Part shown: positions 1 through 64,000 of the stretch, in pieces
Layout of the letters: every line of letters starts with the position of its first letter
How positions within the stretch are numbered: the stretch's first letter is position 1
Source: an uncultured Christensenellaceae bacterium
GTDB taxonomy: Bacteria > Bacillota > Clostridia > Christensenellales > UMGS416
Length of the DNA: 64,000 bases
Assembly (NCBI GenBank): GCA_944376795.1
Contig: CALWDW010000039.1
Coordinates: 135,917 to 199,916 of the forward strand
Direction of reading: 5' to 3'
Notes under the pieces: generated by a model
Told to the model about the DNA's origin: nothing
The model's input: the letters and a program-made list of their open reading frames with translations, nothing else
Database searches by the model: none
Made by a program: the position numbers and the translations under genes

Positions 1-68
1 GCGCTACCCACGGGGTCGATGTGGACGAGATCATTAAGAAGCTCAACGCGGTGGTCGAAGAGGCCTAA
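1..68 (+). CDS. 3' end of an unidentified gene (partial)
   Basis: The last 21 codons of a frame that enters from the left edge and stops at TAA 66-68. The visible tail, ending DEIIKKLNAVVEEA, looks like an amphipathic helix and is too short to name a family. Codon choice matches the neighbouring genes and a strong terminator-like hairpin follows within 20 bases, so this is probably a true gene end. Function cannot be told from what is in the window. Confidence 0.6.
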   Translation, partial: ATHGVDVDEIIKKLNAVVEEA

Positions 69-82
69 GCGCAGACGAAGAC

Positions 83-126
83 AGGCCCCGGCCGGCTCGC
101 CATAAGCGGGTGGGTCCGGGGCCTTT
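83..126 (+). terminator. Rho-independent terminator
   Basis: Arms AGGCCCCGG (83-91) and CCGGGGCCT (116-124) with a 24-base loop and a short T run. It ends the gene that enters from the left edge. Confidence 0.75.
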
Positions 127-144
127 GACTGCCTTCTATAACCT

Positions 145-193
145 AAGGCCCCGGATGCTGTCTGCTGCTGGAGAGACGCATTCGGGGCCTTTT
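145..193. terminator. Second terminator, between convergent genes
   Basis: Arms GGCCCCGGATGC (147-158) and GCATTCGGGGCC (178-189), pairing with one G-T wobble and followed on the plus strand by TTTT. It shares the GGCCCC/GGGGCC core of the hairpin just upstream. It could also serve the minus-strand operon that ends at 220, though the T run is weaker in that direction. Confidence 0.7.
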
Positions 194-219
194 GCCATCT
201 AGACAATCAAAAGCGAGGA

Positions 220-951
220 TTAATATCCTTCCTTCTCGTACTGGGGAATGACCACGGTATCGTTATACTCGGTGCCGCCGGGGAAGTTGCCGCTCTTGAA
301 GATGCCGGGAGTCTTTCCGCGTTTCATGAGCTCCTCCACGGCAACGGAGGTGACGCTCCACATAATGTAATCGGAGGCAATGCCCGATGCCGCGGCAAAG
401 CGGGGCTCCAATCCCTCCACTTCGATCATGGCCTCGGCCGCGGGGGCGCAGTTATCCAGGGTGAGATCCACGATCTCGTAGAGTTTCTTTCCCGAGGAGT
501 GCACCGGATCCACCGAACGGGCGTACTCCAGGCTGGACAGCGCAATGACCTTAACGCCCAGCTTCTTGGCCTCGTAAGCTAGGTCAACCACCTTGGCGGT
601 GCGACCGGATACCGAGCTGAGGAAGAGCACGTCTCCGGGACGGATTTTGCTGGCCTTGAGGACGTAGGCCGCCAGCCCCTCCATATTGAGATCCATGTCC
701 GAACGGTCCCGGCTGCGAACGGGATTGTCAATGGCAAGGTTGTAGTCGAAGTGCTTGTAGAAGCTGGGGCCGCCGCCGCGGTAGATCAGGTCATGCTCAA
801 TGTGGTGGCAGATGCCGCTGAGATGGATGCAGCCGCCCTGCATGATGGAATCGGCAATCATTTTTCCGGCCGTCAGGATGTTTTCCCGCTGGGTTTCCCG
901 CACCTTGGCGAAGAGGGCGTCCACCGCCGACCAATAGGTTTCCATTAACAT
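220..951 (-). CDS. SIS-domain sugar-phosphate protein, copy 2
   Basis: A 243-residue sugar isomerase (SIS) fold protein, last of a three-gene operon with another SIS protein and a BadF-type sugar kinase. SIS proteins bind phosphosugars and isomerise, cleave or sense them; the substrate here is unknown. Visible SIS features are HLSGICHH (43-50), the phosphate loop SVSGRT (113-118) and the loop SSLEYARS (139-146). I start at ATG 951 because GGGAGGA lies 6 bases upstream of it; ATG 966 would put that ribosome site inside the gene. It overlaps the preceding stop by 7 bases, suggesting coupled translation. It is clearly related to its neighbour but strongly diverged. Confidence 0.85.
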   Translation of the reverse strand: MLMETYWSAVDALFAKVRETQRENILTAGKMIADSIMQGGCIHLSGICHHIEHDLIYRGGGPSFYKHFDYNLAIDNPVRSRDRSDMDLNMEGLAAYVLKASKIRPGDVLFLSSVSGRTAKVVDLAYEAKKLGVKVIALSSLEYARSVDPVHSSGKKLYEIVDLTLDNCAPAAEAMIEVEGLEPRFAAASGIASDYIMWSVTSVAVEELMKRGKTPGIFKSGNFPGGTEYNDTVVIPQYEKEGY

Positions 952-1724
952 TGCGAATCCTCCCATGTGGTTCCCATATAGAATATATGTTTTTTATACT
1001 TTGCCAGCATTTCTTTGTTATGCTGGTCGCCGCCTTCTACGTTGGCCGAAATGAATACGGGAGGAATGACCCCCGCCTGCACAATGCGCTCCACAGCCTG
1101 GGCCACCATGGCGTTGAGCATGGCGGCGCCCACGGCGGTGGAGGTAGGGGCCACCTTCTCGGCAACGCCGGGGATGACCAGGGAGCCGTCGCCCATGCAG
1201 CCGCAGTTATCCAGCACCAGGTCGGCCACCTGGTAGAGGTTCTTTCCCGATGGATGGCGGGAGGGCACGCTCTGCGAGGTCTCCATATTGGTCAGGGCAA
1301 TGACCTTGGCGCCCTTTTCTCTGGCGCGCAGCGCCACGTCCACGGTCACCGTGTTCCGGCCGGAAACCGAATGGATGATGATCACGTCCCCTGCCCCCAA
1401 GGGCTGGTTGTCCACGATCACCTTGCCATACTCCGGAAGGCGTTCCAGCTGGCTGGTCATGGTTGCCGGATCAATGTCCAGGTTGAGTCCCGGGGCGCGG
1501 ACGGGGTTGATTACCGCCATACCGCCGGTTCGGTAATAGAGCTCCAGGGCCAGCAAGCCGGCATGGCTGCACCCAAAGGCGAAGAGATTGTGCCCGCCGA
1601 CCACGGCGTCCCGAAGCATTTCAGCTCCTTGGAGAAGGGCTTGGTGCTGGGTTTCCATAACGCGATGGAGAATGGCCTCCATATTGGTAAAATACGCCTG
1701 AATTTGATCCATTTTGCTCACCAT
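945..1724 (-). CDS. SIS-domain sugar-phosphate protein, copy 1 (UPF0309-like)
   Basis: A 259-residue SIS protein resembling the UPF0309 group of sugar isomerase-domain proteins. The N-terminal helix carries METQ, followed by FAFGCSH (48-54), NPVR (73-76), SVSGRN (119-124) and VPSRHPSGKNLY (153-164), the usual order in that group. It is the middle gene of the operon: its start overlaps the kinase stop by 7 bases and its stop overlaps the next start. ATG 1712 (MDQIQ) is a possible alternative start, with GGTGAG just upstream. By context it should act on the phosphosugar made by the kinase, but isomerase, etherase or sensor roles are all possible. Confidence 0.86.
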   Translation of the reverse strand: MVSKMDQIQAYFTNMEAILHRVMETQHQALLQGAEMLRDAVVGGHNLFAFGCSHAGLLALELYYRTGGMAVINPVRAPGLNLDIDPATMTSQLERLPEYGKVIVDNQPLGAGDVIIIHSVSGRNTVTVDVALRAREKGAKVIALTNMETSQSVPSRHPSGKNLYQVADLVLDNCGCMGDGSLVIPGVAEKVAPTSTAVGAAMLNAMVAQAVERIVQAGVIPPVFISANVEGGDQHNKEMLAKYKKHIFYMGTTWEDSQC

Positions 1725-2686
1725 CCAATCCTGTCATCGGGGAAATGCGCATCGAGCAGCGCCTTGGCCTCTGCGGGGGAAAGCCCTCGCTCCAGGAGCA
1801 GGCTGGCGGGTCCGGCCATTACGTGTTCAAACCAGGGCTTGCAGACCTCCAGCTCGGGGTGCTGTGCCAGGAGCGTGTCCCGGAAAGATTTAAACATGGC
1901 GGGATGGGTCTTCCAAGCCCCGCCGCAGCAAACCACCTTCCTATCAATGGCGGGGACGGGAAACCGCCGCAGCAGGCAGAACACTTGCTGCGCCATGACC
2001 TCGCCGGCTTCCCGAACCAACCTGAGGGCGAAGGGATCCCCTTCCGCAGCCGCACGGCCCACCAAGGGCGTAATGGACGCCACCTGGCGGAAGGGCGCTG
2101 CACTGCGGTGCACGATCCCCACCATGGAGAAATCGGTGGGCAGCGACCAAGCCTCCCGAATGAGTGCCAGAAGCCGTGGGGCGCAGCCCCAGCCGTCGGC
2201 GGTTTTGGCTGCTTCGCGGAGAGCCTGCTGTCCGATCCAGGTGCCGCTGCCCTGATCACCCAATATGGGTCCCCAACCCCCTACGGCATAGTGTCCTGGC
2301 TCTGCAGGATCTCTTACCCAAAATACATCCGACCCCGTGCCGGATATGGCAAGAATGCCGTGCTTCTGCAGGGCGCCGGCCAGCATGCCCGCTAAGTGCT
2401 CGCTGAGCCGCACCGTTTCCTCTACGGGACAGCGGCGCTCCAGCTCTTCTTGGAGAATCTCAACCGGCCCAACAAAGCAGGCGTACACCCGACGGATGAC
2501 AGCGGGACGCACCGCACCGAGCACCGCATCCAGGCAACGAGCAACGTTTTCCCGGGCCTCTTCGGGGGTTGTTTGGGTGGTGTTAACGCCGCCTGTTTTG
2601 GCCCGTCCCAGCAGGCGGAGCTGATCGTCAAAGAGAAGGGCGGAGCACTTGGAACCGCCGGCATCAATGGTAAGATAAACGGACAT
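1718..2686 (-). CDS. BadF/BadG-family N-acetylhexosamine-type kinase
   Basis: A 322-residue ASKHA-fold ATPase of the BadF/BadG/BcrA/BcrD group, which includes N-acetylglucosamine kinases and the clostridial kinase acting on GlcNAc and MurNAc. Visible motifs are DAGGSKC (8-14), SGTGSD (115-120) and the signature GGWGPILGDQGSGTWIG (136-152), with Gln where GlcNAc kinases usually have Glu. The start is ATG 2686, with AGGAGG 4 bases upstream; a frame extension to 2788 has a non-family leader. First gene of the kinase-SIS-SIS operon, so the inferred role is phosphorylating an incoming amino sugar. No transporter is visible next to it. Confidence 0.88.
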   Translation of the reverse strand: MSVYLTIDAGGSKCSALLFDDQLRLLGRAKTGGVNTTQTTPEEARENVARCLDAVLGAVRPAVIRRVYACFVGPVEILQEELERRCPVEETVRLSEHLAGMLAGALQKHGILAISGTGSDVFWVRDPAEPGHYAVGGWGPILGDQGSGTWIGQQALREAAKTADGWGCAPRLLALIREAWSLPTDFSMVGIVHRSAAPFRQVASITPLVGRAAAEGDPFALRLVREAGEVMAQQVFCLLRRFPVPAIDRKVVCCGGAWKTHPAMFKSFRDTLLAQHPELEVCKPWFEHVMAGPASLLLERGLSPAEAKALLDAHFPDDRIGW

Positions 2687-2859
2687 GGATCCTCCTATGG
2701 GGCGCTGCAGCAGGGCCGCCCCGGCGGGCCCATCCAGGGCTGCCACCAATAGCAAGAACAGTATAGGCAGGGTAGGGGAGGTTGTCAAGTAAAAACCGGC
2801 GATTTTGCCGGTCCCAAAGGCGCCGTTTTCTTGGCTGCGTCATAGGGTAGATTGAGGTG

Positions 2860-3543
2860 ATGCGCTTGAATAAGCAAACGGTGCTTCAAGCCATGGAGAT
2901 TGCTGGTCTGGCCTACGCTCAGACACAGCCCATGGTCTTTGGAAGATTGGAGGCAGAGATTGACGATCCGGCTACGGGGATCCAGTGCTTTGTCCGGCGG
3001 CGGGGGGAGATCCTGTCCATTGCCTTTCGCGGATCCGACGCGCCAAAGGACTGGAGGACCAACCTGGCCTTTTGCAAGAAGGTCATCCCCTACAACAATT
3101 CTGCGTCCAAAATTAAGGTGCATGCCGGCTTTATCCGTGCCTATAAGGAGCCCCAGATACGGGAGCGGCTGCAGGCACTGGTCACACCCGGAATTCGAAG
3201 GGTGGAGCTCTGCGGCCACTCCTATGGAGCGGCGCTGGCGGTTCTGTGCGCTGTGGACCTGCAATATAACTTTCCAGACCGGGATTTTGAGGTGATGCTC
3301 TTTGGCTGTCCCCGGGTGGGTAACCGGGCCTTCCAGCGCTCCTACAACCGGCGGGTATTCAAGACCCTGCGGGTGGAGAACGGTAATGACATTGTGTCCA
3401 AACTTCCGCCCGCGCTGTGGGGATACCGGCACGTAGGGATCCGCATCCATGTGGGGGCGGTGCGTCTGCCGGGCGTGATCTCCGTCCGGCAGCACCATCC
3501 CCAGGCGTACTACGCTTCAGCGTTTACCTGTCTGCCGGGGTAG
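2860..3543 (+). CDS. Class 3 lipase-like alpha/beta hydrolase, cytosolic
   Basis: A 227-residue hydrolase of the fungal-lipase-like (class 3) family. It shows AFRGSD (55-60), the nucleophile elbow GHSYG with Ser121, PRVGN (151-155), the probable acid Asp177 in ENGNDIVSKLPP, and His212/213 near the C-terminus as the likely triad His. There is no signal peptide, so it probably acts inside the cell on lipid or ester substrates. Start choice is uncertain: ATG 2860 (or GTG 2857) sits too close to GAGG at 2854-2857, whereas TTG 2866 has ideal spacing. It stands alone, divergent from the kinase operon and convergent with the TetR gene. Confidence 0.85.
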   Translation: MRLNKQTVLQAMEIAGLAYAQTQPMVFGRLEAEIDDPATGIQCFVRRRGEILSIAFRGSDAPKDWRTNLAFCKKVIPYNNSASKIKVHAGFIRAYKEPQIRERLQALVTPGIRRVELCGHSYGAALAVLCAVDLQYNFPDRDFEVMLFGCPRVGNRAFQRSYNRRVFKTLRVENGNDIVSKLPPALWGYRHVGIRIHVGAVRLPGVISVRQHHPQAYYASAFTCLPG

Positions 3544-3558
3544 GACTGGGGACACTTA

Positions 3559-4083
3559 TTATGTGCGCACTGCCGGCAGGATCTTTTCGTGTATGATCCG
3601 AGCCATTTCTTGGGGTGATTCCTGGTAGTCGCGGCGAATCCATTCATCCAGCATGCCGAAGAGACCGTAGGAGAGGAACCGGTTCCGATAGAGGGCCGCG
3701 GGATCGGTTACCGCCGGCGGGACCATGACCTGGTAAAAGGCGTTATACAGTGCGCTCTGGATGCCGGCGGCATAAATGAGCCCATGCAGCTGCCGCATGT
3801 CCAGGCTGAAGATGAAAAAGGCTTCGGCGGTATCCAGGGTATATTTGCTCTTCTCCGTAAGGTGATGGCTTTGGCTGAACCGATCCCACAGTCGGAGAAT
3901 CTTGTAGGTAATGACATCCTCCTTGGAGGTAAAATTGCGGAAATAGGTGACGCGGCCCACTTCGGCCAGGCAGGTGATCTCCTGGATGGTGATTTTCCCC
4001 CAAGGTTTGGCTTCCATAAGATGGATCAGTGCGTCAGCGATGCGCTCCTTTAAGGAATCCGTCGATGTGTTTTTCCTACGCAC
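3559..4083 (-). CDS. TetR-family transcriptional regulator
   Basis: A 174-residue one-component repressor. The N-terminal helix-turn-helix spans about residues 28-55 (ITIQEITCLAEVGRVTYFRN), followed by the KEDV region that ends TetR DNA-binding domains; the rest is a helical ligand domain with no obvious family mark. It starts at GTG 4083 with GGGAAGG upstream. It is divergent from degV, and the 227-base intergenic region carries one promoter for each gene and a palindrome between them, so autoregulation and control of degV are likely (inference). Its 3' end is 15 bases from the convergent lipase gene. Confidence 0.88.
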   Translation of the reverse strand: MRRKNTSTDSLKERIADALIHLMEAKPWGKITIQEITCLAEVGRVTYFRNFTSKEDVITYKILRLWDRFSQSHHLTEKSKYTLDTAEAFFIFSLDMRQLHGLIYAAGIQSALYNAFYQVMVPPAVTDPAALYRNRFLSYGLFGMLDEWIRRDYQESPQEMARIIHEKILPAVRT

Positions 4084-4126
4084 GGTTTACCTTCCCTTTC
4101 CCGGCCGGATGTTCCGCGTACTTCTC

Positions 4127-4155
4127 TTGACTTTCTGCTGTGAAGCCGATATACT
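4127..4155 (+). promoter_or_regulatory. Promoter of degV
   Basis: TTGACT (4127-4132), 17-base spacer, TATACT (4150-4155). The predicted start of transcription falls at about 4162, on the palindrome at 4162-4175, leaving a leader of about 150 bases before ATG 4311. Confidence 0.7.
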
Positions 4156-4161
4156 GGAAAA

Positions 4162-4175
4162 GATACTTTCGTATC
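4162..4175. promoter_or_regulatory. Palindrome between divergent tetR and degV promoters
   Basis: GATAC-TTTC-GTATC, a perfect 5+5 inverted repeat. It lies at the predicted +1 of the degV promoter and just downstream of the predicted start of the tetR transcript, where a TetR dimer would block both. The operator role is inference. Confidence 0.5.
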
Positions 4176-4190
4176 ATTAGTGACATGCCC

Positions 4191-4219
4191 ATCATACTAC
4201 GGGGCGGCACGCTTGTCAA
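4191..4219 (-). promoter_or_regulatory. Promoter of the tetR gene
   Basis: On the minus strand, TTGACA (4219-4214), 17-base spacer, TATGAT (4196-4191): near-consensus. It runs toward the TetR gene at 4083. Confidence 0.72.
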
Positions 4220-4310
4220 TCGGAACGGGCCCTCGCGGCGTCTGCAGCGGCTGCGCGGGAGGAAGGGCTGCGTGCGGTTGGTAAATTGAAAGCAAAGGAA
4301 CGGTCGGCAG

Positions 4311-5180
4311 ATGCGTAAGAAGATAGCCATTGTGACGGACAGCAATAGCGGCATTACCCAGGAAATTGCCCGGGACATGGGGGTTTATGTGCTGCCCATG
4401 CCCTTTTATATCGGGGAGGGGAGCTATTATGAGGGGATCACTCTCTCCCAAGAGGAGTTCTATGAGAAGCTGAAGGGAGACGTGGAGATCTCCACCTCGC
4501 AGCCGGCGGTGGGGGATATTTTGGACCTTTGGAATAAGCTCTTGGAAGACTATGAAGCCTTGGTGCACATTCCCATGTCCAGCGGACTGTCTGGAACCTG
4601 CGCGACGGCCATGGCGCTGGCTGCGGATTACGATGGGCGCGTCGTAGTGGTGAACAACCAGCGGATCTCCGTGACCCAGCGGCAGTCGGTGCTGGATGCC
4701 ATCCAGCTGGCGCAGGCAGGGCGTTCGGCCGAGGAGATTCGGCAGATTCTGGAGGAGACCAAGTTTGACTCCAGCATCTATATTATGCTGGATACCCTGC
4801 GCTATCTGAAAAAGGGCGGACGGATTACGCCGGCGGCAGCGGCCATCGCCACCGTGCTGCGCATCAAGCCGGTGCTGCAGATCCAGGGCGAGAAGCTGGA
4901 TGCCTTTGCCAAGGCACGGAGTGAAAGACAGGGGCGGAAAATCATGATCCAGGCCATACAGAAGGACATCGAGACGCGTTTTCATGGCGTGGAGAACGTG
5001 CGTCTCTACGCCGCCCATACCGATAATGAGAAGGCCGCCCAGGCATTCTGCGCCATGATCCGGGAGGAACTGGGGATAACCGTGACCTTCTGTGACCCCC
5101 TTTCTCTCAGCGTGGCGTGTCACATCGGCCCCGGAGCCCTGGCTGTGGGCTGCTGTCAGAAAATTGACCGCTATCTATAG
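4311..5180 (+). CDS. DegV-family fatty-acid-binding protein
   Basis: A 289-residue DegV (EDD) protein. Family members bind long-chain fatty acids and some (FakB) present them to a fatty-acid kinase for phospholipid synthesis. Visible motifs are the opening strand with TDSNSGI (9-15), STSQP (61-65) and SSGLSGT (90-96), which line the lipid pocket; LKKGGRI is in the second half, as is usual. No fakA kinase is in the window. It has its own promoter facing the tetR promoter, so it may be the regulator's target. The start ATG 4311 has only a weak ribosome site (AAAGGAAC, 10 bases upstream). Confidence 0.92.
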   Translation: MRKKIAIVTDSNSGITQEIARDMGVYVLPMPFYIGEGSYYEGITLSQEEFYEKLKGDVEISTSQPAVGDILDLWNKLLEDYEALVHIPMSSGLSGTCATAMALAADYDGRVVVVNNQRISVTQRQSVLDAIQLAQAGRSAEEIRQILEETKFDSSIYIMLDTLRYLKKGGRITPAAAAIATVLRIKPVLQIQGEKLDAFAKARSERQGRKIMIQAIQKDIETRFHGVENVRLYAAHTDNEKAAQAFCAMIREELGITVTFCDPLSLSVACHIGPGALAVGCCQKIDRYL

Positions 5181-5212
5181 ATGCGGGGTTCTTGTAATAT
5201 TTAACATAATAA

Positions 5213-5255
5213 AGCGCCTTCCCGTCACAAGCTGCGACTGGGAAGGCGCTCTTTT
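5213..5255 (+). terminator. Terminator after degV
   Basis: Perfect arms AGCGCCTTCCC (5213-5223) and GGGAAGGCGCT (5240-5250), then CTTTTG. It sits between convergent degV and pruA and could act both ways. Confidence 0.85.
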
Positions 5256-5298
5256 GCTCCCTCAGAAGGAGGCAAACGTCAAGCTATGCCTCATTTGA

Positions 5299-6927
5299 TT
5301 ACTTTTCCGCCATATAGGGATAGGCAACCGCCGAGGAGGGGCAGAAACTCTCCTTGACCGTGTGCGCGCTGACCCAGCGAATGATGTTGAGGCTGGTTCC
5401 CGCCTTGTCGTTGGTTCCCGAGGCACGCGCGCCGCCGAAGGGCTGCTGGCCCACCACGGCTCCCGTGCATTTGTCATTGATGTAGAAATTGCCGGCGGCG
5501 TGGCGCAGAGCCTTTTCCATCTTGACAATGGCCTGACGGTCCTGGGCGAAGATGGCCCCGGTCAGGGCATAGGGGGAGGCGGTATCGCAGATGGCCAGCG
5601 TTTCGTCCAGGGCTGCATCATCGTACACGTAGATAGATACGATGGGGCCGAAGATTTCCTGCACCATGGATTCGTAGTGCGGATCCAGGCAGCGGATGAT
5701 GGTAGGCGCAATGAACCAGCCCTTGGAATCGTCATAGGTGCCGCCGGCAATGAACTCACAGGAATCCGAGGCATGGGCCCGGTCGATATAGCCCTTGCAG
5801 GTCTCGAAGGAGGCCTTGTCGATGACGGCGCCCATAAAGGTATCAAACTCCTGGACGTCGCCCACCTTCAGAGAAGCCGTCTGCTCCTGGAGCCGCGTCT
5901 TGACCTGGGGCCAAATGCTGGCGGGGATAAAGGCGCGGGAGCAGGCCGAGCACTTCTGCCCCTGGTACTCAAAGGCGCCGCGGACGATGCCCGCCACCAA
6001 GGGTTCAATGTCTGCGGTATTGTGGGCGAAGATGAAGTCTTTGCCGCCAGTCTCGCCAACGAGGCGCGGATAGTTGGCGTAGGAAGCGATATTCTCGCCT
6101 ACCTGCTTCCAGACGCTCTGGAATACGCCGGTAGAACCGGTGAAGTGGAAGCCGGCCATTTTGGGGTGGCTGATAACGTAGCGGGACATATCGGAGCCGG
6201 AGCAGGGAACAAAGTTGATAACCCCGGCAGGCAGGCCGCAGTCCATGAGCAGCTTCATATAATAATAGTTGGACAAAACGGCGGTACGGGAAGGCTTCCA
6301 CAGGGCGACGTTGCCCACGATGGCAGGCGCGGTGGGAAGATTTCCGCCGATGGAGGTAAAGTTAAAGGGAGAGATGGCGCAGATGAATCCGTCCAGCGGG
6401 CGGTAATCCTGACGGTTCCAGACGCCGGCGCTGCTGGCGGGCTGGTCACGGAAGATCTCCTGCGCGCTCCACACGCCAAAGCGCAGGAAGTCCGCCAGTT
6501 CGGCGATATCAATCTCGGCCTGGTAAGCGGTCTTGGACTGGCCAAGCATGGTGGCGGCATTCAGGGTATCGCGGTAGAAACCGGTAATGGACTCGGCGGC
6601 CTTCAGGAAAATGGCGGAGCGATGCTCCCAGGGCATTTCTTCCCAATCGTTCTTGGCGGCCAGCGCGGCATCAATGGCCATGCGCAGCTCCTTCTCGCCG
6701 GCCATGCAGCACTCGGCAATGACGTGCTGATGGTCGTGCGGCATGGTAACGGAGATGGTGGTATTTGTATAGATCTCCTTGCCGCCGATGATCAGGGGGA
6801 TCTTGACGACCGTCTGCGACTGCCGGGCGAGTTCGGCCTTCAGGCTGGCCCGCTCCTGGCTGCCGGGAAGATAGCCCCGGAAGGCATCGTTACTAGGTCG
6901 CTGGATGGTAAAATAGGCATTGGGCAT
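5299..6927 (-). CDS. pruA: L-glutamate gamma-semialdehyde dehydrogenase (P5C dehydrogenase)
   Basis: A 542-residue NAD(P)-dependent aldehyde dehydrogenase oxidising glutamate semialdehyde/P5C to glutamate, the second step of proline breakdown. The length and the sequences SPFNFTSIGGN (186-196), GETGGKDF (291-298, general base Glu292) and GQKCSACSR (323-331, catalytic Cys326) match the stand-alone P5CDH type rather than a PutA fusion. The start ATG 6927 has AAGGAGGA upstream; an extension to 6993 lacks one. It is a single-gene unit with a near-consensus promoter. No proline dehydrogenase lies nearby, so the semialdehyde may come from elsewhere, for example arginine or ornithine. Confidence 0.93.
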   Translation of the reverse strand: MPNAYFTIQRPSNDAFRGYLPGSQERASLKAELARQSQTVVKIPLIIGGKEIYTNTTISVTMPHDHQHVIAECCMAGEKELRMAIDAALAAKNDWEEMPWEHRSAIFLKAAESITGFYRDTLNAATMLGQSKTAYQAEIDIAELADFLRFGVWSAQEIFRDQPASSAGVWNRQDYRPLDGFICAISPFNFTSIGGNLPTAPAIVGNVALWKPSRTAVLSNYYYMKLLMDCGLPAGVINFVPCSGSDMSRYVISHPKMAGFHFTGSTGVFQSVWKQVGENIASYANYPRLVGETGGKDFIFAHNTADIEPLVAGIVRGAFEYQGQKCSACSRAFIPASIWPQVKTRLQEQTASLKVGDVQEFDTFMGAVIDKASFETCKGYIDRAHASDSCEFIAGGTYDDSKGWFIAPTIIRCLDPHYESMVQEIFGPIVSIYVYDDAALDETLAICDTASPYALTGAIFAQDRQAIVKMEKALRHAAGNFYINDKCTGAVVGQQPFGGARASGTNDKAGTSLNIIRWVSAHTVKESFCPSSAVAYPYMAEK

Positions 6928-7019
6928 GGACGTTTCCTCCTTATCATGGATGTAGCGCATAGGGATCGTTCTATCGGTTCGATGGCAGTGCAAAACCGGA
7001 TAAACCGAAATACAAAACT

Positions 7020-7048
7020 ATATTACGAGTTTTGGGTTCAACTGTCAA
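7020..7048 (-). promoter_or_regulatory. Promoter of pruA
   Basis: On the minus strand TTGACA (7048-7043), 17-base spacer, TAATAT (7025-7020). The leader to ATG 6927 is about 85 bases. Confidence 0.78.
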
Positions 7049-7064
7049 ATGGGATTCAGGAATG

Positions 7065-7094
7065 CTGTGAGCCGCGCTGAAGCGCGGCTCACAG
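7065..7094. terminator. Long perfect hairpin downstream of galT
   Basis: Arms CTGTGAGCCGCGCT (7065-7078) and AGCGCGGCTCACAG (7081-7094), 14 bases each and perfect. A T-rich stretch follows on the plus strand only. It is probably the end of the galT transcript; its minus-strand T run is poor, so termination that way may be incomplete. Confidence 0.6.
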
Positions 7095-7139
7095 ATTTTG
7101 ATTCTGTTTACGTCCAGGGCGGAAACCGCCGATATTTGT

Positions 7140-8693
7140 TTAGGAATTGGCGCTGGAAATATTGACGGACTTCAGCCAGCCCAGTATGCCCTTGCGTCCG
7201 GCGGGGGTGTCCTTGTAGACGCCGGCATCCTGGAGCACCTGGACACAGATATTGCCGACCTCGGTGCGTACCACCGAACGGGCTTGGGCCGCCGTCAGAT
7301 GGGTACCATAGTGGGACGTGAGCCGCTCCAGCCAGGGGAGGTGCTTGCAAAGGGGATGGGACTCGTCAGCGTATGCGGCGGGCGTATAAGGCGCTGCACC
7401 GGACAGAATATCCATAACGCTTCCCAGCTCCTTTTCCAGGCGGCCGGGCAGGATGAACAGGCCCATGACCTCAATGAGGCCGATATTTTCCCGCTTGATG
7501 TGGTGGAGCGGCTCATGGGGATGGAAGATTCCCAGAGGATGTTCGGCGGTGGTTACGTTGTTACGCAGCACAAGGTCGAACTCATACAGACTGCCCCGCA
7601 TCCGGGCAATCGGCGTAAAGGTATTGTGCAGCGTTCCGTCAGGATCTCGAGCAAGGATATCATACTCGGGATCTGACCACTCCTGCCAGGAATCCAGGAG
7701 CATGGAGGCAATGTCGATGAGCTCCTGGGGATCCCGACCGGTGAGGCGTACCACCGACATAGGCCAGCGCAAAATGCCAGCCGTTACACCAGGATGGCCG
7801 GGGATGACCAGGCGCTCGTCAATTTCGGCGCGGGCCATAGGCAGCTCGTGGGCGCCGCCCTGGAAATGGTCGTGGTTCAGGATGGAACCGCCAACCACAG
7901 GGAGACCGGCGTTGCTGCCGATGAAGTAATGGGGCATGATCCGCAGGAAGTCCATTAGCCGCACAAAAGAGGCGCGGCAGACGTTCATGGGCGTATGCTC
8001 CCGCTTAAACACGATGCAGTGCTGGTCATAGTAGACATAAGGAGAATATTGGAAGTACCACTCTTCCTCGTTGAGCGTCAGAGGAAGCACCCGCAGGGTC
8101 TGTCGGTTCGGATGGTTGAGGCGGCCTGTATAGCCCATATTATCCAGGCAGATCATGCAGGCGGGGTAGCTGGACTTAGGCAGGTTTTTGAGTTTGGCGA
8201 TTTCCTTGGGATCTTTTTCCGGTTTGCTGAGGTTGATGGTGATTTCCAGGTCGCCGTAACGGTTGTGAGGATGGACCCAGCCAATATTGCGGGCTACCTG
8301 ATCGACGCGGATGTAGTCGCTGTTGCGGCTGAGTGCGTAGAACCAGTCGGTGGCTGCTTGGATCCCTTGGCTTTTGGCAATCGCTTGGAACCGGCTGGCA
8401 ACTTCGCTGGGACGGGGCATCATGCAGGCCATAAGCCGGGTATCGAACAGCTCCCTCTCGGTGACGGTGTCGCCGATCAGACCGCGCTCCACTGCGTCAT
8501 CCAGCAGAACCTTCAAAATCGGGGTCGCGGTCGGCGGGCAATCAAACGAAGTGAGATCAACATCGGCAGGGGCGTCCAATTTCATTACGTCCAGCAGGGC
8601 GTTCCGCGCCCATACCGTATCCAAGGGATTGAGGATACCGCGTGCCAAGCCAAAGGCCAACAGCTCCTCGATTGCTCTTGCGGCGTTCTCCAT
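7140..8693 (-). CDS. galT: Galactose-1-phosphate uridylyltransferase, class II
   Basis: A 517-residue Leloir-pathway enzyme exchanging UMP between UDP-glucose and galactose-1-phosphate. Length (about 500) and sequence match the Bacillota class II type, not the 350-residue E. coli type: SNAGLPVVGG and SILNHDHFQGG (the histidine-rich active site), with RNIGWVHPHNRYG upstream. The start is ATG 8693 with AGGA 8 bases upstream; a longer frame begins at 8732. galK and galE are not adjacent, so this is a single-gene unit, with its own promoter and a 14-base palindrome at the predicted transcription start that may be the operator of a sugar-responsive regulator (inference). Confidence 0.95.
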   Translation of the reverse strand: MENAARAIEELLAFGLARGILNPLDTVWARNALLDVMKLDAPADVDLTSFDCPPTATPILKVLLDDAVERGLIGDTVTERELFDTRLMACMMPRPSEVASRFQAIAKSQGIQAATDWFYALSRNSDYIRVDQVARNIGWVHPHNRYGDLEITINLSKPEKDPKEIAKLKNLPKSSYPACMICLDNMGYTGRLNHPNRQTLRVLPLTLNEEEWYFQYSPYVYYDQHCIVFKREHTPMNVCRASFVRLMDFLRIMPHYFIGSNAGLPVVGGSILNHDHFQGGAHELPMARAEIDERLVIPGHPGVTAGILRWPMSVVRLTGRDPQELIDIASMLLDSWQEWSDPEYDILARDPDGTLHNTFTPIARMRGSLYEFDLVLRNNVTTAEHPLGIFHPHEPLHHIKRENIGLIEVMGLFILPGRLEKELGSVMDILSGAAPYTPAAYADESHPLCKHLPWLERLTSHYGTHLTAAQARSVVRTEVGNICVQVLQDAGVYKDTPAGRKGILGWLKSVNISSANS

Positions 8694-8737
8694 GGTAACC
8701 ATCCTTTCCGGCGCGGTCCCGTAGAGGGACACGCATA

Positions 8738-8751
8738 ATTACATATGTAAT
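8738..8751. promoter_or_regulatory. 14-base perfect palindrome at the galT transcription start
   Basis: ATTACATATGTAAT, a perfect palindrome, lies right after the -10 box of galT at the predicted +1. This is a classic repressor position. The cognate regulator is not identifiable here. Confidence 0.5.
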
Positions 8752-8752
8752 C

Positions 8753-8781
8753 ATTATAATACCGATTGCGTCCCTAAGCAA
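8753..8781 (-). promoter_or_regulatory. Promoter of galT
   Basis: On the minus strand TTGCTT (8781-8776), 17-base spacer, TATAAT (8758-8753). Confidence 0.68.
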
Positions 8782-8850
8782 GAGCTTGAACGACAGGATG
8801 AAGAATTTTGAAGCGGGGCAGAAGGATACGGATTCCTGTGGAAATAACCG

Positions 8851-8880
8851 TTGACAAAGCGCAGGACGCTGACGTATAAT
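8851..8880 (+). promoter_or_regulatory. Promoter of rpsU
   Basis: Both boxes are consensus: TTGACA (8851-8856), 18-base spacer, TATAAT (8875-8880). Confidence 0.82.
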
Positions 8881-8942
8881 ACTGGTGTTGTATGGCGTTG
8901 TGTCCCGCCGACAATAATCCTTCTGTGAAGGGGGGTTAGGAC

Positions 8943-9128
8943 ATGTCTGAGATTCGCGTAGGCGAGAATGAATCCTTGGAGAGCGCTCTGAAGCGCTTTA
9001 AGAGAAAGTGTGCTCGCTCCGGCGTACTTGCAGAAGTGCGCAAGCGTGAGCATTACGAGAAGCCGAGCGTTCGCCGCAAGAAGAAGCAAGAAGCGGCCAG
9101 AAGAAAGCGTAGCAAGCGGTCTATGTAA
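8943..9128 (+). CDS. rpsU: 30S ribosomal protein S21
   Basis: A 61-residue, very basic small-subunit protein, the family's usual length in Bacillota. It opens with the typical S-x-I-R-V-x-E-N-E-S-L-E segment, has [11 protein letters not shown] in the middle and a C-terminal tail rich in Arg and Lys that contacts 16S rRNA. GGGGGG-rich ribosome site upstream of ATG 8943. It is a monocistronic unit with a consensus promoter and its own terminator. Confidence 0.97.
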
Positions 9129-9157
9129 TCTTCTGCGATGCTGAGCAAGGATGTGGA

Positions 9158-9187
9158 CCCCGGTGCACTATGGTGCATCGGGGTTTT
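9158..9187 (+). terminator. Terminator of rpsU
   Basis: Arms CCCCGGTGCAC (9158-9168) and GTGCATCGGGG (9173-9183) with one G-T pair, followed by TTTT. Confidence 0.85.
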
Positions 9188-9226
9188 ACCGTATATGCGG
9201 AGGAGTTGTCCTCCTGGGAGAATACG

Positions 9227-10063
9227 ATGGATGTCGGGATTTTTACATGGTTTGGCTATGTGCAGCCGCTGCGGGACAGTCTTCAAATGATTGCCCAGGC
9301 GGGCTTTGAGCGGGTGATGCTTTGGTGGGGGGACAGCCTGGCCGCCTACTACGGCACGCCCAAGGAGACGGCCGGCTGGGTGCGGGAGGCCGGATTGACG
9401 GTGGATTCGATTCATGTGCCGTATGAGAACGTCACCTGGCTTTGGGACGTGGATGCTGGGTTCCGGAGGAAGGCGTTTGCGGCGCTGGAGAGCTTTGCAG
9501 AGGATTGCCGGTGCTATGGCTTTCCACGCTTGGTTGTGCATGTATCCCAGCGCGGAGAGATGCCGCCGCGCCGGCCGGAGACGCGGGAAGGCTTTCGCAG
9601 ACTGGCGGAGGATACCCAGCGCCTTGGCGTACAGGTGGCCTTGGAAAACACAGACCAAAATGCGTACCTTCGGTATATCCTGGATGATCCAGACTGCGCG
9701 GCGCTGCGCTTCTGCCTGGATACTTCCCACGCTGCCCTTACCGGGGAGCGGGAGGCGCTGCTGCGGGACTATGGACGCCGGCTGGCCTGCCTGCACCTAT
9801 CGGATAATCGAGGGCATAGGGATGATCATTTTCTCCCGGGTCAGGGAAACCTATCATGGGATGGCATCTGCGCGGATCTTCACGCGGCGGACTACCGGGG
9901 ATGTCTGTCTCTGGAAGTGCTTCCCACCCCGGAACAGCAGGCTGCCCTTTCAGCGCAGGAGTTTCTCCGAGAAGCTTTTGCGTCCGCCGAGATCCTGCGT
10001 CGGCGGATGCTGGAACTGCGTGCAGGACCTGCTATGAGAACGGAGAGCGCATGGGACGGATAG
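9227..10063 (+). CDS. Sugar-phosphate isomerase/epimerase-like TIM-barrel protein
   Basis: A 278-residue protein of the xylose isomerase-like TIM-barrel superfamily (IolE/UxuA-like epimerases and isomerases, AP endonuclease 2 fold). Barrel-end residues that usually bind a divalent metal are visible in order: ENTDQN, LDTSHAA, LHLSDNRGHRDDH and SLEVLP. The start is ATG 9227 (MDVGIF) with GGGAG upstream; the longer frame from 9170 runs through the rpsU terminator and is unlikely. The next gene begins inside its last five codons, so the two are coupled. The substrate cannot be told from the sequence. Confidence 0.82.
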   Translation: MDVGIFTWFGYVQPLRDSLQMIAQAGFERVMLWWGDSLAAYYGTPKETAGWVREAGLTVDSIHVPYENVTWLWDVDAGFRRKAFAALESFAEDCRCYGFPRLVVHVSQRGEMPPRRPETREGFRRLAEDTQRLGVQVALENTDQNAYLRYILDDPDCAALRFCLDTSHAALTGEREALLRDYGRRLACLHLSDNRGHRDDHFLPGQGNLSWDGICADLHAADYRGCLSLEVLPTPEQQAALSAQEFLREAFASAEILRRRMLELRAGPAMRTESAWDG

Positions 10064-10737
10064 AGGCTTGGCGGCTGGGGGCTGACGGGACTCTAGCGTG
10101 TAGCGGCGAAGTGCTGGCGGCCATCCAGTGCCTTCTGTGCGTTGTATTCGCCGTATTGGTGACGGCGGCATTCATGGTGCGCCGGATGGGGTGGGCTTTT
10201 CTTCCGGGCTTGGCGAGCATTGCGGGCTTTTTTGCGATTGGCTTGGGTTCGGGAAACAGCGCATGGTGGACGGCGGTAGTTTTCGCCGCCGGGTCCGTGC
10301 TGCTAGCCACAGAATGGTTCCTGCCGGGATTTGGCGCGGCAGGACTGCTGGGAATCCTGGCCATTATGGTATCGGTTCTTTTTGCCACGTCTGGGCTGTC
10401 CTATTTTTTCCTGGAGTTGGCCGGTTCCGTGGGAATCGGTGCGTTATGGATTCCTTGGCTCCGCCGCAGGCACGGCGGCCGGGGAATGCCGGAGGCCTTT
10501 ATCAATGGGGCGGTTACTCCGGCTGCCGGTACGCCGCTTAACCAGCCCTGGGAACCGTCGTGGATTGGGCGTCGGGGGCGCGCCCTGCATGCGCTTCGCC
10601 CGGGAGGCCGCGTGGATTTTGATGGAGAGAACCGGGAAGTGATTTCGCAGGACGCTTACGTACCGGCAGGAGCCGTGGTGGAGGTTGTGGAGGTGCGCGC
10701 AGGCTATCTGGTTGTCCGGGTATGTCCGCCGCCATGA
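10051..10737 (+). CDS. NfeD-family membrane protein
   Basis: A 228-residue integral membrane protein with about five hydrophobic segments (residues 15-160), including LLATEWFLPGFGAAGLLGI, the typical NfeD turn. A C-terminal soluble domain with RALHALRPGGRVDFDG and a Val-rich ending is the OB-fold NfeD domain. Family members partner stomatin-like proteins in membrane microdomains or membrane protein quality control; none is encoded here. The start ATG 10051 follows GGAG by 5 bases and overlaps the preceding gene by 13 bases. Pairing with a sugar isomerase-like gene is unusual. Confidence 0.8.
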   Translation: MGRIEAWRLGADGTLACSGEVLAAIQCLLCVVFAVLVTAAFMVRRMGWAFLPGLASIAGFFAIGLGSGNSAWWTAVVFAAGSVLLATEWFLPGFGAAGLLGILAIMVSVLFATSGLSYFFLELAGSVGIGALWIPWLRRRHGGRGMPEAFINGAVTPAAGTPLNQPWEPSWIGRRGRALHALRPGGRVDFDGENREVISQDAYVPAGAVVEVVEVRAGYLVVRVCPPP

Positions 10738-10936
10738 ATTGTCCGGGCCTTTGCCGTAAAGGCATGCGTTTGCCTTCTCCACCCAAAACGAGACTGGCCG
10801 CCGCCTTCAGGATGCTTGCATGAAAGTCATCCTTTTGGTTGTGAGGGAAAGCTAAGATCACGAGGCTTTGCTGGGCTGTATGAAATTCGTTATTCAGGGA
10901 GAAGGTTTGCCGGTGACGCCGGCGGATGAAAGACAA

Positions 10937-10975
10937 CCAAAGGGAGGCTGCCGTTTTTTGGCAGCCTCCCTTTGG
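10937..10975. terminator. Long terminator between convergent genes
   Basis: A perfect 16-base stem: CCAAAGGGAGGCTGCC (10937-10952) and GGCAGCCTCCCTTTGG (10960-10975), loop GTTTTTT. It separates the NfeD gene from the convergent VanY-like gene. The rest of 10738-11013 holds no gene I can support. Confidence 0.75.
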
Positions 10976-11013
10976 CTCTTGTTCCGGGAGAGACGGGGTG
11001 ACGTTCCCTTCGG

Positions 11014-11730
11014 TCAATCCACCATATTCAGGTACTCTTCCAGGCATTCTCCTGAGGCGGTCATGGCCTGGGCTGCTTCGATGCCGACGTAACGGTAGTG
11101 CCAAGGTTCGTCGATAATCCCGGTGATGTCCTGCTTGTCCTCCGCATAGCGCTGGATAAACCCAAAGTCCGCGCAGTGGGCGTTGACCCACTGTCCCTGG
11201 GGGGTGTCGCCGAAGCCGCTGATAAGCTGATCGCCTTCCATGACTCCCAGATCGAAGGCCAGACCTGTGTGGTGCTCACTGGCGCCCGGAGCAGCCGTCT
11301 GGGAGACTGAGGAGAAGAGCCCGCTTAGCCAATCCTGCTGCTCTTCCTGGTAGAGCTGGGCCTGCTGTTCATAGCTGCGGTAGGCAGACAGTACGATGTA
11401 GCCGGTATAACCCGCTTCTTTGGCGGCTTCCAGCATAGATACCAGGGCCTGGAAAGCCTCTGGCTGCGCCGTCAGTGATCCGTCCCGAAGCCCTACCAGG
11501 CCCTGCGGCCGCTCTTCTATGAGGGAGATCAGACTCTCGGGTTCATAATTCTCTGGCCAGAGATGGGCGGCGTTTACCAAGACCAGGTTACCGTCGGACT
11601 GAATTTGTTCGGGGGTTAAGGTAACGGCAGAAGGGTTTCCGGGAGCGGAAGCACAGCCTGCCGGCATTGCCAGCAAGAGCAGAGTGATACAAAATAGGAT
11701 CCATCGCCGAAGAATTTTGCAACGTGTCAT
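11014..11730 (-). CDS. VanY/M15-family D-Ala-D-Ala carboxypeptidase
   Basis: A 238-residue zinc peptidase trimming D-Ala from peptidoglycan stems. It has a hydrophobic N-terminal segment ending in PAGC, so it is exported and possibly lipidated (the lipobox is imperfect), then LSAYRSYEQQ, the zinc motif SEHHTGLAFD with His and Asp ligands, and EPWHYRYV with the last His. These are all the M15B signatures. The start ATG 11730 has AGGAGG 6 bases upstream. That ribosome site abuts an 8-base hairpin in the leader. Monocistronic. Acts outside the membrane on the cell wall; a vancomycin-resistance role is not implied. Confidence 0.92.
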   Translation of the reverse strand: MTRCKILRRWILFCITLLLLAMPAGCASAPGNPSAVTLTPEQIQSDGNLVLVNAAHLWPENYEPESLISLIEERPQGLVGLRDGSLTAQPEAFQALVSMLEAAKEAGYTGYIVLSAYRSYEQQAQLYQEEQQDWLSGLFSSVSQTAAPGASEHHTGLAFDLGVMEGDQLISGFGDTPQGQWVNAHCADFGFIQRYAEDKQDITGIIDEPWHYRYVGIEAAQAMTASGECLEEYLNMVD

Positions 11731-11739
11731 GTCGAACCT

Positions 11740-11759
11740 CCTGTCCCTGATGGGACAGG
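11740..11759 (-). promoter_or_regulatory. Hairpin abutting the ribosome site of the VanY-like gene
   Basis: CCTGTCCC-ATCA-GGGACAGG on the minus strand, perfect 8-base stem. Its 3' arm ends in the first AGG of the AGGAGG ribosome site, so pairing would partly hide that site. Regulation is inference. Confidence 0.45.
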
Positions 11760-11762
11760 CGT

Positions 11763-11791
11763 ATTATAACAGAGCGCAGACGAAAAGGGAA
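11763..11791 (-). promoter_or_regulatory. Probable promoter of the VanY-like gene
   Basis: TATAAT on the minus strand (11768-11763) with only a weak -35 candidate, TTCCCT, 17 bases upstream. Confidence 0.45.
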
Positions 11792-12074
11792 GCTGGGGAA
11801 GGGCGGCGCAGCGGCGCTATGATTGGGCTGCCTCGCGCCTTTGCCAACGACGGCCGAGATGTTTCAGCACCAGAATCAGAGAGATTATTTAAATGCCTAA
11901 AACGGAGAATTCCCATTCCGCCGGGTTTCGGATGAAAGAAGGTTTCTTGGCCGGCAAAATCGCGATCTTTTTTCGCGGGATGTGCGAAAAAATGTGAATT
12001 TTGCCGCATGTCTTTCTTGCACTCTTGGAGAATATGATGTAAAATAAAACATCATACCATAGGAGGGCAAGTCG
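11792..12074. other. Intergenic region upstream of rsmD
   Basis: With the VanY leader this makes a 344-base gap. It carries no convincing reading frame. The right end holds the rsmD promoter, TTGCAC (12017-12022), 17-base spacer, TAAAAT (12040-12045), overlapping an inverted repeat ATGATGT (12034-12040) and ACATCAT (12049-12055) with an 8-base spacer. The middle (11900-12000) is A+T-richer and has nothing I recognise. Confidence 0.55.
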
Positions 12075-12635
12075 ATGCGGATCATCTCCGGCGAGTTTCG
12101 CGGCCGTCAGATTGCGCTTGCCCCAGGCGTGTCGGCCCGTCCCACGGCTGACCGGGTTCGAGAAGCCTTGTATAATATTATACAGGGCGAAATTTTTGAT
12201 GCGAAGGTGCTGGACCTTTTTGCTGGCAGCGGTTGCATTGGTTTGGAAGCCTTGAGCCGAGGTGCACGCCATGTGGTATTCTGTGACAATGATGCGGCCT
12301 GCGTCCGCGCGCTGGAGGCTGCTTTGGTGCGCTTTCATGTGGATCCTGGGCGTTTTACTGTCATGAGGATGGATTTTGTCAATGCGCTGGAGCGCCTGCG
12401 TGGATCGGCGCCGGATGGCTTTGACATGATCTACATTGATCCGCCCTATCAAGGGGCATACTATCAGGCGGCGATGGACGGAGCCGTAGGGCTTCTGCGT
12501 CCGGAAGGCTTGATGGTGGTGGAGCACCCCTCTAATATGCCTTTCGCTTACGCGCCGGCGGGCGTCGCCTTGGAGGACGTGCGCCGGTACGGCACCGTGG
12601 GACTTCGGTTCTATCGAAGGGAGACGCAGCAATGA
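12075..12635 (+). CDS. rsmD: 16S rRNA (guanine966-N2)-methyltransferase
   Basis: A 186-residue SAM-dependent methyltransferase acting on assembled 30S rRNA. It begins RIISGEFRGR, has PTADRVREALYN, the SAM loop DLFAGSGCIGLEALSRGA (47-64) and the catalytic IDPPYQG near residue 123. Length is normal. AGGAGGG precedes ATG 12075. It overlaps coaD by 4 bases (ATGA), the standard rsmD-coaD pair of Bacillota. Confidence 0.96.
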   Translation: MRIISGEFRGRQIALAPGVSARPTADRVREALYNIIQGEIFDAKVLDLFAGSGCIGLEALSRGARHVVFCDNDAACVRALEAALVRFHVDPGRFTVMRMDFVNALERLRGSAPDGFDMIYIDPPYQGAYYQAAMDGAVGLLRPEGLMVVEHPSNMPFAYAPAGVALEDVRRYGTVGLRFYRRETQQ

Positions 12636-13120
12636 GTACGTGGCTTTATCCCGGGAGCTTTGACCCGGTAACGATGGGGCATATGGATATCATTGCGCGT
12701 GCCAGCCGGCTGTGTGACCGGCTTCTGGTGGCCGTGCTGAAAAATGACGCAAAGAAGGGTACCTTTTCTGTGGAAGAGCGGCTGGATTTCCTGCGCCGTT
12801 CGACCGGCCGGTGGCCTAATGTGGAGGTGTTTGCCTTCTCGGGGCTTACGGTGGAACTGCTCCGGCAAACGCAGGCCGACGCCGTGCTCCGCGGCCTGCG
12901 CAATGTCAACGATTTTGTATTCGAACAGCAGGTTGCTATGGTCAACCGCGGCCTGGATCCTCAGGCCGAGACTCTCTTGATGATGTCGAGCCCCACCGTA
13001 TCCCACATATCGTCCAGCATGGTGCTGTCGGTGGGCCTGCACGGCGGCAGCCTCTCCGGGCTGGTGCCCGATGCGGTACTTGAGGATATTTCTCGCAAAT
13101 TATCTCATCCTATGGGCTAG
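12632..13120 (+). CDS. coaD: Phosphopantetheine adenylyltransferase
   Basis: A 162-residue enzyme transferring AMP from ATP to 4'-phosphopantetheine, the penultimate step of coenzyme A synthesis. The nucleotidyltransferase motif GSFDPVTMGHMD is at residues 8-19, followed by AVLKNDAKKGTFS and LRGLRNVNDF, and SPTVSHISSSMV replaces the usual ISSS region of the family. Translationally coupled to rsmD through ATGA. Confidence 0.97.
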   Translation: MSTWLYPGSFDPVTMGHMDIIARASRLCDRLLVAVLKNDAKKGTFSVEERLDFLRRSTGRWPNVEVFAFSGLTVELLRQTQADAVLRGLRNVNDFVFEQQVAMVNRGLDPQAETLLMMSSPTVSHISSSMVLSVGLHGGSLSGLVPDAVLEDISRKLSHPMG

Positions 13121-13134
13121 GGAGGATTTTGAAT

Positions 13135-13578
13135 ATGGATGTTATGGGTCTTTTGGATTATCTGCGTGAAGAAATTGAGGCGGCTGGGAAGGTGCCCTTT
13201 TCCAGCAATTGCATGATTGATAGAGAAAAAGTATTGAATTTGGTAGATGATATCCGTTCGACGCTCCCCCATGAGCTGGTGGAGGCGGAAGAAATCCGAG
13301 ACCAGCGCAACCAGATCCTAGAGGAAGCCGAGCAGGAGGCGGAACGCATTCGGAACGATGCCAGCCAGCATGCTGACCAGCTTGTTGAGGAAAACGAGAT
13401 TACCCAGGAAGCGTATGAACGTGCACGCCAGATCATTGACCAGGCCCAGCATGCCGCCGAGGAGACGCGCCGGAGCGCCAACGAGTACGTCGAGGATATT
13501 CTGGCTGATATGGAGACCTACATAACCCATCAGCTCAATATTGTCCGTACCAACCGAGAGCAGATGCGGGGCAGATAG
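13135..13578 (+). CDS. DivIVA/ATPase-subunit-like coiled-coil protein
   Basis: A 147-residue, mostly helical acidic protein. The region from about residue 45 to 125 is a continuous Glu/Gln/Ala-rich coiled coil (EAEQEAERIRNDASQ, AYERARQIIDQAQ), of the kind annotated as DivIVA-like or V-type ATPase subunit H-like in clostridia. It has no catalytic motif. The start is ATG 13135, 9 bases after GGAGG; TTG 13129 is too close. It follows coaD by 14 bases and is probably co-transcribed, an arrangement common in this class. Function unknown; a structural or membrane-associated role is a guess. Confidence 0.75.
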   Translation: MDVMGLLDYLREEIEAAGKVPFSSNCMIDREKVLNLVDDIRSTLPHELVEAEEIRDQRNQILEEAEQEAERIRNDASQHADQLVEENEITQEAYERARQIIDQAQHAAEETRRSANEYVEDILADMETYITHQLNIVRTNREQMRGR

Positions 13579-13630
13579 CCGGGCGGATCCATATGCCGGA
13601 GGTGGAATCTGGTGGTTCTGCCTATTTCCT

Positions 13631-14749
13631 TTACTCAAAATTCTTCGTTTTTTTGCGCTTTTCCTGCCATACCCACAACAGGAATAGGGTGAGTGCGCAG
13701 AGCTGGATCCCTGCCAGGCTGACAACGGGCGTGAAGGCTTCGCCCCAAATGCCTTGGCCTATAGGCGCGAAGGCCGGAAGCTCTACGAAGCCAAGCATCA
13801 TATAGCATAGGGCAGCGGCGAGGATTCCTTGCGCCAGCTTGCCCAGGAGGAAGCGAAAGGGGCGGATGGGGGCGCCAGAAAGGAGACCGAGGCTTTGGCA
13901 TGCGATGGACAGCCCTCCCCAGCTGACGGCAAAAGCCAGGGCGGCGCATTGCCAACGGAGGGGCGCCCCACAGGAGGCGATGGCCTGGCAGCCGTTGCTC
14001 ATTTCCAGCAGGGTGGTGAGGAGGGCTTCGACGGAGGCCGGTTCCAGAGAAAGCATGGCGGCTCCCAGGCTGGCGAGGCTGTGCAGCCAGCCGGACTGCC
14101 GCAGGATGGCCAGGATGACCGAGAAGAGGATGACATAGCCTCCTACCTGCAGCATGGCGAGGCAGCTGTCCGCGACGGCCCGGGCCAGCGCCGTGCCCAG
14201 AGGGGGAGGAGGCGCTTCTCTGCCGGCGGCTGCCGGCGCCGGAGGGAGAGGCCGGCCCCTGTGGGGCCGGAGCCCCAGAAGCAGGCAGGCGGCAATGTGG
14301 CTTACCAGGATGATCCGGCCCAGGGAGGGCTGAACGAGCATACCTGCGCCCACCGTTGCCAGGACGAAGACCGGAGAAGCGGTGGAACAGAGAAGAGCGT
14401 GGTGGGTGAGCCTTTCCTTGGGAATGCGGCCGTCCTGATATAGGCTGCCCACCAGTTTGGCTCCTGTGGGATAGCCGCAGATGATGGACAGCACAATGGC
14501 CAGGGACATTTCCCCTCCTGCGCCGAAAAGGCGGCCGGTGACGCCGTACAGCTTGCGACCCGCGAGCTGGACCAACCCGCTGTCGGTGAGCAGGCGGCAC
14601 AGAATCATGAATGGAAGAAGGCTGGGGATCAGCGCCTGAAGCAGCAGGGTGACTCCTTGGCCGGCGCCTTGCATAGCCGCGGTGGGATGAATGAGCACGG
14701 CGGCCATTGCGATGAGGACGAGAATGCTCCATGGACGGACGTTTTTCAT
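13631..14749 (-). CDS. ylbJ: YlbJ-like sporulation integral membrane protein
   Basis: A 372-residue membrane protein with about eight or nine hydrophobic segments and Gate/nucleoside-recognition-type features: ALIPSLLPFMILCRLL near residue 40, ICGYPTGAKL near 94 and EMSNGCQAIAS in the C-terminal half. These match the YlbJ group, required for normal sporulation in Bacillus. The start is ATG 14749 with GGGAG upstream; longer frames read into the divergent patatin gene. The middle loop is Pro/Arg-rich and poorly conserved in appearance. The transport substrate is not known. Confidence 0.85.
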   Translation of the reverse strand: MKNVRPWSILVLIAMAAVLIHPTAAMQGAGQGVTLLLQALIPSLLPFMILCRLLTDSGLVQLAGRKLYGVTGRLFGAGGEMSLAIVLSIICGYPTGAKLVGSLYQDGRIPKERLTHHALLCSTASPVFVLATVGAGMLVQPSLGRIILVSHIAACLLLGLRPHRGRPLPPAPAAAGREAPPPPLGTALARAVADSCLAMLQVGGYVILFSVILAILRQSGWLHSLASLGAAMLSLEPASVEALLTTLLEMSNGCQAIASCGAPLRWQCAALAFAVSWGGLSIACQSLGLLSGAPIRPFRFLLGKLAQGILAAALCYMMLGFVELPAFAPIGQGIWGEAFTPVVSLAGIQLCALTLFLLWVWQEKRKKTKNFE

Positions 14750-14815
14750 GGCGTGGCTCCCTGGGCGTTTTTTGGTAGGATTGTCTCGTACAATGTATGC
14801 GGGAGGTGACGTCAT

Positions 14816-15664
14816 ATGAATCTGGAAAACGTGCCGGTGAAGGTCGGGCTGGCCCTGGGCGCGGGAGCCGCGAGAGGCATCGCCCATGTGGGAGTACTGG
14901 AGGTACTGGAAGAGGCGGGAATCCCCGTGCACATGATTGCCGGGTGCAGCATGGGATCGGTGGTGGGTTCCCTCTATGCAACGGGAAAATCGATCGGCGA
15001 AATCCGCTCCATGGTGGAAGAGGTCGCACGAGACGGCGGCCGTTCGCTGATGGACTTTACCTTCCCACGCTGGGGCCTGATCACGGGACGCAAGGTGGAG
15101 AATTTCCTGCGGAACCACCTGGGAGAGGCTACCTTTGCCGACACCAAGATTCCTTTTGCCGTGGCGGCGTGCTGTTTGGAGGAGGGAAGTATGGTGTACT
15201 TCCGAGAGGGACCGCTGGTTCGGGCCGTGCGTGCCAGCTCTTCCATGCCAGGTATCTTCGAACCCGTTCGTCTGGAGGGGAAAACGTATGTGGACGGCGG
15301 CGTTCTGGATCGGGTGCCAGTGGAGATTCTGCGGGAGATGGGCGCCGATGTCATTATTGCCGTGGACGTGGGCTACCGCGGCGGGGGGCACGCCTCGCCC
15401 CGCAACATTTACGAAGTGCTCTTGGAGTTCTACTCCTTGGTGGAATGGAAGGCCATGGAGCACAGCATGGACCATGCCGACTGTACGCTTACGCCTCCGG
15501 TCCAGGGGTTTGACGCGACGGCGTTTGCCGCGGGGGAGGATATCCTGCGTCGGGGAAGGCTGGAGGCTTTGAGCCGCATGGATGAGCTTAAGCATATGCT
15601 TGCGGTGATGGGGGTCAAGTGCCGGCCCGGAAAAGGCGGGCTGGGATGGCTGGAGGAGCCGTAA
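14816..15664 (+). CDS. Patatin-like phospholipase
   Basis: A 282-residue serine hydrolase of the patatin/NTE (RssA-like) family with a Ser-Asp dyad: oxyanion-hole segment LGAGAARGIAHVG (14-26), nucleophile GCSMG with Ser45, and VDGG with Asp160. No signal peptide, so cytosolic or membrane-associated. It likely cleaves acyl esters of lipids; the substrate is unknown. GGGAGGTG precedes ATG 14816. Divergent from the ylbJ-like gene and followed at 11 bases by a GNAT gene, probably in the same transcript. Confidence 0.93.
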   Translation: MNLENVPVKVGLALGAGAARGIAHVGVLEVLEEAGIPVHMIAGCSMGSVVGSLYATGKSIGEIRSMVEEVARDGGRSLMDFTFPRWGLITGRKVENFLRNHLGEATFADTKIPFAVAACCLEEGSMVYFREGPLVRAVRASSSMPGIFEPVRLEGKTYVDGGVLDRVPVEILREMGADVIIAVDVGYRGGGHASPRNIYEVLLEFYSLVEWKAMEHSMDHADCTLTPPVQGFDATAFAAGEDILRRGRLEALSRMDELKHMLAVMGVKCRPGKGGLGWLEEP

Positions 15665-15675
15665 GGAGAGACACC

Positions 15676-16308
15676 ATGGTCATTCGACAGGAAACACCCC
15701 AGGATTGGCGGGAGACGGAGAATCTCACGCGGGAGGCCTTCTGGAATGTCTATCGCCCGGGATGCATGGAGCATTTCATACTGCATAGGTTCCGGGAGCG
15801 TCCGGACTTTATTCCAGCGCTGGATTTGGTGATGGAGGACGCGGGGGAGATCGTGGCGCATATCATGTACTGCCGCGCCCCTTATGGAACAGACGATGGG
15901 CGGGAGGTTCCCACCGTTCTTTTTGGGCCGGTCAGCGTACGGCCCGACCGACAGGGATTGGGGCTGGGAAGCCGACTCATCCGATACAGCTTGGAGCGGG
16001 CCAAAGAGCTGGGCTGCGGCGCAGTGGCCATTACGGGGAACCCTGCGTTTTATCACCGGTTTGGGTTCGTCTCCGGAGCGAGCCGGGGCGTCTATTACGC
16101 GGGGATGGATCGTGGAGAGGAGGCCCCCTTTTTCATGATCAAGGAGCTGATTCCCGGGTTCCTTCCGGACGTTCCCGGGACCTTCTCGGAGCCTGATGGC
16201 TACCAAGTGGATCCGGCCGAACTGGAGGCGTTTGACCGGTTGTTTCCGCCGAAGGTTAAGGAGAGGCGGCCCGGGCAGCTAGATGGGCAGGGGGAGGCTT
16301 CTCACTGA
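15676..16308 (+). CDS. GNAT-family N-acetyltransferase
   Basis: A 210-residue acetyltransferase of the YhbS-like group. The acetyl-CoA loop is VRPDRQGLGLGSRLI (about 93-107), preceded by the LFGPVSV strand and followed by GNPAFYHRFGF, the typical GNAT C-terminal segment. The start is ATG 15676 with AAGGAGAG upstream; a longer frame from 15619 overlaps the patatin gene. The acceptor is unknown. Probably co-transcribed with the patatin. Confidence 0.9.
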   Translation: MVIRQETPQDWRETENLTREAFWNVYRPGCMEHFILHRFRERPDFIPALDLVMEDAGEIVAHIMYCRAPYGTDDGREVPTVLFGPVSVRPDRQGLGLGSRLIRYSLERAKELGCGAVAITGNPAFYHRFGFVSGASRGVYYAGMDRGEEAPFFMIKELIPGFLPDVPGTFSEPDGYQVDPAELEAFDRLFPPKVKERRPGQLDGQGEASH

Positions 16309-16616
16309 TGGTTTTTGGTTCCGCCAGAGTTCAGGACGAGCGTGTTGTTAGATGGATCGGAGAATTCCTGGGGGAGGCTGCAGCTTTTTTCAAAACAGAG
16401 TAGGTTTCCTGGCGAGGGTCAACCTTTTGCTTTTGCAAATGATTTCACTTTCCCAGCCTTCTTCTCTTAAAACTTCAGGGAAAGAATTTCCTTGAAAAAC
16501 AAAGGGAAGCAGCGGGAATAGGAATTCCGCTGTTTCCCTATTATGCTGCATATTACAGGTTGATAAAATATGGGAGCGCTTGGCGAGTTCGTTTTGCAAC
16601 GCTCCCGTTTTCATGC
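16309..16616. other. Lower-GC gap with two terminator hairpins
   Basis: 308 bases without a supported gene. One hairpin at 16504-16538 (GGGAAGCAGCGGGAAT against ATTCCGCTGTTTCCC, one wobble and one bulge) has TTTGTTTTTC after it on the minus strand, so it terminates the acyltransferase gene. A second, GGGAGCG (16571-16577) with CGCTCCC (16601-16607), has TTTT on the plus strand and TATTTTAT on the minus strand. No clear terminator for the GNAT gene lies before them. Confidence 0.65.
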
Positions 16617-17675
16617 TTATAGAGGAGTATCCTTTTGTTCTGTGCAGGGAGAAAGTCGGTTTTTTTCGGGCGTAAGTTTTCGAAGCATGGCTTTCTCCAG
16701 GGGAACTAGCGTATACTGGCAGAGCGCCAGCAACAGGAATGTGTACAAATAACCGGCCACAGGATGCACTAGGTGTAAGTCAAGACCTATCAGCTGCAGG
16801 CATGATGTGAAGAAAAACTTGATCATGTATTCGGAGCCGCATAGATAAAGGGTATCTTGCCCCAGACGGAGAAAGCATGGGATATCTTCGATTAGCTTGG
16901 CAAGAAGCAGTACGAAGCCGATGACCACCAATGGCCTGAGAAGCCCTCTGGATAGGGAGAGTCCTGGAATATTCCATAGGAAGGTTAGCGCATCCTTACC
17001 AAAGAACAGATACACGGTATAAAGAGCTAGTACAACAAAGCTGATGCCGCAAATGACTTTCTTGAATGGGCGATCCCAGGAGAGCAGCCGCTGTAGCCAA
17101 GGAAATGCATAGTAGCCGATGGCAAAGAACACGCTGTAGTACAGGGCGCTGTCAATATTATAGGGCCAACGAGGGGAGATGACGGGAGACTCCATAACCG
17201 TGATGCTGCATACATACAACCCTAGGCAGAGAAGCAGCACCGCCCATCCGCCTTGGATCCACTTGCTGACCAGCCGGCGTAGAGCGAAAAATATCATTTT
17301 GACTATAAACAAACAAGAGAGGAACCAAAGCGCTCCTGCAAAATACTGGTTTCGTATATCCCCCAGTAGAATGATTCGAAATTCCTCCGAAAGATGGGTA
17401 TGGCTGTTAAGAAGCAAGGTGAATACAGCGAGGGAAAGAAGGGAGAAAAAGAAAAAAGGAATCATGATCCGCTTTAGGTTCTTAACAAGGTAAGCTTTCC
17501 AGGGCAGTTCTGCGGATAATGCCTCCGAGCAGCCGGATAATAGGAAGAATAGCGGAACATGAAAAGTGAACACAAAAGTATAGGAGAGTCCAACGGGTGC
17601 GCCTAAATGTCCCAGGTAGATGCAGAAAATTCCAATAAACCGTGCAGCATCCATCCATCTAATTCTTTTTTTCAT
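16617..17675 (-). CDS. Acyltransferase-3 family membrane protein
   Basis: A 352-residue integral membrane O-acyltransferase (OafA/NodX-like). It opens MKKRIRWMDAARFIGIFCIY, with the family's basic start followed by the D-x-x-R motif and GH, then has FTFHVPLFFLLSG and about ten hydrophobic segments. Members acetylate or succinylate cell-surface sugars. It uses many more A/T-ending codons than its neighbours (TTT, ATA, AAA), and gene-poor stretches lie on both sides, suggesting recent acquisition. Its target polymer is unknown; no polysaccharide genes are nearby. Confidence 0.9.
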   Translation of the reverse strand: MKKRIRWMDAARFIGIFCIYLGHLGAPVGLSYTFVFTFHVPLFFLLSGCSEALSAELPWKAYLVKNLKRIMIPFFFFSLLSLAVFTLLLNSHTHLSEEFRIILLGDIRNQYFAGALWFLSCLFIVKMIFFALRRLVSKWIQGGWAVLLLCLGLYVCSITVMESPVISPRWPYNIDSALYYSVFFAIGYYAFPWLQRLLSWDRPFKKVICGISFVVLALYTVYLFFGKDALTFLWNIPGLSLSRGLLRPLVVIGFVLLLAKLIEDIPCFLRLGQDTLYLCGSEYMIKFFFTSCLQLIGLDLHLVHPVAGYLYTFLLLALCQYTLVPLEKAMLRKLTPEKNRLSPCTEQKDTPL

Positions 17676-18042
17676 AGTTGAATCTCCTTGAGTTCATGCT
17701 TGCTAGCCAGCCGCGGCAAAAGATCAACCTTAGCTCCCCGGAGGGTGGAAGATCCATTGTGAAGGGTGCTTTTGCATGCAATTGAATACGTTGATTGCAT
17801 TATATACCCCTAAAACTGAAAATACAATGGCAGAATTCTTGGCGTTTTGGCGTGGGAAGATGCCACCCCTAGTGAGTAAGGAGAGATATGCTTTGCCGTG
17901 TAAAGAAGCATTGGCATAGAGGGGCTTTGGGAGACGTGAGGAAAGTCTTTCCATGACACGGCAATGCAAGTATGTGAAAGCTTAAGGTGAAGCGAAAGGA
18001 TCAACACAGAGGACGAGACGCGGCGGGAATATCTTTCGTCTG
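17676..18042. other. Gene-free, lower-GC stretch with a promoter candidate
   Basis: 367 bases. Short frames here (for example 17730-17969 on the minus strand) have no ribosome site or family features and are not called. The minus strand has TATAAT at about 17793-17788 as a possible -10 for the acyltransferase gene, with only a weak -35. It overlaps an inverted repeat ATGCAAT/ATTGCAT with an 11-base spacer (17773-17797). Nothing else is recognisable. Confidence 0.45.
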
Positions 18043-19290
18043 CTATCTTTTATAAAAATCCGGGGAGAATTCGGCTGGAGGGAATATAGAAAGGGGGGCC
18101 CGCTTCTGGGTATAATCCACTCCCCAAGCACGGCCCTGCAGGATGGCATAGACGTCGCTGGCATACCGGTCCAACGTCCACAGGCGCGCCTGTTCCGGGG
18201 AGGACGGCGCAAAGGAAGCCGGCTGGGTTATGATAGGAAGCCGGCTGCGGCGGTGAAGCTCGCCCAGGAGCGCGCCCCCCGCGCTTCCCATGGCCAGGAC
18301 GTGGGCGTAGAGAGGCGGGGGGCGGCGGAGCATGGCTGCGTCTGTTTGGGTGATGCCCAAAAGGGCGTGGAGCAGCGTCCGCTGGATGCGGGCCTGGGAG
18401 TAGCGCCGGGTCATGCCCCTGCGCACCAGGTCTTCAAACCCTGTGCTTTCCTGGGCAAGCTTCGCCAGGCGGCGGGGAAGCCCTTCGGACGCGTCGGGCA
18501 GCGCGTCCAGCGCCGAGAGGGACATGCCTCGCAGAGCCAGGCGCACCGGGATATCCAGCGCCCGGGGAAACACCGGACGGGCTTTTTCCAGGGCCTGGGT
18601 CCAGATCGGGCGCACAGCGGCGGGGATATCTTCCCAGGGGATTCTGCCCTGGGCCAGCTGCTGCCGCAACGCCGTGGCGCTGGCGTAGCAGCCAGGCTCT
18701 GGATTCTCCTGCCGGTAGTCGCCGCCCTGGCGGAGAATGGGGAATACCTTCAGCGCAGCGCCCAGCCGCTCTATGCTTTGGAGGTATTCCACAGCGAGTA
18801 CATTATTGGAGCGGTCTAGCAGCGCGCCGCAGACAGGGTCCATGTCCCGCAGCGCTTGGGCGCGGGCCTGGGGATGGGAGAGCCCTCGCTCCAGGTAGCG
18901 GCGCAGTGCCTGGGAGAACGCGGGAGGTTCCTGGGCTAGAAGTCTTGCGGCGCGCTGCAGCAGTTGGGCATCGGCGCATTCGGCGCCAAAGGAGACCGCA
19001 TCGACGCCCAAAGTGGACAAAAGCCCGATGCCGCCTGCGGCGAACCCCTGGGCGTGGCTTGTGGCGAAGAGTACGGGCAGCTCGATGACAAGATCGGCCC
19101 CGGCCGCCGCCGCCATCCGGGCCCGGTCGAATTTATCCAGTATGGCCGGTTCTCCCCGCTGGACAAAGGGGCCGCTCATCACCACCAGGAGATAGGCGCA
19201 GCCGCTGGCCTGACGGGCGGCCCGGAGATGGTAAGCGTGGCCGCGGTGCAGGGGATTGTACTCGGCGATTATGCCGCAAATGGATTTCAT
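18043..19290 (-). CDS. tmcAL: tRNA(Met) cytidine acetate ligase (YlbM)
   Basis: A 415-residue enzyme making N4-acetylcytidine at the wobble base of elongator tRNA(Met), using acetate and ATP. It has the nucleotidyltransferase motif EYNPLHRGH (10-18), MSGPFVQRGEPA (38-49) and DLVIELP (about 66-72), then the RSNNVLAVEY segment. Length is normal. The start ATG 19290 has GGAAGGA upstream. It is divergent from ackA, a common clostridial neighbour, and both use acetate chemistry. Confidence 0.95.
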   Translation of the reverse strand: MKSICGIIAEYNPLHRGHAYHLRAARQASGCAYLLVVMSGPFVQRGEPAILDKFDRARMAAAAGADLVIELPVLFATSHAQGFAAGGIGLLSTLGVDAVSFGAECADAQLLQRAARLLAQEPPAFSQALRRYLERGLSHPQARAQALRDMDPVCGALLDRSNNVLAVEYLQSIERLGAALKVFPILRQGGDYRQENPEPGCYASATALRQQLAQGRIPWEDIPAAVRPIWTQALEKARPVFPRALDIPVRLALRGMSLSALDALPDASEGLPRRLAKLAQESTGFEDLVRRGMTRRYSQARIQRTLLHALLGITQTDAAMLRRPPPLYAHVLAMGSAGGALLGELHRRSRLPIITQPASFAPSSPEQARLWTLDRYASDVYAILQGRAWGVDYTQKRAPLSIFPPAEFSPDFYKR

Positions 19291-19344
19291 GCAAACTTGT
19301 CCTTCCATTTTGGGTGCAAAAGGTCTATAATATACACGACAATT

Positions 19345-19374
19345 ATTATATAATCTTGGGGGCGTTGGGCGCAA
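19345..19374 (-). promoter_or_regulatory. Probable promoter of tmcAL
   Basis: On the minus strand TTGCGC (19374-19369), 18-base spacer, TATAAT (19350-19345). The same short region holds two plus-strand TATAAT boxes (19326, 19349) without good -35 partners, so the ackA promoter is uncertain. A GGGGG/CCCCC hairpin (about 19358-19384) sits in the ackA leader. Confidence 0.5.
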
Positions 19375-19403
19375 GACTCCCCCATTGAAGGAGGACGTAT
19401 CCC

Positions 19404-20600
19404 ATGAATATTCTGGTCGTCAACGCCGGCAGCTCGTCCATGAAGTATCAGCTGATCAACATGGACGACGAAACGGTTATGGCCAAGGGCAATGCGGAGC
19501 GCATTGGCATAGAGGGTTCGAAGCTGGTGCACCGCGCCACCGGGAAGGACCCTGTGGAAGTGGTTCAGCCCATGAGCAACCACACCGAGGCGATCCGGCT
19601 GATTATGAAGGAACTGACCGATCCTGAGCACGGCGCCGTCTCCGACATGAGTCAAATCCACGCGGTGGGCCACCGTATCGTGCACGGCGGGGATAAGATG
19701 ACCAAGTCCGTTATTGTGGACGATTACGTCAAGAGCGAGATTGAGAAGGCCATTGCCTGGGCGCCCCTGCATAACGGCGGCGCGCTGATGGGCATCGAGG
19801 CCTGTGAGAACGTTATGCCCGGCGTCCCCATGGTAACGGTCTTTGACACGGCCTTCCACCAGACCATCCCGGATTATGCCCACGTTTACGGCATCCCCTA
19901 CAAGTACTATGCGGAGAACCGTATCCGCCGCTACGGCGCCCACGGCACCAGCCACCGCTATGTATCCCAGCGCTGCGCCCAATTCCTGGGCCTGCCCCTG
20001 GAGAATTCCCGGATCATCTCCTGCCACGTGGGCAACGGCGGCTCGATCACCGCGGTGAAGAACGGCCAGTCGGTGGATACCTCCATGGGCCTGACGCCGT
20101 TGGAGGGCATCCTGATGGGTTCCCGCAGCGGCGACGTGGATCCCACGGTGGTGGAGTTCATTATGCGCGACGGTAAGACCATCCAGGAGGCCATGGACGT
20201 GCTGAATAAGCAGTCGGGGCTTTTGGGCGTATCCGGGGTCAGCTCGGATATGCGGGATATCGTCAGCACGGCCCAGCAGGGCAACGCCCGTTCCCAGCTG
20301 GCTCTGAATATCTTCAATTACCGCATCCGCAAGTATATCGGCGCCTACGCGGCAGCCATGGGCGGCGTGGATGCCATTGTGTTTACGGCGGGCATCGGCG
20401 AGAATGTCCAGGTGGTTCGGGAAGGCGTGCTCCAGGGCCTGGAGTGGATGGGCGTCAAGCTCGATCCCGAGCGCAACAAGCAGCGCGGGGATGAGTTCCT
20501 GATCAGCACCGACGATTCTCCGGTGAAGGTCGTGGTTATCGCCACCAATGAAGAGCTGATGATTGCCCGGGATACTCTGGCGCTGGTCAGCGCACAATAG
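19404..20600 (+). CDS. ackA: Acetate kinase
   Basis: A 398-residue ASKHA-fold kinase converting acetyl phosphate and ADP to acetate and ATP, the ATP-yielding step of acetate fermentation. It begins ILVVNAGSSSMKYQL (the Asn/Ser active-site strand; Met replaces the more usual Leu or Ile). It has AVGHRIVHGGD, VFDTAFHQTIP, YGAHGTSHRYV, HVGNGGSI and FTAGIGEN, all family signatures. Length normal. AAGGAGGA precedes ATG 19404. No pta gene is adjacent. Confidence 0.98.
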   Translation: MNILVVNAGSSSMKYQLINMDDETVMAKGNAERIGIEGSKLVHRATGKDPVEVVQPMSNHTEAIRLIMKELTDPEHGAVSDMSQIHAVGHRIVHGGDKMTKSVIVDDYVKSEIEKAIAWAPLHNGGALMGIEACENVMPGVPMVTVFDTAFHQTIPDYAHVYGIPYKYYAENRIRRYGAHGTSHRYVSQRCAQFLGLPLENSRIISCHVGNGGSITAVKNGQSVDTSMGLTPLEGILMGSRSGDVDPTVVEFIMRDGKTIQEAMDVLNKQSGLLGVSGVSSDMRDIVSTAQQGNARSQLALNIFNYRIRKYIGAYAAAMGGVDAIVFTAGIGENVQVVREGVLQGLEWMGVKLDPERNKQRGDEFLISTDDSPVKVVVIATNEELMIARDTLALVSAQ

Positions 20601-20608
20601 TATAAGGC

Positions 20609-20652
20609 GGGGGCGCCGCGGCCTGCCGGCCCGGACGCTCCCTTCTTTTTTG
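20609..20652 (+). terminator. Terminator of ackA
   Basis: Outer arms GGGGGCG (20609-20615) and CGCTCCC (20636-20642) with inner GC pairing, followed by TTCTTTTTTG. Confidence 0.65.
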
Positions 20653-20671
20653 CCGTGTCGGGGAAATTTCC

Positions 20672-20700
20672 TTGACAATCCTGGGATGAATCCGTATAAT
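20672..20700 (+). promoter_or_regulatory. Promoter of yceD-rpmF
   Basis: Perfect consensus: TTGACA (20672-20677), 17-base spacer, TATAAT (20695-20700). Confidence 0.88.
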
Positions 20701-20729
20701 ACACTCTGATGGTTTCGAGGTGACCTGCT

Positions 20730-21257
20730 ATGCTTCTGGATGTGACCAACCTGCTTCGCTCTCCGGGGGAGACGCTGCCCTTCCATTTTGAATGGACAGC
20801 CAGCCAGTGCTGGGACGGTCTGGGAGAGGAGATCACCTGGGAAGCGCCCGTAACCCTCCAAGGCGAGTGCGTCTGGATGGACGGCTTCTTTGTCGTTCGG
20901 GGGGAGATGGGAATGGCCTATACCACCCGGTGCGGCCGGTGTCTGTCGCCGCTGTCCATGCGGCGGTGCGTGGATTTCCGAGAGGAGTTCGCCCCCAGGG
21001 AGGATGAGGACTTCCCTGACCGCTACCTCTACCGGGGCCATCAGCTCGATCTGACGGATATGGCGGAGGATCTGATTTCGCTGCACATGCCCATGCGTCA
21101 TCTGTGCAAGGAGGACTGCAAAGGGCTGTGCCCTGTCTGCGGCGCAAACCGCAACACGACGGCCTGCGGCTGTGCCCCGCAAGAGGATCCTGCGTCCCAG
21201 AAAAACCCCTTCGCTGTGCTCAGGGCATTGCAGACAGACGAAGACGAGGAGGTGTAA
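20730..21257 (+). CDS. yceD: YceD/DUF177 family protein
   Basis: A 175-residue protein of the DUF177 family, almost always encoded just before rpmF and linked in other species to 23S rRNA accumulation. It has the CGRC pair near residue 70, then LDLTDMAEDLISLHMPMRHLC and KGLCPVCGANRNTTACGC, a Cys cluster that probably binds zinc. The start ATG 20730 has a weak ribosome site (GAGGTG). It is 3 bases from rpmF, with a perfect shared promoter. Biochemical activity is not known. Confidence 0.92.
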   Translation: MLLDVTNLLRSPGETLPFHFEWTASQCWDGLGEEITWEAPVTLQGECVWMDGFFVVRGEMGMAYTTRCGRCLSPLSMRRCVDFREEFAPREDEDFPDRYLYRGHQLDLTDMAEDLISLHMPMRHLCKEDCKGLCPVCGANRNTTACGCAPQEDPASQKNPFAVLRALQTDEDEEV

Positions 21258-21260
21258 GAA

Positions 21261-21446
21261 ATGGCAGTACCCAAGGGTAAATCTTCCAAGGCCCGCCGCA
21301 ATTCCCGCCGCGCCAATTGGAAGCTCACCACGCCCGGCATTGTGGCTTGTCCCCGTTGCCGCGCCAGCAAGCTGGCGCATCGCGTTTGCAAGGCTTGCGG
21401 CTATTATGATGGCCAGAAGGTCCTGGAAGTCGCGCAGGAGAAGTAA
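21261..21446 (+). CDS. rpmF: 50S ribosomal protein L32
   Basis: A 61-residue zinc-ribbon ribosomal protein. It starts AVPKGKSSKARRNSRRA and keeps both zinc pairs, CPRC (30-33) and CKAC (43-46), so it is the zinc-dependent C+ form. GAGGTG precedes ATG 21261. It is co-transcribed with yceD and followed by its own terminator. Confidence 0.98.
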   Translation: MAVPKGKSSKARRNSRRANWKLTTPGIVACPRCRASKLAHRVCKACGYYDGQKVLEVAQEK

Positions 21447-21479
21447 TAGGCTTCTTTTGTATGCAGTATAGAATAAGTT

Positions 21480-21503
21480 CCGATGCTGTGCATCGGGCTT
21501 TTC
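21480..21503 (+). terminator. Terminator of yceD-rpmF
   Basis: Perfect stem CCGATGC-TGT-GCATCGG (21480-21496) followed by GCTTTTC. Confidence 0.85.
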
Positions 21504-21540
21504 TATTTTTGGCCGCGCTCCCGGGAATGTGCGGGGAACC

Positions 21541-21568
21541 TTTTACAGAGCTGTGTATCTAACTGTAA
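21541..21568. repeat. Inverted repeat upstream of the small lipoprotein
   Basis: TTTACAG and CTGTAAA with a 14-base spacer, shortly before the lipoprotein gene at 21597. It coincides with a weak promoter candidate (TTTACA, 18 bases, TAAAGC), so it might be an operator. Little more can be said. Confidence 0.35.
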
Positions 21569-21596
21569 AGCAGCGGTGCAGTAAGGAGGAATCACA

Positions 21597-21992
21597 ATGC
21601 ACAGGGGCTTTGCGCTGGGATGGGCCTTGGTGCTGATCCTGGCTCTCACGGGATGTGCGGAGCGCATAACAGGGGAAGACGTCTATGCGTTTCCCGACTC
21701 CGTGTCTGAAATCACGGTGCACGGGTATGGAATGGGCCGGATGACGTCATGTGTCCTTCGGGAAGAGGAGGACATTCTGCCGGTGCTGCGCTGGTACGAG
21801 GCCTTGGAACTGCAACCTATGGATGCAGCGCCTGAAGCGGCAGAGGGCAATCAGGCCTGGGAATTTACCGTCAATGGCGAAGCGGCTTTTACTTACGATG
21901 ACCGGGGCGGCGAGGCCTACCTCGTCATGGGGGATAAGACCTATAGGGTGCGGAATCCCGCGCAGCCGCCGGTGGAATGTCCGGAACCGTGA
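21597..21992 (+). CDS. Small hypothetical lipoprotein
   Basis: A 131-residue protein with a clear lipoprotein signal: short basic start, hydrophobic core and the lipobox LALTGC with Cys20 as the lipidated residue. The mature part is acidic and beta-rich, with no motif I recognise. AAGGAGGA precedes ATG 21597. Monocistronic, followed by a GC-rich hairpin. Outer-face membrane anchoring is predicted; function unknown. Confidence 0.75.
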   Translation: MHRGFALGWALVLILALTGCAERITGEDVYAFPDSVSEITVHGYGMGRMTSCVLREEEDILPVLRWYEALELQPMDAAPEAAEGNQAWEFTVNGEAAFTYDDRGGEAYLVMGDKTYRVRNPAQPPVECPEP

Positions 21993-21997
21993 AACGC

Positions 21998-22052
21998 GGC
22001 CCCAAAGCCTTCTCCCACAGGATGAGGGAGGAGACTTTTGGGGGCCTTTGGG
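21998..22052 (+). terminator. Terminator of the small lipoprotein gene
   Basis: GGCCCCAAAG (21998-22007) pairs with CTTTTGGGGGCC (about 22035-22046), with CTCCC/GGGAG inside the loop, followed by TTTGGGG. It is imperfect but stable. Confidence 0.55.
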
Positions 22053-22084
22053 GCCTTGGCGGCGCATGCAGTCCGGCATGGAAA

Positions 22085-22117
22085 TACAAAAGGCCCGCTT
22101 CCGTGAGGGAAGGGGCC
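22085..22117 (-). terminator. Terminator of the coat-protein operon
   Basis: GGCCCGCTTCC (22092-22102) pairs with GGAAGGGGCC (22108-22117); on the minus strand it is followed by TTTTGTATTT. Confidence 0.75.
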
Positions 22118-22132
22118 GTAGGGCTCTGCGGG

Positions 22133-22414
22133 CTACAGCTGGGACTGCATCTGGGAGAAGTTCTGCTTAGCCTGGTTGAGGGTGTCTACGTCGGCAGGCT
22201 TGACCTGGTAAAATCCGCGGGTGGCCATGTTGTCAAAAATCCCGTACTGATCCTGGAAGCACTGCAGCATATTGTCCTGGATCACCCGGCGCATATTGGG
22301 ACAGTTGGATTCCATGATGGCGGTGTTGTAAAGCTGGAGGATCTCCTTCTCTTGGTTCAGAAGATCCGTGAGGATGTCTTTGTCGCCGAGCTTGGCGGTG
22401 GTACTCTGGGCCAT
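22133..22414 (-). CDS. CotF-type spore coat protein
   Basis: A 93-residue helical protein of the coat protein F family, related to spore coat components and ferritin-like small proteins. LGDKDILTDLLNQEKEIL, then NPMRR-like NCPNMRRVI and MLQCFQDQYGIFDNM match the family; the C-terminus is Gln-rich (NFSQMQSQL). AGGAGGA precedes ATG 22414. Second gene of a two-gene operon with another small coat-like gene 15 bases upstream. Expected late in sporulation in the mother cell, though I see no clear sigma-E or sigma-K promoter. Confidence 0.85.
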   Translation of the reverse strand: MAQSTTAKLGDKDILTDLLNQEKEILQLYNTAIMESNCPNMRRVIQDNMLQCFQDQYGIFDNMATRGFYQVKPADVDTLNQAKQNFSQMQSQL

Positions 22415-22429
22415 GGGGATTCCTCCTTT

Positions 22430-22639
22430 TTAGTTTTCGCTGTTGAGATACTGAAGCAGGTTATTGTAGCGGTCCTTGTGCCGCTGGGCCAGGGAGGCGG
22501 AGAGCTGCTGCAGCGCGGGGTCCAGCAGCATGGAGCTGTACTGGCTGCATTTCTTGCAGGCCAGCGCCTCTTGTCCCAGCGCTTCGCTGAGGTAGGTCAG
22601 ATTCTTGGCCGAGATTTGGGCAGGTGTAACATTGGGCAT
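22430..22639 (-). CDS. Small coat-associated helical protein
   Basis: A 69-residue protein, helical throughout, with NLTYLSEALGQEALACKKC and a C-terminal HKDRYNNLLQYL. It resembles the short partner commonly found beside CotF-like proteins in clostridia. The CKKC pair could bind metal or cross-link. GGAGGAAAG precedes ATG 22639. First gene of the coat operon. The coat assignment rests on the neighbour and on resemblance, not on a decisive motif. Confidence 0.7.
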   Translation of the reverse strand: MPNVTPAQISAKNLTYLSEALGQEALACKKCSQYSSMLLDPALQQLSASLAQRHKDRYNNLLQYLNSEN

Positions 22640-22721
22640 GGTCTTTCCTCCAATCGAACTTGATTCCCGCTTCTAGCTTGTGTTATTTTGGGGGAAAGAT
22701 GCATGGAAGGAGGTGGAACGC

Positions 22722-23354
22722 ATGGCGGTTATTACCAAAATGGAAGAGATGCCCAGAAAGAAGAACCGCCGCCTCATCGAACTGGACGAGGAAGCAGCCG
22801 GTTCCCTGCACAAGGCGACCGTGCGGGAGGCGGGGCTTACAGAGGGAATGGAGCTCTCTGAAAATGCATGGAGAAACCTGCTGCTGGGGCCGGAGCTGCG
22901 GCTGGCCAAGGAGGCGGCGCTCTACAGCCTGGGGCGGAGGGCCCGGACCCGGCAGGAGCTTATCCGCTATCTGCGTACGTGCGGCTACCAGACCGAAACA
23001 GCCGAAGCTGCCGCGGCCGCCATGGAGGACTACGGATATATCAATGACGGCGAGACCGCGGCGGCCATGGTGCGCAGCGGCGCCCAGGCGGGAAAGGGCA
23101 GGCGGGAACTGGCCCAGCGAATGCGGATGCGGGGGATCGACCCGGAGACCGCGCAGGCGTGCCTGCAGGACTATACCGAGGATATGGAGGAGGAAGCGGC
23201 TGCCGGCTTGGCTGCGGGCTATTGGAGGCGGTATGCAGGGGAAGAGCCGCGCAAGCGCCGTGACAAAACGGCCCAAGCCCTCCTGCGCCGGGGCTTTTCC
23301 TGGCAGGTGATCGAGCCGGTGCTGCGCCGCCTGGAGGAGCAGGAGGAATTCTAG
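22722..23354 (+). CDS. recX: Regulatory protein RecX
   Basis: A 210-residue protein of the RecX family, which modulates RecA filaments in DNA repair. Three helical repeats are visible: LYSLGRRARTRQELIRYLR (about 68-86), AAAAMEDYGYINDGETA and the LAQRMRMRGID region, then RRGFSWQVIEPVLRRL at the end. The start is ATG 22722 with GGAGG upstream, not the frame's first ATG at 22680. A weak promoter (TTGATT, 17 bases, TTATTT at 22660-22688) is possible. recA is not in the window; recX is divergent from the coat genes. Confidence 0.92.
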   Translation: MAVITKMEEMPRKKNRRLIELDEEAAGSLHKATVREAGLTEGMELSENAWRNLLLGPELRLAKEAALYSLGRRARTRQELIRYLRTCGYQTETAEAAAAAMEDYGYINDGETAAAMVRSGAQAGKGRRELAQRMRMRGIDPETAQACLQDYTEDMEEEAAAGLAAGYWRRYAGEEPRKRRDKTAQALLRRGFSWQVIEPVLRRLEEQEEF

Positions 23355-23537
23355 ACCATGGGAATCGGACATAGCCGGAGAGACGGGGGTGGAAATGGTA
23401 AAAATCTCTATACTGGCGGCACGAATGCACCATGGAAGGCTGCCCGAAAGGATGGTACCATGAAATGGATTCTCCAGGAGATGCCGGGAGATACGTGACG
23501 GCGGTGCAGCCGCCGGAATTCGGGAGGTACCAAACCT

Positions 23538-25178
23538 ATGCAGTATACCGTTGTGTCGGCCAATGAGTGGCTCTATCCTGATGTCTGCGAATATCGCACT
23601 GGGGACTGCCGTGCCGCGCTCTCCGCGCCGCGCAAGTCCTATGCCTGCTGCCAGATCCTGCTGCGGGGCCTGCCGGAGGGGGCTTCCATCCAGGCGGAGG
23701 TCCGCGGGCTCGCCGGACTTGTCCCCGAGTGGTATGAGCTTTTGGCGATTCCCGTGGAGCGGACGCCGGGCTTTGACCGGCCGGAGGACGATGACAGCCA
23801 TCCTCTCTCCGAACAGGCCGCCAAAGCGAAGCGGGAGCCGCATATTCCCGCGGGCAGCCCCCATCCCACCCGCTTGGCGCCCTTTACTGTCTATGATTGC
23901 TGCAAGCCGCTGGGGGAGCGGCTGCAGGTGTGCGGCGGTGCAGCGGCCCTATACCTGGCTGTGCCTGTGCCGGAGGACGCAGAGCCTGGGGACTACACGG
24001 GGGAGCTGCTGCTGCGTGCAGCGGATCAGGAACTGGCCATTCCCGCGTCGCTGCGGATCCATCGGGCTGTGGTGCCGGAGGAGACGCTGAAGATTACCAA
24101 TTGGTTCAGCATTGCCAATATGGCGTCGCGCCACGGGCTGGAGCCGGACAGCCAGGCCCATTGGGACATGATCGAGAAGTATGGCCGGATGATGCGCCGC
24201 TGCCGGCAAAATATGTTCAGCGTGGGTGGGCCGGAACCCATTCTCCAGGAGGATGGAAGCTACCGGTTTGATACCCGGCGCATGGAGCGGTTCTGCCGCC
24301 TCTTCCTGGACAAATTGGGCTTTACCTATGCCGAGGGGCCTTCCGTGGCCGGCCGGAACGGCTATGTCAATAAGGTGTTCCTATGCGGGCCCAAGGCCGA
24401 TATTCCGGCACTGAGTCACGCGGGCTATATCTATCTGCGGGACTATCTGAAGGCCCTGCGGTCCATGCTGGAAAAGAACGGCTGGATGGAGCGTTTTTAT
24501 ATGCATGTGGCCGATGAGCCCCACGACGGCTGCGCCGAAGGCTATCGGGCGCTGGCCGCTTTGGTGCGGAAGTTCTTCCCCAAGACGCCCATCATGGAGG
24601 CGGTGGCCTATACCAATCTGGAGGGGGCCGTGGATGTCTGGGTGCCGCTGAATGCGGCGTACCAGGCCAACCGGGCGTTCTACGACGAAATGAAGGCCGA
24701 TGGGGAGAATGAAGTCTGGCACTACGTCTGCTGCGGGCCTCGGGGCAATGGCTTTGTCAACCGCTTCATGGATTATCCGCTGCTGAGCAGCCGGTATCTC
24801 TTCTGGGGGAACTTCGCCTACGACCTCAAGGGCTATCTCCACTGGGGCCTGAACCAGTATGAGCTGGCGCAGGATCCCTTCGTCTGCTCGGCGCCGCCGC
24901 ATATTGCGGGCTTCGCGCCGGATACCATCCTGCCGCCGGGAGATACGCATATGGTCTACCCGGGAAGCGACGGACCCTGGATGTCCATGCGCCTGGAGGC
25001 CCAGCGCGCCGGAGCGGAGGACTATGAGCTCTTCCGAAAGCTGGCCCAAGCCGACGCGGCCAAAGCCCATGCCCTTTGCGCCAAGGGCTTTACGGCGTTT
25101 GACCGGGTCCAATATGACCCCGCGGCCTTCGATGCAATCCGGGAGGAATTGCTGGAGGCTGTGTCCCGGCTGGCGTAG
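23538..25178 (+). CDS. DUF4091 glycoside-hydrolase-like protein
   Basis: A 546-residue protein with a beta-rich N-terminal half (about 1-170) and a TIM-barrel-like DUF4091 half. The latter has HVADEPHDG (about residue 321), the probable acid region of this glycosidase-like family, then WHYVCCGPRGNGFVNRFMDYPL, here quoted in part as WHYVCCGPRG, and GYLHWGLNQYE. Many homologues act on plant or host glycans. No signal peptide, so it is cytosolic or released by other means, which is unusual for the family. GGGAGG precedes ATG 23538. Monocistronic. Catalysis is inferred. Confidence 0.8.
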   Translation: MQYTVVSANEWLYPDVCEYRTGDCRAALSAPRKSYACCQILLRGLPEGASIQAEVRGLAGLVPEWYELLAIPVERTPGFDRPEDDDSHPLSEQAAKAKREPHIPAGSPHPTRLAPFTVYDCCKPLGERLQVCGGAAALYLAVPVPEDAEPGDYTGELLLRAADQELAIPASLRIHRAVVPEETLKITNWFSIANMASRHGLEPDSQAHWDMIEKYGRMMRRCRQNMFSVGGPEPILQEDGSYRFDTRRMERFCRLFLDKLGFTYAEGPSVAGRNGYVNKVFLCGPKADIPALSHAGYIYLRDYLKALRSMLEKNGWMERFYMHVADEPHDGCAEGYRALAALVRKFFPKTPIMEAVAYTNLEGAVDVWVPLNAAYQANRAFYDEMKADGENEVWHYVCCGPRGNGFVNRFMDYPLLSSRYLFWGNFAYDLKGYLHWGLNQYELAQDPFVCSAPPHIAGFAPDTILPPGDTHMVYPGSDGPWMSMRLEAQRAGAEDYELFRKLAQADAAKAHALCAKGFTAFDRVQYDPAAFDAIREELLEAVSRLA

Positions 25179-25204
25179 CAAGGCCGCCGGCACTTCCATA
25201 TCAA

Positions 25205-25260
25205 GACAGCGTCGTCTGGAAAGGCGTAGGAGCCTTTTCTCGGGCGGCGCTGTTTTTTGC
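25205..25260 (+). terminator. Terminator of the DUF4091 gene
   Basis: Outer arms ACAGCG (25206-25211) and CGCTGT (25248-25253) around an inner AAGGC/GCCTT stem, followed by TTTTTT. It also separates the convergent rqcH gene. Confidence 0.7.
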
Positions 25261-25281
25261 GGGGGATACGCTGGATTTAAT

Positions 25282-27066
25282 TTAAGACCGGCGGGGCTCC
25301 GCGTCCTCCGCCAGCCGCATGCTGTGGATCTGGGAGGCTTCGGGGGTTACGTAGGCGGTCTGCTGGGTGGTATAGATGACAAAACCAGGCTTTGCGCCGG
25401 AGGGCTTTTTGACATATTTTTTGCGGGTATAGTCCACCGGAATGGAGGAGGAGCCCTGGGCCTTGCTGTACCAGGCGGCCAGCAGTACCGCCTGGGCCAA
25501 GGCTGTCGAAGAGACGCTGCCCTCCCGGGCCTTGACAATGACGTGGGAGCCGGGAATCTTCTGGGTATGCAGCCACATATCGTCGCCGCGGGCAAAGCGC
25601 AAGGTCAGCTGATCGTTTTGCTGATTGTTCCGGCCGACGTAGATGTCGTAGCCATCCTCGCTGATATAGTGGAGCGGGCGGCTGGGGGGGAGGCGCTTTT
25701 CTCCCTTTTGGCGGCCTGCCTTCAGGTAGCCTTGCTGCACCAGCTCCTGGTGGATTTCCTGCACCTCGCTCTCGCTGGCACACTGGCGCAGCTGGAGGGA
25801 GACAGATTCCAGGTAGGCGATTTCCTCTTGGTTTTCCGCCATTTGGGCCTTGACCAGGTCCAAGGCTGTTTTGGCTTTACGGTACTTTTTGTAGTAGGCG
25901 TTGGCATTTTCCAGGGGCCCTTTGGTGGGGTCCAGGGGGATGGATACCGGCCTTTGGTCCTCCTCATAGTAATTGGGGACCTCCACGCTGTGCTGGCCTT
26001 TTTGGGCCAGATGCTGGTAGGCGGTGAGCAGTTCTCCGTAGAGGCGGTACTCCTGCAGGCGTTCCGCCCCGTCCAGGGTGCGCAGCTGCTTGTCCAGCTT
26101 GCGATAGTCCCGCTCCAGTACGGTGGTTACGACCTGCTGCATGCGGTGGGTGCGCTCCCGCATCCTTTCGGCACGGTCCCGCTCCCGGTAGAAGGCGTCC
26201 ATGGCGGCGCTCAGGCTGGGCATGGGATGCGCCCAGTCGGGAGGATACAGCGTGTTGGGAGCCGCGGTAAAGTCCAAAGGCGCATCCTGGCCGGGATCGC
26301 AGATCAGCAGGGGCTGGCATACGCCTTCCGTTAGACGGCGATACTGGGCGGCCAGATAGCGGGCGAGGCACGCCTTTTCCGCCTCCTCCAGCCGGAGCAA
26401 GGGGGCATCCGGGTCAGACAATGCCCCCGCGGCCAGGAGTCGGGCGGTGGGGAGGGAAAGCCCCGCCAGGTGTCCGGCTAGGTACTGGGCAGCAGGCCGG
26501 GGATCCCCGGCGGACAAGAGCCGGGCGAAGTCCTCTTCGTCCATCGCTAAGGGATCCATTCGGTCCACAGGCGGGGGAAGTTGGTAGACGAGTCCGGGGA
26601 GTACTTCCCGGACCCGGCTTCGGTCCTCGCCCACGTGCTTGATGCATTCCAAAATGCGCTGGTTCTCATCGGTCAGTATGATATTGCTGTGCCGGCCCAT
26701 GATCTCGCAGTGGAGGGTGAGCTGCGTATCCACGCCCAGCTCGTTGGCGGCGCGGATGGAGATGCAGAGGATGCGCTCCATCCCCAGCTGCGCAACGGAG
26801 AGGATTTGCCCGCCCAGGAGTTTTTTGCGCAGCAGCATGCAGAACATCGGAGCGGAGAGGGGATTGGGCTTCACATCCTCGGTAAGGTGGACCCGGGGCG
26901 AGGCAGCGCTGGAGGAAAGCAGCAGGCGGTAATTGACCCCTTGGCTGCGAATAACCAGGTGTACCTCGTCCTTTTCCGGCTGAAGAACTTTATCAATACG
27001 GCCGCCTGCCAAGCGCTGGTGCAGCTCCCGGCTGAGGGCCCGCAGGGTAAACGCATCGAGAGGCAT
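25282..27066 (-). CDS. rqcH: Ribosome quality-control protein RqcH (NFACT family)
   Basis: A 594-residue NEMF/RqcH protein that binds stalled 50S subunits with peptidyl-tRNA and adds C-terminal alanine tails for degradation. The NFACT-N domain starts MPLDAFTLRALSRELHQRL and has GRHSNIIL (about 123-130). A central coiled coil covers about 290-430, and the NFACT-R domain has GRNNQQND, DMWLHTQKIPGSH and the C-terminal GAKPGFVIY. Older labels call it fibronectin-binding. It has a good promoter on the minus strand. Length is normal. Confidence 0.95.
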   Translation of the reverse strand: MPLDAFTLRALSRELHQRLAGGRIDKVLQPEKDEVHLVIRSQGVNYRLLLSSSAASPRVHLTEDVKPNPLSAPMFCMLLRKKLLGGQILSVAQLGMERILCISIRAANELGVDTQLTLHCEIMGRHSNIILTDENQRILECIKHVGEDRSRVREVLPGLVYQLPPPVDRMDPLAMDEEDFARLLSAGDPRPAAQYLAGHLAGLSLPTARLLAAGALSDPDAPLLRLEEAEKACLARYLAAQYRRLTEGVCQPLLICDPGQDAPLDFTAAPNTLYPPDWAHPMPSLSAAMDAFYRERDRAERMRERTHRMQQVVTTVLERDYRKLDKQLRTLDGAERLQEYRLYGELLTAYQHLAQKGQHSVEVPNYYEEDQRPVSIPLDPTKGPLENANAYYKKYRKAKTALDLVKAQMAENQEEIAYLESVSLQLRQCASESEVQEIHQELVQQGYLKAGRQKGEKRLPPSRPLHYISEDGYDIYVGRNNQQNDQLTLRFARGDDMWLHTQKIPGSHVIVKAREGSVSSTALAQAVLLAAWYSKAQGSSSIPVDYTRKKYVKKPSGAKPGFVIYTTQQTAYVTPEASQIHSMRLAEDAEPRRS

Positions 27067-27094
27067 GGCGATACCTCCTTTCCATCATGAAGCC

Positions 27095-27124
27095 ATTATA
27101 CACGATGCCCCCGCACGGTGCAAA
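27095..27124 (-). promoter_or_regulatory. Promoter of rqcH
   Basis: On the minus strand TTTGCA (27124-27119), 18-base spacer, TATAAT (27100-27095). Confidence 0.6.
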
Positions 27125-27214
27125 TCCTTGGGTGCGGCTTTCTTGGCGGGCGTGCATACCGTTGGGACTTGCTTCATAGTGTACTCCATAGGGTGACAGA
27201 GGAGGTAAGAGCCT

Positions 27215-28228
27215 ATGAAATGGCACGGTTGGATGAAGAAGAGTGTGGCGGCGGCTGCCCTGGCCGCCGTGATGACGCTGTGCGGCGCCTGTGCGGGGGT
27301 GCCCAAGCTGGAGGAGCCGGAGGAATACGTTCCTACGGCCAGTGAGCTGGAGAAGGAGGCGGCCCAGGCCTCCTATACGGAGGGCGCCCAGAACACGCGG
27401 GAGACACAGCTTTATTACCGCGATGCCAGCGGATATATCATACCGGTGATGCGGACCATTCCTTGGAGCGAGGGCATGGGCGAGGTGGTACTCTCCTATC
27501 TGACGGCGGGGACGGAGGACGACCTGCGGCTGGCGGCTCGGGGACTGATTGCGCCGCTGCCTGAAGGGACGGAGAGTTCCCTCTACGTTGAGGACGGCGT
27601 GGCCCATGTGGATCTGCGATTCACGGGCGGGACGTGCGCCACCAAGGAAGATGAGTGCGCCATGCTGATCAGCGTTGTCAATTCCCTGATGGAGTTCTCC
27701 ACGGTGGATACCGTTCAGCTGACTATCGACGGGAACGCAGTGGATTCCCTTCCCCTGGGAACACCGGTGGAAACCGCCTACACGGAACCCTTGATCAACG
27801 TGGAGCCCATGGGGGCGCCCATGAACCGCGAGGGGAAGCTGCAGCTCTACTTTGCCAATGAAGTGGGCTCCTATCTGGTGCCGGTTTGGCGCATTGTCGA
27901 CACCCAGGAGGCAACGCCGGCCACGGCGGTGGAGGAACTGATCTCTCCGGTGGAGGGCAGCGGCCTGGTATCCCTGCTGCCGCCTGCCTGCCAGGTGGTG
28001 GATGTCACCGTGGATCCCGAGGGCACCGCACAGGTTAACTTTTCCGAGGAGTTTATGACGCTTTCGGCCATGCCGAACATGGAACGGCTGGCTATGCGGG
28101 GGCTGACGCTGACCCTGGCGCAGTTTGAGGAGATCCAGGATATCCAGATCTGTGTGGAGGGCATTCCCTATGAGCCCAGTGTCGCCACCTGGGCCCAGGA
28201 GAGCCCTTGGCTCAACGTGATGCAGTAA
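27215..28228 (+). CDS. GerMN-domain lipoprotein (spore germination GerM-like)
   Basis: A 337-residue exported lipoprotein: basic start, hydrophobic run and Cys at residue 26 in LCGACAG. Two GerMN domains follow, about 55-185 (YYRDASGYIIPVMRTI, then VAHVDLRF) and about 205-325 (LYFANEVGSYLVPVWR, then TAQVNFSEEF). GerM-type proteins act in the sporulating cell envelope and in germination. GAGGAGG precedes ATG 27215. It is divergent from rqcH and monocistronic. The tandem domain layout matches GerM. Confidence 0.9.
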   Translation: MKWHGWMKKSVAAAALAAVMTLCGACAGVPKLEEPEEYVPTASELEKEAAQASYTEGAQNTRETQLYYRDASGYIIPVMRTIPWSEGMGEVVLSYLTAGTEDDLRLAARGLIAPLPEGTESSLYVEDGVAHVDLRFTGGTCATKEDECAMLISVVNSLMEFSTVDTVQLTIDGNAVDSLPLGTPVETAYTEPLINVEPMGAPMNREGKLQLYFANEVGSYLVPVWRIVDTQEATPATAVEELISPVEGSGLVSLLPPACQVVDVTVDPEGTAQVNFSEEFMTLSAMPNMERLAMRGLTLTLAQFEEIQDIQICVEGIPYEPSVATWAQESPWLNVMQ

Positions 28229-28249
28229 GGGATTCTCGAAGACCCCATG

Positions 28250-28290
28250 GCAAAGGTTCCCCCGGCGCGTACCACCGGGGGAGCCTTTGG
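28250..28290. terminator. Hairpin between convergent genes
   Basis: GCAAAGGTTCCCCCGG (28250-28265) pairs with CCGGGGGAGCCTTTGG (28275-28290), 16 bases with one G-T. No good T run follows in either direction, so it may instead be a transcript-end stabiliser. Confidence 0.6.
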
Positions 28291-28320
28291 CTGTGTCGGG
28301 GCGCGTTGGCCGTGCGCCTG

Positions 28321-29046
28321 CTAATACATCTTGGCCTGATTCAGGAACGGGGCGTCGGTAAGTCCATGGGCGGCGGCGTAGGCTTTTCCCTCGCCGGCCC
28401 AGACCATGCCGCGCTCCATGAGCACCTGGGCGTTGGGAGACTTGTCAAAGACGTCGTCGTGGTGCCCCAAGGAGGTGTAGAAGACCCGGCCCAGCCCCCA
28501 GAACTTGGTCCAGGCCACCGGCATATCCACGGGCTTGTTGGCGCTGTGGTAGTACGGAACCACCGGGAAGCGGGTGGTGGCCAGTACCTCGATGGCGGGA
28601 TCTACGTGGAGGTAGTAGTGTTCGCTGCATACGGGAAAATCGGTGAGCCCTTCCACCAGGGGACTGGAGCCGTGGCGGATATTGACCATGTATTCGATGC
28701 CGTCGCCTCCGGGATGGCTGACCCACTGGCCGCCGGTGATAAACTGCCACTCGGTGCTCTGGCGGAAGGCATCGCACATGCCGCCATGGCAGCCGGCCAA
28801 GCCCACGCCCGCCCCCACGGCTTCGGAGACATTGCGGGCATAAACGGGATCCAGTTCGCCCATGGTCCAGCAGGCCACCAAAAGGTCCAGCTTTTTCAGG
28901 GCATCCAGATCGGCCAGGCAGTCCAACCGGTCTTGGATGATTACATCGTAGCCATGCTTTGCCAGAAGCCCGGCAAAGCGTTTGGAGGTGAGCTGCGGCT
29001 CGTGGCCATCCCAGCCTCCCTGCAGAATCCACGCACTCTTTTCCAT
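28321..29046 (-). CDS. ThuA-like (trehalose utilisation) domain protein
   Basis: A 241-residue protein with the glutamine-amidotransferase-like fold of the ThuA family. LVACWTMGEL replaces the usual strand-elbow, then GLAGCHGGMCDAFR (about 78-91) holds the family's G-x-H-G, and VAWTKFWGLGRVFYTSLGHH is the typical C-terminal motif (19-residue part quoted as WGLGRVFYTSLGHH). ThuA homologues occur in sugar and 3-keto-glycoside catabolism. The start is ATG 29046 with GAGGAGGA upstream. Monocistronic. The reaction is unknown. Confidence 0.88.
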   Translation of the reverse strand: MEKSAWILQGGWDGHEPQLTSKRFAGLLAKHGYDVIIQDRLDCLADLDALKKLDLLVACWTMGELDPVYARNVSEAVGAGVGLAGCHGGMCDAFRQSTEWQFITGGQWVSHPGGDGIEYMVNIRHGSSPLVEGLTDFPVCSEHYYLHVDPAIEVLATTRFPVVPYYHSANKPVDMPVAWTKFWGLGRVFYTSLGHHDDVFDKSPNAQVLMERGMVWAGEGKAYAAAHGLTDAPFLNQAKMY

Positions 29047-29431
29047 GCTTGCGTCCTCCTCAATACGGCATTGCGGTTTACAGCCCGACTCGTGGCGGCG
29101 AAGGCTGGCCTTTTGCATCCTGTCCCACGATGGGGCTGCATGGTTTCTTGCATTATACCATGGGTGCGGGGCAATGTGCGATAAAATTGCACGCTGCCGG
29201 CGGTTTTTTGCTGGGGACGGCAGCGGCGGGAACCCGTTTTCCCGCGGAAGCGGAAAACGGGCAGGAGCGCAGCCTCAAAAGCGGACTTTCCGTGGAGATT
29301 TTTTCTGGAAACCCCCATGGCCTGTGGATTCTGCCGGTTGTGATCGGAAAGAAAAGCGCGTATACTAAAGGTTGGTATCATAACCGGAGGAAGCCAGAGG
29401 GCTCCTCAGGAATCAGGATGGGGGAATAGCA
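29047..29431. other. Divergent promoter region of the ThuA-like gene and rph
   Basis: 385 bases without a supported gene. Toward rph there is TTGTGA (29338-29343), 17-base spacer, TATACT (29361-29366). Toward the ThuA-like gene there is a minus-strand TATAAT (29157-29152) without a good -35. The middle (29180-29300) contains an imperfect TTTTCCCGCGG/CCGCGGGAAAAC-like repeat around 29237-29260 and nothing else I can name. Confidence 0.55.
29338..29366 (+). promoter_or_regulatory. Promoter of the rph cluster
   Basis: TTGTGA, 17-base spacer, TATACT. It leads into rph, rdgB, the phosphoesterase and the thioredoxin-fold gene. Confidence 0.6.
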
Positions 29432-30157
29432 ATGAGTCGTGCTGATGGGCGTGCATTGGACCAACTCCGCCCCGTGCGGATTCTGCCGGACTTTATTACT
29501 ACGGCGCCGGGATCGGTGCTCATTGAATGGGGAGGAACCCGGGTGATCTGCACCGCCTCCATGGAGGAAAAGAATGCGCCTTTCCGGATCGGGACCGGCA
29601 AGGGGTGGCTGACGGCCGAGTATGATATGCTGCCCGCCTCCACCGACCGGCGGAAGTCCCGCTCCCGGGGTAAGGTGGATGGCCGCAGCACCGAGATCCA
29701 GCGGCTTATCGGGCGAAGTCTGCGGTCAGTGATGGATTTTGAGGCCCTAGGGGAGCGTTCGATCTATATCGACTGCGATGTCATTCAGGCCGACGGCGGT
29801 ACCCGCACCGCTTCCATTACCGGCGGTTACGTGGCGCTGGCCTTGGCCTGCCGGCGCTGGGTGGAAGCGGGAATTCTGGAGAAGAATCCCATACGGGAGG
29901 CGGTGGCCGCCGTATCGGTGGGCATTGTGGAGGATATCCCGCGGCTGGACCTAATGTATGTGGAGGATTCGGCAGCCCAGGTGGATATGAATGTCGTGCT
30001 TACCGCATCCGGGCGCTTTATTGAGCTGCAGGGGACCGGAGAGGAACGCCCCTTTTCCCAGGAGGAGCTGGACAGGCTCCTGGCCCTGGCGCGAAAGGGC
30101 GCGGGAGAGCTGCTGGAGCTTCAGCGCAGAACCCTGGAGGAGGTATTCCGTGGATAA
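29432..30157 (+). CDS. rph: Ribonuclease PH
   Basis: A 241-residue phosphorolytic 3'-5' exonuclease that trims tRNA 3' ends. It has the RADGR start, [14 protein letters not shown] (phosphate region), [11 protein letters not shown] and [17 protein letters not shown], all catalytic-core signatures. Length is normal. First gene of a tight four-gene run and overlaps rdgB by 8 bases. Confidence 0.97.
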
Positions 30158-30743
30158 GCTGGTGATCGCATCCAATAACGCCCACAAGATCCGGGAGATT
30201 AAGGCCATTTTGGCGGGCCTTTTTCCGGAGATCCTTTCTATGGCGGAGGCCGGCCTGGAGGTGGACATTCCCGAAACCGGGGAAACCTTTATGGACAACG
30301 CTCTGCTGAAAGCATCCTACGTGACGGAGGCCACCGGTCTGCCTGCCCTGGCGGATGATTCCGGTCTGGAGGTATTGGCGCTCCTGGGCGCTCCCGGCGT
30401 GTATTCCGCCCGCTATGCGGGGGTGCATGGCGACGATCATGCCAATAACGAAAAGCTCTTGCGGGAGCTGGCCGCCGCCAGGGTGCCAGACCGCCGGGGG
30501 CGCTACGCCTGCTGCATAGCGCTTACGCGCCCCGGCCGGCCGCCGCTGACAGCTATGGGCTTCTGTGAGGGAGAGATCCTGCGGGAGTATCGGGGCAGCG
30601 GAGGCTTTGGATATGATCCGCTGTTCTATCTGCCCTCCTTGGGAAAGTCGATGGCGGAGCTTACGCCCGAGGAGAAAAATGCCATCAGCCATCGGGCCCA
30701 GGCGCTGCGCAGCCTCTATGAAAAGCTGGTGGCTGAGGCATGA
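30150..30743 (+). CDS. rdgB: XTP/dITP (non-canonical purine NTP) pyrophosphatase
   Basis: A 197-residue Ham1-family house-cleaning enzyme hydrolysing XTP, ITP and dITP to the monophosphates. It starts at GTG 30150 ([17 protein letters not shown]) with GGAGG upstream, inside the end of rph. Motifs: SNNAHK (8-13), [16 protein letters not shown] and SHRAQAL. The rph-rdgB pair is very common. Confidence 0.96.
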
Positions 30744-31240
30744 AGCGTATCGGCTTGGTCAGCGACAGCCATGAGAATCCCGCAGCCCTGGCGCGGGTCC
30801 TGCGTGCCATGGACCGGGTGGACATGCTGATCCATCTGGGTGACGGCTTGGAGGACCTTCGGGACGAACAGGTTCGCAGTCTGCTGCCCGCTCAGGTGCT
30901 GGAGGTGCGGGGAAACAACGACTGGCGGGCGGAGGCGCCCCAGGTTCGCCTGGAACGGCTGGACGCTCAAAACCTGCTCTATCTGGCGCATGGGCACCAT
31001 CTGGGGGTCAAGTATTCCCTGGACAGGCTCTATTACGCGGCCCTGGAGACGAGGGCTGCGGTGGCCTGCTATGGCCATACACACCGGCCCAAGGTAGAGT
31101 TTGAAGGAGGAATTTGGCTAGTCAATCCCGGGGCGGTGCGCGCGTACCCCGCACCCTGCTATGCCGTCCTGGAGTTGGAGGACGGGCGTATTACCCCGCG
31201 GCTTTTTGCCGTCAAGGAAGAGGAGGAAAACAGATCGTGA
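30740..31240 (+). CDS. YfcE/MJ0936-type metallophosphoesterase
   Basis: A 166-residue calcineurin-like phosphodiesterase. All five metal motifs are visible: DSHEN (9-13), HLGDG, GNND, AHGHH and GHTHRP. It overlaps rdgB by ATGA and usually follows it in clostridia. Small members hydrolyse phosphodiesters in vitro; the natural substrate is unknown. Confidence 0.93.
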   Translation: MKRIGLVSDSHENPAALARVLRAMDRVDMLIHLGDGLEDLRDEQVRSLLPAQVLEVRGNNDWRAEAPQVRLERLDAQNLLYLAHGHHLGVKYSLDRLYYAALETRAAVACYGHTHRPKVEFEGGIWLVNPGAVRAYPAPCYAVLELEDGRITPRLFAVKEEEENRS

Positions 31241-31506
31241 AGAAGCTGACTATGTTCATGCTGCGCAGCTGTCCCTACTGCATCCAGGCGGATGCCTGGA
31301 CCCGCGAGCTGACACGGGAGAATCCCGCGTTTGCAGAAATCGAAATTCAACGCATTGACGAGAGCGAGCAGGCCGAGCTGGCTAACCGCTATGATTACTA
31401 TTATGTGCCTACCTATTATCTGGACGGCGTCAAGCTCCACGAAGGGGCTGCCACCAAGGAGAAGATTCGCGCCGTGCTGGAGGCGGCCCTGGGACAAGAA
31501 TCTTAA
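31237..31506 (+). CDS. Glutaredoxin/thioredoxin-fold protein
   Basis: An 89-residue thioredoxin-fold protein. Starting at GTG 31237 (VKKLTMFM) with GAGGAGG upstream, it has CPYC at residues 12-15, the cis-Pro segment YVPTYYLDG (about 59-67) and normal glutaredoxin length. It overlaps the phosphoesterase stop by 4 bases and closes the rph cluster. Redox partner unknown. Confidence 0.88.
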
Positions 31507-31544
31507 GTTTCTCCACATACCAGCCGTTTTTCCGAAGAAAATGC

Positions 31545-31573
31545 TTGCCAAGCACGGTTGGTTCTGGTATAGT
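31545..31573 (+). promoter_or_regulatory. Promoter of rpsB
   Basis: TTGCCA (31545-31550), 17-base spacer, TATAGT (31568-31573). The 95-base leader to ATG 31674 is GC-rich and can fold, a possible S2 autoregulation site (inference). Confidence 0.65.
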
Positions 31574-31673
31574 ATATAAGGATTACGCACCTGCGCGGAT
31601 CTTTCAGGGGTTGCCGCTATGCGGTTCCTGCGGGAGAAGATGCGCGGGGAAGAAAAAACAAGGAGGTTTTTCC

Positions 31674-32468
31674 ATGCCCGTTATTTCCATGAAGCAGCTG
31701 CTGGAGGCCGGCGTCCACTTTGGACATCAGACCCGCCGCTGGAACCCCAAGATGAAGCCCTATATCTTCACCGAGCGCAACGGCATTTTCATCATCGACC
31801 TGCAGAAGACCGTTAAGAAGGTGGACGAGGCCTATGCCTATGTTCGTGAGGTCGCTGAGAACGGCGGCTCCATCCTCTTCGTCGGCACCAAAAAGCAGGC
31901 CCAGGAGTCCATTGAGGTGGAGAGCAAGCGCTGCGGCCAGTTCTTCATCAACCAGCGCTGGCTGGGCGGCACCCTGACCAACTTCAAGACCATCCAGAAG
32001 CGGATCGAGTACCTCAAGAGCCTCTACGAGATGGAGGAGAACGGGACCTTTGAGCAGCTTCCCAAGAAGGAAGTCATCAAGCTGAAGGCCGAGCGCGATA
32101 AGCTGGAGAAGAACCTGGGCGGCATTAAGGATATGCGCAAGCTTCCCACCTGCCTCTTCGTGGTGGATCCCCGCAAGGAGCACCTGGCTGTGGCCGAGGC
32201 CCGCAAGCTGAACATCCCCATCGTGGGCATTGTGGACACCAACTGTGATCCCGACGAGATCGACTACATCATCCCCGGCAACGATGACGCCATCCGTGCC
32301 GTCAAGCTCATCCTTTCCGCCATGGCCAACGCCGTACTGGAGGGCAACCAGGGCGAGCAGATGAATGACGACGCCGCCGTGCCCGCCGAGGAACTGGGCA
32401 CCCCGGAGGAGGCGGCCGCTCCCGCCGAGGCTGCGGAAGAGGCTCCCGCCGAGGAGACCGCCGAATAG
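31674..32468 (+). CDS. rpsB: 30S ribosomal protein S2
   Basis: A 264-residue small-subunit protein. It starts [20 protein letters not shown] at ATG 31674 with AAGGAGG upstream. It has [30 protein letters not shown] and the helical coiled region around residues 110-150. The C-terminus (about 235-264) is an acidic Ala/Glu-rich tail typical of high-GC clostridia. rpsB precedes tsf as usual. Confidence 0.98.
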
Positions 32469-32476
32469 GATCTGAG

Positions 32477-32502
32477 AAGGGAAGGATTTCTTCCCTTTTT
32501 TA
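32477..32502 (+). terminator. Terminator/attenuator between rpsB and tsf
   Basis: AAGGGAAG (32477-32484) pairs with CTTCCCTT (32490-32497), loop GATTT, then TTTT. It allows rpsB to be made in excess of tsf. Confidence 0.75.
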
Positions 32503-32551
32503 CCCCACGCTTTTCTGTGAGTATGATGAGAGTCCTAAGGAGGATATGATT

Positions 32552-33199
32552 ATGGCATTTACCGCTGCGGATGTTAAGACCCTCCGGGAGCGCACCGGAG
32601 TTGGCATGATGGACTGCAAGAAGGCCCTGGTGGAGGCCAATGGCGATATGGAGAAGGCCGTGGAGCTCCTGCGGGAGAAGGGCATGGCCGCCGCCGCCAA
32701 GAAGGCGAGCCGTATTGCTGCCGAGGGTATTGTAGACTCCTATATCCACATGGGCGGCAAGATCGGCGTCCTGGTGGAGGTCAACTGCGAGACCGACTTT
32801 GTTGCCAAGAACGACGGCTTCCGTGCTTTTGTCCGGGATATCGCGATGCAGATCGCCGCTTCTAAGCCTGAGTATGTGACCAAGGAAGAGGTTCCTGCCG
32901 AGGCCGTGGAGAAGGAGCGCGAGATCCTCCGTGCCCAGGCCCTGAACGAGGGTAAGCCCGAGAAGATCGTTGACAAGATGGTGGAGGGCCGGATCGCCAA
33001 GTATTACCGCGAGGTCTGCCTTATGGAGCAGCCCTTTGTGAAGGATCCCGATAAGACCATTTCCCAGTACCTCAATGAGCAGGTCGCCGCCATTGGCGAG
33101 AAGATCAGCATCCGCCGTTTCGTTCGCTACGAGATGGGCGAGGGCCTGGAGAAGCGCCAGGACAACTTCGTGGAAGAGGTTATGAGCCAGATGAAGTAA
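32552..33199 (+). CDS. tsf: Elongation factor Ts, short form
   Basis: A 215-residue nucleotide exchange factor for EF-Tu. The N-terminal UBA-like domain runs to about residue 50 ([19 protein letters not shown]), then ETDFVAKN and a C-terminal core with EQPFVKD. It is shorter than the 280-300 residue E. coli form, as in several clostridial and thermophile lineages. ATG 32552 is chosen because AAGGAGG is 8 bases upstream; ATG 32546 would be only 2 bases away. Confidence 0.96.
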
Positions 33200-33240
33200 G
33201 CCGAGGCAGGGAGGGCTTTCCCTGGCTTGGACTGCACGAG

Positions 33241-33277
33241 GGGCGTTTGGCCGCGTCAGCGGTTGAACGCTCTTTTG
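33241..33277 (+). terminator. Terminator of tsf
   Basis: GGGCGTT (33241-33247) pairs with AACGCTC (33266-33272) around an inner CCGC-GTCA-GCGG stem, followed by TTTTG. Confidence 0.65.
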
Positions 33278-33398
33278 TATAAGCTCCCAATTTGCTGGAG
33301 AAACAGGGGCGAGGAAGCTTGAATGTCCTAGCCGCGGGCCAGAGGGCGCTTCCGCAGGGAACCCGTCAGGCATTGCAGAGAAAACCAAACCCGTATCG

Positions 33399-33427
33399 TT
33401 GCTTTTTCCGGGGGCCTCTGGTATACT
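33399..33427 (+). promoter_or_regulatory. Promoter between tsf and pyrH
   Basis: TTGCTT (33399-33404), 17-base spacer, TATACT (33422-33427). Predicted transcription start about 33434. Confidence 0.65.
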
Positions 33428-33433
33428 ATAAGG

Positions 33434-33540
33434 GATGATTTGACGGCGTGTCATGCAATCTATATTGCCTTTTCTCTGCGGACATGGTTCCCGTACTGCG
33501 GGAGTGAAGCGTCAGGTCATGGCCTGGCGTGTTTTTTTGC
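33434..33540 (+). ncRNA. Putative 105-base leader or small RNA upstream of pyrH
   Basis: A promoter at 33399-33427 and a terminator-like hairpin at 33509-33538 frame a short transcript with a CCCG-TACTG-CGGG stem in its middle. It does not resemble a PyrR site or a riboswitch I know. Either a stand-alone small RNA or an attenuated pyrH leader; both are inference. Confidence 0.35.
33509..33538 (+). terminator. Terminator-like hairpin upstream of pyrH
   Basis: CGTCAGG (33510-33516) pairs with CCTGGCG (33523-33529, one G-T), followed by TG and seven T. Confidence 0.7.
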
Positions 33541-33559
33541 CAGGCTCCGGATCAGGAAA

Positions 33560-33604
33560 TGGAAGGGAGGACGGGAAGCAGGATGACCCGGTCCTTCCTT
33601 TTGC
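33560..33604 (+). terminator. Second hairpin upstream of pyrH
   Basis: GGAAGG pairs with CCTTCC and GGG with CCC across an internal loop, followed by TTTT. Weaker than the first. Confidence 0.45.
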
Positions 33605-33650
33605 ACCCTATAGGAAACGGAAGGAATAACACCACGGAGGTAGGTTGAGT

Positions 33651-34385
33651 ATGGAAGAAAAAAAAGCAACCCGCGTACTGCTGAAGATCAGCGGAGAGGC
33701 TCTCTCGGGGGACAAGGGTTTTGGAATTGACCCCCAGGCCCTGGAGGATATTGCCACGCAGATCAAGGACGCTTTCCAGGCCGGGGTAGAGCTGGGCGTG
33801 GTGCTGGGCGCGGGGAATATCTGGCGGGGACGTTTGGGCGTCGGCATGGATCGGGTGAACGCCGATCATATGGGCATGCTGGCCACCACCATCAATGCCT
33901 TGGCTTTGCAGGATGCCCTGGAGGGTATGGGCATTCCCACGCGCGTACAGACAGCCGTGGAGATGCGGCAGTTTGCCGAGCCCTATATTCGCCGCAAGGC
34001 CATGCGTCACCTGGAAAAAGGCCGCGTGGTGATCTTTGGTTGCGGCACGGGTAACCCCTTCGTGACTACGGATACCGCCGCAGCGCTGCGCGCCGCCGAG
34101 ATCAAGGCGGACGTCTGCCTGAAGGCGACCAATGTAGATGGCGTGTATACTGCCGACCCGAAGAAGGATCCCACGGCACGCCGTTACCGCACTATTAGCA
34201 TGATTGACGCCCTCAAGGATGGCTTGAAGGTCATGGACTCCACGGCTTTGGCCATGTGCATGGATAATCAGGTGCCAATTGTGGTCTTCGACCTGCACAA
34301 GCGGGGCAACATCCTGCGCGCCTGTCAGGGGGAGGACATCGGGACCCGGGTTGGGACGAAGCTTCCCACCGCGTTCTACAACTAG
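33651..34385 (+). CDS. pyrH: UMP kinase
   Basis: A 244-residue amino-acid-kinase-fold enzyme phosphorylating UMP to UDP. It has [20 protein letters not shown] at the start, [45 protein letters not shown] (20-residue catalytic stretch) and [16 protein letters not shown] 33651 is 10 bases after GGAGG; TTG 33645 in frame is only 4 away. First coding gene after the two-hairpin leader. Confidence 0.97.
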
Positions 34386-34410
34386 GTTCGGCGGGTTTTT
34401 CCGGCGGCCC

Positions 34411-34439
34411 TTGCAAATTGAAAGGAAATTGTTTACAAT
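34411..34439 (+). promoter_or_regulatory. Internal promoter of frr
   Basis: TTGCAA (34411-34416), 17-base spacer, TACAAT (34434-34439), between pyrH and frr. Confidence 0.65.
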
Positions 34440-34476
34440 ACGCAGAGACGACCATCCGTATATGGGAGGCAAGACG

Positions 34477-35037
34477 ATGACTTACCAAGACTGTATTAAT
34501 AACGGAACCCAGCGTATGGACAAAACGATCAGCGTCCTGAAACAGGAGCTATCCTCGCTGAAGGCCGGGCGGGCCAATCCCCAGATCCTGGATCGGGTTC
34601 TGGTGGACTACTATGGTACGCCGACTCCCATCACCCAGATGGGCAATGTATCCGCTCCTGAACCCCGGGTGCTGGTGATCAACCTGTGGGAGGCCAGCAT
34701 GATCAAGGAAGTGGAGAAGGCCATCACCCAGTCGGATCTTGGCATTAACCCCAGCAATGACGGCAAGGTGATCCGTCTGGTGGTTCCGGAGCTGACCCAG
34801 GAGCGCCGCAAGGAGCTGACTAAGGTTGTGAGCAAACTGGGGGAGGAAGCCCGCATCGCCATCCGCGCTATTCGCCGCGACCTCAATGAGCAGCTGAAAA
34901 AGGCGGAGAAGAAGGGCGAAATCACCGAGGATGAGCTCACCCGCGGCGAGAAGGAGGTCCAAAAGACCACCGATAAGTACGTCAAGACCATCGATGAGAT
35001 GGTGCAGGCCAAGGAAAAGGAGATCATGTCGGTATGA
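34477..35037 (+). CDS. frr: Ribosome recycling factor
   Basis: A 186-residue tRNA-shaped protein that splits post-termination ribosomes with EF-G. It has [38 protein letters not shown] and the Glu/Lys-rich C-terminal helices. Start ATG 34477 with GGGAGG upstream. Normal length. The stop overlaps the next gene's ATG (ATGA). Confidence 0.98.
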
Positions 35038-35243
35038 CCGGTGGCCTGCCGCTTTGCCAGGGCCTTATTTTGGAGGAGGCTCTGGCGAACCTGGCCAACG
35101 CTGGTGTGACCTGTACGGAGACGGAGGACGTCACCCCCGCCAAGGGTACGCAGGAGGGGGACGTGCTGCGGGTAATCCGTGTGCGTGAAGACCATGGCGT
35201 TGTCTGCCTGACAGTGGGGCGTTTTCCGCCGGAGCGTATCTGA
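35034..35243 (+). CDS. Small PASTA-like protein
   Basis: A 69-residue protein overlapping frr by ATGA. The order [13 protein letters not shown] (helix), [20 protein letters not shown] (20-residue strand region) and VCLTVGRF looks like a single PASTA domain, normally an extracellular repeat of PknB kinases and penicillin-binding proteins. Here it has no signal peptide, kinase or transpeptidase. It lies between translation and cell-wall-carrier genes. The family call is inference from pattern; the frame and tight overlap support a real gene. Confidence 0.6.
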
Positions 35244-35320
35244 CGTGCAGCGTCCCCGACGGCGGGATATGGTCTGGTACACGCCCCGGCGTGCACCCGT
35301 GTGCAAAGGGATAGCATGAA

Positions 35321-35375
35321 GCGGTTTCTTGCGCCAGCGGCGGGCGACGCGGGAAACCGCCTCTATTATTTCTAT
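35321..35375 (+). terminator. Terminator-like hairpin before uppS
   Basis: GCGGTTTC (35321-35328) and GAAACCGC (35353-35360), long loop, then a T-rich CTCTATTATTTC. It may attenuate transcription into uppS. Confidence 0.45.
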
Positions 35376-35395
35376 TTCGGCAAGGGGGGGATACC

Positions 35396-36157
35396 ATGGA
35401 ACCGGAAAGGCAGGATTTGTTGGAGGAACTGCGCAAGGGAGCGCTGCCCCGGCATGTGGCCATTGTCATGGATGGCAACGGCCGCTGGGCAAAGGCAAGA
35501 GGACTGCCTCGTACCGCCGGACATAAGCAAGGCGTGGAGACCGTGCGGGAAATCGTGCGCATGACCCGACAGCTGGATATTCCGGTGCTGACTATATTTG
35601 CCTTTTCGACGGAAAATTGGTCCCGGCCCCAGTATGAGGTGGATGCCCTGATGCGCCTGATGGTGGATGCCATCATCAAGGAGGTGCCGGAACTTCATGC
35701 CAACGGCGTGCGTCTACGGTTTATCGGTGATCTCTCCCGGCTCAACCGCGATCTGACCCAGGCCGTGGAGAAGGCGCACGCCACCACCCGGGATAACCGT
35801 ATCCTCACCCTGAACGTGGCTGTAAACTATGGGGGACGTGCGGAGATCACCCGTGCTGCCCGCTTATTGGCCCAAAGGGCGGTGGAGGGCAAACTGGAGC
35901 CTGCCTCAATCCGCGAGAAAGATGTGGCGGATGTCCTGTATACGGCGGGACAGCCCGATGTGGATCTGTTGATCCGCACGGGCGGAGACAAACGCATCAG
36001 CAATTTCCTGCTTTTTCAGTGCGCCTATGCAGAATTCGTGGTGCCGTCCATCTACTGGCCGGATTTTGACCGGTACCAGTATTACTTGGCGCTGAAGGAA
36101 TTCCAGGGGAGGCAGCGCCGCTTTGGCGGCCTGGGGGAGGAGGATGCGCGTGGTTAA
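35396..36157 (+). CDS. uppS: Undecaprenyl diphosphate synthase (isoprenyl transferase)
   Basis: A 253-residue cis-prenyltransferase making the C55 lipid carrier for cell-wall synthesis. It has IVMDGNGRWAK with the Mg-binding Asp, GHKQGVE, FAFSTENW, RFIGD, NVAVNYGGRAE and IRTGGDKRISNF with AYAE following. All catalytic residues known from E. coli UppS are kept (Asp in MDGNG, Arg, His and Glu). Length normal; extra N-terminal 18 residues. Overlaps cdsA by 14 bases. Confidence 0.97.
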   Translation: MEPERQDLLEELRKGALPRHVAIVMDGNGRWAKARGLPRTAGHKQGVETVREIVRMTRQLDIPVLTIFAFSTENWSRPQYEVDALMRLMVDAIIKEVPELHANGVRLRFIGDLSRLNRDLTQAVEKAHATTRDNRILTLNVAVNYGGRAEITRAARLLAQRAVEGKLEPASIREKDVADVLYTAGQPDVDLLIRTGGDKRISNFLLFQCAYAEFVVPSIYWPDFDRYQYYLALKEFQGRQRRFGGLGEEDARG

Positions 36158-36962
36158 CCGCGTCATCATGACCCTTGTCCTCCTTCTGGTCATAGCCATT
36201 GTGATTATTTTCCGCCCCATCGCCCTGCCGATTTTTGTCGCGGTAGCTGGGGTGATCAGCTTCTGTGAGGTGCACGCCGCCATGCGGGCCGGGGGAATGA
36301 AGCCCTGTATGTGGACCGGAATTACCATGATCCTGGGCATGATCCCCATGTATTACCTGATGGGGCAGGAGGGGATCCTGGTGCTGTACATGGTGCTTAC
36401 CACCATCAATCTGGTTTGGGCGGTTTTCCTGCCGCAGCGCATGTTTTCGGATATCATCATTTCGGTGTTCCTTATGTTTTACCCGGTCTGGGGTTTTGTG
36501 GCGCTTTTGATGATCAACGACTTTGAGCCACAGGCCCTGGCGTATGTGGGTATTGGCATCGCGCTGCTGTCTCCGTCAGTCAGCGATATCTTTGCGCTGA
36601 TTGCGGGACGCTGCTGGGGCCGGCACAAGCTGGCGCCCCAGATCAGTCCCAAGAAGACCGTTGAGGGTTCCGTTGGCGGGCTGCTGGGATGCGTGGGTAT
36701 TACCGTGCTGGGGGGATATCTCTGTCGGGCGACCGGGTTCTACTTGGGACTGGAGCTTTGGCAGTACGCCGCAATCGGAGTGTGTACGGGCATTTTTGCC
36801 CAGGTGGGCGACCTGACTGCGTCGGTGATCAAACGTTACACCGGGATTAAGGATTTTGGCACCATACTCATGAGCCATGGCGGCGTCATGGATCGTATGG
36901 ACAGCATTATTATGGGTTCGGTGGCCGTAATCTGTTTGCTGAAACTGATGGTGGCTGTCTGA
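36144..36962 (+). CDS. cdsA: Phosphatidate cytidylyltransferase
   Basis: A 272-residue membrane enzyme making CDP-diacylglycerol, with about eight hydrophobic segments. The signature is at the C-terminus, SVIKRYTGIKDFG (about 226-238) followed by SHGGVMDRMDS, a slightly altered form of the usual P-G-H-G-G-x-x-D-R. Start ATG 36144 sits right after GGAGGAGG, inside uppS; GTG 36150 is an alternative with better spacing. Confidence 0.95.
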   Translation: MRVVNRVIMTLVLLLVIAIVIIFRPIALPIFVAVAGVISFCEVHAAMRAGGMKPCMWTGITMILGMIPMYYLMGQEGILVLYMVLTTINLVWAVFLPQRMFSDIIISVFLMFYPVWGFVALLMINDFEPQALAYVGIGIALLSPSVSDIFALIAGRCWGRHKLAPQISPKKTVEGSVGGLLGCVGITVLGGYLCRATGFYLGLELWQYAAIGVCTGIFAQVGDLTASVIKRYTGIKDFGTILMSHGGVMDRMDSIIMGSVAVICLLKLMVAV

Positions 36963-36972
36963 TAGGAGGAAA

Positions 36973-38124
36973 ATGGCGAAAAGAATACTGATCCTGGGCA
37001 GCACCGGTTCTATTGGCACCCAGGCCCTGGATATAATAGAGCGGATGCCCGAGGAATTCACCGTGGCGGGTCTGGCGGCAGGAAGCAATGTCCGGCTCCT
37101 GGCGGAGCAGGCCCGGCGGTTCCGCCCGGAGGCGGTGGCCATGGCCGATCCCCAGGCGGCCGAAGCGCTGCGACGGGAACTGCCTGCCTTGGCCGTCTTT
37201 TCGGGAAATGCAGGGGTGGAGGCCCTCTGCCGGCAAGTGGACGCCGATATGGCGCTGGTGGCGGTGGTGGGCATCGCCGGGCTGCCCCTGGTGCTGGCGT
37301 GTCTGGAGGCGGGGATCCAGGTGGCTCTGGCCAACAAGGAGGCCCTGGTAACCGGCGGACATCTGGTGATGCCTTTGGCAGCCTCTTTGGGGCTTCCGGT
37401 GCTGCCGGTGGACAGCGAGCATTCGGCTGTTTTCCAGTGCCTGATGGCTTCACGGAATCCGCAGCAAGAGGTCAGGCGCCTGATCCTGACGGCTTCGGGG
37501 GGACCCTTTTTCGGCCGCACCCGGGAGGAATTGGCCCATGTTACAGTGCAGCAGGCCCTCCGGCATCCCAATTGGTCCATGGGAGCCAAGGTGACGCTGG
37601 ACTCGGCCAGCCTGGTCAATAAAGGACTGGAGGTCATCGAGGCCCACTATCTTTTTGCTATGGAGCCCGCGCAGATTGGCGTGCTGGTGCATCCCCAAAG
37701 CATTGTCCACTCCATGGTGGAGTATCGGGACGGGGCGATTATGGCCCAACTGAGCCCGCCGGATATGCGGCTGCCCATCCAGTTGGCTTTGGCCTATCCC
37801 CGGCGGCTGCCCGGCGTCATGGCTCCCTTGGATTTGACGGCTAAACCCTTAACATTCCATCCGGTGGACTCCGAGGCCTTCCCCGCGCTGGGGCTGGCCT
37901 ACCGTGCCTTGGAGCAGGGACAGGGAAGGACAATTGTCTATAATGCCGCCGACGAGGTGGCGGTGGAGGCCTTCCAGCAGGGGAAGATTGGGTTTCTGGA
38001 TATTCCCCGCTGTATTGAGGCGGCCATGGAGTCCGTTCCCGCGGGAGATATTAGTGGGCTTGAGGGTATACTAGACCTGGATCAACGGACCCGCCGCTTT
38101 GTGCGGGAGCGGATAGGGGAGTAG
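36973..38124 (+). CDS. dxr: 1-deoxy-D-xylulose-5-phosphate reductoisomerase
   Basis: A 383-residue NADPH enzyme of the MEP isoprenoid pathway. It has ILGSTGSIGTQALDI (NADPH-binding), NKEALVTGG, VDSEHSAVFQCL, LTASGGPFF, WSMGAKVTLDSASLVNKGLE (20-residue metal and substrate region) and HPQSIVHSMVEY. Length normal. AGGAGGAAA precedes ATG 36973. ispG lies two genes on, so two MEP steps are in one cluster. Confidence 0.98.
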   Translation: MAKRILILGSTGSIGTQALDIIERMPEEFTVAGLAAGSNVRLLAEQARRFRPEAVAMADPQAAEALRRELPALAVFSGNAGVEALCRQVDADMALVAVVGIAGLPLVLACLEAGIQVALANKEALVTGGHLVMPLAASLGLPVLPVDSEHSAVFQCLMASRNPQQEVRRLILTASGGPFFGRTREELAHVTVQQALRHPNWSMGAKVTLDSASLVNKGLEVIEAHYLFAMEPAQIGVLVHPQSIVHSMVEYRDGAIMAQLSPPDMRLPIQLALAYPRRLPGVMAPLDLTAKPLTFHPVDSEAFPALGLAYRALEQGQGRTIVYNAADEVAVEAFQQGKIGFLDIPRCIEAAMESVPAGDISGLEGILDLDQRTRRFVRERIGE

Positions 38125-38257
38125 GCGACGCCTGCATAAGCGAAGAACTCCGCGCCTGCTTTTTCGGATCTCTGGCGGAGATGCAGGCAGACGGAGCACC
38201 GGTCGGCTTCCATGGCCGTAGAGGAATTCCTATGCCGCGAGTAGGAGGATAGACAGA

Positions 38258-39310
38258 ATGGGTGTTTTGACGATAGGATCGGTTCTGTTGGCGATCTTGG
38301 CGCTGAGCGTCCTGATTTTGGTGCATGAGTTTGGCCACTTTGGCATGGCCCGGGTCTTTAAGATTCCGGTTTATGAGTTTTCCGTGGGTATGGGGCCTGC
38401 CCTGTGGAAGAAAAAACGCGGGGATACCCTGTACTCGATTCGAGCCATCCCTTTGGGCGGGTATTGCGCCTTTGACGACGATGCCAGCATCAACAGCGGG
38501 GATCTCAATCTGTACAAATACCCTATCTGGAAGCGTTCCCTGGTGATCTTTGCCGGGCCGCTGATGAATATTCTGACTGCCTTTGTGATCGCGTTTCTCA
38601 TTGTCAGCTGCATTGGCCTGCAGACGGTGGTGCCCGAGATTTCTTCGGTCAACGCCGGCTCCCCTGCGGAGGAAGCGGGCCTGCTTGCCGACGACGTTTT
38701 CCTTTCGGTGAATGGCATCCCGGTGGATGGGAACCGGGATGTGCTTTCCGCAGCCTTTGCGGAAAATGGAGAGAACCCTGCCTTGGTGGTGGTGGAACGG
38801 GATGGCCAGACGCTGGAAGTGACCGTAACCCCTCGGCTGGATGAATCCACCGGCCAGTATATGCTGGGTATTTATCTGAAGACGGTCTATGTTCCCCAGC
38901 CCATTGGGACGGCGGCGTCGGTATCCGTTACATGGATTGGTTCCATGGTAAAGGAACTGCTCTCCTTCCTAGGCGGGTTGATCAGCCGCGGACAGGGCGC
39001 CGAGGAAATGACCGGCGTCGTGGGCACGGTGGCGATCCTCAGCGACACCGTCAAGTCCGGCGCGGTGGCCGAGCTTCTCACCATGGTAGCTTTCATCTCC
39101 ATCAATCTGGGGGTCTTTAACCTGATTCCCTTTCCCGCGCTGGACGGCGGCAAGCTAGTACTCTACGGCGTAGAGGCGATTACCCGCAAGCGTCTGACCA
39201 TCAAGCAAGAGATGGTGGTGCAGACCATAGGTCTGGCGTTCTTTGCACTGCTCTTTATCGTAATGACCTACCGGGATATCGCCCGGCTGTTCCAGGGAGG
39301 ATGGGGTTAA
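38258..39310 (+). CDS. rseP: RIP site-2 metalloprotease
   Basis: A 350-residue intramembrane zinc protease of the RseP/YluC type, which cleaves anti-sigma factors and signal peptides in the membrane. HEFGH at residues 25-29 in the first helix, a single PDZ domain (about 125-200) with SVNGIPVDG, and NLIPFPALDGGKL (about 288-300) with the third zinc ligand Asp. Four membrane segments. The 133-base gap before it has no terminator. Co-clusters with dxr and ispG as in most Bacillota. Confidence 0.96.
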   Translation: MGVLTIGSVLLAILALSVLILVHEFGHFGMARVFKIPVYEFSVGMGPALWKKKRGDTLYSIRAIPLGGYCAFDDDASINSGDLNLYKYPIWKRSLVIFAGPLMNILTAFVIAFLIVSCIGLQTVVPEISSVNAGSPAEEAGLLADDVFLSVNGIPVDGNRDVLSAAFAENGENPALVVVERDGQTLEVTVTPRLDESTGQYMLGIYLKTVYVPQPIGTAASVSVTWIGSMVKELLSFLGGLISRGQGAEEMTGVVGTVAILSDTVKSGAVAELLTMVAFISINLGVFNLIPFPALDGGKLVLYGVEAITRKRLTIKQEMVVQTIGLAFFALLFIVMTYRDIARLFQGGWG

Positions 39311-39316
39311 GCAAAC

Positions 39317-40378
39317 ATGGAACGAAAGATGACGCGGGCCGTCCGGGTGGGCGGCCTTCCCATTGGCGGCGGTGCGCCCATTGTGATCCAGTCGATGACC
39401 AATACCGATACCCGGGACGCAGAGGCTACGCTGGCCCAGATCCATCGGCTGGAGGAAGCCGGCTGCCAGATTGTGCGGCTCTCGGTCTATGACGAGGGCT
39501 GCATTGCCAGCCTGCCTGCGATCCTGCAGGGTGCGCATGTCCCACTGGTGGCCGATATTCACTTCAATGCCTCTCTGGCCGTGCAGGCCGTGGAGGCCGG
39601 AATTCACAAGCTGCGAATCAATCCGGGAAATATCGGAAACGCCCGGCGGGTGGCTTATGTTGCAGATGCTGCCAAGGCTCATGGGGTTCCCATCCGCATT
39701 GGGGTTAACAGCGGCTCCCTGCATCGGGATATTCTGGCTAAGCATGGCGGGCCGACCCCGGCTGCCCTGGCTGAGAGCGCTCTGGAAGAGGTGTGTGCCT
39801 TGGAGAAGGCAGGGTTCTCAGACATTGTGATCTCGGTCAAGGCGACCAGTGTACAGACCAACCTGGAGGCCAACCGCATACTGAGCCGGTCGGTGGATTA
39901 TCCCCTGCATCTGGGGGTGACCGAGGCAGGCACCCGGGCGTATGGCGCGGTGAAGTCGGCTGCCGGGCTGGCCCCGCTGCTGTTGGACGGGATTGGGGAT
40001 ACCATCCGCGTCTCTCTGTCCGGGGATCCTGTGCCCGAAGTTGCGGTGGCACGGGATATCCTGCGGGCCGTGGGCCTGTACCATGAGGGGATAGAGGTAA
40101 TCTCCTGCCCCACCTGCGGGCGCTGCGGAATTGATGTGGCGGGGATGGCCGCCCGGGTAGAAGAAGCGACCCGGCATGTCCGTATCCCTATGAAGATTGC
40201 GGTGATGGGCTGTATTGTCAATGGCCCGGGAGAGGCCCGGGAGGCGGATATGGGGATCGCGGGAGGACGGGAATACGGGCTGCTCTTTGTCAAGGGCAAG
40301 CCCATGAAGAAGCTCCCCATTGGGGAACTGCTCCCCGCACTGCTGGAGGAAGTGGAGGCGTATTTGTGTCGGAATTAA
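39317..40378 (+). CDS. ispG: (E)-4-hydroxy-3-methylbut-2-enyl-diphosphate synthase
   Basis: A 353-residue [4Fe-4S] enzyme of the MEP pathway (GcpE). It has PIVIQSMTNTDTRD, DIHFNASLA, KLRINPGN and the cluster ligands CPTCGRC (about residue 258-264) and MGCIVNGPGEAREAD (about 297-311). Normal length for the short, non-plant type. Overlaps the polC start by 13 bases. Confidence 0.97.
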   Translation: MERKMTRAVRVGGLPIGGGAPIVIQSMTNTDTRDAEATLAQIHRLEEAGCQIVRLSVYDEGCIASLPAILQGAHVPLVADIHFNASLAVQAVEAGIHKLRINPGNIGNARRVAYVADAAKAHGVPIRIGVNSGSLHRDILAKHGGPTPAALAESALEEVCALEKAGFSDIVISVKATSVQTNLEANRILSRSVDYPLHLGVTEAGTRAYGAVKSAAGLAPLLLDGIGDTIRVSLSGDPVPEVAVARDILRAVGLYHEGIEVISCPTCGRCGIDVAGMAARVEEATRHVRIPMKIAVMGCIVNGPGEAREADMGIAGGREYGLLFVKGKPMKKLPIGELLPALLEEVEAYLCRN

Positions 40379-43300
40379 GGGATTTGTTGCAGCAGGACAA
40401 GCACTATATTCACTGCGCCCTATCTTCGGAGCGCGGCTTGTCCATGTGGCTGCTCCGGGCAGGCGTCAATCCCAAGCGGCAGTGCTATAAGCTCAGCTTC
40501 CTGGCGCTGGAGCCGGTGGAGGAAGCCGACGCCGGGCTGGTGCGGGAGTGTGTACGGCAGCGCTATGGCATCAACTGTGACATGCAGTGCAGTGTGCGCC
40601 TCCCTGCATCGGTCAAGGAGTGCCTGGATTCCTGGCCCCTGCTGGCAGAGTGGGCGGCCGAGCACTGCGGGCTTGCGCCAGAAGACGCCCAGACGCTCTA
40701 CCATCTGGCGCCCGAGTGCAGCGAGGGCCAGGTGCGCCTCGTAGGAAATATGCCCGATCCCTCCGGGCGACTGGGACCGGCAGCCAAGTTCCTGCGGGAA
40801 TTTCTGCGGTCGCAGCCTGATGGAGAGGGGCTGGGGCTGCAGATCGTTTTGCCTGCGGCGGCCGCAGAGGAGTTTGTGCCCCCGCCTCCGCCCCCTCCGC
40901 CGCCGGAGGAAGGGGCGAGAAGTGCATCCCCGCGCCCGGCCCCTGTGCGCAGTGCGGCCCCCGCCGGAGAGGGAAGGTTCCGCAGGAAGGGACGCTTTCG
41001 TGAGCCGGCAGAGGAAGGTTTGCTCTTTGGGCGTTCTTTGCGCGAGGACTGCATCCCCATGCGGGATGTGAACGAGGAATCCGGGCGCATCGCCGTGGAG
41101 GGCGAGGTTTTTCGGGTTGAGACCCGGGAAACCCGCGGGGGGAAGACCTTGGTGACCTTTGATATGACCGACCAGACATCTTCGGTTACAGCCAAGTTCT
41201 TTGCGGAGGCCAAGGATGCGGCTGCCATTCTGGAGAAGGTGAAGGAAGGGGCTTACCTGCGTGTGGCCGGGGACTATGCCTATGACGCATATGCCCATGA
41301 GTGCAGCCTGCGGGTAACCGCCATGCGGGAAGCGGAGGCGCCGCCGGCTAAGATGGACCAGGCAGCCGAAAAGCGCATCGAGCTCCATCTCCACACCCAA
41401 ATGTCTGCCATGGACGCCACCACCGATGTGGAGAAGGTGATCCGGCGCGCCGCCAAGTGGGGGCACCCGGCTATTGCCATCACCGACCATGGCGTGGTGC
41501 AGGCTTTCCCTGCCGCCTTTGACGCCGGGAAAAAGGCTGGAATTAAGGTGATCCTGGGCGTGGAGGGCTACTTGGTTTCCGACCGGGCCGACGTGGTGCG
41601 GGATGCCGACCAGGACAGCGCCGAACGCCGGTATGTGGCGCTGGACATCGAGACGACGGGACTGGATCCTCTGCACGACCGGATTACGGAAATAGGCGCC
41701 GTCCGCTATGTGCGCGGCGAGGCGGTGGAGAAATTCCAGACCTTTGTCAATCCGGAAATCCCGATTCCGGCCAATATCACCCATCTGACGGGTATTACCG
41801 ATGAGATGGTAGCCCACGCGCCCGACCGTTGTCAGGCAATCCAGGCTTTTTTGGAATTTGCCGGTACGGATACCTTGGCCGCTCACAACGCCAGCTTCGA
41901 TCTGGCCTTTCTGCGGAGGGATGCCTTGGCGGCCGGACGGAGCATTACGGCGCCGGTGGTGGATACCCTGGAGCTGTCCCGGCTGCTTTTGCCCACCATG
42001 CGGCGGCACAGGCTCAATGATGTAGCCTCCCGTCTGGGCGTTACCCAGGTAAACCATCACCGGGCGGATGACGATGCGCTGGTCTGCGGCAACATCCTTA
42101 TGAAGCTCCTGGCCATGGCCCGGGAACAGGGCGTGGAGCGCTTGGGGGAGCTCAATACCAAGCTTATTGCCCAAAACCCTGAAGTGGGTGCGGCACACCA
42201 TATTATTATCCTTGTCAAAAACCAGAAGGGCCTGAAAAATCTCTACGAGCTGATTTCTCGGTCCATGCTGGATCACTTTCACAAGGGAAAGCCCCGCATG
42301 CCCAAATCTCTCATCGATGAGAAGCGGGAGGGCCTCCTATTGGGCAGCGCCTGCGAGGCAGGGGAATTGTTTACCGCTATTTTGCATGGCTCGGAGCCGC
42401 AGGTGATCCGGGAGATTGCCTCCTGGTACGACTACCTGGAGGTGCAGCCCCTGGGAAACAACGCCTTCCTTACCCGCAATGGGACGGTGGCGGATCAGCG
42501 GGGGCTGGAGAAACTCAATGAAGCGATCATTGCCTTGGGGGAGGAGCTGGGTAAGCCCGTGGTGGCTACGGGAGACGTGCACTTCCTGGATCCGCAGGAC
42601 GAGGTGTACCGCCGCATCCTGATGTACGGGCAGAAATTCCAGGACGCTGACGCCCAGCCCCCCCTCTACTTCCGCACCACGGAAGAAATGTTGGCCGAAT
42701 TCAGTTATCTGTCGCCGCAGAAGGCACATGAAATTGTGGTGGAAAACCCTGCGCTGATCAACAGCTGGATTGAGACGGTGGATCCTCTGCCTCCGTACAA
42801 GCTCTATGCGCCTTCCATCGAAGGGGCGGCCGACCAGGTGCTGCACAATTCCTATGCGACGGCCAAGGCCATCTATGGCGATCCCTTACCGGAGATCGTG
42901 GAGGCGCGACTGAAAAAGGAACTGGATTCCATCGTGGGCTACGGGTTTTCGGTGCTCTACCTCATCGCGGCCAAGCTGGTGATTAAGTCCAACAGCGACG
43001 GGTACCTGGTGGGAAGCCGGGGTTCGGTGGGTTCTTCCTTGGTGGCCACCATGACCGGCATTACCGAGGTCAATCCGCTGCCGCCCCACTATGTCTGCAA
43101 GAACTGCAAGCACAGCGATTTTGATATCGATACCTCGATTTATGGCTGCGGCCCCGATCTTCCCGACGCCAACTGCCCGGTCTGCGGCACGCCGTATACC
43201 AAATTGGGCTATGACATTCCGTTTGAAGTGTTTTTGGGCTTCAAGGGGGATAAGGTGCCGGATATCGATCTGAATTTCTCCGGGGACTACCAGCCCCGGG

Positions 43301-44688
43301 TGCATAAGTACATCGAAGTGCTCCTGGGGGAAAAGAATGTATTCCGTGCCGGCACCATCGGCACCATTGCCGAAAAAACCGCGTATGGATACGTAAAAAA
43401 CTACCTGGCGGAGCACAATATAGTGGCCACCAACGCCGAGATGAACAGGCTGGCCAAGGGCTGTACCGGGGTGAAGCGCACCACGGGGCAGCATCCCGGC
43501 GGCATCATTGTGGTCCCGGCGGACATGTCGGTGTACGATTTTACCGCCATTCAGCATCCGGCTGACGACCAGGACTCCAGCATTATAACCACCCATTTTG
43601 ACTTCAACTCCCTTCATGACCGGCTGGTTAAGCTGGACGTGCTGGGCCACGATGACCCCACCGTGCTGCGCATGCTGCAGGATATTACGGGGATCGATCC
43701 CAAGACCCTTCCCTTGGACGATCCGGAAACTATGAAGATTTTTGCCGGAACGGAATCCTTGGGCATCACCCCCGAGGATATCCATGACTGCCAGACGGGT
43801 ACGCTGGCCATTCCGGAGTTTGGCACCAAATTCGTGCGGCAGATGCTGGTGGATACCCGGCCTACTACCATGGCGGAGCTTCTGCGAATTTCGGGGCTCT
43901 CCCACGGGACGGATGTTTGGCTGGGTAATGCGCAGGATCTGATCGTCAACAAGATTGCGACCTTGAAGGAGTGCATCTGCACCCGGGACGATATTATGAA
44001 CGCGCTGATTGCCTATGGCGTTCCGGCCAAAGTTGCGTTTGACACCATGGAGTCGGTGCGTAAGGGTAAGGGCCTCAAGCCCGAGATGGAAGAGGCTATG
44101 CAAGAGCATCACGTGCCCGAATGGTTTGCCGACTCCTGTCGGAAAATCGGCTACATGTTCCCGAAGGCCCATGCCGCGGCCTATGTCATGATGGCGGTGC
44201 GTATCGCGTGGTACAAGGTTCATATTCCGTTGGCGTTCTATGCCGCGTACTTCACGGTTCGCGCCGACGACTTTGACGCCTCCATCATGATGGACCCCGC
44301 CCAGGTGCGGCAGGAAATTGCCAGGATTGACGCTATGGGCCGGGACGCTGGGGTCAAGGAAAAAAATGTTTTGACCATATTGGAGGTTGTGCAGGAAATG
44401 AATGCCCGGGGTATACGCTTCGCTCCGGTGGATCTGTACGCCTCTGATGCCACAAGATTTCTAATTACCGATAAGGGGATCCGTCCGCCCTTTACGGCCC
44501 TGCCTGGCCTAGGGGCTACCGCTGCCAAGAATCTGGCGGCAGCACGGGAAGAGGGAGCCTTCCTTTCAGTGGAGGATATTGTCAAGCGCAGCCATGTCAG
44601 CCGTGCGGTGATCGATCTGCTGCGGAGTTTCCATTGCCTGGACGGACTGCCGGAAACCAGCCAGTTGACCCTGTTTGATATGCTGTAG
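40366..44688 (+). CDS. polC: DNA polymerase III alpha subunit, PolC type
   Basis: A 1440-residue replicative polymerase with built-in proofreading. Order: N-terminal domain (1-165), a linker with nine consecutive Pro (about 172-180) rich in Arg and Ala, OB fold (about 235-320), PHP domain with LHLHTQMSAMDA (about 338-350) and ITDHG, exonuclease with ALDIETTGLDP (about 424-434) and HNASFDLAF, then the PHP remainder, polymerase palm and fingers (about 800-1250) including DIDLNFSGDYQ and a zinc pair CPVCG. The C-terminal helix-hairpin region ends at TLFDML. Starts at GTG 40366 after GGAGG. Length is in the usual 1430-1460 range. Confidence 0.98.
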   Translation: MSELRDLLQQDKHYIHCALSSERGLSMWLLRAGVNPKRQCYKLSFLALEPVEEADAGLVRECVRQRYGINCDMQCSVRLPASVKECLDSWPLLAEWAAEHCGLAPEDAQTLYHLAPECSEGQVRLVGNMPDPSGRLGPAAKFLREFLRSQPDGEGLGLQIVLPAAAAEEFVPPPPPPPPPEEGARSASPRPAPVRSAAPAGEGRFRRKGRFREPAEEGLLFGRSLREDCIPMRDVNEESGRIAVEGEVFRVETRETRGGKTLVTFDMTDQTSSVTAKFFAEAKDAAAILEKVKEGAYLRVAGDYAYDAYAHECSLRVTAMREAEAPPAKMDQAAEKRIELHLHTQMSAMDATTDVEKVIRRAAKWGHPAIAITDHGVVQAFPAAFDAGKKAGIKVILGVEGYLVSDRADVVRDADQDSAERRYVALDIETTGLDPLHDRITEIGAVRYVRGEAVEKFQTFVNPEIPIPANITHLTGITDEMVAHAPDRCQAIQAFLEFAGTDTLAAHNASFDLAFLRRDALAAGRSITAPVVDTLELSRLLLPTMRRHRLNDVASRLGVTQVNHHRADDDALVCGNILMKLLAMAREQGVERLGELNTKLIAQNPEVGAAHHIIILVKNQKGLKNLYELISRSMLDHFHKGKPRMPKSLIDEKREGLLLGSACEAGELFTAILHGSEPQVIREIASWYDYLEVQPLGNNAFLTRNGTVADQRGLEKLNEAIIALGEELGKPVVATGDVHFLDPQDEVYRRILMYGQKFQDADAQPPLYFRTTEEMLAEFSYLSPQKAHEIVVENPALINSWIETVDPLPPYKLYAPSIEGAADQVLHNSYATAKAIYGDPLPEIVEARLKKELDSIVGYGFSVLYLIAAKLVIKSNSDGYLVGSRGSVGSSLVATMTGITEVNPLPPHYVCKNCKHSDFDIDTSIYGCGPDLPDANCPVCGTPYTKLGYDIPFEVFLGFKGDKVPDIDLNFSGDYQPRVHKYIEVLLGEKNVFRAGTIGTIAEKTAYGYVKNYLAEHNIVATNAEMNRLAKGCTGVKRTTGQHPGGIIVVPADMSVYDFTAIQHPADDQDSSIITTHFDFNSLHDRLVKLDVLGHDDPTVLRMLQDITGIDPKTLPLDDPETMKIFAGTESLGITPEDIHDCQTGTLAIPEFGTKFVRQMLVDTRPTTMAELLRISGLSHGTDVWLGNAQDLIVNKIATLKECICTRDDIMNALIAYGVPAKVAFDTMESVRKGKGLKPEMEEAMQEHHVPEWFADSCRKIGYMFPKAHAAAYVMMAVRIAWYKVHIPLAFYAAYFTVRADDFDASIMMDPAQVRQEIARIDAMGRDAGVKEKNVLTILEVVQEMNARGIRFAPVDLYASDATRFLITDKGIRPPFTALPGLGATAAKNLAAAREEGAFLSVEDIVKRSHVSRAVIDLLRSFHCLDGLPETSQLTLFDML

Positions 44689-44785
44689 CTGCCGGAATGT
44701 GCTCCGGGATGGCAACGGCCATGCATTTCCGGGCTGCTTTCTTAGCGATTTTGTGGATTTTTCGTCCATGATACCGGAATAACGC

Positions 44786-44814
44786 TTGTCAATGGCTGGT
44801 TGGGATGGTATAAT
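44786..44814 (+). promoter_or_regulatory. Promoter of the rimP-nusA-infB operon
   Basis: TTGTCA (44786-44791), 17-base spacer, TATAAT (44809-44814). Confidence 0.75.
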
Positions 44815-44839
44815 AAGTCCGTGAATAGGCGTGAACTTT

Positions 44840-44865
44840 GAAGAGTGGGCTGACCCGCTCTTTCT
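44840..44865 (+). promoter_or_regulatory. Conserved-type hairpin in the rimP leader
   Basis: AGAGTGGG-CTGA-CCCGCTCT followed by TTCTT, 25 bases after the predicted start. Terminator-like hairpins of this kind commonly precede rimP in Bacillota and may attenuate the operon (NusA feedback is one idea). Confidence 0.55.
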
Positions 44866-44903
44866 TATTGTAAGGCTGCACAGGTGTTCGAAGGAGGATG
44901 GCA

Positions 44904-45368
44904 TTGGCATATAATCAAGTGGAACAGGCGGCGCTCCGGATCGCCGAACCCGTGCTGGAGGAGATGGGCTACGAGCTGGTGGATGTGGAGTTTACCAAAG
45001 AGGCCCAGGATTGGCATTTGGTGGTCTATATTGATAAGCCCGGCGGCGTTACCCTGGACGATTGCGAGGCGGTCACCCGGGCCTTAGATCCGCTGATGGA
45101 TGCTGAACCCAGTATCGTGGGAAAGCATGACTACTTCTCCGTGTCTTCTCCGGGGCTGGACCGGCCGCTGAAGCGAGAGCGGGACTATGCCCGTAGCATG
45201 GGCAAGGAGATTGAGGTCCGGCTTTATGCCGCCCAGCATGGCGCCAAGCAATTCTCCGGAATCCTTGCCGCATATGATGCAGAAACGGTTACCCTTCAGG
45301 TGGGGAAGCAGCAGATCCAGCTGGAGCGGAAGAATATTGCCATGGCCCGGCTGGCCATCCATTTTTAG
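44904..45368 (+). CDS. rimP: Ribosome maturation factor RimP
   Basis: A 154-residue 30S assembly factor. It has LEEMGYELVDVEF, VVYIDKPGGVTLDDCEAVTR and YFSVSSPGLDRPLK, all RimP signatures. Start choice: AAGGAGG (44891-44897) touches ATG 44898, so TTG 44904 at 6 bases is more likely to be used; the difference is two residues. First gene of a long operon with nusA, ylxR, ylxQ, infB. Confidence 0.95.
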   Translation: MAYNQVEQAALRIAEPVLEEMGYELVDVEFTKEAQDWHLVVYIDKPGGVTLDDCEAVTRALDPLMDAEPSIVGKHDYFSVSSPGLDRPLKRERDYARSMGKEIEVRLYAAQHGAKQFSGILAAYDAETVTLQVGKQQIQLERKNIAMARLAIHF

Positions 45369-45395
45369 CAGTAGGAAAACGGAGGGAGTACTTGT

Positions 45396-46439
45396 ATGAA
45401 TGCCGAGTTTATGATGGCACTCACCGATATCGAGAAGGAAAAGGGCATCAGCAAGGAGTTTATGCTGGATGCCATTGAGGCGGCACTGACCGCCGCATAT
45501 AAGCGGGATTTTGGGCCCAATGAAGATGTCCGCGTGGCCGTGGACCGGGAAACCGGCGACGTGGCGATTTTCCGCCGCCGCAAAATTGTTGAGGAGGTGG
45601 AGGATCCCAGCCAGCAGATCAGCCTGGCCGATGCCAAAGCCATCGACTACCGCGCCGATGTGGGAGGCGTCATCGAGGAACGGATCAAGCCGGGAAGCTT
45701 CGGACGAATTGCCGCCCAGACAGCAAAGCAGGTGGTGGTGCAGCGGATCCGCGAGGCCGAGCGCGGCATGATCATGACGGAGTTCACCGAGAAGGAGAAC
45801 GAGATCCTTTCCGCCGTGGTGCAGCGCGTGGAAAAGGGCGTGGTCTACGTGCAGATCGACCGCACCGAGGGTACCATTCCCGCCAGCGAGCAGATGCCCA
45901 ATGAGAAGTATCACGTCAACGACCGGCTGAAGGTCTATGTGGTGGAAGTGCGCAAGGGACTGCGGGGGCCTCAGGTTATCGTCTCCCGGAGCCATCCCGG
46001 GCTGGTGAAGCGGCTCTTTGAGATGGAAGTCCCAGAGATCCATGCCGGAGTGGTGTTGATTAAGAACATTGCCCGAGAGGCTGGGTATCGCACCAAAATG
46101 GCGGTTTTCAGTAAGGATGACCAGGTGGATGCCATCGGTTCCTGCGTGGGACAGAAGGGGGCTCGGGTAGAGGCAGTTAGCGCTGAGCTCCATGGAGAGC
46201 GGGTGGATATCATCCGTTGGAGCAGCGACCCCGGTGAGTTTATTGCCAATGCTCTTAGCCCTGCCCGGGTGATCCTGGTGCAGGTCAATGAGGAGGAACG
46301 GGCTGCTCGCGTCATCGTGCCAGACAACCAGCTCTCTTTGGCCATCGGCAAAGAGGGACAGAATGCACGCCTGGCCGCCAAACTTACCGGGTGGAAGATT
46401 GACATCAAGAGCCAGAGCCAGACGATGGATATGCTCTAG
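45396..46439 (+). CDS. nusA: Transcription elongation/termination factor NusA
   Basis: A 347-residue protein: N-terminal RNA-polymerase-binding domain (1-125), S1 domain (about 135-200) with VVYVQIDRTEGTIP, and two KH domains (about 200-347) with GSCVGQKGARVEAV and LAIGKEGQNARLAAKL. It lacks the C-terminal acidic repeats of E. coli NusA, as in Bacillota. GGAGGGA precedes ATG 45396. Confidence 0.97.
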   Translation: MNAEFMMALTDIEKEKGISKEFMLDAIEAALTAAYKRDFGPNEDVRVAVDRETGDVAIFRRRKIVEEVEDPSQQISLADAKAIDYRADVGGVIEERIKPGSFGRIAAQTAKQVVVQRIREAERGMIMTEFTEKENEILSAVVQRVEKGVVYVQIDRTEGTIPASEQMPNEKYHVNDRLKVYVVEVRKGLRGPQVIVSRSHPGLVKRLFEMEVPEIHAGVVLIKNIAREAGYRTKMAVFSKDDQVDAIGSCVGQKGARVEAVSAELHGERVDIIRWSSDPGEFIANALSPARVILVQVNEEERAARVIVPDNQLSLAIGKEGQNARLAAKLTGWKIDIKSQSQTMDML

Positions 46440-46504
46440 GGCCCATGGAGGAGTGGCGCCTTCTCTCCGGGGATGCCAGATCATTATGTTAAAGAGGGGA
46501 AATC

Positions 46505-46810
46505 ATGCCGACAACGCGTAAAATTCCGATGCGCATGTGTATTGGGTGCCGGGAAAGGCATCCTAAGAAAGAATTGATCCGGGTGGTCCGGCGCGCTAGC
46601 GATGGGGAGATCGTGGTGGATATCACGGGTAAGATTTCGGGCCGCGGCGCATACCTGTGCCGGGACAAGACAGCCTGCCTGGAGCGCGCCGTCAAAACCC
46701 GTGCCTTGGAACGGCAGCTAGAGCATCCTATTGGCCCTGAGGTGTATGAAAGCCTGCGCGGGCAGCTGGAGGAATATGGCAGATCACAAGTGCAGCTACC
46801 GGAGCCTTGA
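46505..46810 (+). CDS. rnpM: RNase P modulator RnpM (YlxR)
   Basis: A 101-residue basic protein. It has MRMCIGCRERHPKKELIRVV (20 residues) and SGRGAYLCRDKTAC, the two Cys-containing signatures of the family, recently shown in Bacillus to bind RNase P RNA and inhibit it. AGAGGGG precedes the start. Overlaps ylxQ by 35 bases. Confidence 0.94.
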   Translation: MPTTRKIPMRMCIGCRERHPKKELIRVVRRASDGEIVVDITGKISGRGAYLCRDKTACLERAVKTRALERQLEHPIGPEVYESLRGQLEEYGRSQVQLPEP

Positions 46811-47102
46811 GGGAGCTATCGGCCTATGCCTGCGAGCCGGAAGGTGTGTCACAGGCGCCCAGGGCTGCCAGGATGCAATACGCAGGGGAGAAGCCCTGCT
46901 GGTATTAATCGATCCATCCGTTTCGGAGCGGTCCAAGCAGCAGTGGGTTCATATGTGCGGGTATTACCGGGCCTGTTACCGGTATTTGCCCAAGGCGGAG
47001 ATGCTCTCCCGCCTCACTGGCAGGGAGAATCGGAAAATCGCGGCGGTGACCGATGCGGGATTTGCCCGGATGATCGGAGAGCTGCTTCCTATATCGAAAT
47101 AA
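46776..47102 (+). CDS. ylxQ: L7Ae-family RNA-binding protein YlxQ
   Basis: A 108-residue protein with the L7Ae/L30e/Gadd45 fold, likely to bind kink-turn RNA. It has [16 protein letters not shown] and [14 protein letters not shown]; the later LLVI-like segments are altered. Start ATG 46776 with GGAGGAAT, inside the end of ylxR. Gene order nusA-ylxR-ylxQ-infB is the standard one. Confidence 0.88.
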
Positions 47103-47127
47103 ACGCACGGGGGTGCCTAAGAGTTAT

Positions 47128-49956
47128 ATGAGCAAAATGAATGTGCACAAGACAGCCGGAGAATTGGCGGCCGCTACCAATGAGCTGCTGACCAAGATTC
47201 GTGAGACGAAGAAGACAGTGCAGGGCCATGCGACCCATCTGCGTACTGTAGAAGAGACCATCCGTGCCAATGAGCGTCGGGAGCAGGAGGCGGCCAAAGC
47301 TGCCGCCGAGGCCCAAGCGGCACAGGCCCGTCAGGAAGCTGCCGCCCAGGAGAGCGCAGCCCCGATACATACGGCCGCCGTGGAATCCCAGCCTGCTCCT
47401 GTGCGGGAGACTGAACCTGTGGCCAAGCCTGCGGCCCCGGAGGAAGCGCCTGCTGCGTCCCACAGCGAAGCGCAGGAAGCTTCCCGTCTCCGTCGGCAGC
47501 CACGTCCGGTGGATTCGCAGGACGGAGGTCGTGTAGCCCCGCGGGATAGTCAGCGCGCACCCTATAGCCGGGACGGCCAGGGCAGCGGTCAGCGTGCGCC
47601 CTACAACCGGGACGGCCAGCGCGCACCCTACAGTCGGGACAGCCAGGGCAGTGGTCAGCGCGCACCCTATAGTCGGGATGGCCAGGGCAGCGGTCAGCGC
47701 GCACCCTACAGCCGGGATGGCCAGGGCAGCGGTCAGCGCGCACCCTACAGCCGGGACGGCCAGGGTGGCCAACGTGCACCCCATAGCCGGGATGTCCAGG
47801 GTGGTCAGCGTGCGCCCTATAGCCGGGATGGCCAGCGGCCAGCCGGCCCTCGCCCTGGATTTGGCCGGGATCGGGTTCCGGATAAGGATGCCGAGCCTGC
47901 GCGTCAGGGACAGCAGCGCCGTACGGGCGGAGCGGCCCGTGGCGGAATCAGCTCCCGGGCTCTGGCGAAGGAATTGGTGCCTTCCCTGGAAAAGGAGCGG
48001 GTGTCCAATTATGATCCGAAGAAAAACAGCTACAAGCGGGAACCGGAGAAGGATGCCGCCAAGAAGAATAAGAAGGCGCTCCAGCGGGAAATGGCGCCCG
48101 CCATAACGGGGGATGATGAGTACGTCCGCGGCGGCCGCCGGCCTAAGCGTCGTCAGGTCGAAGCGCCTGTTCCGGAGAAGAAGGTCATCGATCACGCCGT
48201 GATTACCACCGAGCGGGTGGCTATTAAGGACTTGGCCGAGAAGATCGGCAAGCCTGGGGCCGCCATTATCAAAAAGCTCATGCTCTTGGGAACCTTAGCC
48301 AATATCAACCAGGAAATTGACTTTGACATGGCAGAGCTGGTGGCGGCGGACTTTGGCGTGACCTTGGAGCATAAGGTGGACAAAACCGCTGAAGAAACCA
48401 TGATTGACGCCTACAGCGAGGGCGATGACGACAGCGAGAGCTTGATCGAGCGGCCGCCTGTGGTGACCATTATGGGCCACGTAGACCATGGTAAGACTTC
48501 CCTGCTGGATGCGATCCGCAATACCCGGGTTACTGCCGGCGAGGCCGGCGGCATCACCCAGCACATCGGCGCCTACAGTATCACCGTACGAGGAGATAAG
48601 CGGATTACCTTCCTGGATACGCCGGGTCATGAGGCCTTTACCGCCATGCGTGCCCGTGGCGCCCAGGTAACCGATGTGGCCGTTCTGGTGGTGGCTGCGG
48701 ACGATGGCATTATGCCCCAGACGGTGGAGGCAATCAACCACATCAAAGATGCCAAGGTGCCGATGATTGTTGCCATCAATAAGATGGACTTGGCTACGGC
48801 CAACCCCGATCGGATTCTGCAGGAGCTGACCCAGTACGGCATTGTTGCCGAAGAATGGGGCGGCGATGCCATCATTGCTAAGGTGTCGGCCACCACGGGC
48901 GAGGGCCTGGATAACCTGCTGGATATGATCCTGCTGGTCTCCGAAGTGGAGGAACTCCGGGCCAATCCCAACCGGCGCGCTAAGGGCACGGTGGTCGAGG
49001 CGAAGATGGATAACCGGGGACGCGGCCCTGTGGCCACCGTTCTGGTGCAGAATGGTACCCTGCGGGTAGGGGACTACATTGTGGCCGGCGGCTCCTCGGG
49101 CCGTGTCCGCGCCATGAATGATGACATGGGACGCCGTGTGCAGAAGGCGGGTCCCTCCATTCCTGTGGAGGTGGTGGGCTTCTCCGATGTGCCGGAGGCC
49201 GGCGATGTGCTCTATGCCGTGGAGGATGAAAAACTCTCTAAGCGCGTGGCCAGCGAGCGCAGGGAGAAGATTAAGGCCGATAAGATGCGGGCCAGTTCCC
49301 GTGTTACGCTGGATGATCTCTTCGATCGGATCAGCCAGGGCAATATGAAGGAGCTGCGCATCATCATCAAAGCCGACGTCCAGGGCTCGGCTGAAGCTGT
49401 GCGGGCCTCCTTGGAGAAGCTTTCCAATGACGAAGTGCGCATTGTGGCCATCCACAGCGGCGTGGGCGCCATTACGGAGAGCGACGTTATGCTTGCCTCC
49501 AGTTCTAACGCAGTTATTATCGGATTCAACATTCGGCCGGACGCCAATGGCCGGGCTGCCGCAGAGCGGGAGAATGTGGAGATTCGGACCTACCGGGTGA
49601 TTTACAACGCCATCGAAGATATGGAGAAAGCTATCAAGGGTATGCTGGATCCCACCTTCAAGGAAGTGGTGCATGGGCACGCCGAGGTGCGCACGACCTT
49701 CAATATCTCCAATGTGGGAACCGTTGCCGGCTGCTATGTGACCGACGGCAAGATTCTGCGCAACGACATGGTCCGCGTAACCCGGGACAGCGTTGTCATC
49801 CACGAAGGCAAGCTTTTGACGCTGAAAAGATTCAAGGACGATGTCCGCGAGGTGGCCAGCGGCTACGAGTGCGGCGTCTCCTTGGAGAATTTCAACGATA
49901 TCAAGGAGAACGACGTCATCGAGGCCTATGCTATGGAAGAGGTAACGGCCGAGTAA
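47128..49956 (+). CDS. infB: Translation initiation factor IF-2
   Basis: A 942-residue GTPase that places initiator tRNA on the 30S subunit. Order: short IF2-N region, Ala/Glu/Pro-rich segment, an unusual repeat region (residues about 142-234) built of [13 protein letters not shown]-like units, a basic segment, second IF2-N (about 355-410), G domain with GHVDHGKT (450-457), DTPGHE and NKMD, then domains II, III and IV. Start ATG 47128; GTG 47113 in frame is an alternative, and neither has ideal ribosome-site spacing. Stops before a terminator that precedes rbfA. Confidence 0.97.
47551..47835 (+). repeat. Tandem in-frame repeat inside infB
   Basis: Eight copies of RAP[YH][SN]RD, most spaced 39 bases (13 residues: [13 protein letters not shown]) and some shortened to 24-30 bases. 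Codons vary between units (CGC/CGT, TAT/TAC), so this is not a very recent copy error only. Confidence 0.9.
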
Positions 49957-49971
49957 ACCCCTTAAATCTGG

Positions 49972-50016
49972 ATATCCGGGTTGTGACCGCCATGGCCGCG
50001 TCCCGGATATTTTTTC
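49972..50016 (+). terminator. Terminator between infB and rbfA
   Basis: Perfect arms ATATCCGGG (49972-49980) and CCCGGATAT (50002-50010) followed by TTTTT. Confidence 0.8.
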
Positions 50017-50077
50017 CTCCAGGCGATTCCCTTCGTTGGGACGGGTTTGCCTTAGTACGCAGTAAAGGAAGAGTATT

Positions 50078-50437
50078 ATGCCAAAACATCGTATACAGAG
50101 AGTCTCGGAAGAGATTAAAAAGTGTATCAGCGCCATCATCCGGGAGGAATTAAAGGATCCCGATATTCCGGCCCTTTGTTCGGTGATGGATGTGGAGTGT
50201 ACCAGCGACCTGAAGCACGCTAAGGTCTATATCAGCATCTATGGGCAAGATGCCGACCCGGAAAAGGCGATGAAAGCCCTGCGCCGTTCGGCAGGCATGC
50301 TCCGCAGCCAGATCAGCCGAAGGATGTCTACCCGGACGGTGCCGGAGCTGCACTTTGTGCTGGATAGCTCCATCAGTCACAGCATCCACATTGCCGAGAT
50401 CTTGGAGAAGCTCCAGGAGGGGGAAAAGGATGAGTAG
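50078..50437 (+). CDS. rbfA: 30S ribosome-binding factor RbfA
   Basis: A 119-residue KH-fold assembly factor for 16S rRNA 5'-end maturation. It has HRIQRVSEEIKKCISAII, DPDIPALCSVMDVECTSDL (19 residues), KVYISIYG and ELHFVLDSSISHSIHI. Length normal. Downstream of a terminator, so it may depend on readthrough from infB; the short gap has no clear promoter. Overlaps the next gene by 8 bases. Confidence 0.96.
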   Translation: MPKHRIQRVSEEIKKCISAIIREELKDPDIPALCSVMDVECTSDLKHAKVYISIYGQDADPEKAMKALRRSAGMLRSQISRRMSTRTVPELHFVLDSSISHSIHIAEILEKLQEGEKDE

Positions 50438-51392
50438 CTTGACCACCATTGCGGATAAACTGCGTGGCGCTGCATCGGTGGGCATTGTCTGCCATGTCAA
50501 CCCGGATGCGGATACCGTGGGTTCGGCTCTCGCCCTGTGGCACTGGTCGAAGAGCCAAGGCAAGGATACGGTTGTTTACTGCCAGGACGGGATTCCCCGG
50601 CACATGGGCGTGCTGGAAGGGGCCCAAGAGGTGACGGCCGATCTGGAGCGCCTGGGTGCCATGGAATGCCTTGTGGCCGTAGACTGCGGGGACGAAGGCC
50701 GGCTGGGCGGCGCCGCCTGCTATGTGGGGCAGCGGGCGGTGTTTCTCAATATTGACCACCATGGTACCAATTCCCGTTTTGGTACGGAGAACCTGGTGGA
50801 GGAACGGGGCGCCACGGCGGAGATCCTCTATGACCTGCTCTGCCACATGGGCTGGAAGCTGACGCCCGAGGCCGGGGCATGTCTCTATGCGGGGATTGTG
50901 ACGGACACGGGGAAATTTTGTTTCAGCAATACAACCCCCCAGACGCTTCGCATTGCGGCCAGCCTTATGGAACGCGGCATCGATGCGGATCGGGTGATTG
51001 AGGCGTTCTACCGCACCAACAGCTGGGAACGGACCTGCCTGATGGGGGCGTGCTTGGGCACAATGACCCGGCACTTTGACGGACGGGTTGCCATTTTGAC
51101 ACTGGACCTGGATATGCTCCGGCGGTGCGGAGCCCAGGCCTCAGACAGTGAAGGGCTGGTCAACTATGCCGTGGATGTGGAAGGGGTTGAGATTGGCGCC
51201 CTGATTCAGGAGAAGGCGCCGGGGATGTGTAAGCTCAGCCTGCGCAGCCGGGGCCGCTGGCCGGTGGACGGCTTGGCAGCCCAGTTCCAAGGCGGCGGCC
51301 ATCGGAATGCCGCCGGCGGGAATGTGGCGGGCACAACAGCCGACGGGAAAGCAGCCCTGCTGGCCGCCATCCAAGAGCGGTATCATCTATGA
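50430..51392 (+). CDS. nrnA: DHH-family phosphoesterase (NrnA-like)
   Basis: A 320-residue bifunctional-type oligoribonuclease / pAp phosphatase. It has HVNPDADTVGSALAL (motif I), AVDCGD, the DHHG motif in NIDHHGTNSRFG, GIVTDTGKF and the C-terminal DHHA1 motif FQGGGHRNAAGG. Start ATG 50430 with AAAAGG. It is encoded next to rbfA and truB as in most Bacillota. Confidence 0.92.
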   Translation: MSSLTTIADKLRGAASVGIVCHVNPDADTVGSALALWHWSKSQGKDTVVYCQDGIPRHMGVLEGAQEVTADLERLGAMECLVAVDCGDEGRLGGAACYVGQRAVFLNIDHHGTNSRFGTENLVEERGATAEILYDLLCHMGWKLTPEAGACLYAGIVTDTGKFCFSNTTPQTLRIAASLMERGIDADRVIEAFYRTNSWERTCLMGACLGTMTRHFDGRVAILTLDLDMLRRCGAQASDSEGLVNYAVDVEGVEIGALIQEKAPGMCKLSLRSRGRWPVDGLAAQFQGGGHRNAAGGNVAGTTADGKAALLAAIQERYHL

Positions 51393-52288
51393 ATGGGATT
51401 GTCAATGTACTGAAGCCGGCGGGCATGACCAGCAGCGACGTGGTTGCCGTGATGCGTCGGATGGCGGGTATGAAGCGCGTGGGACATTTAGGGACCTTGG
51501 ACCCTGCCGCCGCCGGCGTGCTCCCTGTCATGCTGGGACGGGCAACCCGGCTCTTTGATATCCTGGGAATGCACGATAAGGAGTACCTAAGCGAGTTCGT
51601 TTTTGGCGTAGAAACCGACACTTTGGATGCTCAGGGCGAGGTGACGGCGCGCATTCCCTGGATGGGGGACGAGGAGTCGGTGCGGCAAGCCTTACAGCAG
51701 TGGGTAGGTCCCATCCGGCAGGTGCCTCCCATGTATTCTGCCATCAAGCGCGGCGGCAAAAAGCTCTACGATCTGGCGCGGCAGGGCGTGGAGCTGGATC
51801 TGCCCGGCCGCCCCGTAGAGATATATGCCCTGGAGCTGGTGGCGCTGCGGCAGCACCGGGCTATGGTGCGGATTGCCTGCTCCCGAGGGACGTATGTCAG
51901 GAGCCTATGCCGGGATGTGGCGCATACCTTGGGCACGGTGGGGCACACGGGAATTCTGCTGCGCACGCGCACGGGCAGTTATACGCTGGAGAAAGCCTAT
52001 ACCCTGGCGGAACTTGCCGCGCTGGCGGATGCCGGAAAGCTGCACACGGCGGTGCAGTCCATGGAAGAGGCGCTGGCAGGGCTTCCTGCTTTCCACGCAC
52101 CCGATGCGTGCTATCGCCCGCTTTGCCATGGCGCGAAGCTCTACCTGGAGCATATCCCCGCACCGGGATTGCATACCCTCTATTGCCGTGGGGAGTTCTT
52201 CGGGCTGTGTCACGGGGAAACCGATGCCCAAGGCGCCCTTTTGCGGATCGACCAGCTGCTGTATGGCAGGGGAATTTTGGATGACTGA
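51389..52288 (+). CDS. truB: tRNA pseudouridine(55) synthase
   Basis: A 299-residue enzyme making the T-loop pseudouridine. It has KPAGMTSSDVV, GHLGTLDPAAAGVLPV with catalytic Asp38, QVPPMYSAIKRGGKKLYDLA (20 residues) and CSRGTYVRSLCRDVAH. Overlaps the previous stop by ATGA. The C-terminal PUA-like part is shorter and diverged. Confidence 0.97.
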   Translation: MNGIVNVLKPAGMTSSDVVAVMRRMAGMKRVGHLGTLDPAAAGVLPVMLGRATRLFDILGMHDKEYLSEFVFGVETDTLDAQGEVTARIPWMGDEESVRQALQQWVGPIRQVPPMYSAIKRGGKKLYDLARQGVELDLPGRPVEIYALELVALRQHRAMVRIACSRGTYVRSLCRDVAHTLGTVGHTGILLRTRTGSYTLEKAYTLAELAALADAGKLHTAVQSMEEALAGLPAFHAPDACYRPLCHGAKLYLEHIPAPGLHTLYCRGEFFGLCHGETDAQGALLRIDQLLYGRGILDD

Positions 52289-52317
52289 TGACAAAAGTAG
52301 GATAAAGGACGGCTGCG

Positions 52318-53274
52318 ATGATCATTACCGACCGTATTCCGGAGAACGAAGCAATAGCGGTGGCCATCGGGACCTTTGACGGAATTCACCGTGGACACCG
52401 GGCGCTGCTGGAAGCCCTCAAGACGGCGGCCCGGCGGCTGGGATGCCCCGCGGTGGTGGTAACCTTCCAGGAGCATCCGCTCACCATACTGGATCCCGAC
52501 CACGCGCCCGACCTGCTTACCACAAGGCAGGAGCGGGCCGCGCTGCTGGAGACGCTGGGTGTGGACGTGCTGGTGGAGCTGCCCTTCACCCAGGCGCTGG
52601 CCGGCATGCAGCCCCAAGCGTTTATCCACAGGCTGAGCCCTCAGGGCCGTCTGCGGCACGTGGCCGTAGGCTTTAATTTCCGCTTTGGCGCCGGCGCCCA
52701 AGGGGATGGGAAGCTTATTGCCGCCATGGGGGCGGAGATGGGCTTTACTACCCAGGTGGTGCCGCCCTTCCGGGTTGCCGGGCAGACGGTATCCAGCACG
52801 GCCATCCGCGGGCAGATCAGTCAGGGGCGCATGCAGGAGGCAGCCTCCATGCTGGGGCGGTGGTACGGATATCAGGGGCTTTCGGTGCGCGGCAAGCAGC
52901 TGGGCAGAACCCTTGGATTTCCCACCGTCAATCTCCTGGAAACCCAGCGCAAAGCGGCGCCGCCTTCCGGGGTGTATGCGACCTATCTGGTCTGGCGGGG
53001 CGTCCGCTATCCGGCCATGACCAATATTGGCGTCAATCCCACCGTGGATCACGTCACGGTGCGCCGGATTGAGTCCTATGTGCTGGGGCAAAAGCTGTCC
53101 ATAGGCTATGGCGATGCGGTGGCTGTGGAGCTGCTCAGCCACACCCGGGGAGAAATTGCTTTTCCAGGGGTCCAGGCACTGCAGGAACAGCTGGATCGTG
53201 ACCGGGAGGAGATTGCACGGTTTCACGCAGAGAATACGGAAAAGCGTTTACAAACCTTGCTGGAAGTGCTATAA
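52318..53274 (+). CDS. ribF: Bifunctional riboflavin kinase / FAD synthetase
   Basis: A 318-residue enzyme making FMN then FAD. The N-terminal nucleotidyltransferase has GTFDGIHRGH (18-27), FQEHP, GFNFRFGAGAQG and STAIRGQISQG; the C-terminal riboflavin kinase has GKQLGRTLGFPTVNL and NIGVNPTVD. Normal length. Start ATG 52318 has AAGGACGG upstream. Its last codons contain the -10 box of the rpsO promoter. Confidence 0.96.
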   Translation: MIITDRIPENEAIAVAIGTFDGIHRGHRALLEALKTAARRLGCPAVVVTFQEHPLTILDPDHAPDLLTTRQERAALLETLGVDVLVELPFTQALAGMQPQAFIHRLSPQGRLRHVAVGFNFRFGAGAQGDGKLIAAMGAEMGFTTQVVPPFRVAGQTVSSTAIRGQISQGRMQEAASMLGRWYGYQGLSVRGKQLGRTLGFPTVNLLETQRKAAPPSGVYATYLVWRGVRYPAMTNIGVNPTVDHVTVRRIESYVLGQKLSIGYGDAVAVELLSHTRGEIAFPGVQALQEQLDRDREEIARFHAENTEKRLQTLLEVL

Positions 53275-53275
53275 T
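53247..53275 (+). promoter_or_regulatory. Promoter of rpsO, inside the end of ribF
   Basis: TTTACA (53247-53252), 17-base spacer, TATAAT (53270-53275), the -10 covering the ribF stop codon. The 85-base leader is GC-rich and could hold an S15 autoregulatory fold (inference). Confidence 0.78.
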
Positions 53276-53365
53276 ACACCTGTTATGTCAATGAACCGCG
53301 GCGCGGCATTGCGAATCTCCGACGCATGACTGGGCCGGCGGGGATCAGTAAAAAGGAGGATTCCC

Positions 53366-53629
53366 ATGGACAAGGCAAAGAAAACCGAAATTATCCAGAA
53401 GTACCGCATTCACGAGACCGATACCGGTTCTCCCGAGGTGCAGATCGCGCTCCTGACCGACCGCATCAACCACCTCACCGAGCACCTGAAGGTGCATAAG
53501 AAGGACTTCCATTCCCGTCGCGGCCTGCTGCTGATCATTGGTCAGCGTCGTGGCCTGCTGAACTACCTGATGGAGAAGGATATCGAGCGCTATCGTACCA
53601 TCATCCGGGAGCTGGGCATTCGCAAGTAA
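53366..53629 (+). CDS. rpsO: 30S ribosomal protein S15
   Basis: An 87-residue helical ribosomal protein. It has [20 protein letters not shown] (20 residues), [19 protein letters not shown] and RGLLNYL, as in all S15. AAGGAGGA precedes ATG 53366. It is not followed by pnp, the common neighbour. Confidence 0.98.
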
Positions 53630-53706
53630 CAGCCCATCGTCTATAGGACAGAAGCCGACGCTGTACCGTTCCCCAGTGGGAATGGCAGACATCCCAAGCA
53701 ACGAGG

Positions 53707-53747
53707 AACGCCCCGCAGGGCCTTATGGCCGCGCGGGGCGTTTTTTT
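53707..53747. terminator. Terminator of rpsO
   Basis: AACGCCCCGC (53707-53716) pairs with GCGGGGCGTT (53733-53742), then TTTTT. It also separates the convergent minus-strand operon. Confidence 0.88.
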
Positions 53748-53758
53748 GATAAAAAGTT

Positions 53759-54973
53759 TTACAGATAGTCACGGTGGTCTCTCCAGGCATCCAAAAGAGC
53801 CTGAAGATGATGCGAGGGCACGGTGGCAGGAAGATTGTGAACCCCGGCGAACAGGTATCCGCCGCCGCGCTTGAATATTTCCAGCGTTTGCGAGACTTGG
53901 GCATAGACCTCCTCGTAGCTTTGGGATACGGGGATGCGCTGGCAGTCGTATCCACCGCCATAGAAGACCAAGCGATCTCCGAAGCGTTCCTTCAGCGCCG
54001 CCGGATCCATGCCGCGGGCCGAGATTTGGACGGGATTGTAGACATCCAGCCCACAGTCAATCAGATCATCCAGTATGCTGGCCATGGCCCCGCAGGCGTG
54101 CAGATTGATCCGCATACCGGTGCGTGCGTGCCAGCCGCCGAAAAGCTGCCGGTAATAGGGGAGGTATATTTCACGGAAGAGGGGCTCGCCGATGGTGATG
54201 CCTTGGTTATCGCCAAAGTCGTGGGCGATGGAGAGCATGTCCACATAGCGCCCTACCGCCTGCTCCAGGAGGGTGATTTGCCGCAGGGCGGCGTCCACGC
54301 TCCGCTGCAGGAAGGCGCGCATGATGTCCGGCTCTTCCAGCATGAGCACCATGGATCCCACGGTCCCACCGGGAGCGTACTGCAGATCGGTGACGGATTC
54401 CCCCAGGCAGAGGGAGTACTCGGTTTCCTCATAGAGACAGCGGGCGGTTTCCTCCAGATCCCGGAGGAACTCGTCGGGAAAGCTGTCAGCCGGATGGTAG
54501 TCCTCCGGGTCGGGATAGGTAAAGTCCGCCGTCAGATCGGTGGGCTGGGGGGCGTCGAAGAAATATGTGCCGGGCAGGCAGATTTCTTTCCCTCCCGAAG
54601 ATTCCCAGACCATGGTTCCGTCCTCGCGCAGCGAGAATTCCTCCCGGAGGGCTACGCGGATGGACCGGCCCCAGAGCAGCACCTGTTTCCACTGCCCTTG
54701 GCTGGATGCGCCGCGCAGGGGCGCGCCGCACATGCGGGGGGAGGCCAGCAGCAGGATATCCCCGTCCATGGCCCGGAGCACATCTTCTTCGAAGACCGCG
54801 TTACACATAAAGGTATCCATGCGGGGCGGATGATGGGGGATATGCAGCAGGCGCTGTAATGTGTCATAGGCCAGTACGTGAAGGCCTGTGGTTTCGCAGC
54901 CGCCCAGCCCCATGGGCACTCTGTCGGGAAGCTCGTGCCGGAGTACGGCCTGTACGCGCTGTCGGGCGTTCAT
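53759..54973 (-). CDS. UroD-family (MtaA/CmuA-like) protein
   Basis: A 404-residue protein of the uroporphyrinogen decarboxylase superfamily. It has NLHACGAMASIL: the His-x-Cys-Gly pattern is shared with zinc methyltransferases of the MtaA/MtbA type rather than with true heme-synthesis UroD. The N-terminus (MNARQRVQAVLRHELPDRVP) is the usual COG0407 start. It is the last gene of an SDR / mannonate-dehydratase-family operon, 10 bases after its neighbour. Such genes are common in gut clostridial sugar loci; the reaction is unknown. Start ATG 54973 with GGAAG. Confidence 0.82.
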   Translation of the reverse strand: MNARQRVQAVLRHELPDRVPMGLGGCETTGLHVLAYDTLQRLLHIPHHPPRMDTFMCNAVFEEDVLRAMDGDILLLASPRMCGAPLRGASSQGQWKQVLLWGRSIRVALREEFSLREDGTMVWESSGGKEICLPGTYFFDAPQPTDLTADFTYPDPEDYHPADSFPDEFLRDLEETARCLYEETEYSLCLGESVTDLQYAPGGTVGSMVLMLEEPDIMRAFLQRSVDAALRQITLLEQAVGRYVDMLSIAHDFGDNQGITIGEPLFREIYLPYYRQLFGGWHARTGMRINLHACGAMASILDDLIDCGLDVYNPVQISARGMDPAALKERFGDRLVFYGGGYDCQRIPVSQSYEEVYAQVSQTLEIFKRGGGYLFAGVHNLPATVPSHHLQALLDAWRDHRDYL

Positions 54974-54983
54974 GACTGGCTTC

Positions 54984-56183
54984 CTAAGGCCGCGCCAGGG
55001 TGCCGTCAGGCCTCCGGGCGTTGGTCCACTGGGGAAGGCGGGTATCACAGGGGAACTTGGCAGCCAAACTTTCGTCCAGGTCAATGCCCAGACCCGGTTT
55101 GTCGTTTGGATAGACGTAGCCCTTGCGCAGCGTGGGGCAGCCGGGGAAGACCTCCAAGCTGTTGGGGCCGAAACCGTTCCATTCCTGGATGCCGAAGTTC
55201 CAGCTGGAGACATCCAGATGAATCGAGGCGGCATGTCCTACGGGAGAAACGTCCCCGGGACCGTGCCAGGCTGTGCGCACGCCAAATTGTTCGCAGAAAA
55301 TAGCCAGCTTCCGGGCGGGAGTGATGCCGCCGATTTGGCTGATGTGGACGCGGATGAAGTCAATCAGGCGCTCGGTGACGAGGCTGCGCCATTCCAGGGG
55401 ATGGTTGAAGAGCTCCCCTATGGCAATGGGCGTGGTGGTGTGGCTGCGCATGTGGCGGAACCATTCTACCTGTTCGGGCGGCAGGGGATCCTCGTAAAAG
55501 AAGAGCTTGAAGGGCTCCAGCTCCCGCGCCAGTTCGATGGCGTGGATCGGCTCGATGCGCTCGTGGACATCGTGGAGAAACTCTACCTCAAAGCCATACT
55601 TGCTTCGCACGTGCTCAAAGACCTTCACCACGCCCCTTTGGTATTCCCGGGGATCGTAGTAAGCGCCGGGGCAGGCGCCCTCAGGCTTGTAGCTGTTGAC
55701 ATCGTGGACGCCGCCGTAGGCCCCGGTCTGCACCCGGATATAGCGGGCGCCCTCCTCCAGGAAGTTTTCGATGCGCTGATCCAGCTGGTCATAGGTCAGC
55801 CCGTCAGCATGCCGGTAGACGGCGGCAGCTTCCCGCACCTTTCCGCCCAATAGGTCGTAGAGGGGCATGCCGGCCAGCTTTCCCTTGATATCCCAAAGGG
55901 CCATATCGACTCCGGAGAGGGCGTTGTTCAGGATGGGCCCGTTGCGCCAGTAGGGACTGACCATGGCCATCTGCCAGATGTCCTCGATCCGGGAGACGTC
56001 CTTGCCCACAAGAAGCGGCTTCATGTAGGTTTCCACCGCGTGGGCAACGGTGAGGAAGCGCTGGGTATAGGTGGCGCACCCCAGGCCGTAGAGTTCGGGC
56101 TCACTGGTTTCAACTTTAACTACCACCAGGGGAATGCCCTCGGGGGCTGTGCAGATAGCCCGAATATCGCGGATTGTAATCAT
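54984..56183 (-). CDS. Enolase-superfamily D-mannonate/gluconate dehydratase (ManD/RspA-like)
   Basis: A 399-residue member of the mannonate dehydratase subgroup of the enolase superfamily. It has the three metal ligands in HDVHERIEP (Asp, then His as acid/base), FYEDPLPPE and IAIGELFN, plus NNALSGVDMALWDIKGK and RTAWHGPGD. Known members dehydrate D-mannonate or D-gluconate to 2-keto-3-deoxygluconate. Start ATG 56183 with AAAGGAG. Middle gene of the operon, 19 bases after the SDR gene. Which sugar acid is used cannot be told by eye. Confidence 0.9.
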   Translation of the reverse strand: MITIRDIRAICTAPEGIPLVVVKVETSEPELYGLGCATYTQRFLTVAHAVETYMKPLLVGKDVSRIEDIWQMAMVSPYWRNGPILNNALSGVDMALWDIKGKLAGMPLYDLLGGKVREAAAVYRHADGLTYDQLDQRIENFLEEGARYIRVQTGAYGGVHDVNSYKPEGACPGAYYDPREYQRGVVKVFEHVRSKYGFEVEFLHDVHERIEPIHAIELARELEPFKLFFYEDPLPPEQVEWFRHMRSHTTTPIAIGELFNHPLEWRSLVTERLIDFIRVHISQIGGITPARKLAIFCEQFGVRTAWHGPGDVSPVGHAASIHLDVSSWNFGIQEWNGFGPNSLEVFPGCPTLRKGYVYPNDKPGLGIDLDESLAAKFPCDTRLPQWTNARRPDGTLARP

Positions 56184-56202
56184 GAGATCTCCTTTCTGCG
56201 TC

Positions 56203-57030
56203 CTATAAATCACTGTCATCCCAGGTTTTTTCCTGCCGCACATACGCCCAGCGGTCGATGCCGATGCCTTCCGGCATGCCCGGAAGCACCAAGCCGCCAT
56301 CGATTTTTAGGGTCACGCCGGTAATATAGCCGGCGCGCTCATTGTCCGCCAAAAAGAGGACAGCCTCTCCCATTTCCTCGGGGGTGCCAATGCGGCCCAG
56401 TGGAATTTTGGGGCCTAGGTTCTCATAGAAGGCATTGAAGCGGCCGAAATCCCGCACGCGGGTGGCGCCGGGCGCAATACAATTGACCCGGATGCCGTAG
56501 GGCGCCAAATCCAGAGCCCAGGATTCCGCCGCGCGATTCAGTGCGGCCTTGACCGCCCCGTACATGCTGTCTCCGGGATACGGCTGCACGCTGTGGGTTG
56601 AGGTAATGCAGATGATATTTCCTGGAATGCCATGCTTCACCATGTGACGGGCGGCGTACCGGGTGCACATGACGTAGGCGCGGAAGTCCAGATTGAAGAG
56701 TTTCTCCATGTCCTTTTCGTCCATGGACAGGATGCTTCCTGTGAGGGTGACGCCGGCATTATTGACCAGCAGGTTGATATGCCCCAGGGCTTGAACGGCC
56801 CAACGGACGGTGCGAAGCGGGACGTCCGGCTCTTCCAACGAAGCCTGGGTAAAAAATACGCGGCGGCCGTAAGCCTGGCGAAGCTCCTGGGCAAGCTTTT
56901 CGGCTTCCTCCCGGGCGGTGGCGTAGGTGAAGGCGATGTCGTAGCCGTGCTGTGCCAGGACGCGGGCAATACCGGCGCCTATACCGCGGCTTGCCCCGGT
57001 GACCAGGGCGCAGAGGGTGGTTTGCTCCAT
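56203..57030 (-). CDS. SDR-family NAD(P)-dependent oxidoreductase
   Basis: A 275-residue short-chain dehydrogenase: TGASRGIG (11-18) for cofactor, NNAG (about 89-92), catalytic Tyr and Lys in YGAVK after the Ser region ITSTHS, and IRVNCIAPG. The C-terminus has KIDGGLVLPG. By context it may oxidise or reduce the sugar or sugar acid upstream of the dehydratase. Start ATG 57030 with AAAGGAGGA. First gene of the operon, with a 13-base palindrome 28 bases upstream. Confidence 0.93.
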   Translation of the reverse strand: MEQTTLCALVTGASRGIGAGIARVLAQHGYDIAFTYATAREEAEKLAQELRQAYGRRVFFTQASLEEPDVPLRTVRWAVQALGHINLLVNNAGVTLTGSILSMDEKDMEKLFNLDFRAYVMCTRYAARHMVKHGIPGNIICITSTHSVQPYPGDSMYGAVKAALNRAAESWALDLAPYGIRVNCIAPGATRVRDFGRFNAFYENLGPKIPLGRIGTPEEMGEAVLFLADNERAGYITGVTLKIDGGLVLPGMPEGIGIDRWAYVRQEKTWDDSDL

Positions 57031-57057
57031 AGACTTCCTCCTTTCGGCTGAAGCAGA

Positions 57058-57070
57058 TATTGAATCAATA
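57058..57070. promoter_or_regulatory. Perfect 13-base palindrome upstream of the SDR operon
   Basis: TATTGA-A-TCAATA, between the ribosome site of the SDR gene and a minus-strand TATGAT box at about 57082-57087. A likely operator for an unidentified regulator; inference. Confidence 0.45.
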
Positions 57071-57172
57071 CGGGATGGTTCCATCATACCCCAGGTATTT
57101 TCGCCGCGCCATGGAGGAAATGCCGTCAGGCATAGAGGATTTTGAACAAATCATGAAGGCCCGTCCCCTGGC

Positions 57173-57201
57173 TTGCATTTACACGGAAGATCTCCTATAA
57201 T
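57173..57201 (+). promoter_or_regulatory. Promoter of the small membrane protein gene
   Basis: TTGCAT (57173-57178), 17-base spacer, TATAAT (57196-57201). Confidence 0.72.
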
Positions 57202-57252
57202 ACGGGTATATGCGGCATAGGACGAGGGCGCAGCCGTGCGTGAACGTCGGCC

Positions 57253-57618
57253 ATGAATGAGAAAGGACGAAAGAAGCAAATGGACGAGAGCGATCGCAAG
57301 TATTACCTGAAGTGGGGCTGGACCCGGCAGAAAGGAAAGGGACGCTATATTTTTACGCGGGGCGTGTGCTATGGTTTCTTTCTTCTCTGTATGCGGATTG
57401 TTATTGATATTATCCAAATGCCGTCCTACGAGCATTTGCTGGAGGATATTACCAGCCAGGACTATATGATTGTCCTGGGCGGTATGGCCATTTTGATGAT
57501 CCTGGCCGGTTTCCTGGTGGCGTGGTGCCTCTGGATCGGGAAGGAGAGCCGCTTTAACCAGATCCTGAAGGATACGCCGAAGGAAGATTTACCTTACCTG
57601 AACACCTATGTGAAGTAA
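57253..57618 (+). CDS. Small membrane protein, two helices
   Basis: A 121-residue protein with a charged Lys/Arg-rich start (1-35) and two hydrophobic helices, FLLCMRIVIDII (about 40-58) and MIVLGGMAILMILAGFLVAW (74-93). No motif I recognise. Start uncertain: ATG 57253 has no good ribosome site, and ATG 57280 (MDESDRKYY) has only GAAAGAAG. It has its own promoter and terminator. Function unknown. Confidence 0.7.
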   Translation: MNEKGRKKQMDESDRKYYLKWGWTRQKGKGRYIFTRGVCYGFFLLCMRIVIDIIQMPSYEHLLEDITSQDYMIVLGGMAILMILAGFLVAWCLWIGKESRFNQILKDTPKEDLPYLNTYVK

Positions 57619-57625
57619 AGATTGA

Positions 57626-57667
57626 GAACCCGCCGGGGCGCCATGCCTCGGGCGGGTTCTTTTTTAT
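57626..57667 (+). terminator. Terminator of the small membrane protein gene
   Basis: GAACCCGCC (57626-57634) pairs with GGCGGGTTC (57651-57659), then TTTTTT. Confidence 0.85.
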
Positions 57668-57709
57668 GGGAGAAGGTGGAGAAATAGAAATCCTTGATGG
57701 GACGGACCG

Positions 57710-58207
57710 CTATTGTCGGCGCCCAAAGAGGGGGAGAGGGCGGTAGCCAAAGAGCAGGTACTTGATCAGGGCACAGCCCTCTCGCAGGATGTCGTAGGGA
57801 AGGCTCCAAGCCGGAGAAGGCGCGGCCACCGGACGCAGGGGAAGCTGCAGCGACCGGAGAATCCAGCGGCACCGGGGAATGTGATAGCCGCTGGTCACAT
57901 AGACGCCTGCCCAACGGCCGGGCCCCAGACGCGCGTCCAGGATGGCGGAGGCGGAGGCAAAGTTGGCGTAGGTGCTGCGCGCGCTGGGATCCAGGAGGAC
58001 ACGATGGACGGGTATGCCGTGCTGGGTTAAGAAATCGGCCATAACCTCTGCTTCGGAGACGGATTCCTTGGGATGCAGGCCGCCGGAAACCAGATAGAGG
58101 GCCTCACGCCCTTTTCCGTAGGCAAGGGCGCGCTCCAGGCGCATGACCAGGGTGCGGGATGGGGTGCTGCCCCGAACGCGGCAGCCGAGGATTATAATGA
58201 CTTCCAT
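57710..58207 (-). CDS. YdcF/DUF218 protein without membrane anchor
   Basis: A 165-residue DUF218 (ElyC/SanA/YdcF) domain. It has IIILGCRVRGSTPS (4-17), LVSGGLHPKESVSEAEVM (39-56), RSTYANFASA and VTSGYHIPRC, the standard order, with Arg/Ser-rich active region. Unlike the second copy at 61659 it starts directly with the domain and has no N-terminal membrane helix. GGAGGA precedes ATG 58207. Members may handle lipid-linked envelope precursors; not shown here. Confidence 0.85.
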   Translation of the reverse strand: MEVIIILGCRVRGSTPSRTLVMRLERALAYGKGREALYLVSGGLHPKESVSEAEVMADFLTQHGIPVHRVLLDPSARSTYANFASASAILDARLGPGRWAGVYVTSGYHIPRCRWILRSLQLPLRPVAAPSPAWSLPYDILREGCALIKYLLFGYRPLPLFGRRQ

Positions 58208-58323
58208 GCCTTCCTCCTTGCATTGCTCTCCCTGCCATTGTAGCAGGGATTTCGCGGCTTTGCCAGGCTCCTTTTCACCAAAGCGCCTTTGGGGAAGAGA
58301 ATGACTTCCGTGCCAGGCCCTGA

Positions 58324-58362
58324 AACAGGGAGGCCGCTCATAAAGAGCGGAGATTCCCTGTT
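58324..58362. terminator. Two-part hairpin upstream of the rpsF promoter
   Basis: AACAGGGA (58324-58331) with TCCCTGTT (58355-58362) around CCGCTC (58334-58339) and GAGCGG (58345-58350). No T run on either strand is strong, so its role is unclear. Confidence 0.45.
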
Positions 58363-58399
58363 ATCCTATGGTTTTCACGAAGAGACGGGCAATTTTTAG

Positions 58400-58428
58400 T
58401 TGACTTTCGGCGAGGGATGTGGTAAAGT
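58400..58428 (+). promoter_or_regulatory. Promoter of rpsF-ssb-rpsR
   Basis: TTGACT (58400-58405), 17-base spacer, TAAAGT (58423-58428). The leader has a CTTCG/CGAAG stem (about 58452-58470); an S6:S18 autoregulatory site is possible but not proven. Confidence 0.65.
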
Positions 58429-58496
58429 TTATCGCTGGAACCATCTTCGCTCTGCATCGAAGCAGGGCCATAAGTCCGAGGAGGTGAAAGAAGAGT

Positions 58497-58793
58497 ATGA
58501 ACAAGTACGAAGCCATGTATATCCTGGAGGCCGACCAGACGGATGAGGCGATCGCCGCCCAGGTAGAGAAGTTCAACAACCTGGTGGCCGCCAGCGGCGC
58601 CCAGTTGGAGGAGACCAAGCTCTGGGGCAAGCGCCGTCTGGCCTACCCCATCAACTTCAAGAACGATGGGTACTATGTGCTGATGCATTTCGCGTCGGCT
58701 CCTGATTTCCCCACCGAGCTGGAGCGTAACTTCAAGATTGATGAGCATGTCGTTCGGTATATGGTCATCCGTTTGGAAGACGAAGAGGCCTAA
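58497..58793 (+). CDS. rpsF: 30S ribosomal protein S6
   Basis: A 98-residue beta-alpha-beta ribosomal protein. YEAMYILEADQTDEAIAAQV, LWGKRRLAYPINFKNDGYYV (20-residue pieces) and RYMVIR are family features. GAGGAGGTG precedes ATG 58497. First in the S6-SSB-S18 operon, conserved across bacteria. Confidence 0.97.
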   Translation: MNKYEAMYILEADQTDEAIAAQVEKFNNLVAASGAQLEETKLWGKRRLAYPINFKNDGYYVLMHFASAPDFPTELERNFKIDEHVVRYMVIRLEDEEA

Positions 58794-58826
58794 GAAACAT
58801 CAAAGCGAAAAGGCGGGTGAAGAGCT

Positions 58827-59270
58827 GTGAATCGAGCGATTCTTATTGGTAGGCTGACCCGGGATCCGGAGCTGCGCACCACGTCCAATACCGGCGTAAG
58901 CGTATGCACCTTCACCGTGGCGGTGGACCGCCGCCGTTCCCGCGACCGGGAAAAGGAGGCCGACTTCATTCCCGTGGTTGTTTGGCGCGAGCAGGCCGAA
59001 AACTGCGCCAAGTACCTGCGCAAGGGTTCCCAAGTAGGGGTATGCGGTTCCATCCAGACCCGCAGCTATGACGCGCAGGATGGCTCCAAGCGCTACGTCA
59101 CCGAAGTCGTTGCCGATGAAGTGCAATTTCTGACCAGCCGCTCGGAGAGCGGCGAAGGCGGGTCTTCTCATTATGCTCCTACTGCCCCCAGGCCCCAGAC
59201 CCAGCCGCAGCAGCGTGCCAGCGTCCCGGCCATGGACATGGAGGAGATTGACGAGGAACTGCCGTTTTAG
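58827..59270 (+). CDS. ssb: Single-stranded DNA-binding protein
   Basis: A 147-residue OB-fold protein: MNRAILIGRLTRDPELRTT, FTVAVDRRRSR, FIPVVVWREQAENCAKYLRK (20) and VVADEVQFL. A Pro/Gln-rich linker (about 115-130) leads to the acidic tip EEIDEELPF that recruits partner proteins. It starts at GTG 58827. Standard location between rpsF and rpsR. Confidence 0.97.
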   Translation: MNRAILIGRLTRDPELRTTSNTGVSVCTFTVAVDRRRSRDREKEADFIPVVVWREQAENCAKYLRKGSQVGVCGSIQTRSYDAQDGSKRYVTEVVADEVQFLTSRSESGEGGSSHYAPTAPRPQTQPQQRASVPAMDMEEIDEELPF

Positions 59271-59318
59271 ATAACCGATCCCAGATGGTTCCGCATCATC
59301 GAAAAGGAGGGATAACCT

Positions 59319-59567
59319 ATGAGTGATTTTGAACGTAGAGGCCCCAATCGTGGCGGCCGCCGCCGTCGTAAGGTGTGCTCGTTCTGTGTGGACAAGATCG
59401 CCCACATTGATTATAAGGACACGGTGCGTCTCCGCCGTCACATCAGCGAGCGTGGAAAGATTCTTCCTTGCCGCATGACCGGCACCTGCGCCGCGCATCA
59501 GCGTCAGCTCTCTGTGGCGATTAAGCGCGCCCGCATGATGGCGCTTTTGCCCTTTACCAACGATTAG
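59319..59567 (+). CDS. rpsR: 30S ribosomal protein S18
   Basis: An 82-residue basic ribosomal protein. [20 protein letters not shown] (20) shows the C-x-x-C pair of the zinc-binding form, then [15 protein letters not shown]-like [15 protein letters not shown] and [20 protein letters not shown] (20). AAGGAGG precedes ATG 59319. Confidence 0.98.
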
Positions 59568-59579
59568 TCTGCAGCCTGG

Positions 59580-59608
59580 AACCCCCGCCTTGGCGGGGGT
59601 TCTTTTTT
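59580..59608 (+). terminator. Terminator of the rpsF operon
   Basis: Perfect AACCCCCGCC-TT-GGCGGGGGTT (59580-59601) followed by CTTTTTT. Confidence 0.92.
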
Positions 59609-59613
59609 ACCGG

Positions 59614-59650
59614 GCAACAAAAAAGGCCCGCGCGGATTGGCCGCGCGGGC
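59614..59650 (-). terminator. Terminator of the DUF378 gene
   Basis: GCCCGCGCGG (59626-59635) and CCGCGCGGGC (59641-59650); on the minus strand it is followed by CTTTTTTGTTG. Confidence 0.85.
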
Positions 59651-59668
59651 ATGCCTTTGCCAAAGGGA

Positions 59669-59881
59669 TTAGGCTTCGGTTTCCTCGTGAGGGTGCTGGA
59701 ACAGACGTACCAAAAGACCTACGCACCACAGACCGCAGACGCCGACTACGACGTACACGATCCGCGAGAGCAGCGCGGCCTGCCCCCCAAAGAGGAAAGC
59801 CACCAAGTCGAATTGAAACAATCCCACCAGCAGCCAGTTGATGGCGCCGATGATAACTACGCTGAGAGCCGCTTTGTCCAT
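59669..59881 (-). CDS. DUF378 family membrane protein
   Basis: A 70-residue protein with two hydrophobic helices: ALSVVIIGAINWLLVGLFQF (4-23), where the family's G-A-I-N-W motif is visible, and LLSRIVYVVVGVCGLWCVGL (about 37-56). Members are small membrane proteins of unknown role. Start ATG 59881 with AAGGAG 10 bases upstream; ATG 59905 is an alternative. Monocistronic. Confidence 0.85.
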   Translation of the reverse strand: MDKAALSVVIIGAINWLLVGLFQFDLVAFLFGGQAALLSRIVYVVVGVCGLWCVGLLVRLFQHPHEETEA

Positions 59882-59962
59882 GCTGTGATCACTCCTTACT
59901 TGCATATTCCATGCTTCTACACTGCAAGTATATCCTTGCGGAGCTGCGGCTATACCCGTTTA

Positions 59963-60241
59963 TCATGGATGGGCTTTGGACTTATCCACCAGAATTTCCA
60001 ATTCCATGCAATCGAAGTTGACTGGCTCCATAAAGTCCGCCGGGAAAAACCGGGTGTGGTAGAATTGCTCCAGTTCACGCCGGTGCTTTCCCAGCATGAC
60101 GGGCGAGGCAACGTCCAAAGCCTGACCGATCCTCTCAAAGAGGGCGGTAAAATCTCCATCCTGAACGGGTGGGTCTGTTTCGATCACGGTGTCTCGGATG
60201 ATTTTATTGTGCTTTTTCAGCATGACCCAGATTCGTATCAT
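59963..60241 (-). CDS. Conserved-looking 92-residue protein, function unknown
   Basis: A 92-residue charged protein starting MIRIWVMLKKHNKIIRDTVI and ending MELEILVDKSKAHP, with FTALFERIGQALDVASPVML in the middle and Phe/Tyr-rich residues 60-75. It has no signal, membrane segment or known motif. Similar short proteins occur in clostridial genomes, but I cannot name a family. Start ATG 60241 has GAGGAG upstream; longer frames through 60634 are not plausible. It has a near-consensus promoter of its own. Confidence 0.75.
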   Translation of the reverse strand: MIRIWVMLKKHNKIIRDTVIETDPPVQDGDFTALFERIGQALDVASPVMLGKHRRELEQFYHTRFFPADFMEPVNFDCMELEILVDKSKAHP

Positions 60242-60269
60242 GAGCATCTCCTCGGTGGATTTCGCACCC

Positions 60270-60298
60270 ATTATACAGGATTGCCGGAATTCTCGCAA
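60270..60298 (-). promoter_or_regulatory. Promoter of the 92-residue protein gene
   Basis: On the minus strand TTGCGA (60298-60293), 17-base spacer, TATAAT (60275-60270). Confidence 0.7.
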
Positions 60299-60487
60299 GC
60301 ACACAGAGCGAAGCGTCGGGGATGCGGCGGAAATTCCGGCATATACTGAAAGCGTGGCGCACTTTGGGGAGCAGGAATGCGGCGGGTTTCCGCACGACTC
60401 GATAGGAGGGTAATGTCTAAAGTGCATTATTGGGGGTCGATGGCGTAAAATTGGATCATTTTCCGTCCAATATGTGGAAATGCGGCA

Positions 60488-60517
60488 TTGCTTGCACCAT
60501 GGAATATATGATATGAT
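60488..60517 (+). promoter_or_regulatory. Promoter of asd
   Basis: TTGCTT (60488-60493), 18-base spacer, TATGAT (60512-60517). Confidence 0.6.
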
Positions 60518-60556
60518 AGAAGGGGCCGGGTGCGGCCCATGAAGGAGGAAAGAAAT

Positions 60557-61630
60557 ATGCGTCGATATAAAGTCGGTTTGGTAGGGGGCACGGGCATGGT
60601 AGGTCAGCGCTTTGCTACCTTGCTGGAAAACCATCCCTGGTTTGAGGTGGTGGCCATTGCTGCCAGCAGCCGCTCGGTAGGGAAGACCTATCAGGAGGCC
60701 GTCAGCGGACGGTGGGCCATGAGCCGTCCCATCCCGCCTTCAATGAAGGATATGGTGGTGATGGACGCCCAGGACGTTGCCGCCATGGCCAAGTTGGTGG
60801 ACTTCGTTTTCTGCGCCGTGGATATGAAGAAAGACGAGATCAAGGCGCTGGAGGAGGCATATGCCCGCGCCGAGGTCCCGGTGGTTTCCAATAACTCCGC
60901 CCATCGGGGGACTCCCGACGTGCCGATGGTCATCCCGGAAATCAATGCCGGCCACCTGAAGGTGATCGCCGCCCAGCGCGCCCGCTTGGGCACGACACGC
61001 GGTTTCATCGCGGTGAAGCCCAATTGCTCCATCCAGTCCTATGTTCCTGCGCTGCATCCTCTGCGGGAGTTTGGCATCAACCGGGTGATCGCCAGCACGT
61101 ACCAGGCCATCTCCGGCGCAGGGAAGACCTTTGAAACCTGGCCGGAAATGGTAGATAACGTGATCCCCTACATCGCTGGGGAGGAAGAGAAGAGCGAACA
61201 GGAGCCCTTGAAGATTTGGGGCACGCTGGAGAACGGCGTGATTACCCCGGCTGCCTCACCCATCATTTCCACCCAGTGCATCCGTGTGCCAGTTACGGAT
61301 GGGCATCTTGCTACGGTTTTTGTTTCTTTTGACCGTAAACCCAGCAAGGAAGAAATCATTGAGCGCTGGCGTGCGTTTACAGCACGGCCGCAGACATTGG
61401 GCTTGCCCAGCGCCCCCTCCCCCTTTCTCTACTATTTTGATGAACCGGATCGTCCTCAGCATCGTTTGGACCGGGATGCGGAAAATGGCATGGCGGTCAG
61501 CATCGGACGTCTGCGGGAGGATGCCATTTTTGACTACCGCTTTGTGTGCTTGTCCCATAACACGCTGCGCGGTGCGGCTGGCGGCGCCGTATTGACGGCA
61601 GAGCTGCTCTGTGCGGAGGGCTATATTTAG
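60557..61630 (+). CDS. asd: Aspartate-semialdehyde dehydrogenase, archaeal/fungal type
   Basis: A 357-residue enzyme reducing aspartyl phosphate to aspartate semialdehyde, the branch point to lysine/diaminopimelate, threonine and methionine. GLVGGTGMVGQRF (NADPH-binding), SNNSAHR, VKPNCSIQSYVPALHPL with catalytic Cys157, and ISGAGKTFETW. The KPNCSIQ form and length mark the archaeal/fungal subfamily rather than the E. coli type. Start ATG 60557 with GGAGGAAAG; ATG 60530 lacks a ribosome site. Followed at 28 bases by a DUF218 gene. Confidence 0.95.
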   Translation: MRRYKVGLVGGTGMVGQRFATLLENHPWFEVVAIAASSRSVGKTYQEAVSGRWAMSRPIPPSMKDMVVMDAQDVAAMAKLVDFVFCAVDMKKDEIKALEEAYARAEVPVVSNNSAHRGTPDVPMVIPEINAGHLKVIAAQRARLGTTRGFIAVKPNCSIQSYVPALHPLREFGINRVIASTYQAISGAGKTFETWPEMVDNVIPYIAGEEEKSEQEPLKIWGTLENGVITPAASPIISTQCIRVPVTDGHLATVFVSFDRKPSKEEIIERWRAFTARPQTLGLPSAPSPFLYYFDEPDRPQHRLDRDAENGMAVSIGRLREDAIFDYRFVCLSHNTLRGAAGGAVLTAELLCAEGYI

Positions 61631-61658
61631 GGCAGTGTTCTATGTGAGGTGTTGTCCA

Positions 61659-62360
61659 TTGCGAAAAAAGCGAGTTCTATGGGCAATGCGAATGAGAAAA
61701 TGGGGGCTGGGATTTTTGCGCGCCGGATTGACGGTCGTACTTCTGGCCCTTTTGGCTAACCTTTGGGTGCTGGTTTGGGGCGCTGCGGGGATCTGCCAGG
61801 CAGATGCCATTGATGCCCAGGCCGATGCGGTGCTGGTTTTGGGCGCGGGAATCCGTGGTTCGCGCCCCAGTTCGATGCTTCGAGACCGTCTGGATCAGGC
61901 GGTTGCCCTTTACCGTGCCGGAAAGGCGGCCAAAATTCTAGTTTCCGGCGCCCACAGCGGCGCATATTACGATGAAGCCGCGGTGATGGGCAGCTATTTG
62001 CGGGAACAAGGGGTGCCTGCCGAGGCGGTAGTGGAGGATCGATGGGGGTTGGATACCTATAGCTCCCTCTACCGCGCCCGGCATACCTATGGCTTGCAGT
62101 CCTGCATTGTGGTGACCCAACGCTATCATCTCTACCGTGGTGTGTATTACGCCCGCTGTATGGGGATGCGTGCGTGGGGGGTTTCCTGCGACAGATATCT
62201 GCCTGTATCGCGGATGCCTTGGTACCATGCGCGGGAGTTCCTGTCCAGGGTCAAGGCGGTTTGGGATGTTATGTATGGACGAACGCCTGTAGAGGGCGAA
62301 GATGCTGCGCTGAAGGAGGATCATGATGGATTATCTGCAGAAATACCAGGCCTGGCTTGA
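61659..62360 (+). CDS. SanA/YdcF-like DUF218 protein with membrane anchor
   Basis: A 233-residue protein with one N-terminal membrane helix (about residues 20-43, RAGLTVVLLALLANLWVLVW) and a DUF218 domain: VLVLGAGIRGSRPS (about 58-71), ILVSGAHSGAYYDEAAVM, DTYSSLYRA and VVTQRYHLYR, plus the C-terminal YHAREFLSRVK typical of SanA-type proteins. Outside-facing; SanA affects envelope permeability in enterics. Start is uncertain: TTG 61659 has AGGTG at good spacing; ATG 61686 is the alternative. Overlaps the next gene by 36 bases. Confidence 0.85.
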   Translation: MRKKRVLWAMRMRKWGLGFLRAGLTVVLLALLANLWVLVWGAAGICQADAIDAQADAVLVLGAGIRGSRPSSMLRDRLDQAVALYRAGKAAKILVSGAHSGAYYDEAAVMGSYLREQGVPAEAVVEDRWGLDTYSSLYRARHTYGLQSCIVVTQRYHLYRGVYYARCMGMRAWGVSCDRYLPVSRMPWYHAREFLSRVKAVWDVMYGRTPVEGEDAALKEDHDGLSAEIPGLA

Positions 62361-64000
62361 GGATCCCGGAATGGATCCGGAAACCCATGGTGAATTGGAG
62401 GGGATTCGGGACAACCTTGCGGAAATCGAGGACCGGTTTTATCAGGATTTGGCCTTTGGCACGGCGGGAATGCGCGGGGTAATCGGAGCCGGGACGAATC
62501 GGATGAACCGCTATATGGTGCGGAAAGCTACCGAGGGCTTGGCGAATTTCCTCTGTGGGCTCGGAAAGGACGCCATGGCGGCAGGCGTTGCCATTGCATA
62601 TGACAGCCGAAAGTTTTCGGATATCTTTGCCCAGGATACGGCCCGGGTGCTCTGTGCCCACGGGATCAAGGTTTATCTTTACGCGGTGCTGCATCCGGTG
62701 CCTATGCTGAGCTACGCCGTGCGGGAACTGCAGTGCACCGCTGGTGTGGTGATCACCGCCAGCCATAATCCTAAGCAGTACAATGGATACAAGGTTTATG
62801 GCAAGAGCGGAGGCCAGATGGAACCCGATGATGCCGATGTCGTCACGGCCGAAATCGCCAAGGTTACCGATCTGACCGGGATTCCCATGATGGAGCTGGA
62901 AGAAGCCCAAAAGGCAGGACTTTTGGTCTACCTTGGCAAGGAAATGGATGACTCCTATGTGGCGCGGGTGCTGGAGCTGCCAATCCGGAAGGAGATTTTT
63001 GCCCAGGTGGATCCGGATTTTCGACTGGTTTATACGCCGCTCCATGGTACCGGAAGCATCCCCGTACAGCGGGTGCTGCGAGAGGCCGGTATCCCTGGGG
63101 TGATCGTGGTCAAGGAGCAGGAGCAGCCAGACCCTGATTTTTCCACCGTGCGCACCCCCAATCCCGAGGAAAAGGACGCCCTGAATATGGCTATTGCGCT
63201 GGCCCGGGAGACGGGCGCGGACTTGTGCATTGGCACCGACCCGGACTGCGACCGCATGGGCCTTGCTGTGCGAGACGCTGACGGAGAGTTTGTGCTGCTT
63301 ACAGGGAATCAAATTGGCTGCATTTTGATGGATTATATCCTCTCCGCGCGCAAAGAAAAGGGGACGCTTCCGGCCAATGCCGCCGTTGTAAAATCTATCG
63401 TTTCTACCAATATGGCCGATGCCATTGCCGCCAGCTATGGCGTGACCATGTTTTCCGTGTTGACAGGATTTAAGTTCATTGCCGGGAAAATCGAAGAGTT
63501 CGAGCGAACCGGCGCGTACCAGTATATGTTTGGCTTTGAGGAGAGCTTCGGTTACATGGCCGGGCCCTTTGTGCGGGATAAGGACGCAGTCCAGGCCAGC
63601 CTTCTGGCGGCTGAGGCCGCAGTTTGGTACCGGATGCAGGGGAAGACCCTTTTGGATGCATTGGATTCGATTTATCATAGGTTTGGCTATTATGCCGAGG
63701 GCGTGCTGAATATCGCTTTCCCCGGGCGAGAGGGCGCCGAGAAAATGCAGAATACCATGGCTATGCTTCGCCAGACACCGCCGGTGGAGATTGGCGGGGT
63801 GCGGGTAATGTCTGTCAGCGATCACTTGACTCATCAGACAGTGGATCTGGGGAATGGCGTATCAAGCCCATATGCGGAGGATATGCCCGCTTCCAATGTG
63901 CTCATCTTTACCCTGGAGGGTGGGAATCGCTTTATCATCCGTCCTTCGGGTACGGAGCCGAAGATTAAGCTCTACTTTAATGTAAAGGACGAGACGATGG
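62325..64000 (+). CDS. Phosphohexomutase (phosphoglucomutase-like), cut by window end
   Basis: The first 558 residues of an alpha-D-phosphohexomutase of the phospho-sugar mutase/PgcA type. It has FGTAGMRGVIGAG (about 45-57), the phosphoserine loop TASHNPKQYNGYK (about 139-151), the metal loop DPDCDRMG (about 306-313), FGFEESFGYM with the sugar-binding E-E-S, and RPSGTEPK near the end. Members interconvert hexose 1- and 6-phosphates. Start ATG 62325, 6 bases after GGAGG; ATG 62322 is adjacent. The stop lies past the window, but the family is about 560-580 residues, so nearly all is here. Confidence 0.95.

Follow-up and report, generated by a model that had tools for sequence, protein, structure and literature searches.

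Two genes, one for a TetR-family regulator (tetR) and one for a DegV-type protein (degV), are read away from each other across a 227-bp intergenic gap in a 64,000-nucleotide (nt) stretch of DNA (the window) from an uncultured Christensenellaceae bacterium. We asked whether this gap is a control region shared by both genes, what would act on it, and what signal it would answer to. The locus has the following features (window positions):

2857 to 3543, forward strand: class-3 lipase gene, convergent with tetR, given for context (Pfam Lipase_3, 1e-25)
3559 to 4083, reverse strand: tetR, TetR-family regulator of 174 amino acids with a GTG start (open reading frame call; Pfam TetR_C_8, 2.6e-8)
4127 to 4155, forward strand: degV-ward promoter TTGACT-17-TATACT (TTGACT at 4127-4132, TATACT at 4150-4155; 10/12 match to consensus)
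4162 to 4175, no strand: central palindrome GATAC-TTTC-GTATC, that is, GATACTTTCGTATC, the proposed TetR operator (from its sequence and from the same element in relatives)
4191 to 4219, reverse strand: tetR-ward promoter TTGACA-17-TATGAT (TTGACA at 4219-4214, TATGAT at 4196-4191; 11/12 match to consensus)
4311 to 5180, forward strand: degV, DegV/FakB-type fatty-acid-binding protein of 289 amino acids (Pfam DegV, 5.8e-64; TIGR00762, 3.6e-69)

The tetR product belongs to the Pfam C-terminal domain family TetR_C_8 (34.3 bits; cut-off, 26.1). The Pfam scan gave no TetR_N match at an E value of ≤0.001, and no NCBIfam equivalog cut-off was reached. A model made from nine sequences (mean pLDDT, 86.9) predicted an all-helical protein with helices within residues 8 to 173, and the HTH stretch aligned with TetR structures, so that predicted structure and alignment together give the HTH fold and all-helical build of the family. 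HTH residues V42, G43, R49, and F51 are invariant across nine aligned relatives. The top PDB match of the model was 4mk6, a DhaS-like regulator (E value, 1.6e-4; TM, 0.69), which was also the best sequence match among solved structures; B. subtilis FadR came third among the structural matches, with a weaker TM of 0.45. An RBS-like AGGGAAGG lies, by eye, 5′ of the GTG start. The degV product is a DegV family member (216.5 bits; Pfam cut-off, 27) and matched 24 PDB sequences, FakB1 among them; against the FakB1 equivalog model NF038249 it scored 149 bits, below the cut-off of 350. The genome encodes 5 DegV proteins and 1 FakA (FakA-like_C match, 1.5e-85), so that a FakA partner is present.

The sequence-only reading had described near-consensus promoters facing each other in this gap, and a scan with a sigma-70-type consensus (threshold, 9/12) bore this out. 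Over 3 kb, 3 promoter-like sites were found versus 1.4 ± 1.0 in shuffles; the two gap promoters were the best two, and the gap held no further promoter-like site at that threshold. The −10 boxes face each other at a distance of 35 bp, and when the 250 bp before tetR were dinucleotide-shuffled 200 times, no equally good facing pair arose. Between the −10 boxes lies GATACTTTCGTATC, 6 nt from that of degV and 15 nt from that of tetR. If transcription starts about 7 nt past each −10 box, as predicted (near 4162 for degV and near 4184 for tetR), the palindrome would span about +1 to +14 of degV and +10 to +23 of tetR; its earlier placement at the start of both transcripts was thus about right.

Taken by itself the palindrome says little, because a bare inverted repeat with 5-bp arms is commonplace: 67% of 500 shuffled gaps hold one as long. 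The 2.68-Mb genome contains GATACN4GTATC at 5 positions; apart from the window site, three are within long open frames and one, judged by eye, is inside a larger hairpin. A genome-wide search for the core GRTACGAWAGTAYC with up to one mismatch returned the window site and one other, the latter in an open frame. Within the 64-kb window, the palindrome pattern at N4 spacing had 6 matches with up to one mismatch (shuffle mean, 2.3; as many in 4 of 100 shuffles) and that at N14 spacing had 8 (mean, 2.7; as many in 1 of 100), a slight excess over shuffles.

We searched for the TetR protein, and for the gene pair, in other genomes. Seven other genomes of the family (68 to 95% complete) contained no match to TetR and no close match to DegV (E value of ≤1e-55), which suggests that the pair was transferred or is patchily inherited. 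At the level of the order, 50 of 396 genomes (the bacterium's own included) matched TetR at an E value of ≤1e-8; seven of the foreign loci encode proteins 38 to 49% identical over most of its length, one is a fragment, and the rest are more distant. Further matches came from 13 of 201 genomes of one family (with a relative as the query), 15 of 250 genomes of another family, 1 of 12 of a third, and 6 of 391 in the class, two of them already known. Among 22 named loci, only L036 exceeded 35% identity along most of TetR. The nearest ortholog, at L130, is 54% identical and has His where nine aligned proteins have R44. Starting instead from DegV, we found no TetR gene beside the foreign DegV at any of the 29 loci examined (of 58 foreign matches), with about 1.5 kb inspected per side; close DegV relatives at L079, L081, and L082 occur as adjacent DegV gene pairs. 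The same orthologous tetR/degV pair was present at none of the loci compared, and conservation was therefore assessed upstream of related tetR genes that have other partners.

Nineteen regions upstream of related tetR genes were compared (the window, L103 from another order, L088 to L094, L008, L096, L097, L012, L099, L100, L036, and L104 to L106). As controls we took 28 loci with distant TetR genes (L014 to L035 and L037 to L042), of which 27 were scored, since L032 has too little upstream DNA. Loci L043 to L057, mostly HTH-only actinobacterial matches, were kept outside the counts and the incomplete L095 and L098 outside the 19; duplicate loci were counted once (L007 is L091, L009 is L089, L010 is L093, L011 is L088, and L013 is L100).

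The N4 site, GRTAC-N4-GTAYC with up to one mismatch, was found in 14 of the 19 related regions, the window included, versus 3 of the 27 distant ones, counts that are neither independent nor uniform because seven regions (L088 to L094) are close relatives and L104 to L106 are distant. The remaining five (L092, L093, L012, L100, and L104) have it at two mismatches. A reversed control pattern at the same spacing was found in 0 of 19 related and 3 of 27 distant regions. Facing promoters with a score of 19 or more out of 24 were present in 14 of 19 regions versus 5 of 27, and a facing pair with the N4 site in between in 10 of 19 versus 0 of 27. Judged by shuffles, facing pairs reached a P value of ≤0.04 in 16 of the 19 regions; L036 did not (P value, 0.275), and L093 and L106 lack any pair. 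Perfect copies of GGTACTATCGTACC, on either strand, occur in L130, L103, and L096. In an alignment of 14 sites, those of 13 hand-chosen relatives and that of the window (L012, L100, L036, and L104 to L106 being excluded), most positions in the relatives, also those of the spacer, follow GRTACTATCGTACC, from which the window differs at 2 of 14. A consensus of L103, L096, and L088, chosen because their full match to the arms was known beforehand, found the window site as its sole match in 64 kb at up to two mismatches and matched 4 of 5,000 shuffled gaps.

Seventeen further loci (one of which, L138, is the same locus as control L016) gave the N4 site with up to one mismatch in 9, 6 of which have the core ACAAGTGT, a related but different site. 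Of the three close loci, L130 has a perfect N4 site but, with a scan score of 16 of 24, lacks a good facing pair; L131, with just 153 bp of upstream DNA, has the site at three mismatches; and L132 has it at two mismatches with a facing pair scoring 21. More distant TetR genes (L136, L137, L140, L144, L145, and L146) carry another palindrome core before the start, roughly GAAACAAGTGTATC. The suggestion that the palindrome would recur before tetR/degV in related genomes could be followed only for the site, which precedes most related tetR genes, since the same pair was found at none of the loci compared. The conserved site, often amid facing promoters, supports the earlier proposal of a putative TetR operator common to tetR and degV.

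Many of these regions contain a second, wider repeat. GRTAC-N14-GTAYC, with up to one mismatch, was found in 15 of 19 related regions, where it starts 35 to 50 nt before tetR, versus 1 of 27 controls. With L130 and L131 added, the start ranges from 34 to 50 nt before tetR. Carriers include L088 to L094, L103, L130, L131, L012, L096, and L097, and the repeat is perfect in L130 and L131. The window has no such repeat before tetR, the best match having three mismatches. N14 (15 regions) and N4 (14 regions) were the commonest spacings among the 19; N18 reached 10 because several regions carry many half-sites. The wider spacing equals N4 plus ten bases, one helical turn, and either one dimer or two may be bound.

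Because related tetR genes share the site and facing promoters surround it, the operator reading is convincing: GATACTTTCGTATC is very probably the TetR protein's own operator, in a position from which tetR and degV could be silenced jointly. We consider it probable that the gap is a shared control region in which TetR, bound to this predicted operator, represses both facing promoters and is released by an acyl- or ester-type ligand. In this scheme, a TetR dimer would bind GATACTTTCGTATC at 4162 to 4175, just downstream of both −10 boxes, and block both promoters, so that degV and tetR would be repressed. TetR would be released by a ligand, which is most likely a fatty acid or some other acyl- or ester-derived molecule, and DegV, as a FakB-type protein, would then capture fatty acid for FakA. 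RNA polymerase probably could not occupy both promoters at once, since the facing −10 boxes are separated by 35 bp, and its use of one promoter at a time would add mutual exclusion. Among the points against the switch are the missing N14 repeat, the two departures from the relatives' consensus, and the length of the gap.

That length bears on whether degV is under TetR control at all. According to PMC3511530, TetR regulators usually repress a divergent gene that is less than 200 bp away, and three of four with gaps of more than 200 bp left the divergent gene alone. TetR might then use the palindrome to control only itself, degV being driven from a nearer promoter and its adjacency incidental; the lack of the same orthologous pair at any locus compared fits this, as does the leader of about 149 nt that degV would otherwise have. 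We think this unlikely: the degV-ward promoter is a good one and lies 6 nt from the site, a distance also found at L088 and L089, there past the −10 box of the tetR-ward promoter, and the scan leaves no other candidate promoter in the gap. TetR control of degV is likely.

Its sign was considered separately. TetR could activate degV, as DhaS and Streptococcus pneumoniae FasR are described to do for their targets in PMC12647141, where loss of FasR lowers fakB3 mRNA and 4MK6 heads the Foldseek matches listed for FasR, just as it is the best structural match of the window TetR. Since FasR is described as a positive regulator, repression in the window should be assumed with caution. Activation nevertheless seems improbable here, with both promoters already near consensus and each −10 box followed by the site, so that a dimer bound there should get in the way of polymerase.

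We consider it very improbable that the palindrome serves not as a DNA operator but as an RNA hairpin in either leader or both. Folding energies of the 14-mer are −2.8 and −3.7 kcal/mol, and the best fold of a 69-nt leader piece on the degV side uses the stem, but the minimum-energy fold of a 70-nt tetR leader piece does without it, and several relatives have a left arm that breaks a stem pair (GGAAC...GTACC) while the right half-site is kept; the hairpin was rejected as the main reading for its weak stem. Equally remote is a chance repeat, common as such repeats are in shuffled gaps and repeated as this one is in the genome, given its match to the relatives' consensus and its place between facing promoters.

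For the preferred reading, repression of both genes from GATACTTTCGTATC, the genes opposite related tetR genes bear on the ligand. They vary: BD-FAE/Abhydrolase_3 esterases, pectinacetylesterase-like and PETase-like hydrolases, HAD phosphatases, and ABC transporters were found, as were an MFS transporter (L105) and a DUF308 protein (L036). A DegV gene was present at 4 of 21 loci examined (L147, L119, which is the L012 locus, L115, and, about 3.7 kb off, L124). At L147 (609-4760), consecutive genes for an acyl-ACP thioesterase, a DegV, and a pectinacetylesterase-like protein form a cluster that is read away from the gene of the nearest TetR relative; at L012, a HAD phosphatase and a DegV lie beside the TetR relative. 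A gene between tetR and the thioesterase at L147 had been guessed by eye to be GNAT-like, and the guess was dropped when two pieces scanned gave no Pfam match. The DegV proteins of L147, L012, and L115 are 23 to 28% identical to that of the window, which suggests that DegV may have joined the TetR clade more than once.

TetR-DegV pairs appear to arise repeatedly, since L115 (4866-6451) holds, beside the TetR ortholog, a second, distant TetR (23% identical) divergent from its own DegV. At L142 (443-2028) and L026 (446-2070), DegV genes whose products are about 47% identical to that of the window are paired divergently with another TetR gene (product about 26% identical), and the DNA upstream of these TetR genes contains no GRTAC-N4-GTAYC within two mismatches.

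Because DegV, acyl-ACP thioesterase, and alpha/beta hydrolases recur and a lipase gene adjoins tetR, an acyl or ester-derived signal is favored. According to PMC12288450, the Fak system of Enterococcus faecalis takes up fatty acids that have been released by a thioesterase. The sequence-only reading had named an acyl-CoA or fatty acid as the possible ligand; the lipase, thioesterase, esterase, and DegV neighbors speak for it, whereas the ABC, MFS, and DUF308 partners of some relatives do not point to fatty acids, and the best structural match is DhaS-like rather than FadR. A fatty acid is a plausible ligand at about even odds.

A broader generalization is possible, though we hold it only tentatively. 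The TetR clade may be an undescribed acyl- or ester-responsive class with a portable face-to-face switch, in which a central GRTAC-N4-GTAYC is retained and the controlled gene (DegV, thioesterase, esterases, HAD phosphatase, or ABC transporters) is swapped; most members would add an N14 operator, bound by one dimer or two. The locus itself is, as a local control switch, sound but rather ordinary. In the literature consulted on TetR, DegV/FakB, and facing promoters, we found no description of this operator, although one may be published.

Among known systems, the arrangement resembles bioA/bioBFCD and argE/argCBH of E. coli, where facing promoters with overlapping leaders share one operator that serves both directions; the repressors there are BirA and ArgR, not TetR proteins. 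DhaS-like regulators (4mk6; TIGR02366) are the best match of the window TetR in structure and sequence, yet it falls far below the equivalog cut-off (21.3 bits; cut-off, 129), and no dihydroxyacetone kinase gene is among the five neighboring genes scanned. The layout had been called textbook for a TetR repressor, a label that is less secure. As in the tetR/tetA type described in PMC3511530, the regulator is divergent from its presumed target and a palindrome lies in the shared gap; tetR/tetA has two 15-bp operators, however, whereas here facing promoters surround one central site in a gap of 227 bp.

The pneumococcal FasR/fakB3 locus is a close published precedent. Immediately upstream of the gene for FasR (SPV_0647), a TetR protein, lies fakB3 on the opposite strand, and FasR affects fabM and fakB3 mRNA; the words operator and palindrom- are absent from the main text of PMC12647141. 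The likeness, which is one of layout and predicted fold, consists of a TetR gene divergent from a DegV/FakB gene, 4MK6 as the nearest fold, and a fatty-acid setting; FasR differs from the proposed window TetR in being reported as a positive regulator and not a repressor. With the locus described here, an uncharacterized TetR clade gains a predicted operator, probable targets, and a class of ligand that can be tested, and acyl-compound sensing by such cells becomes a directly testable question. The window would thus provide, besides FasR/fakB3, a second setting that ties a TetR regulator to FakB-type fatty-acid capture.
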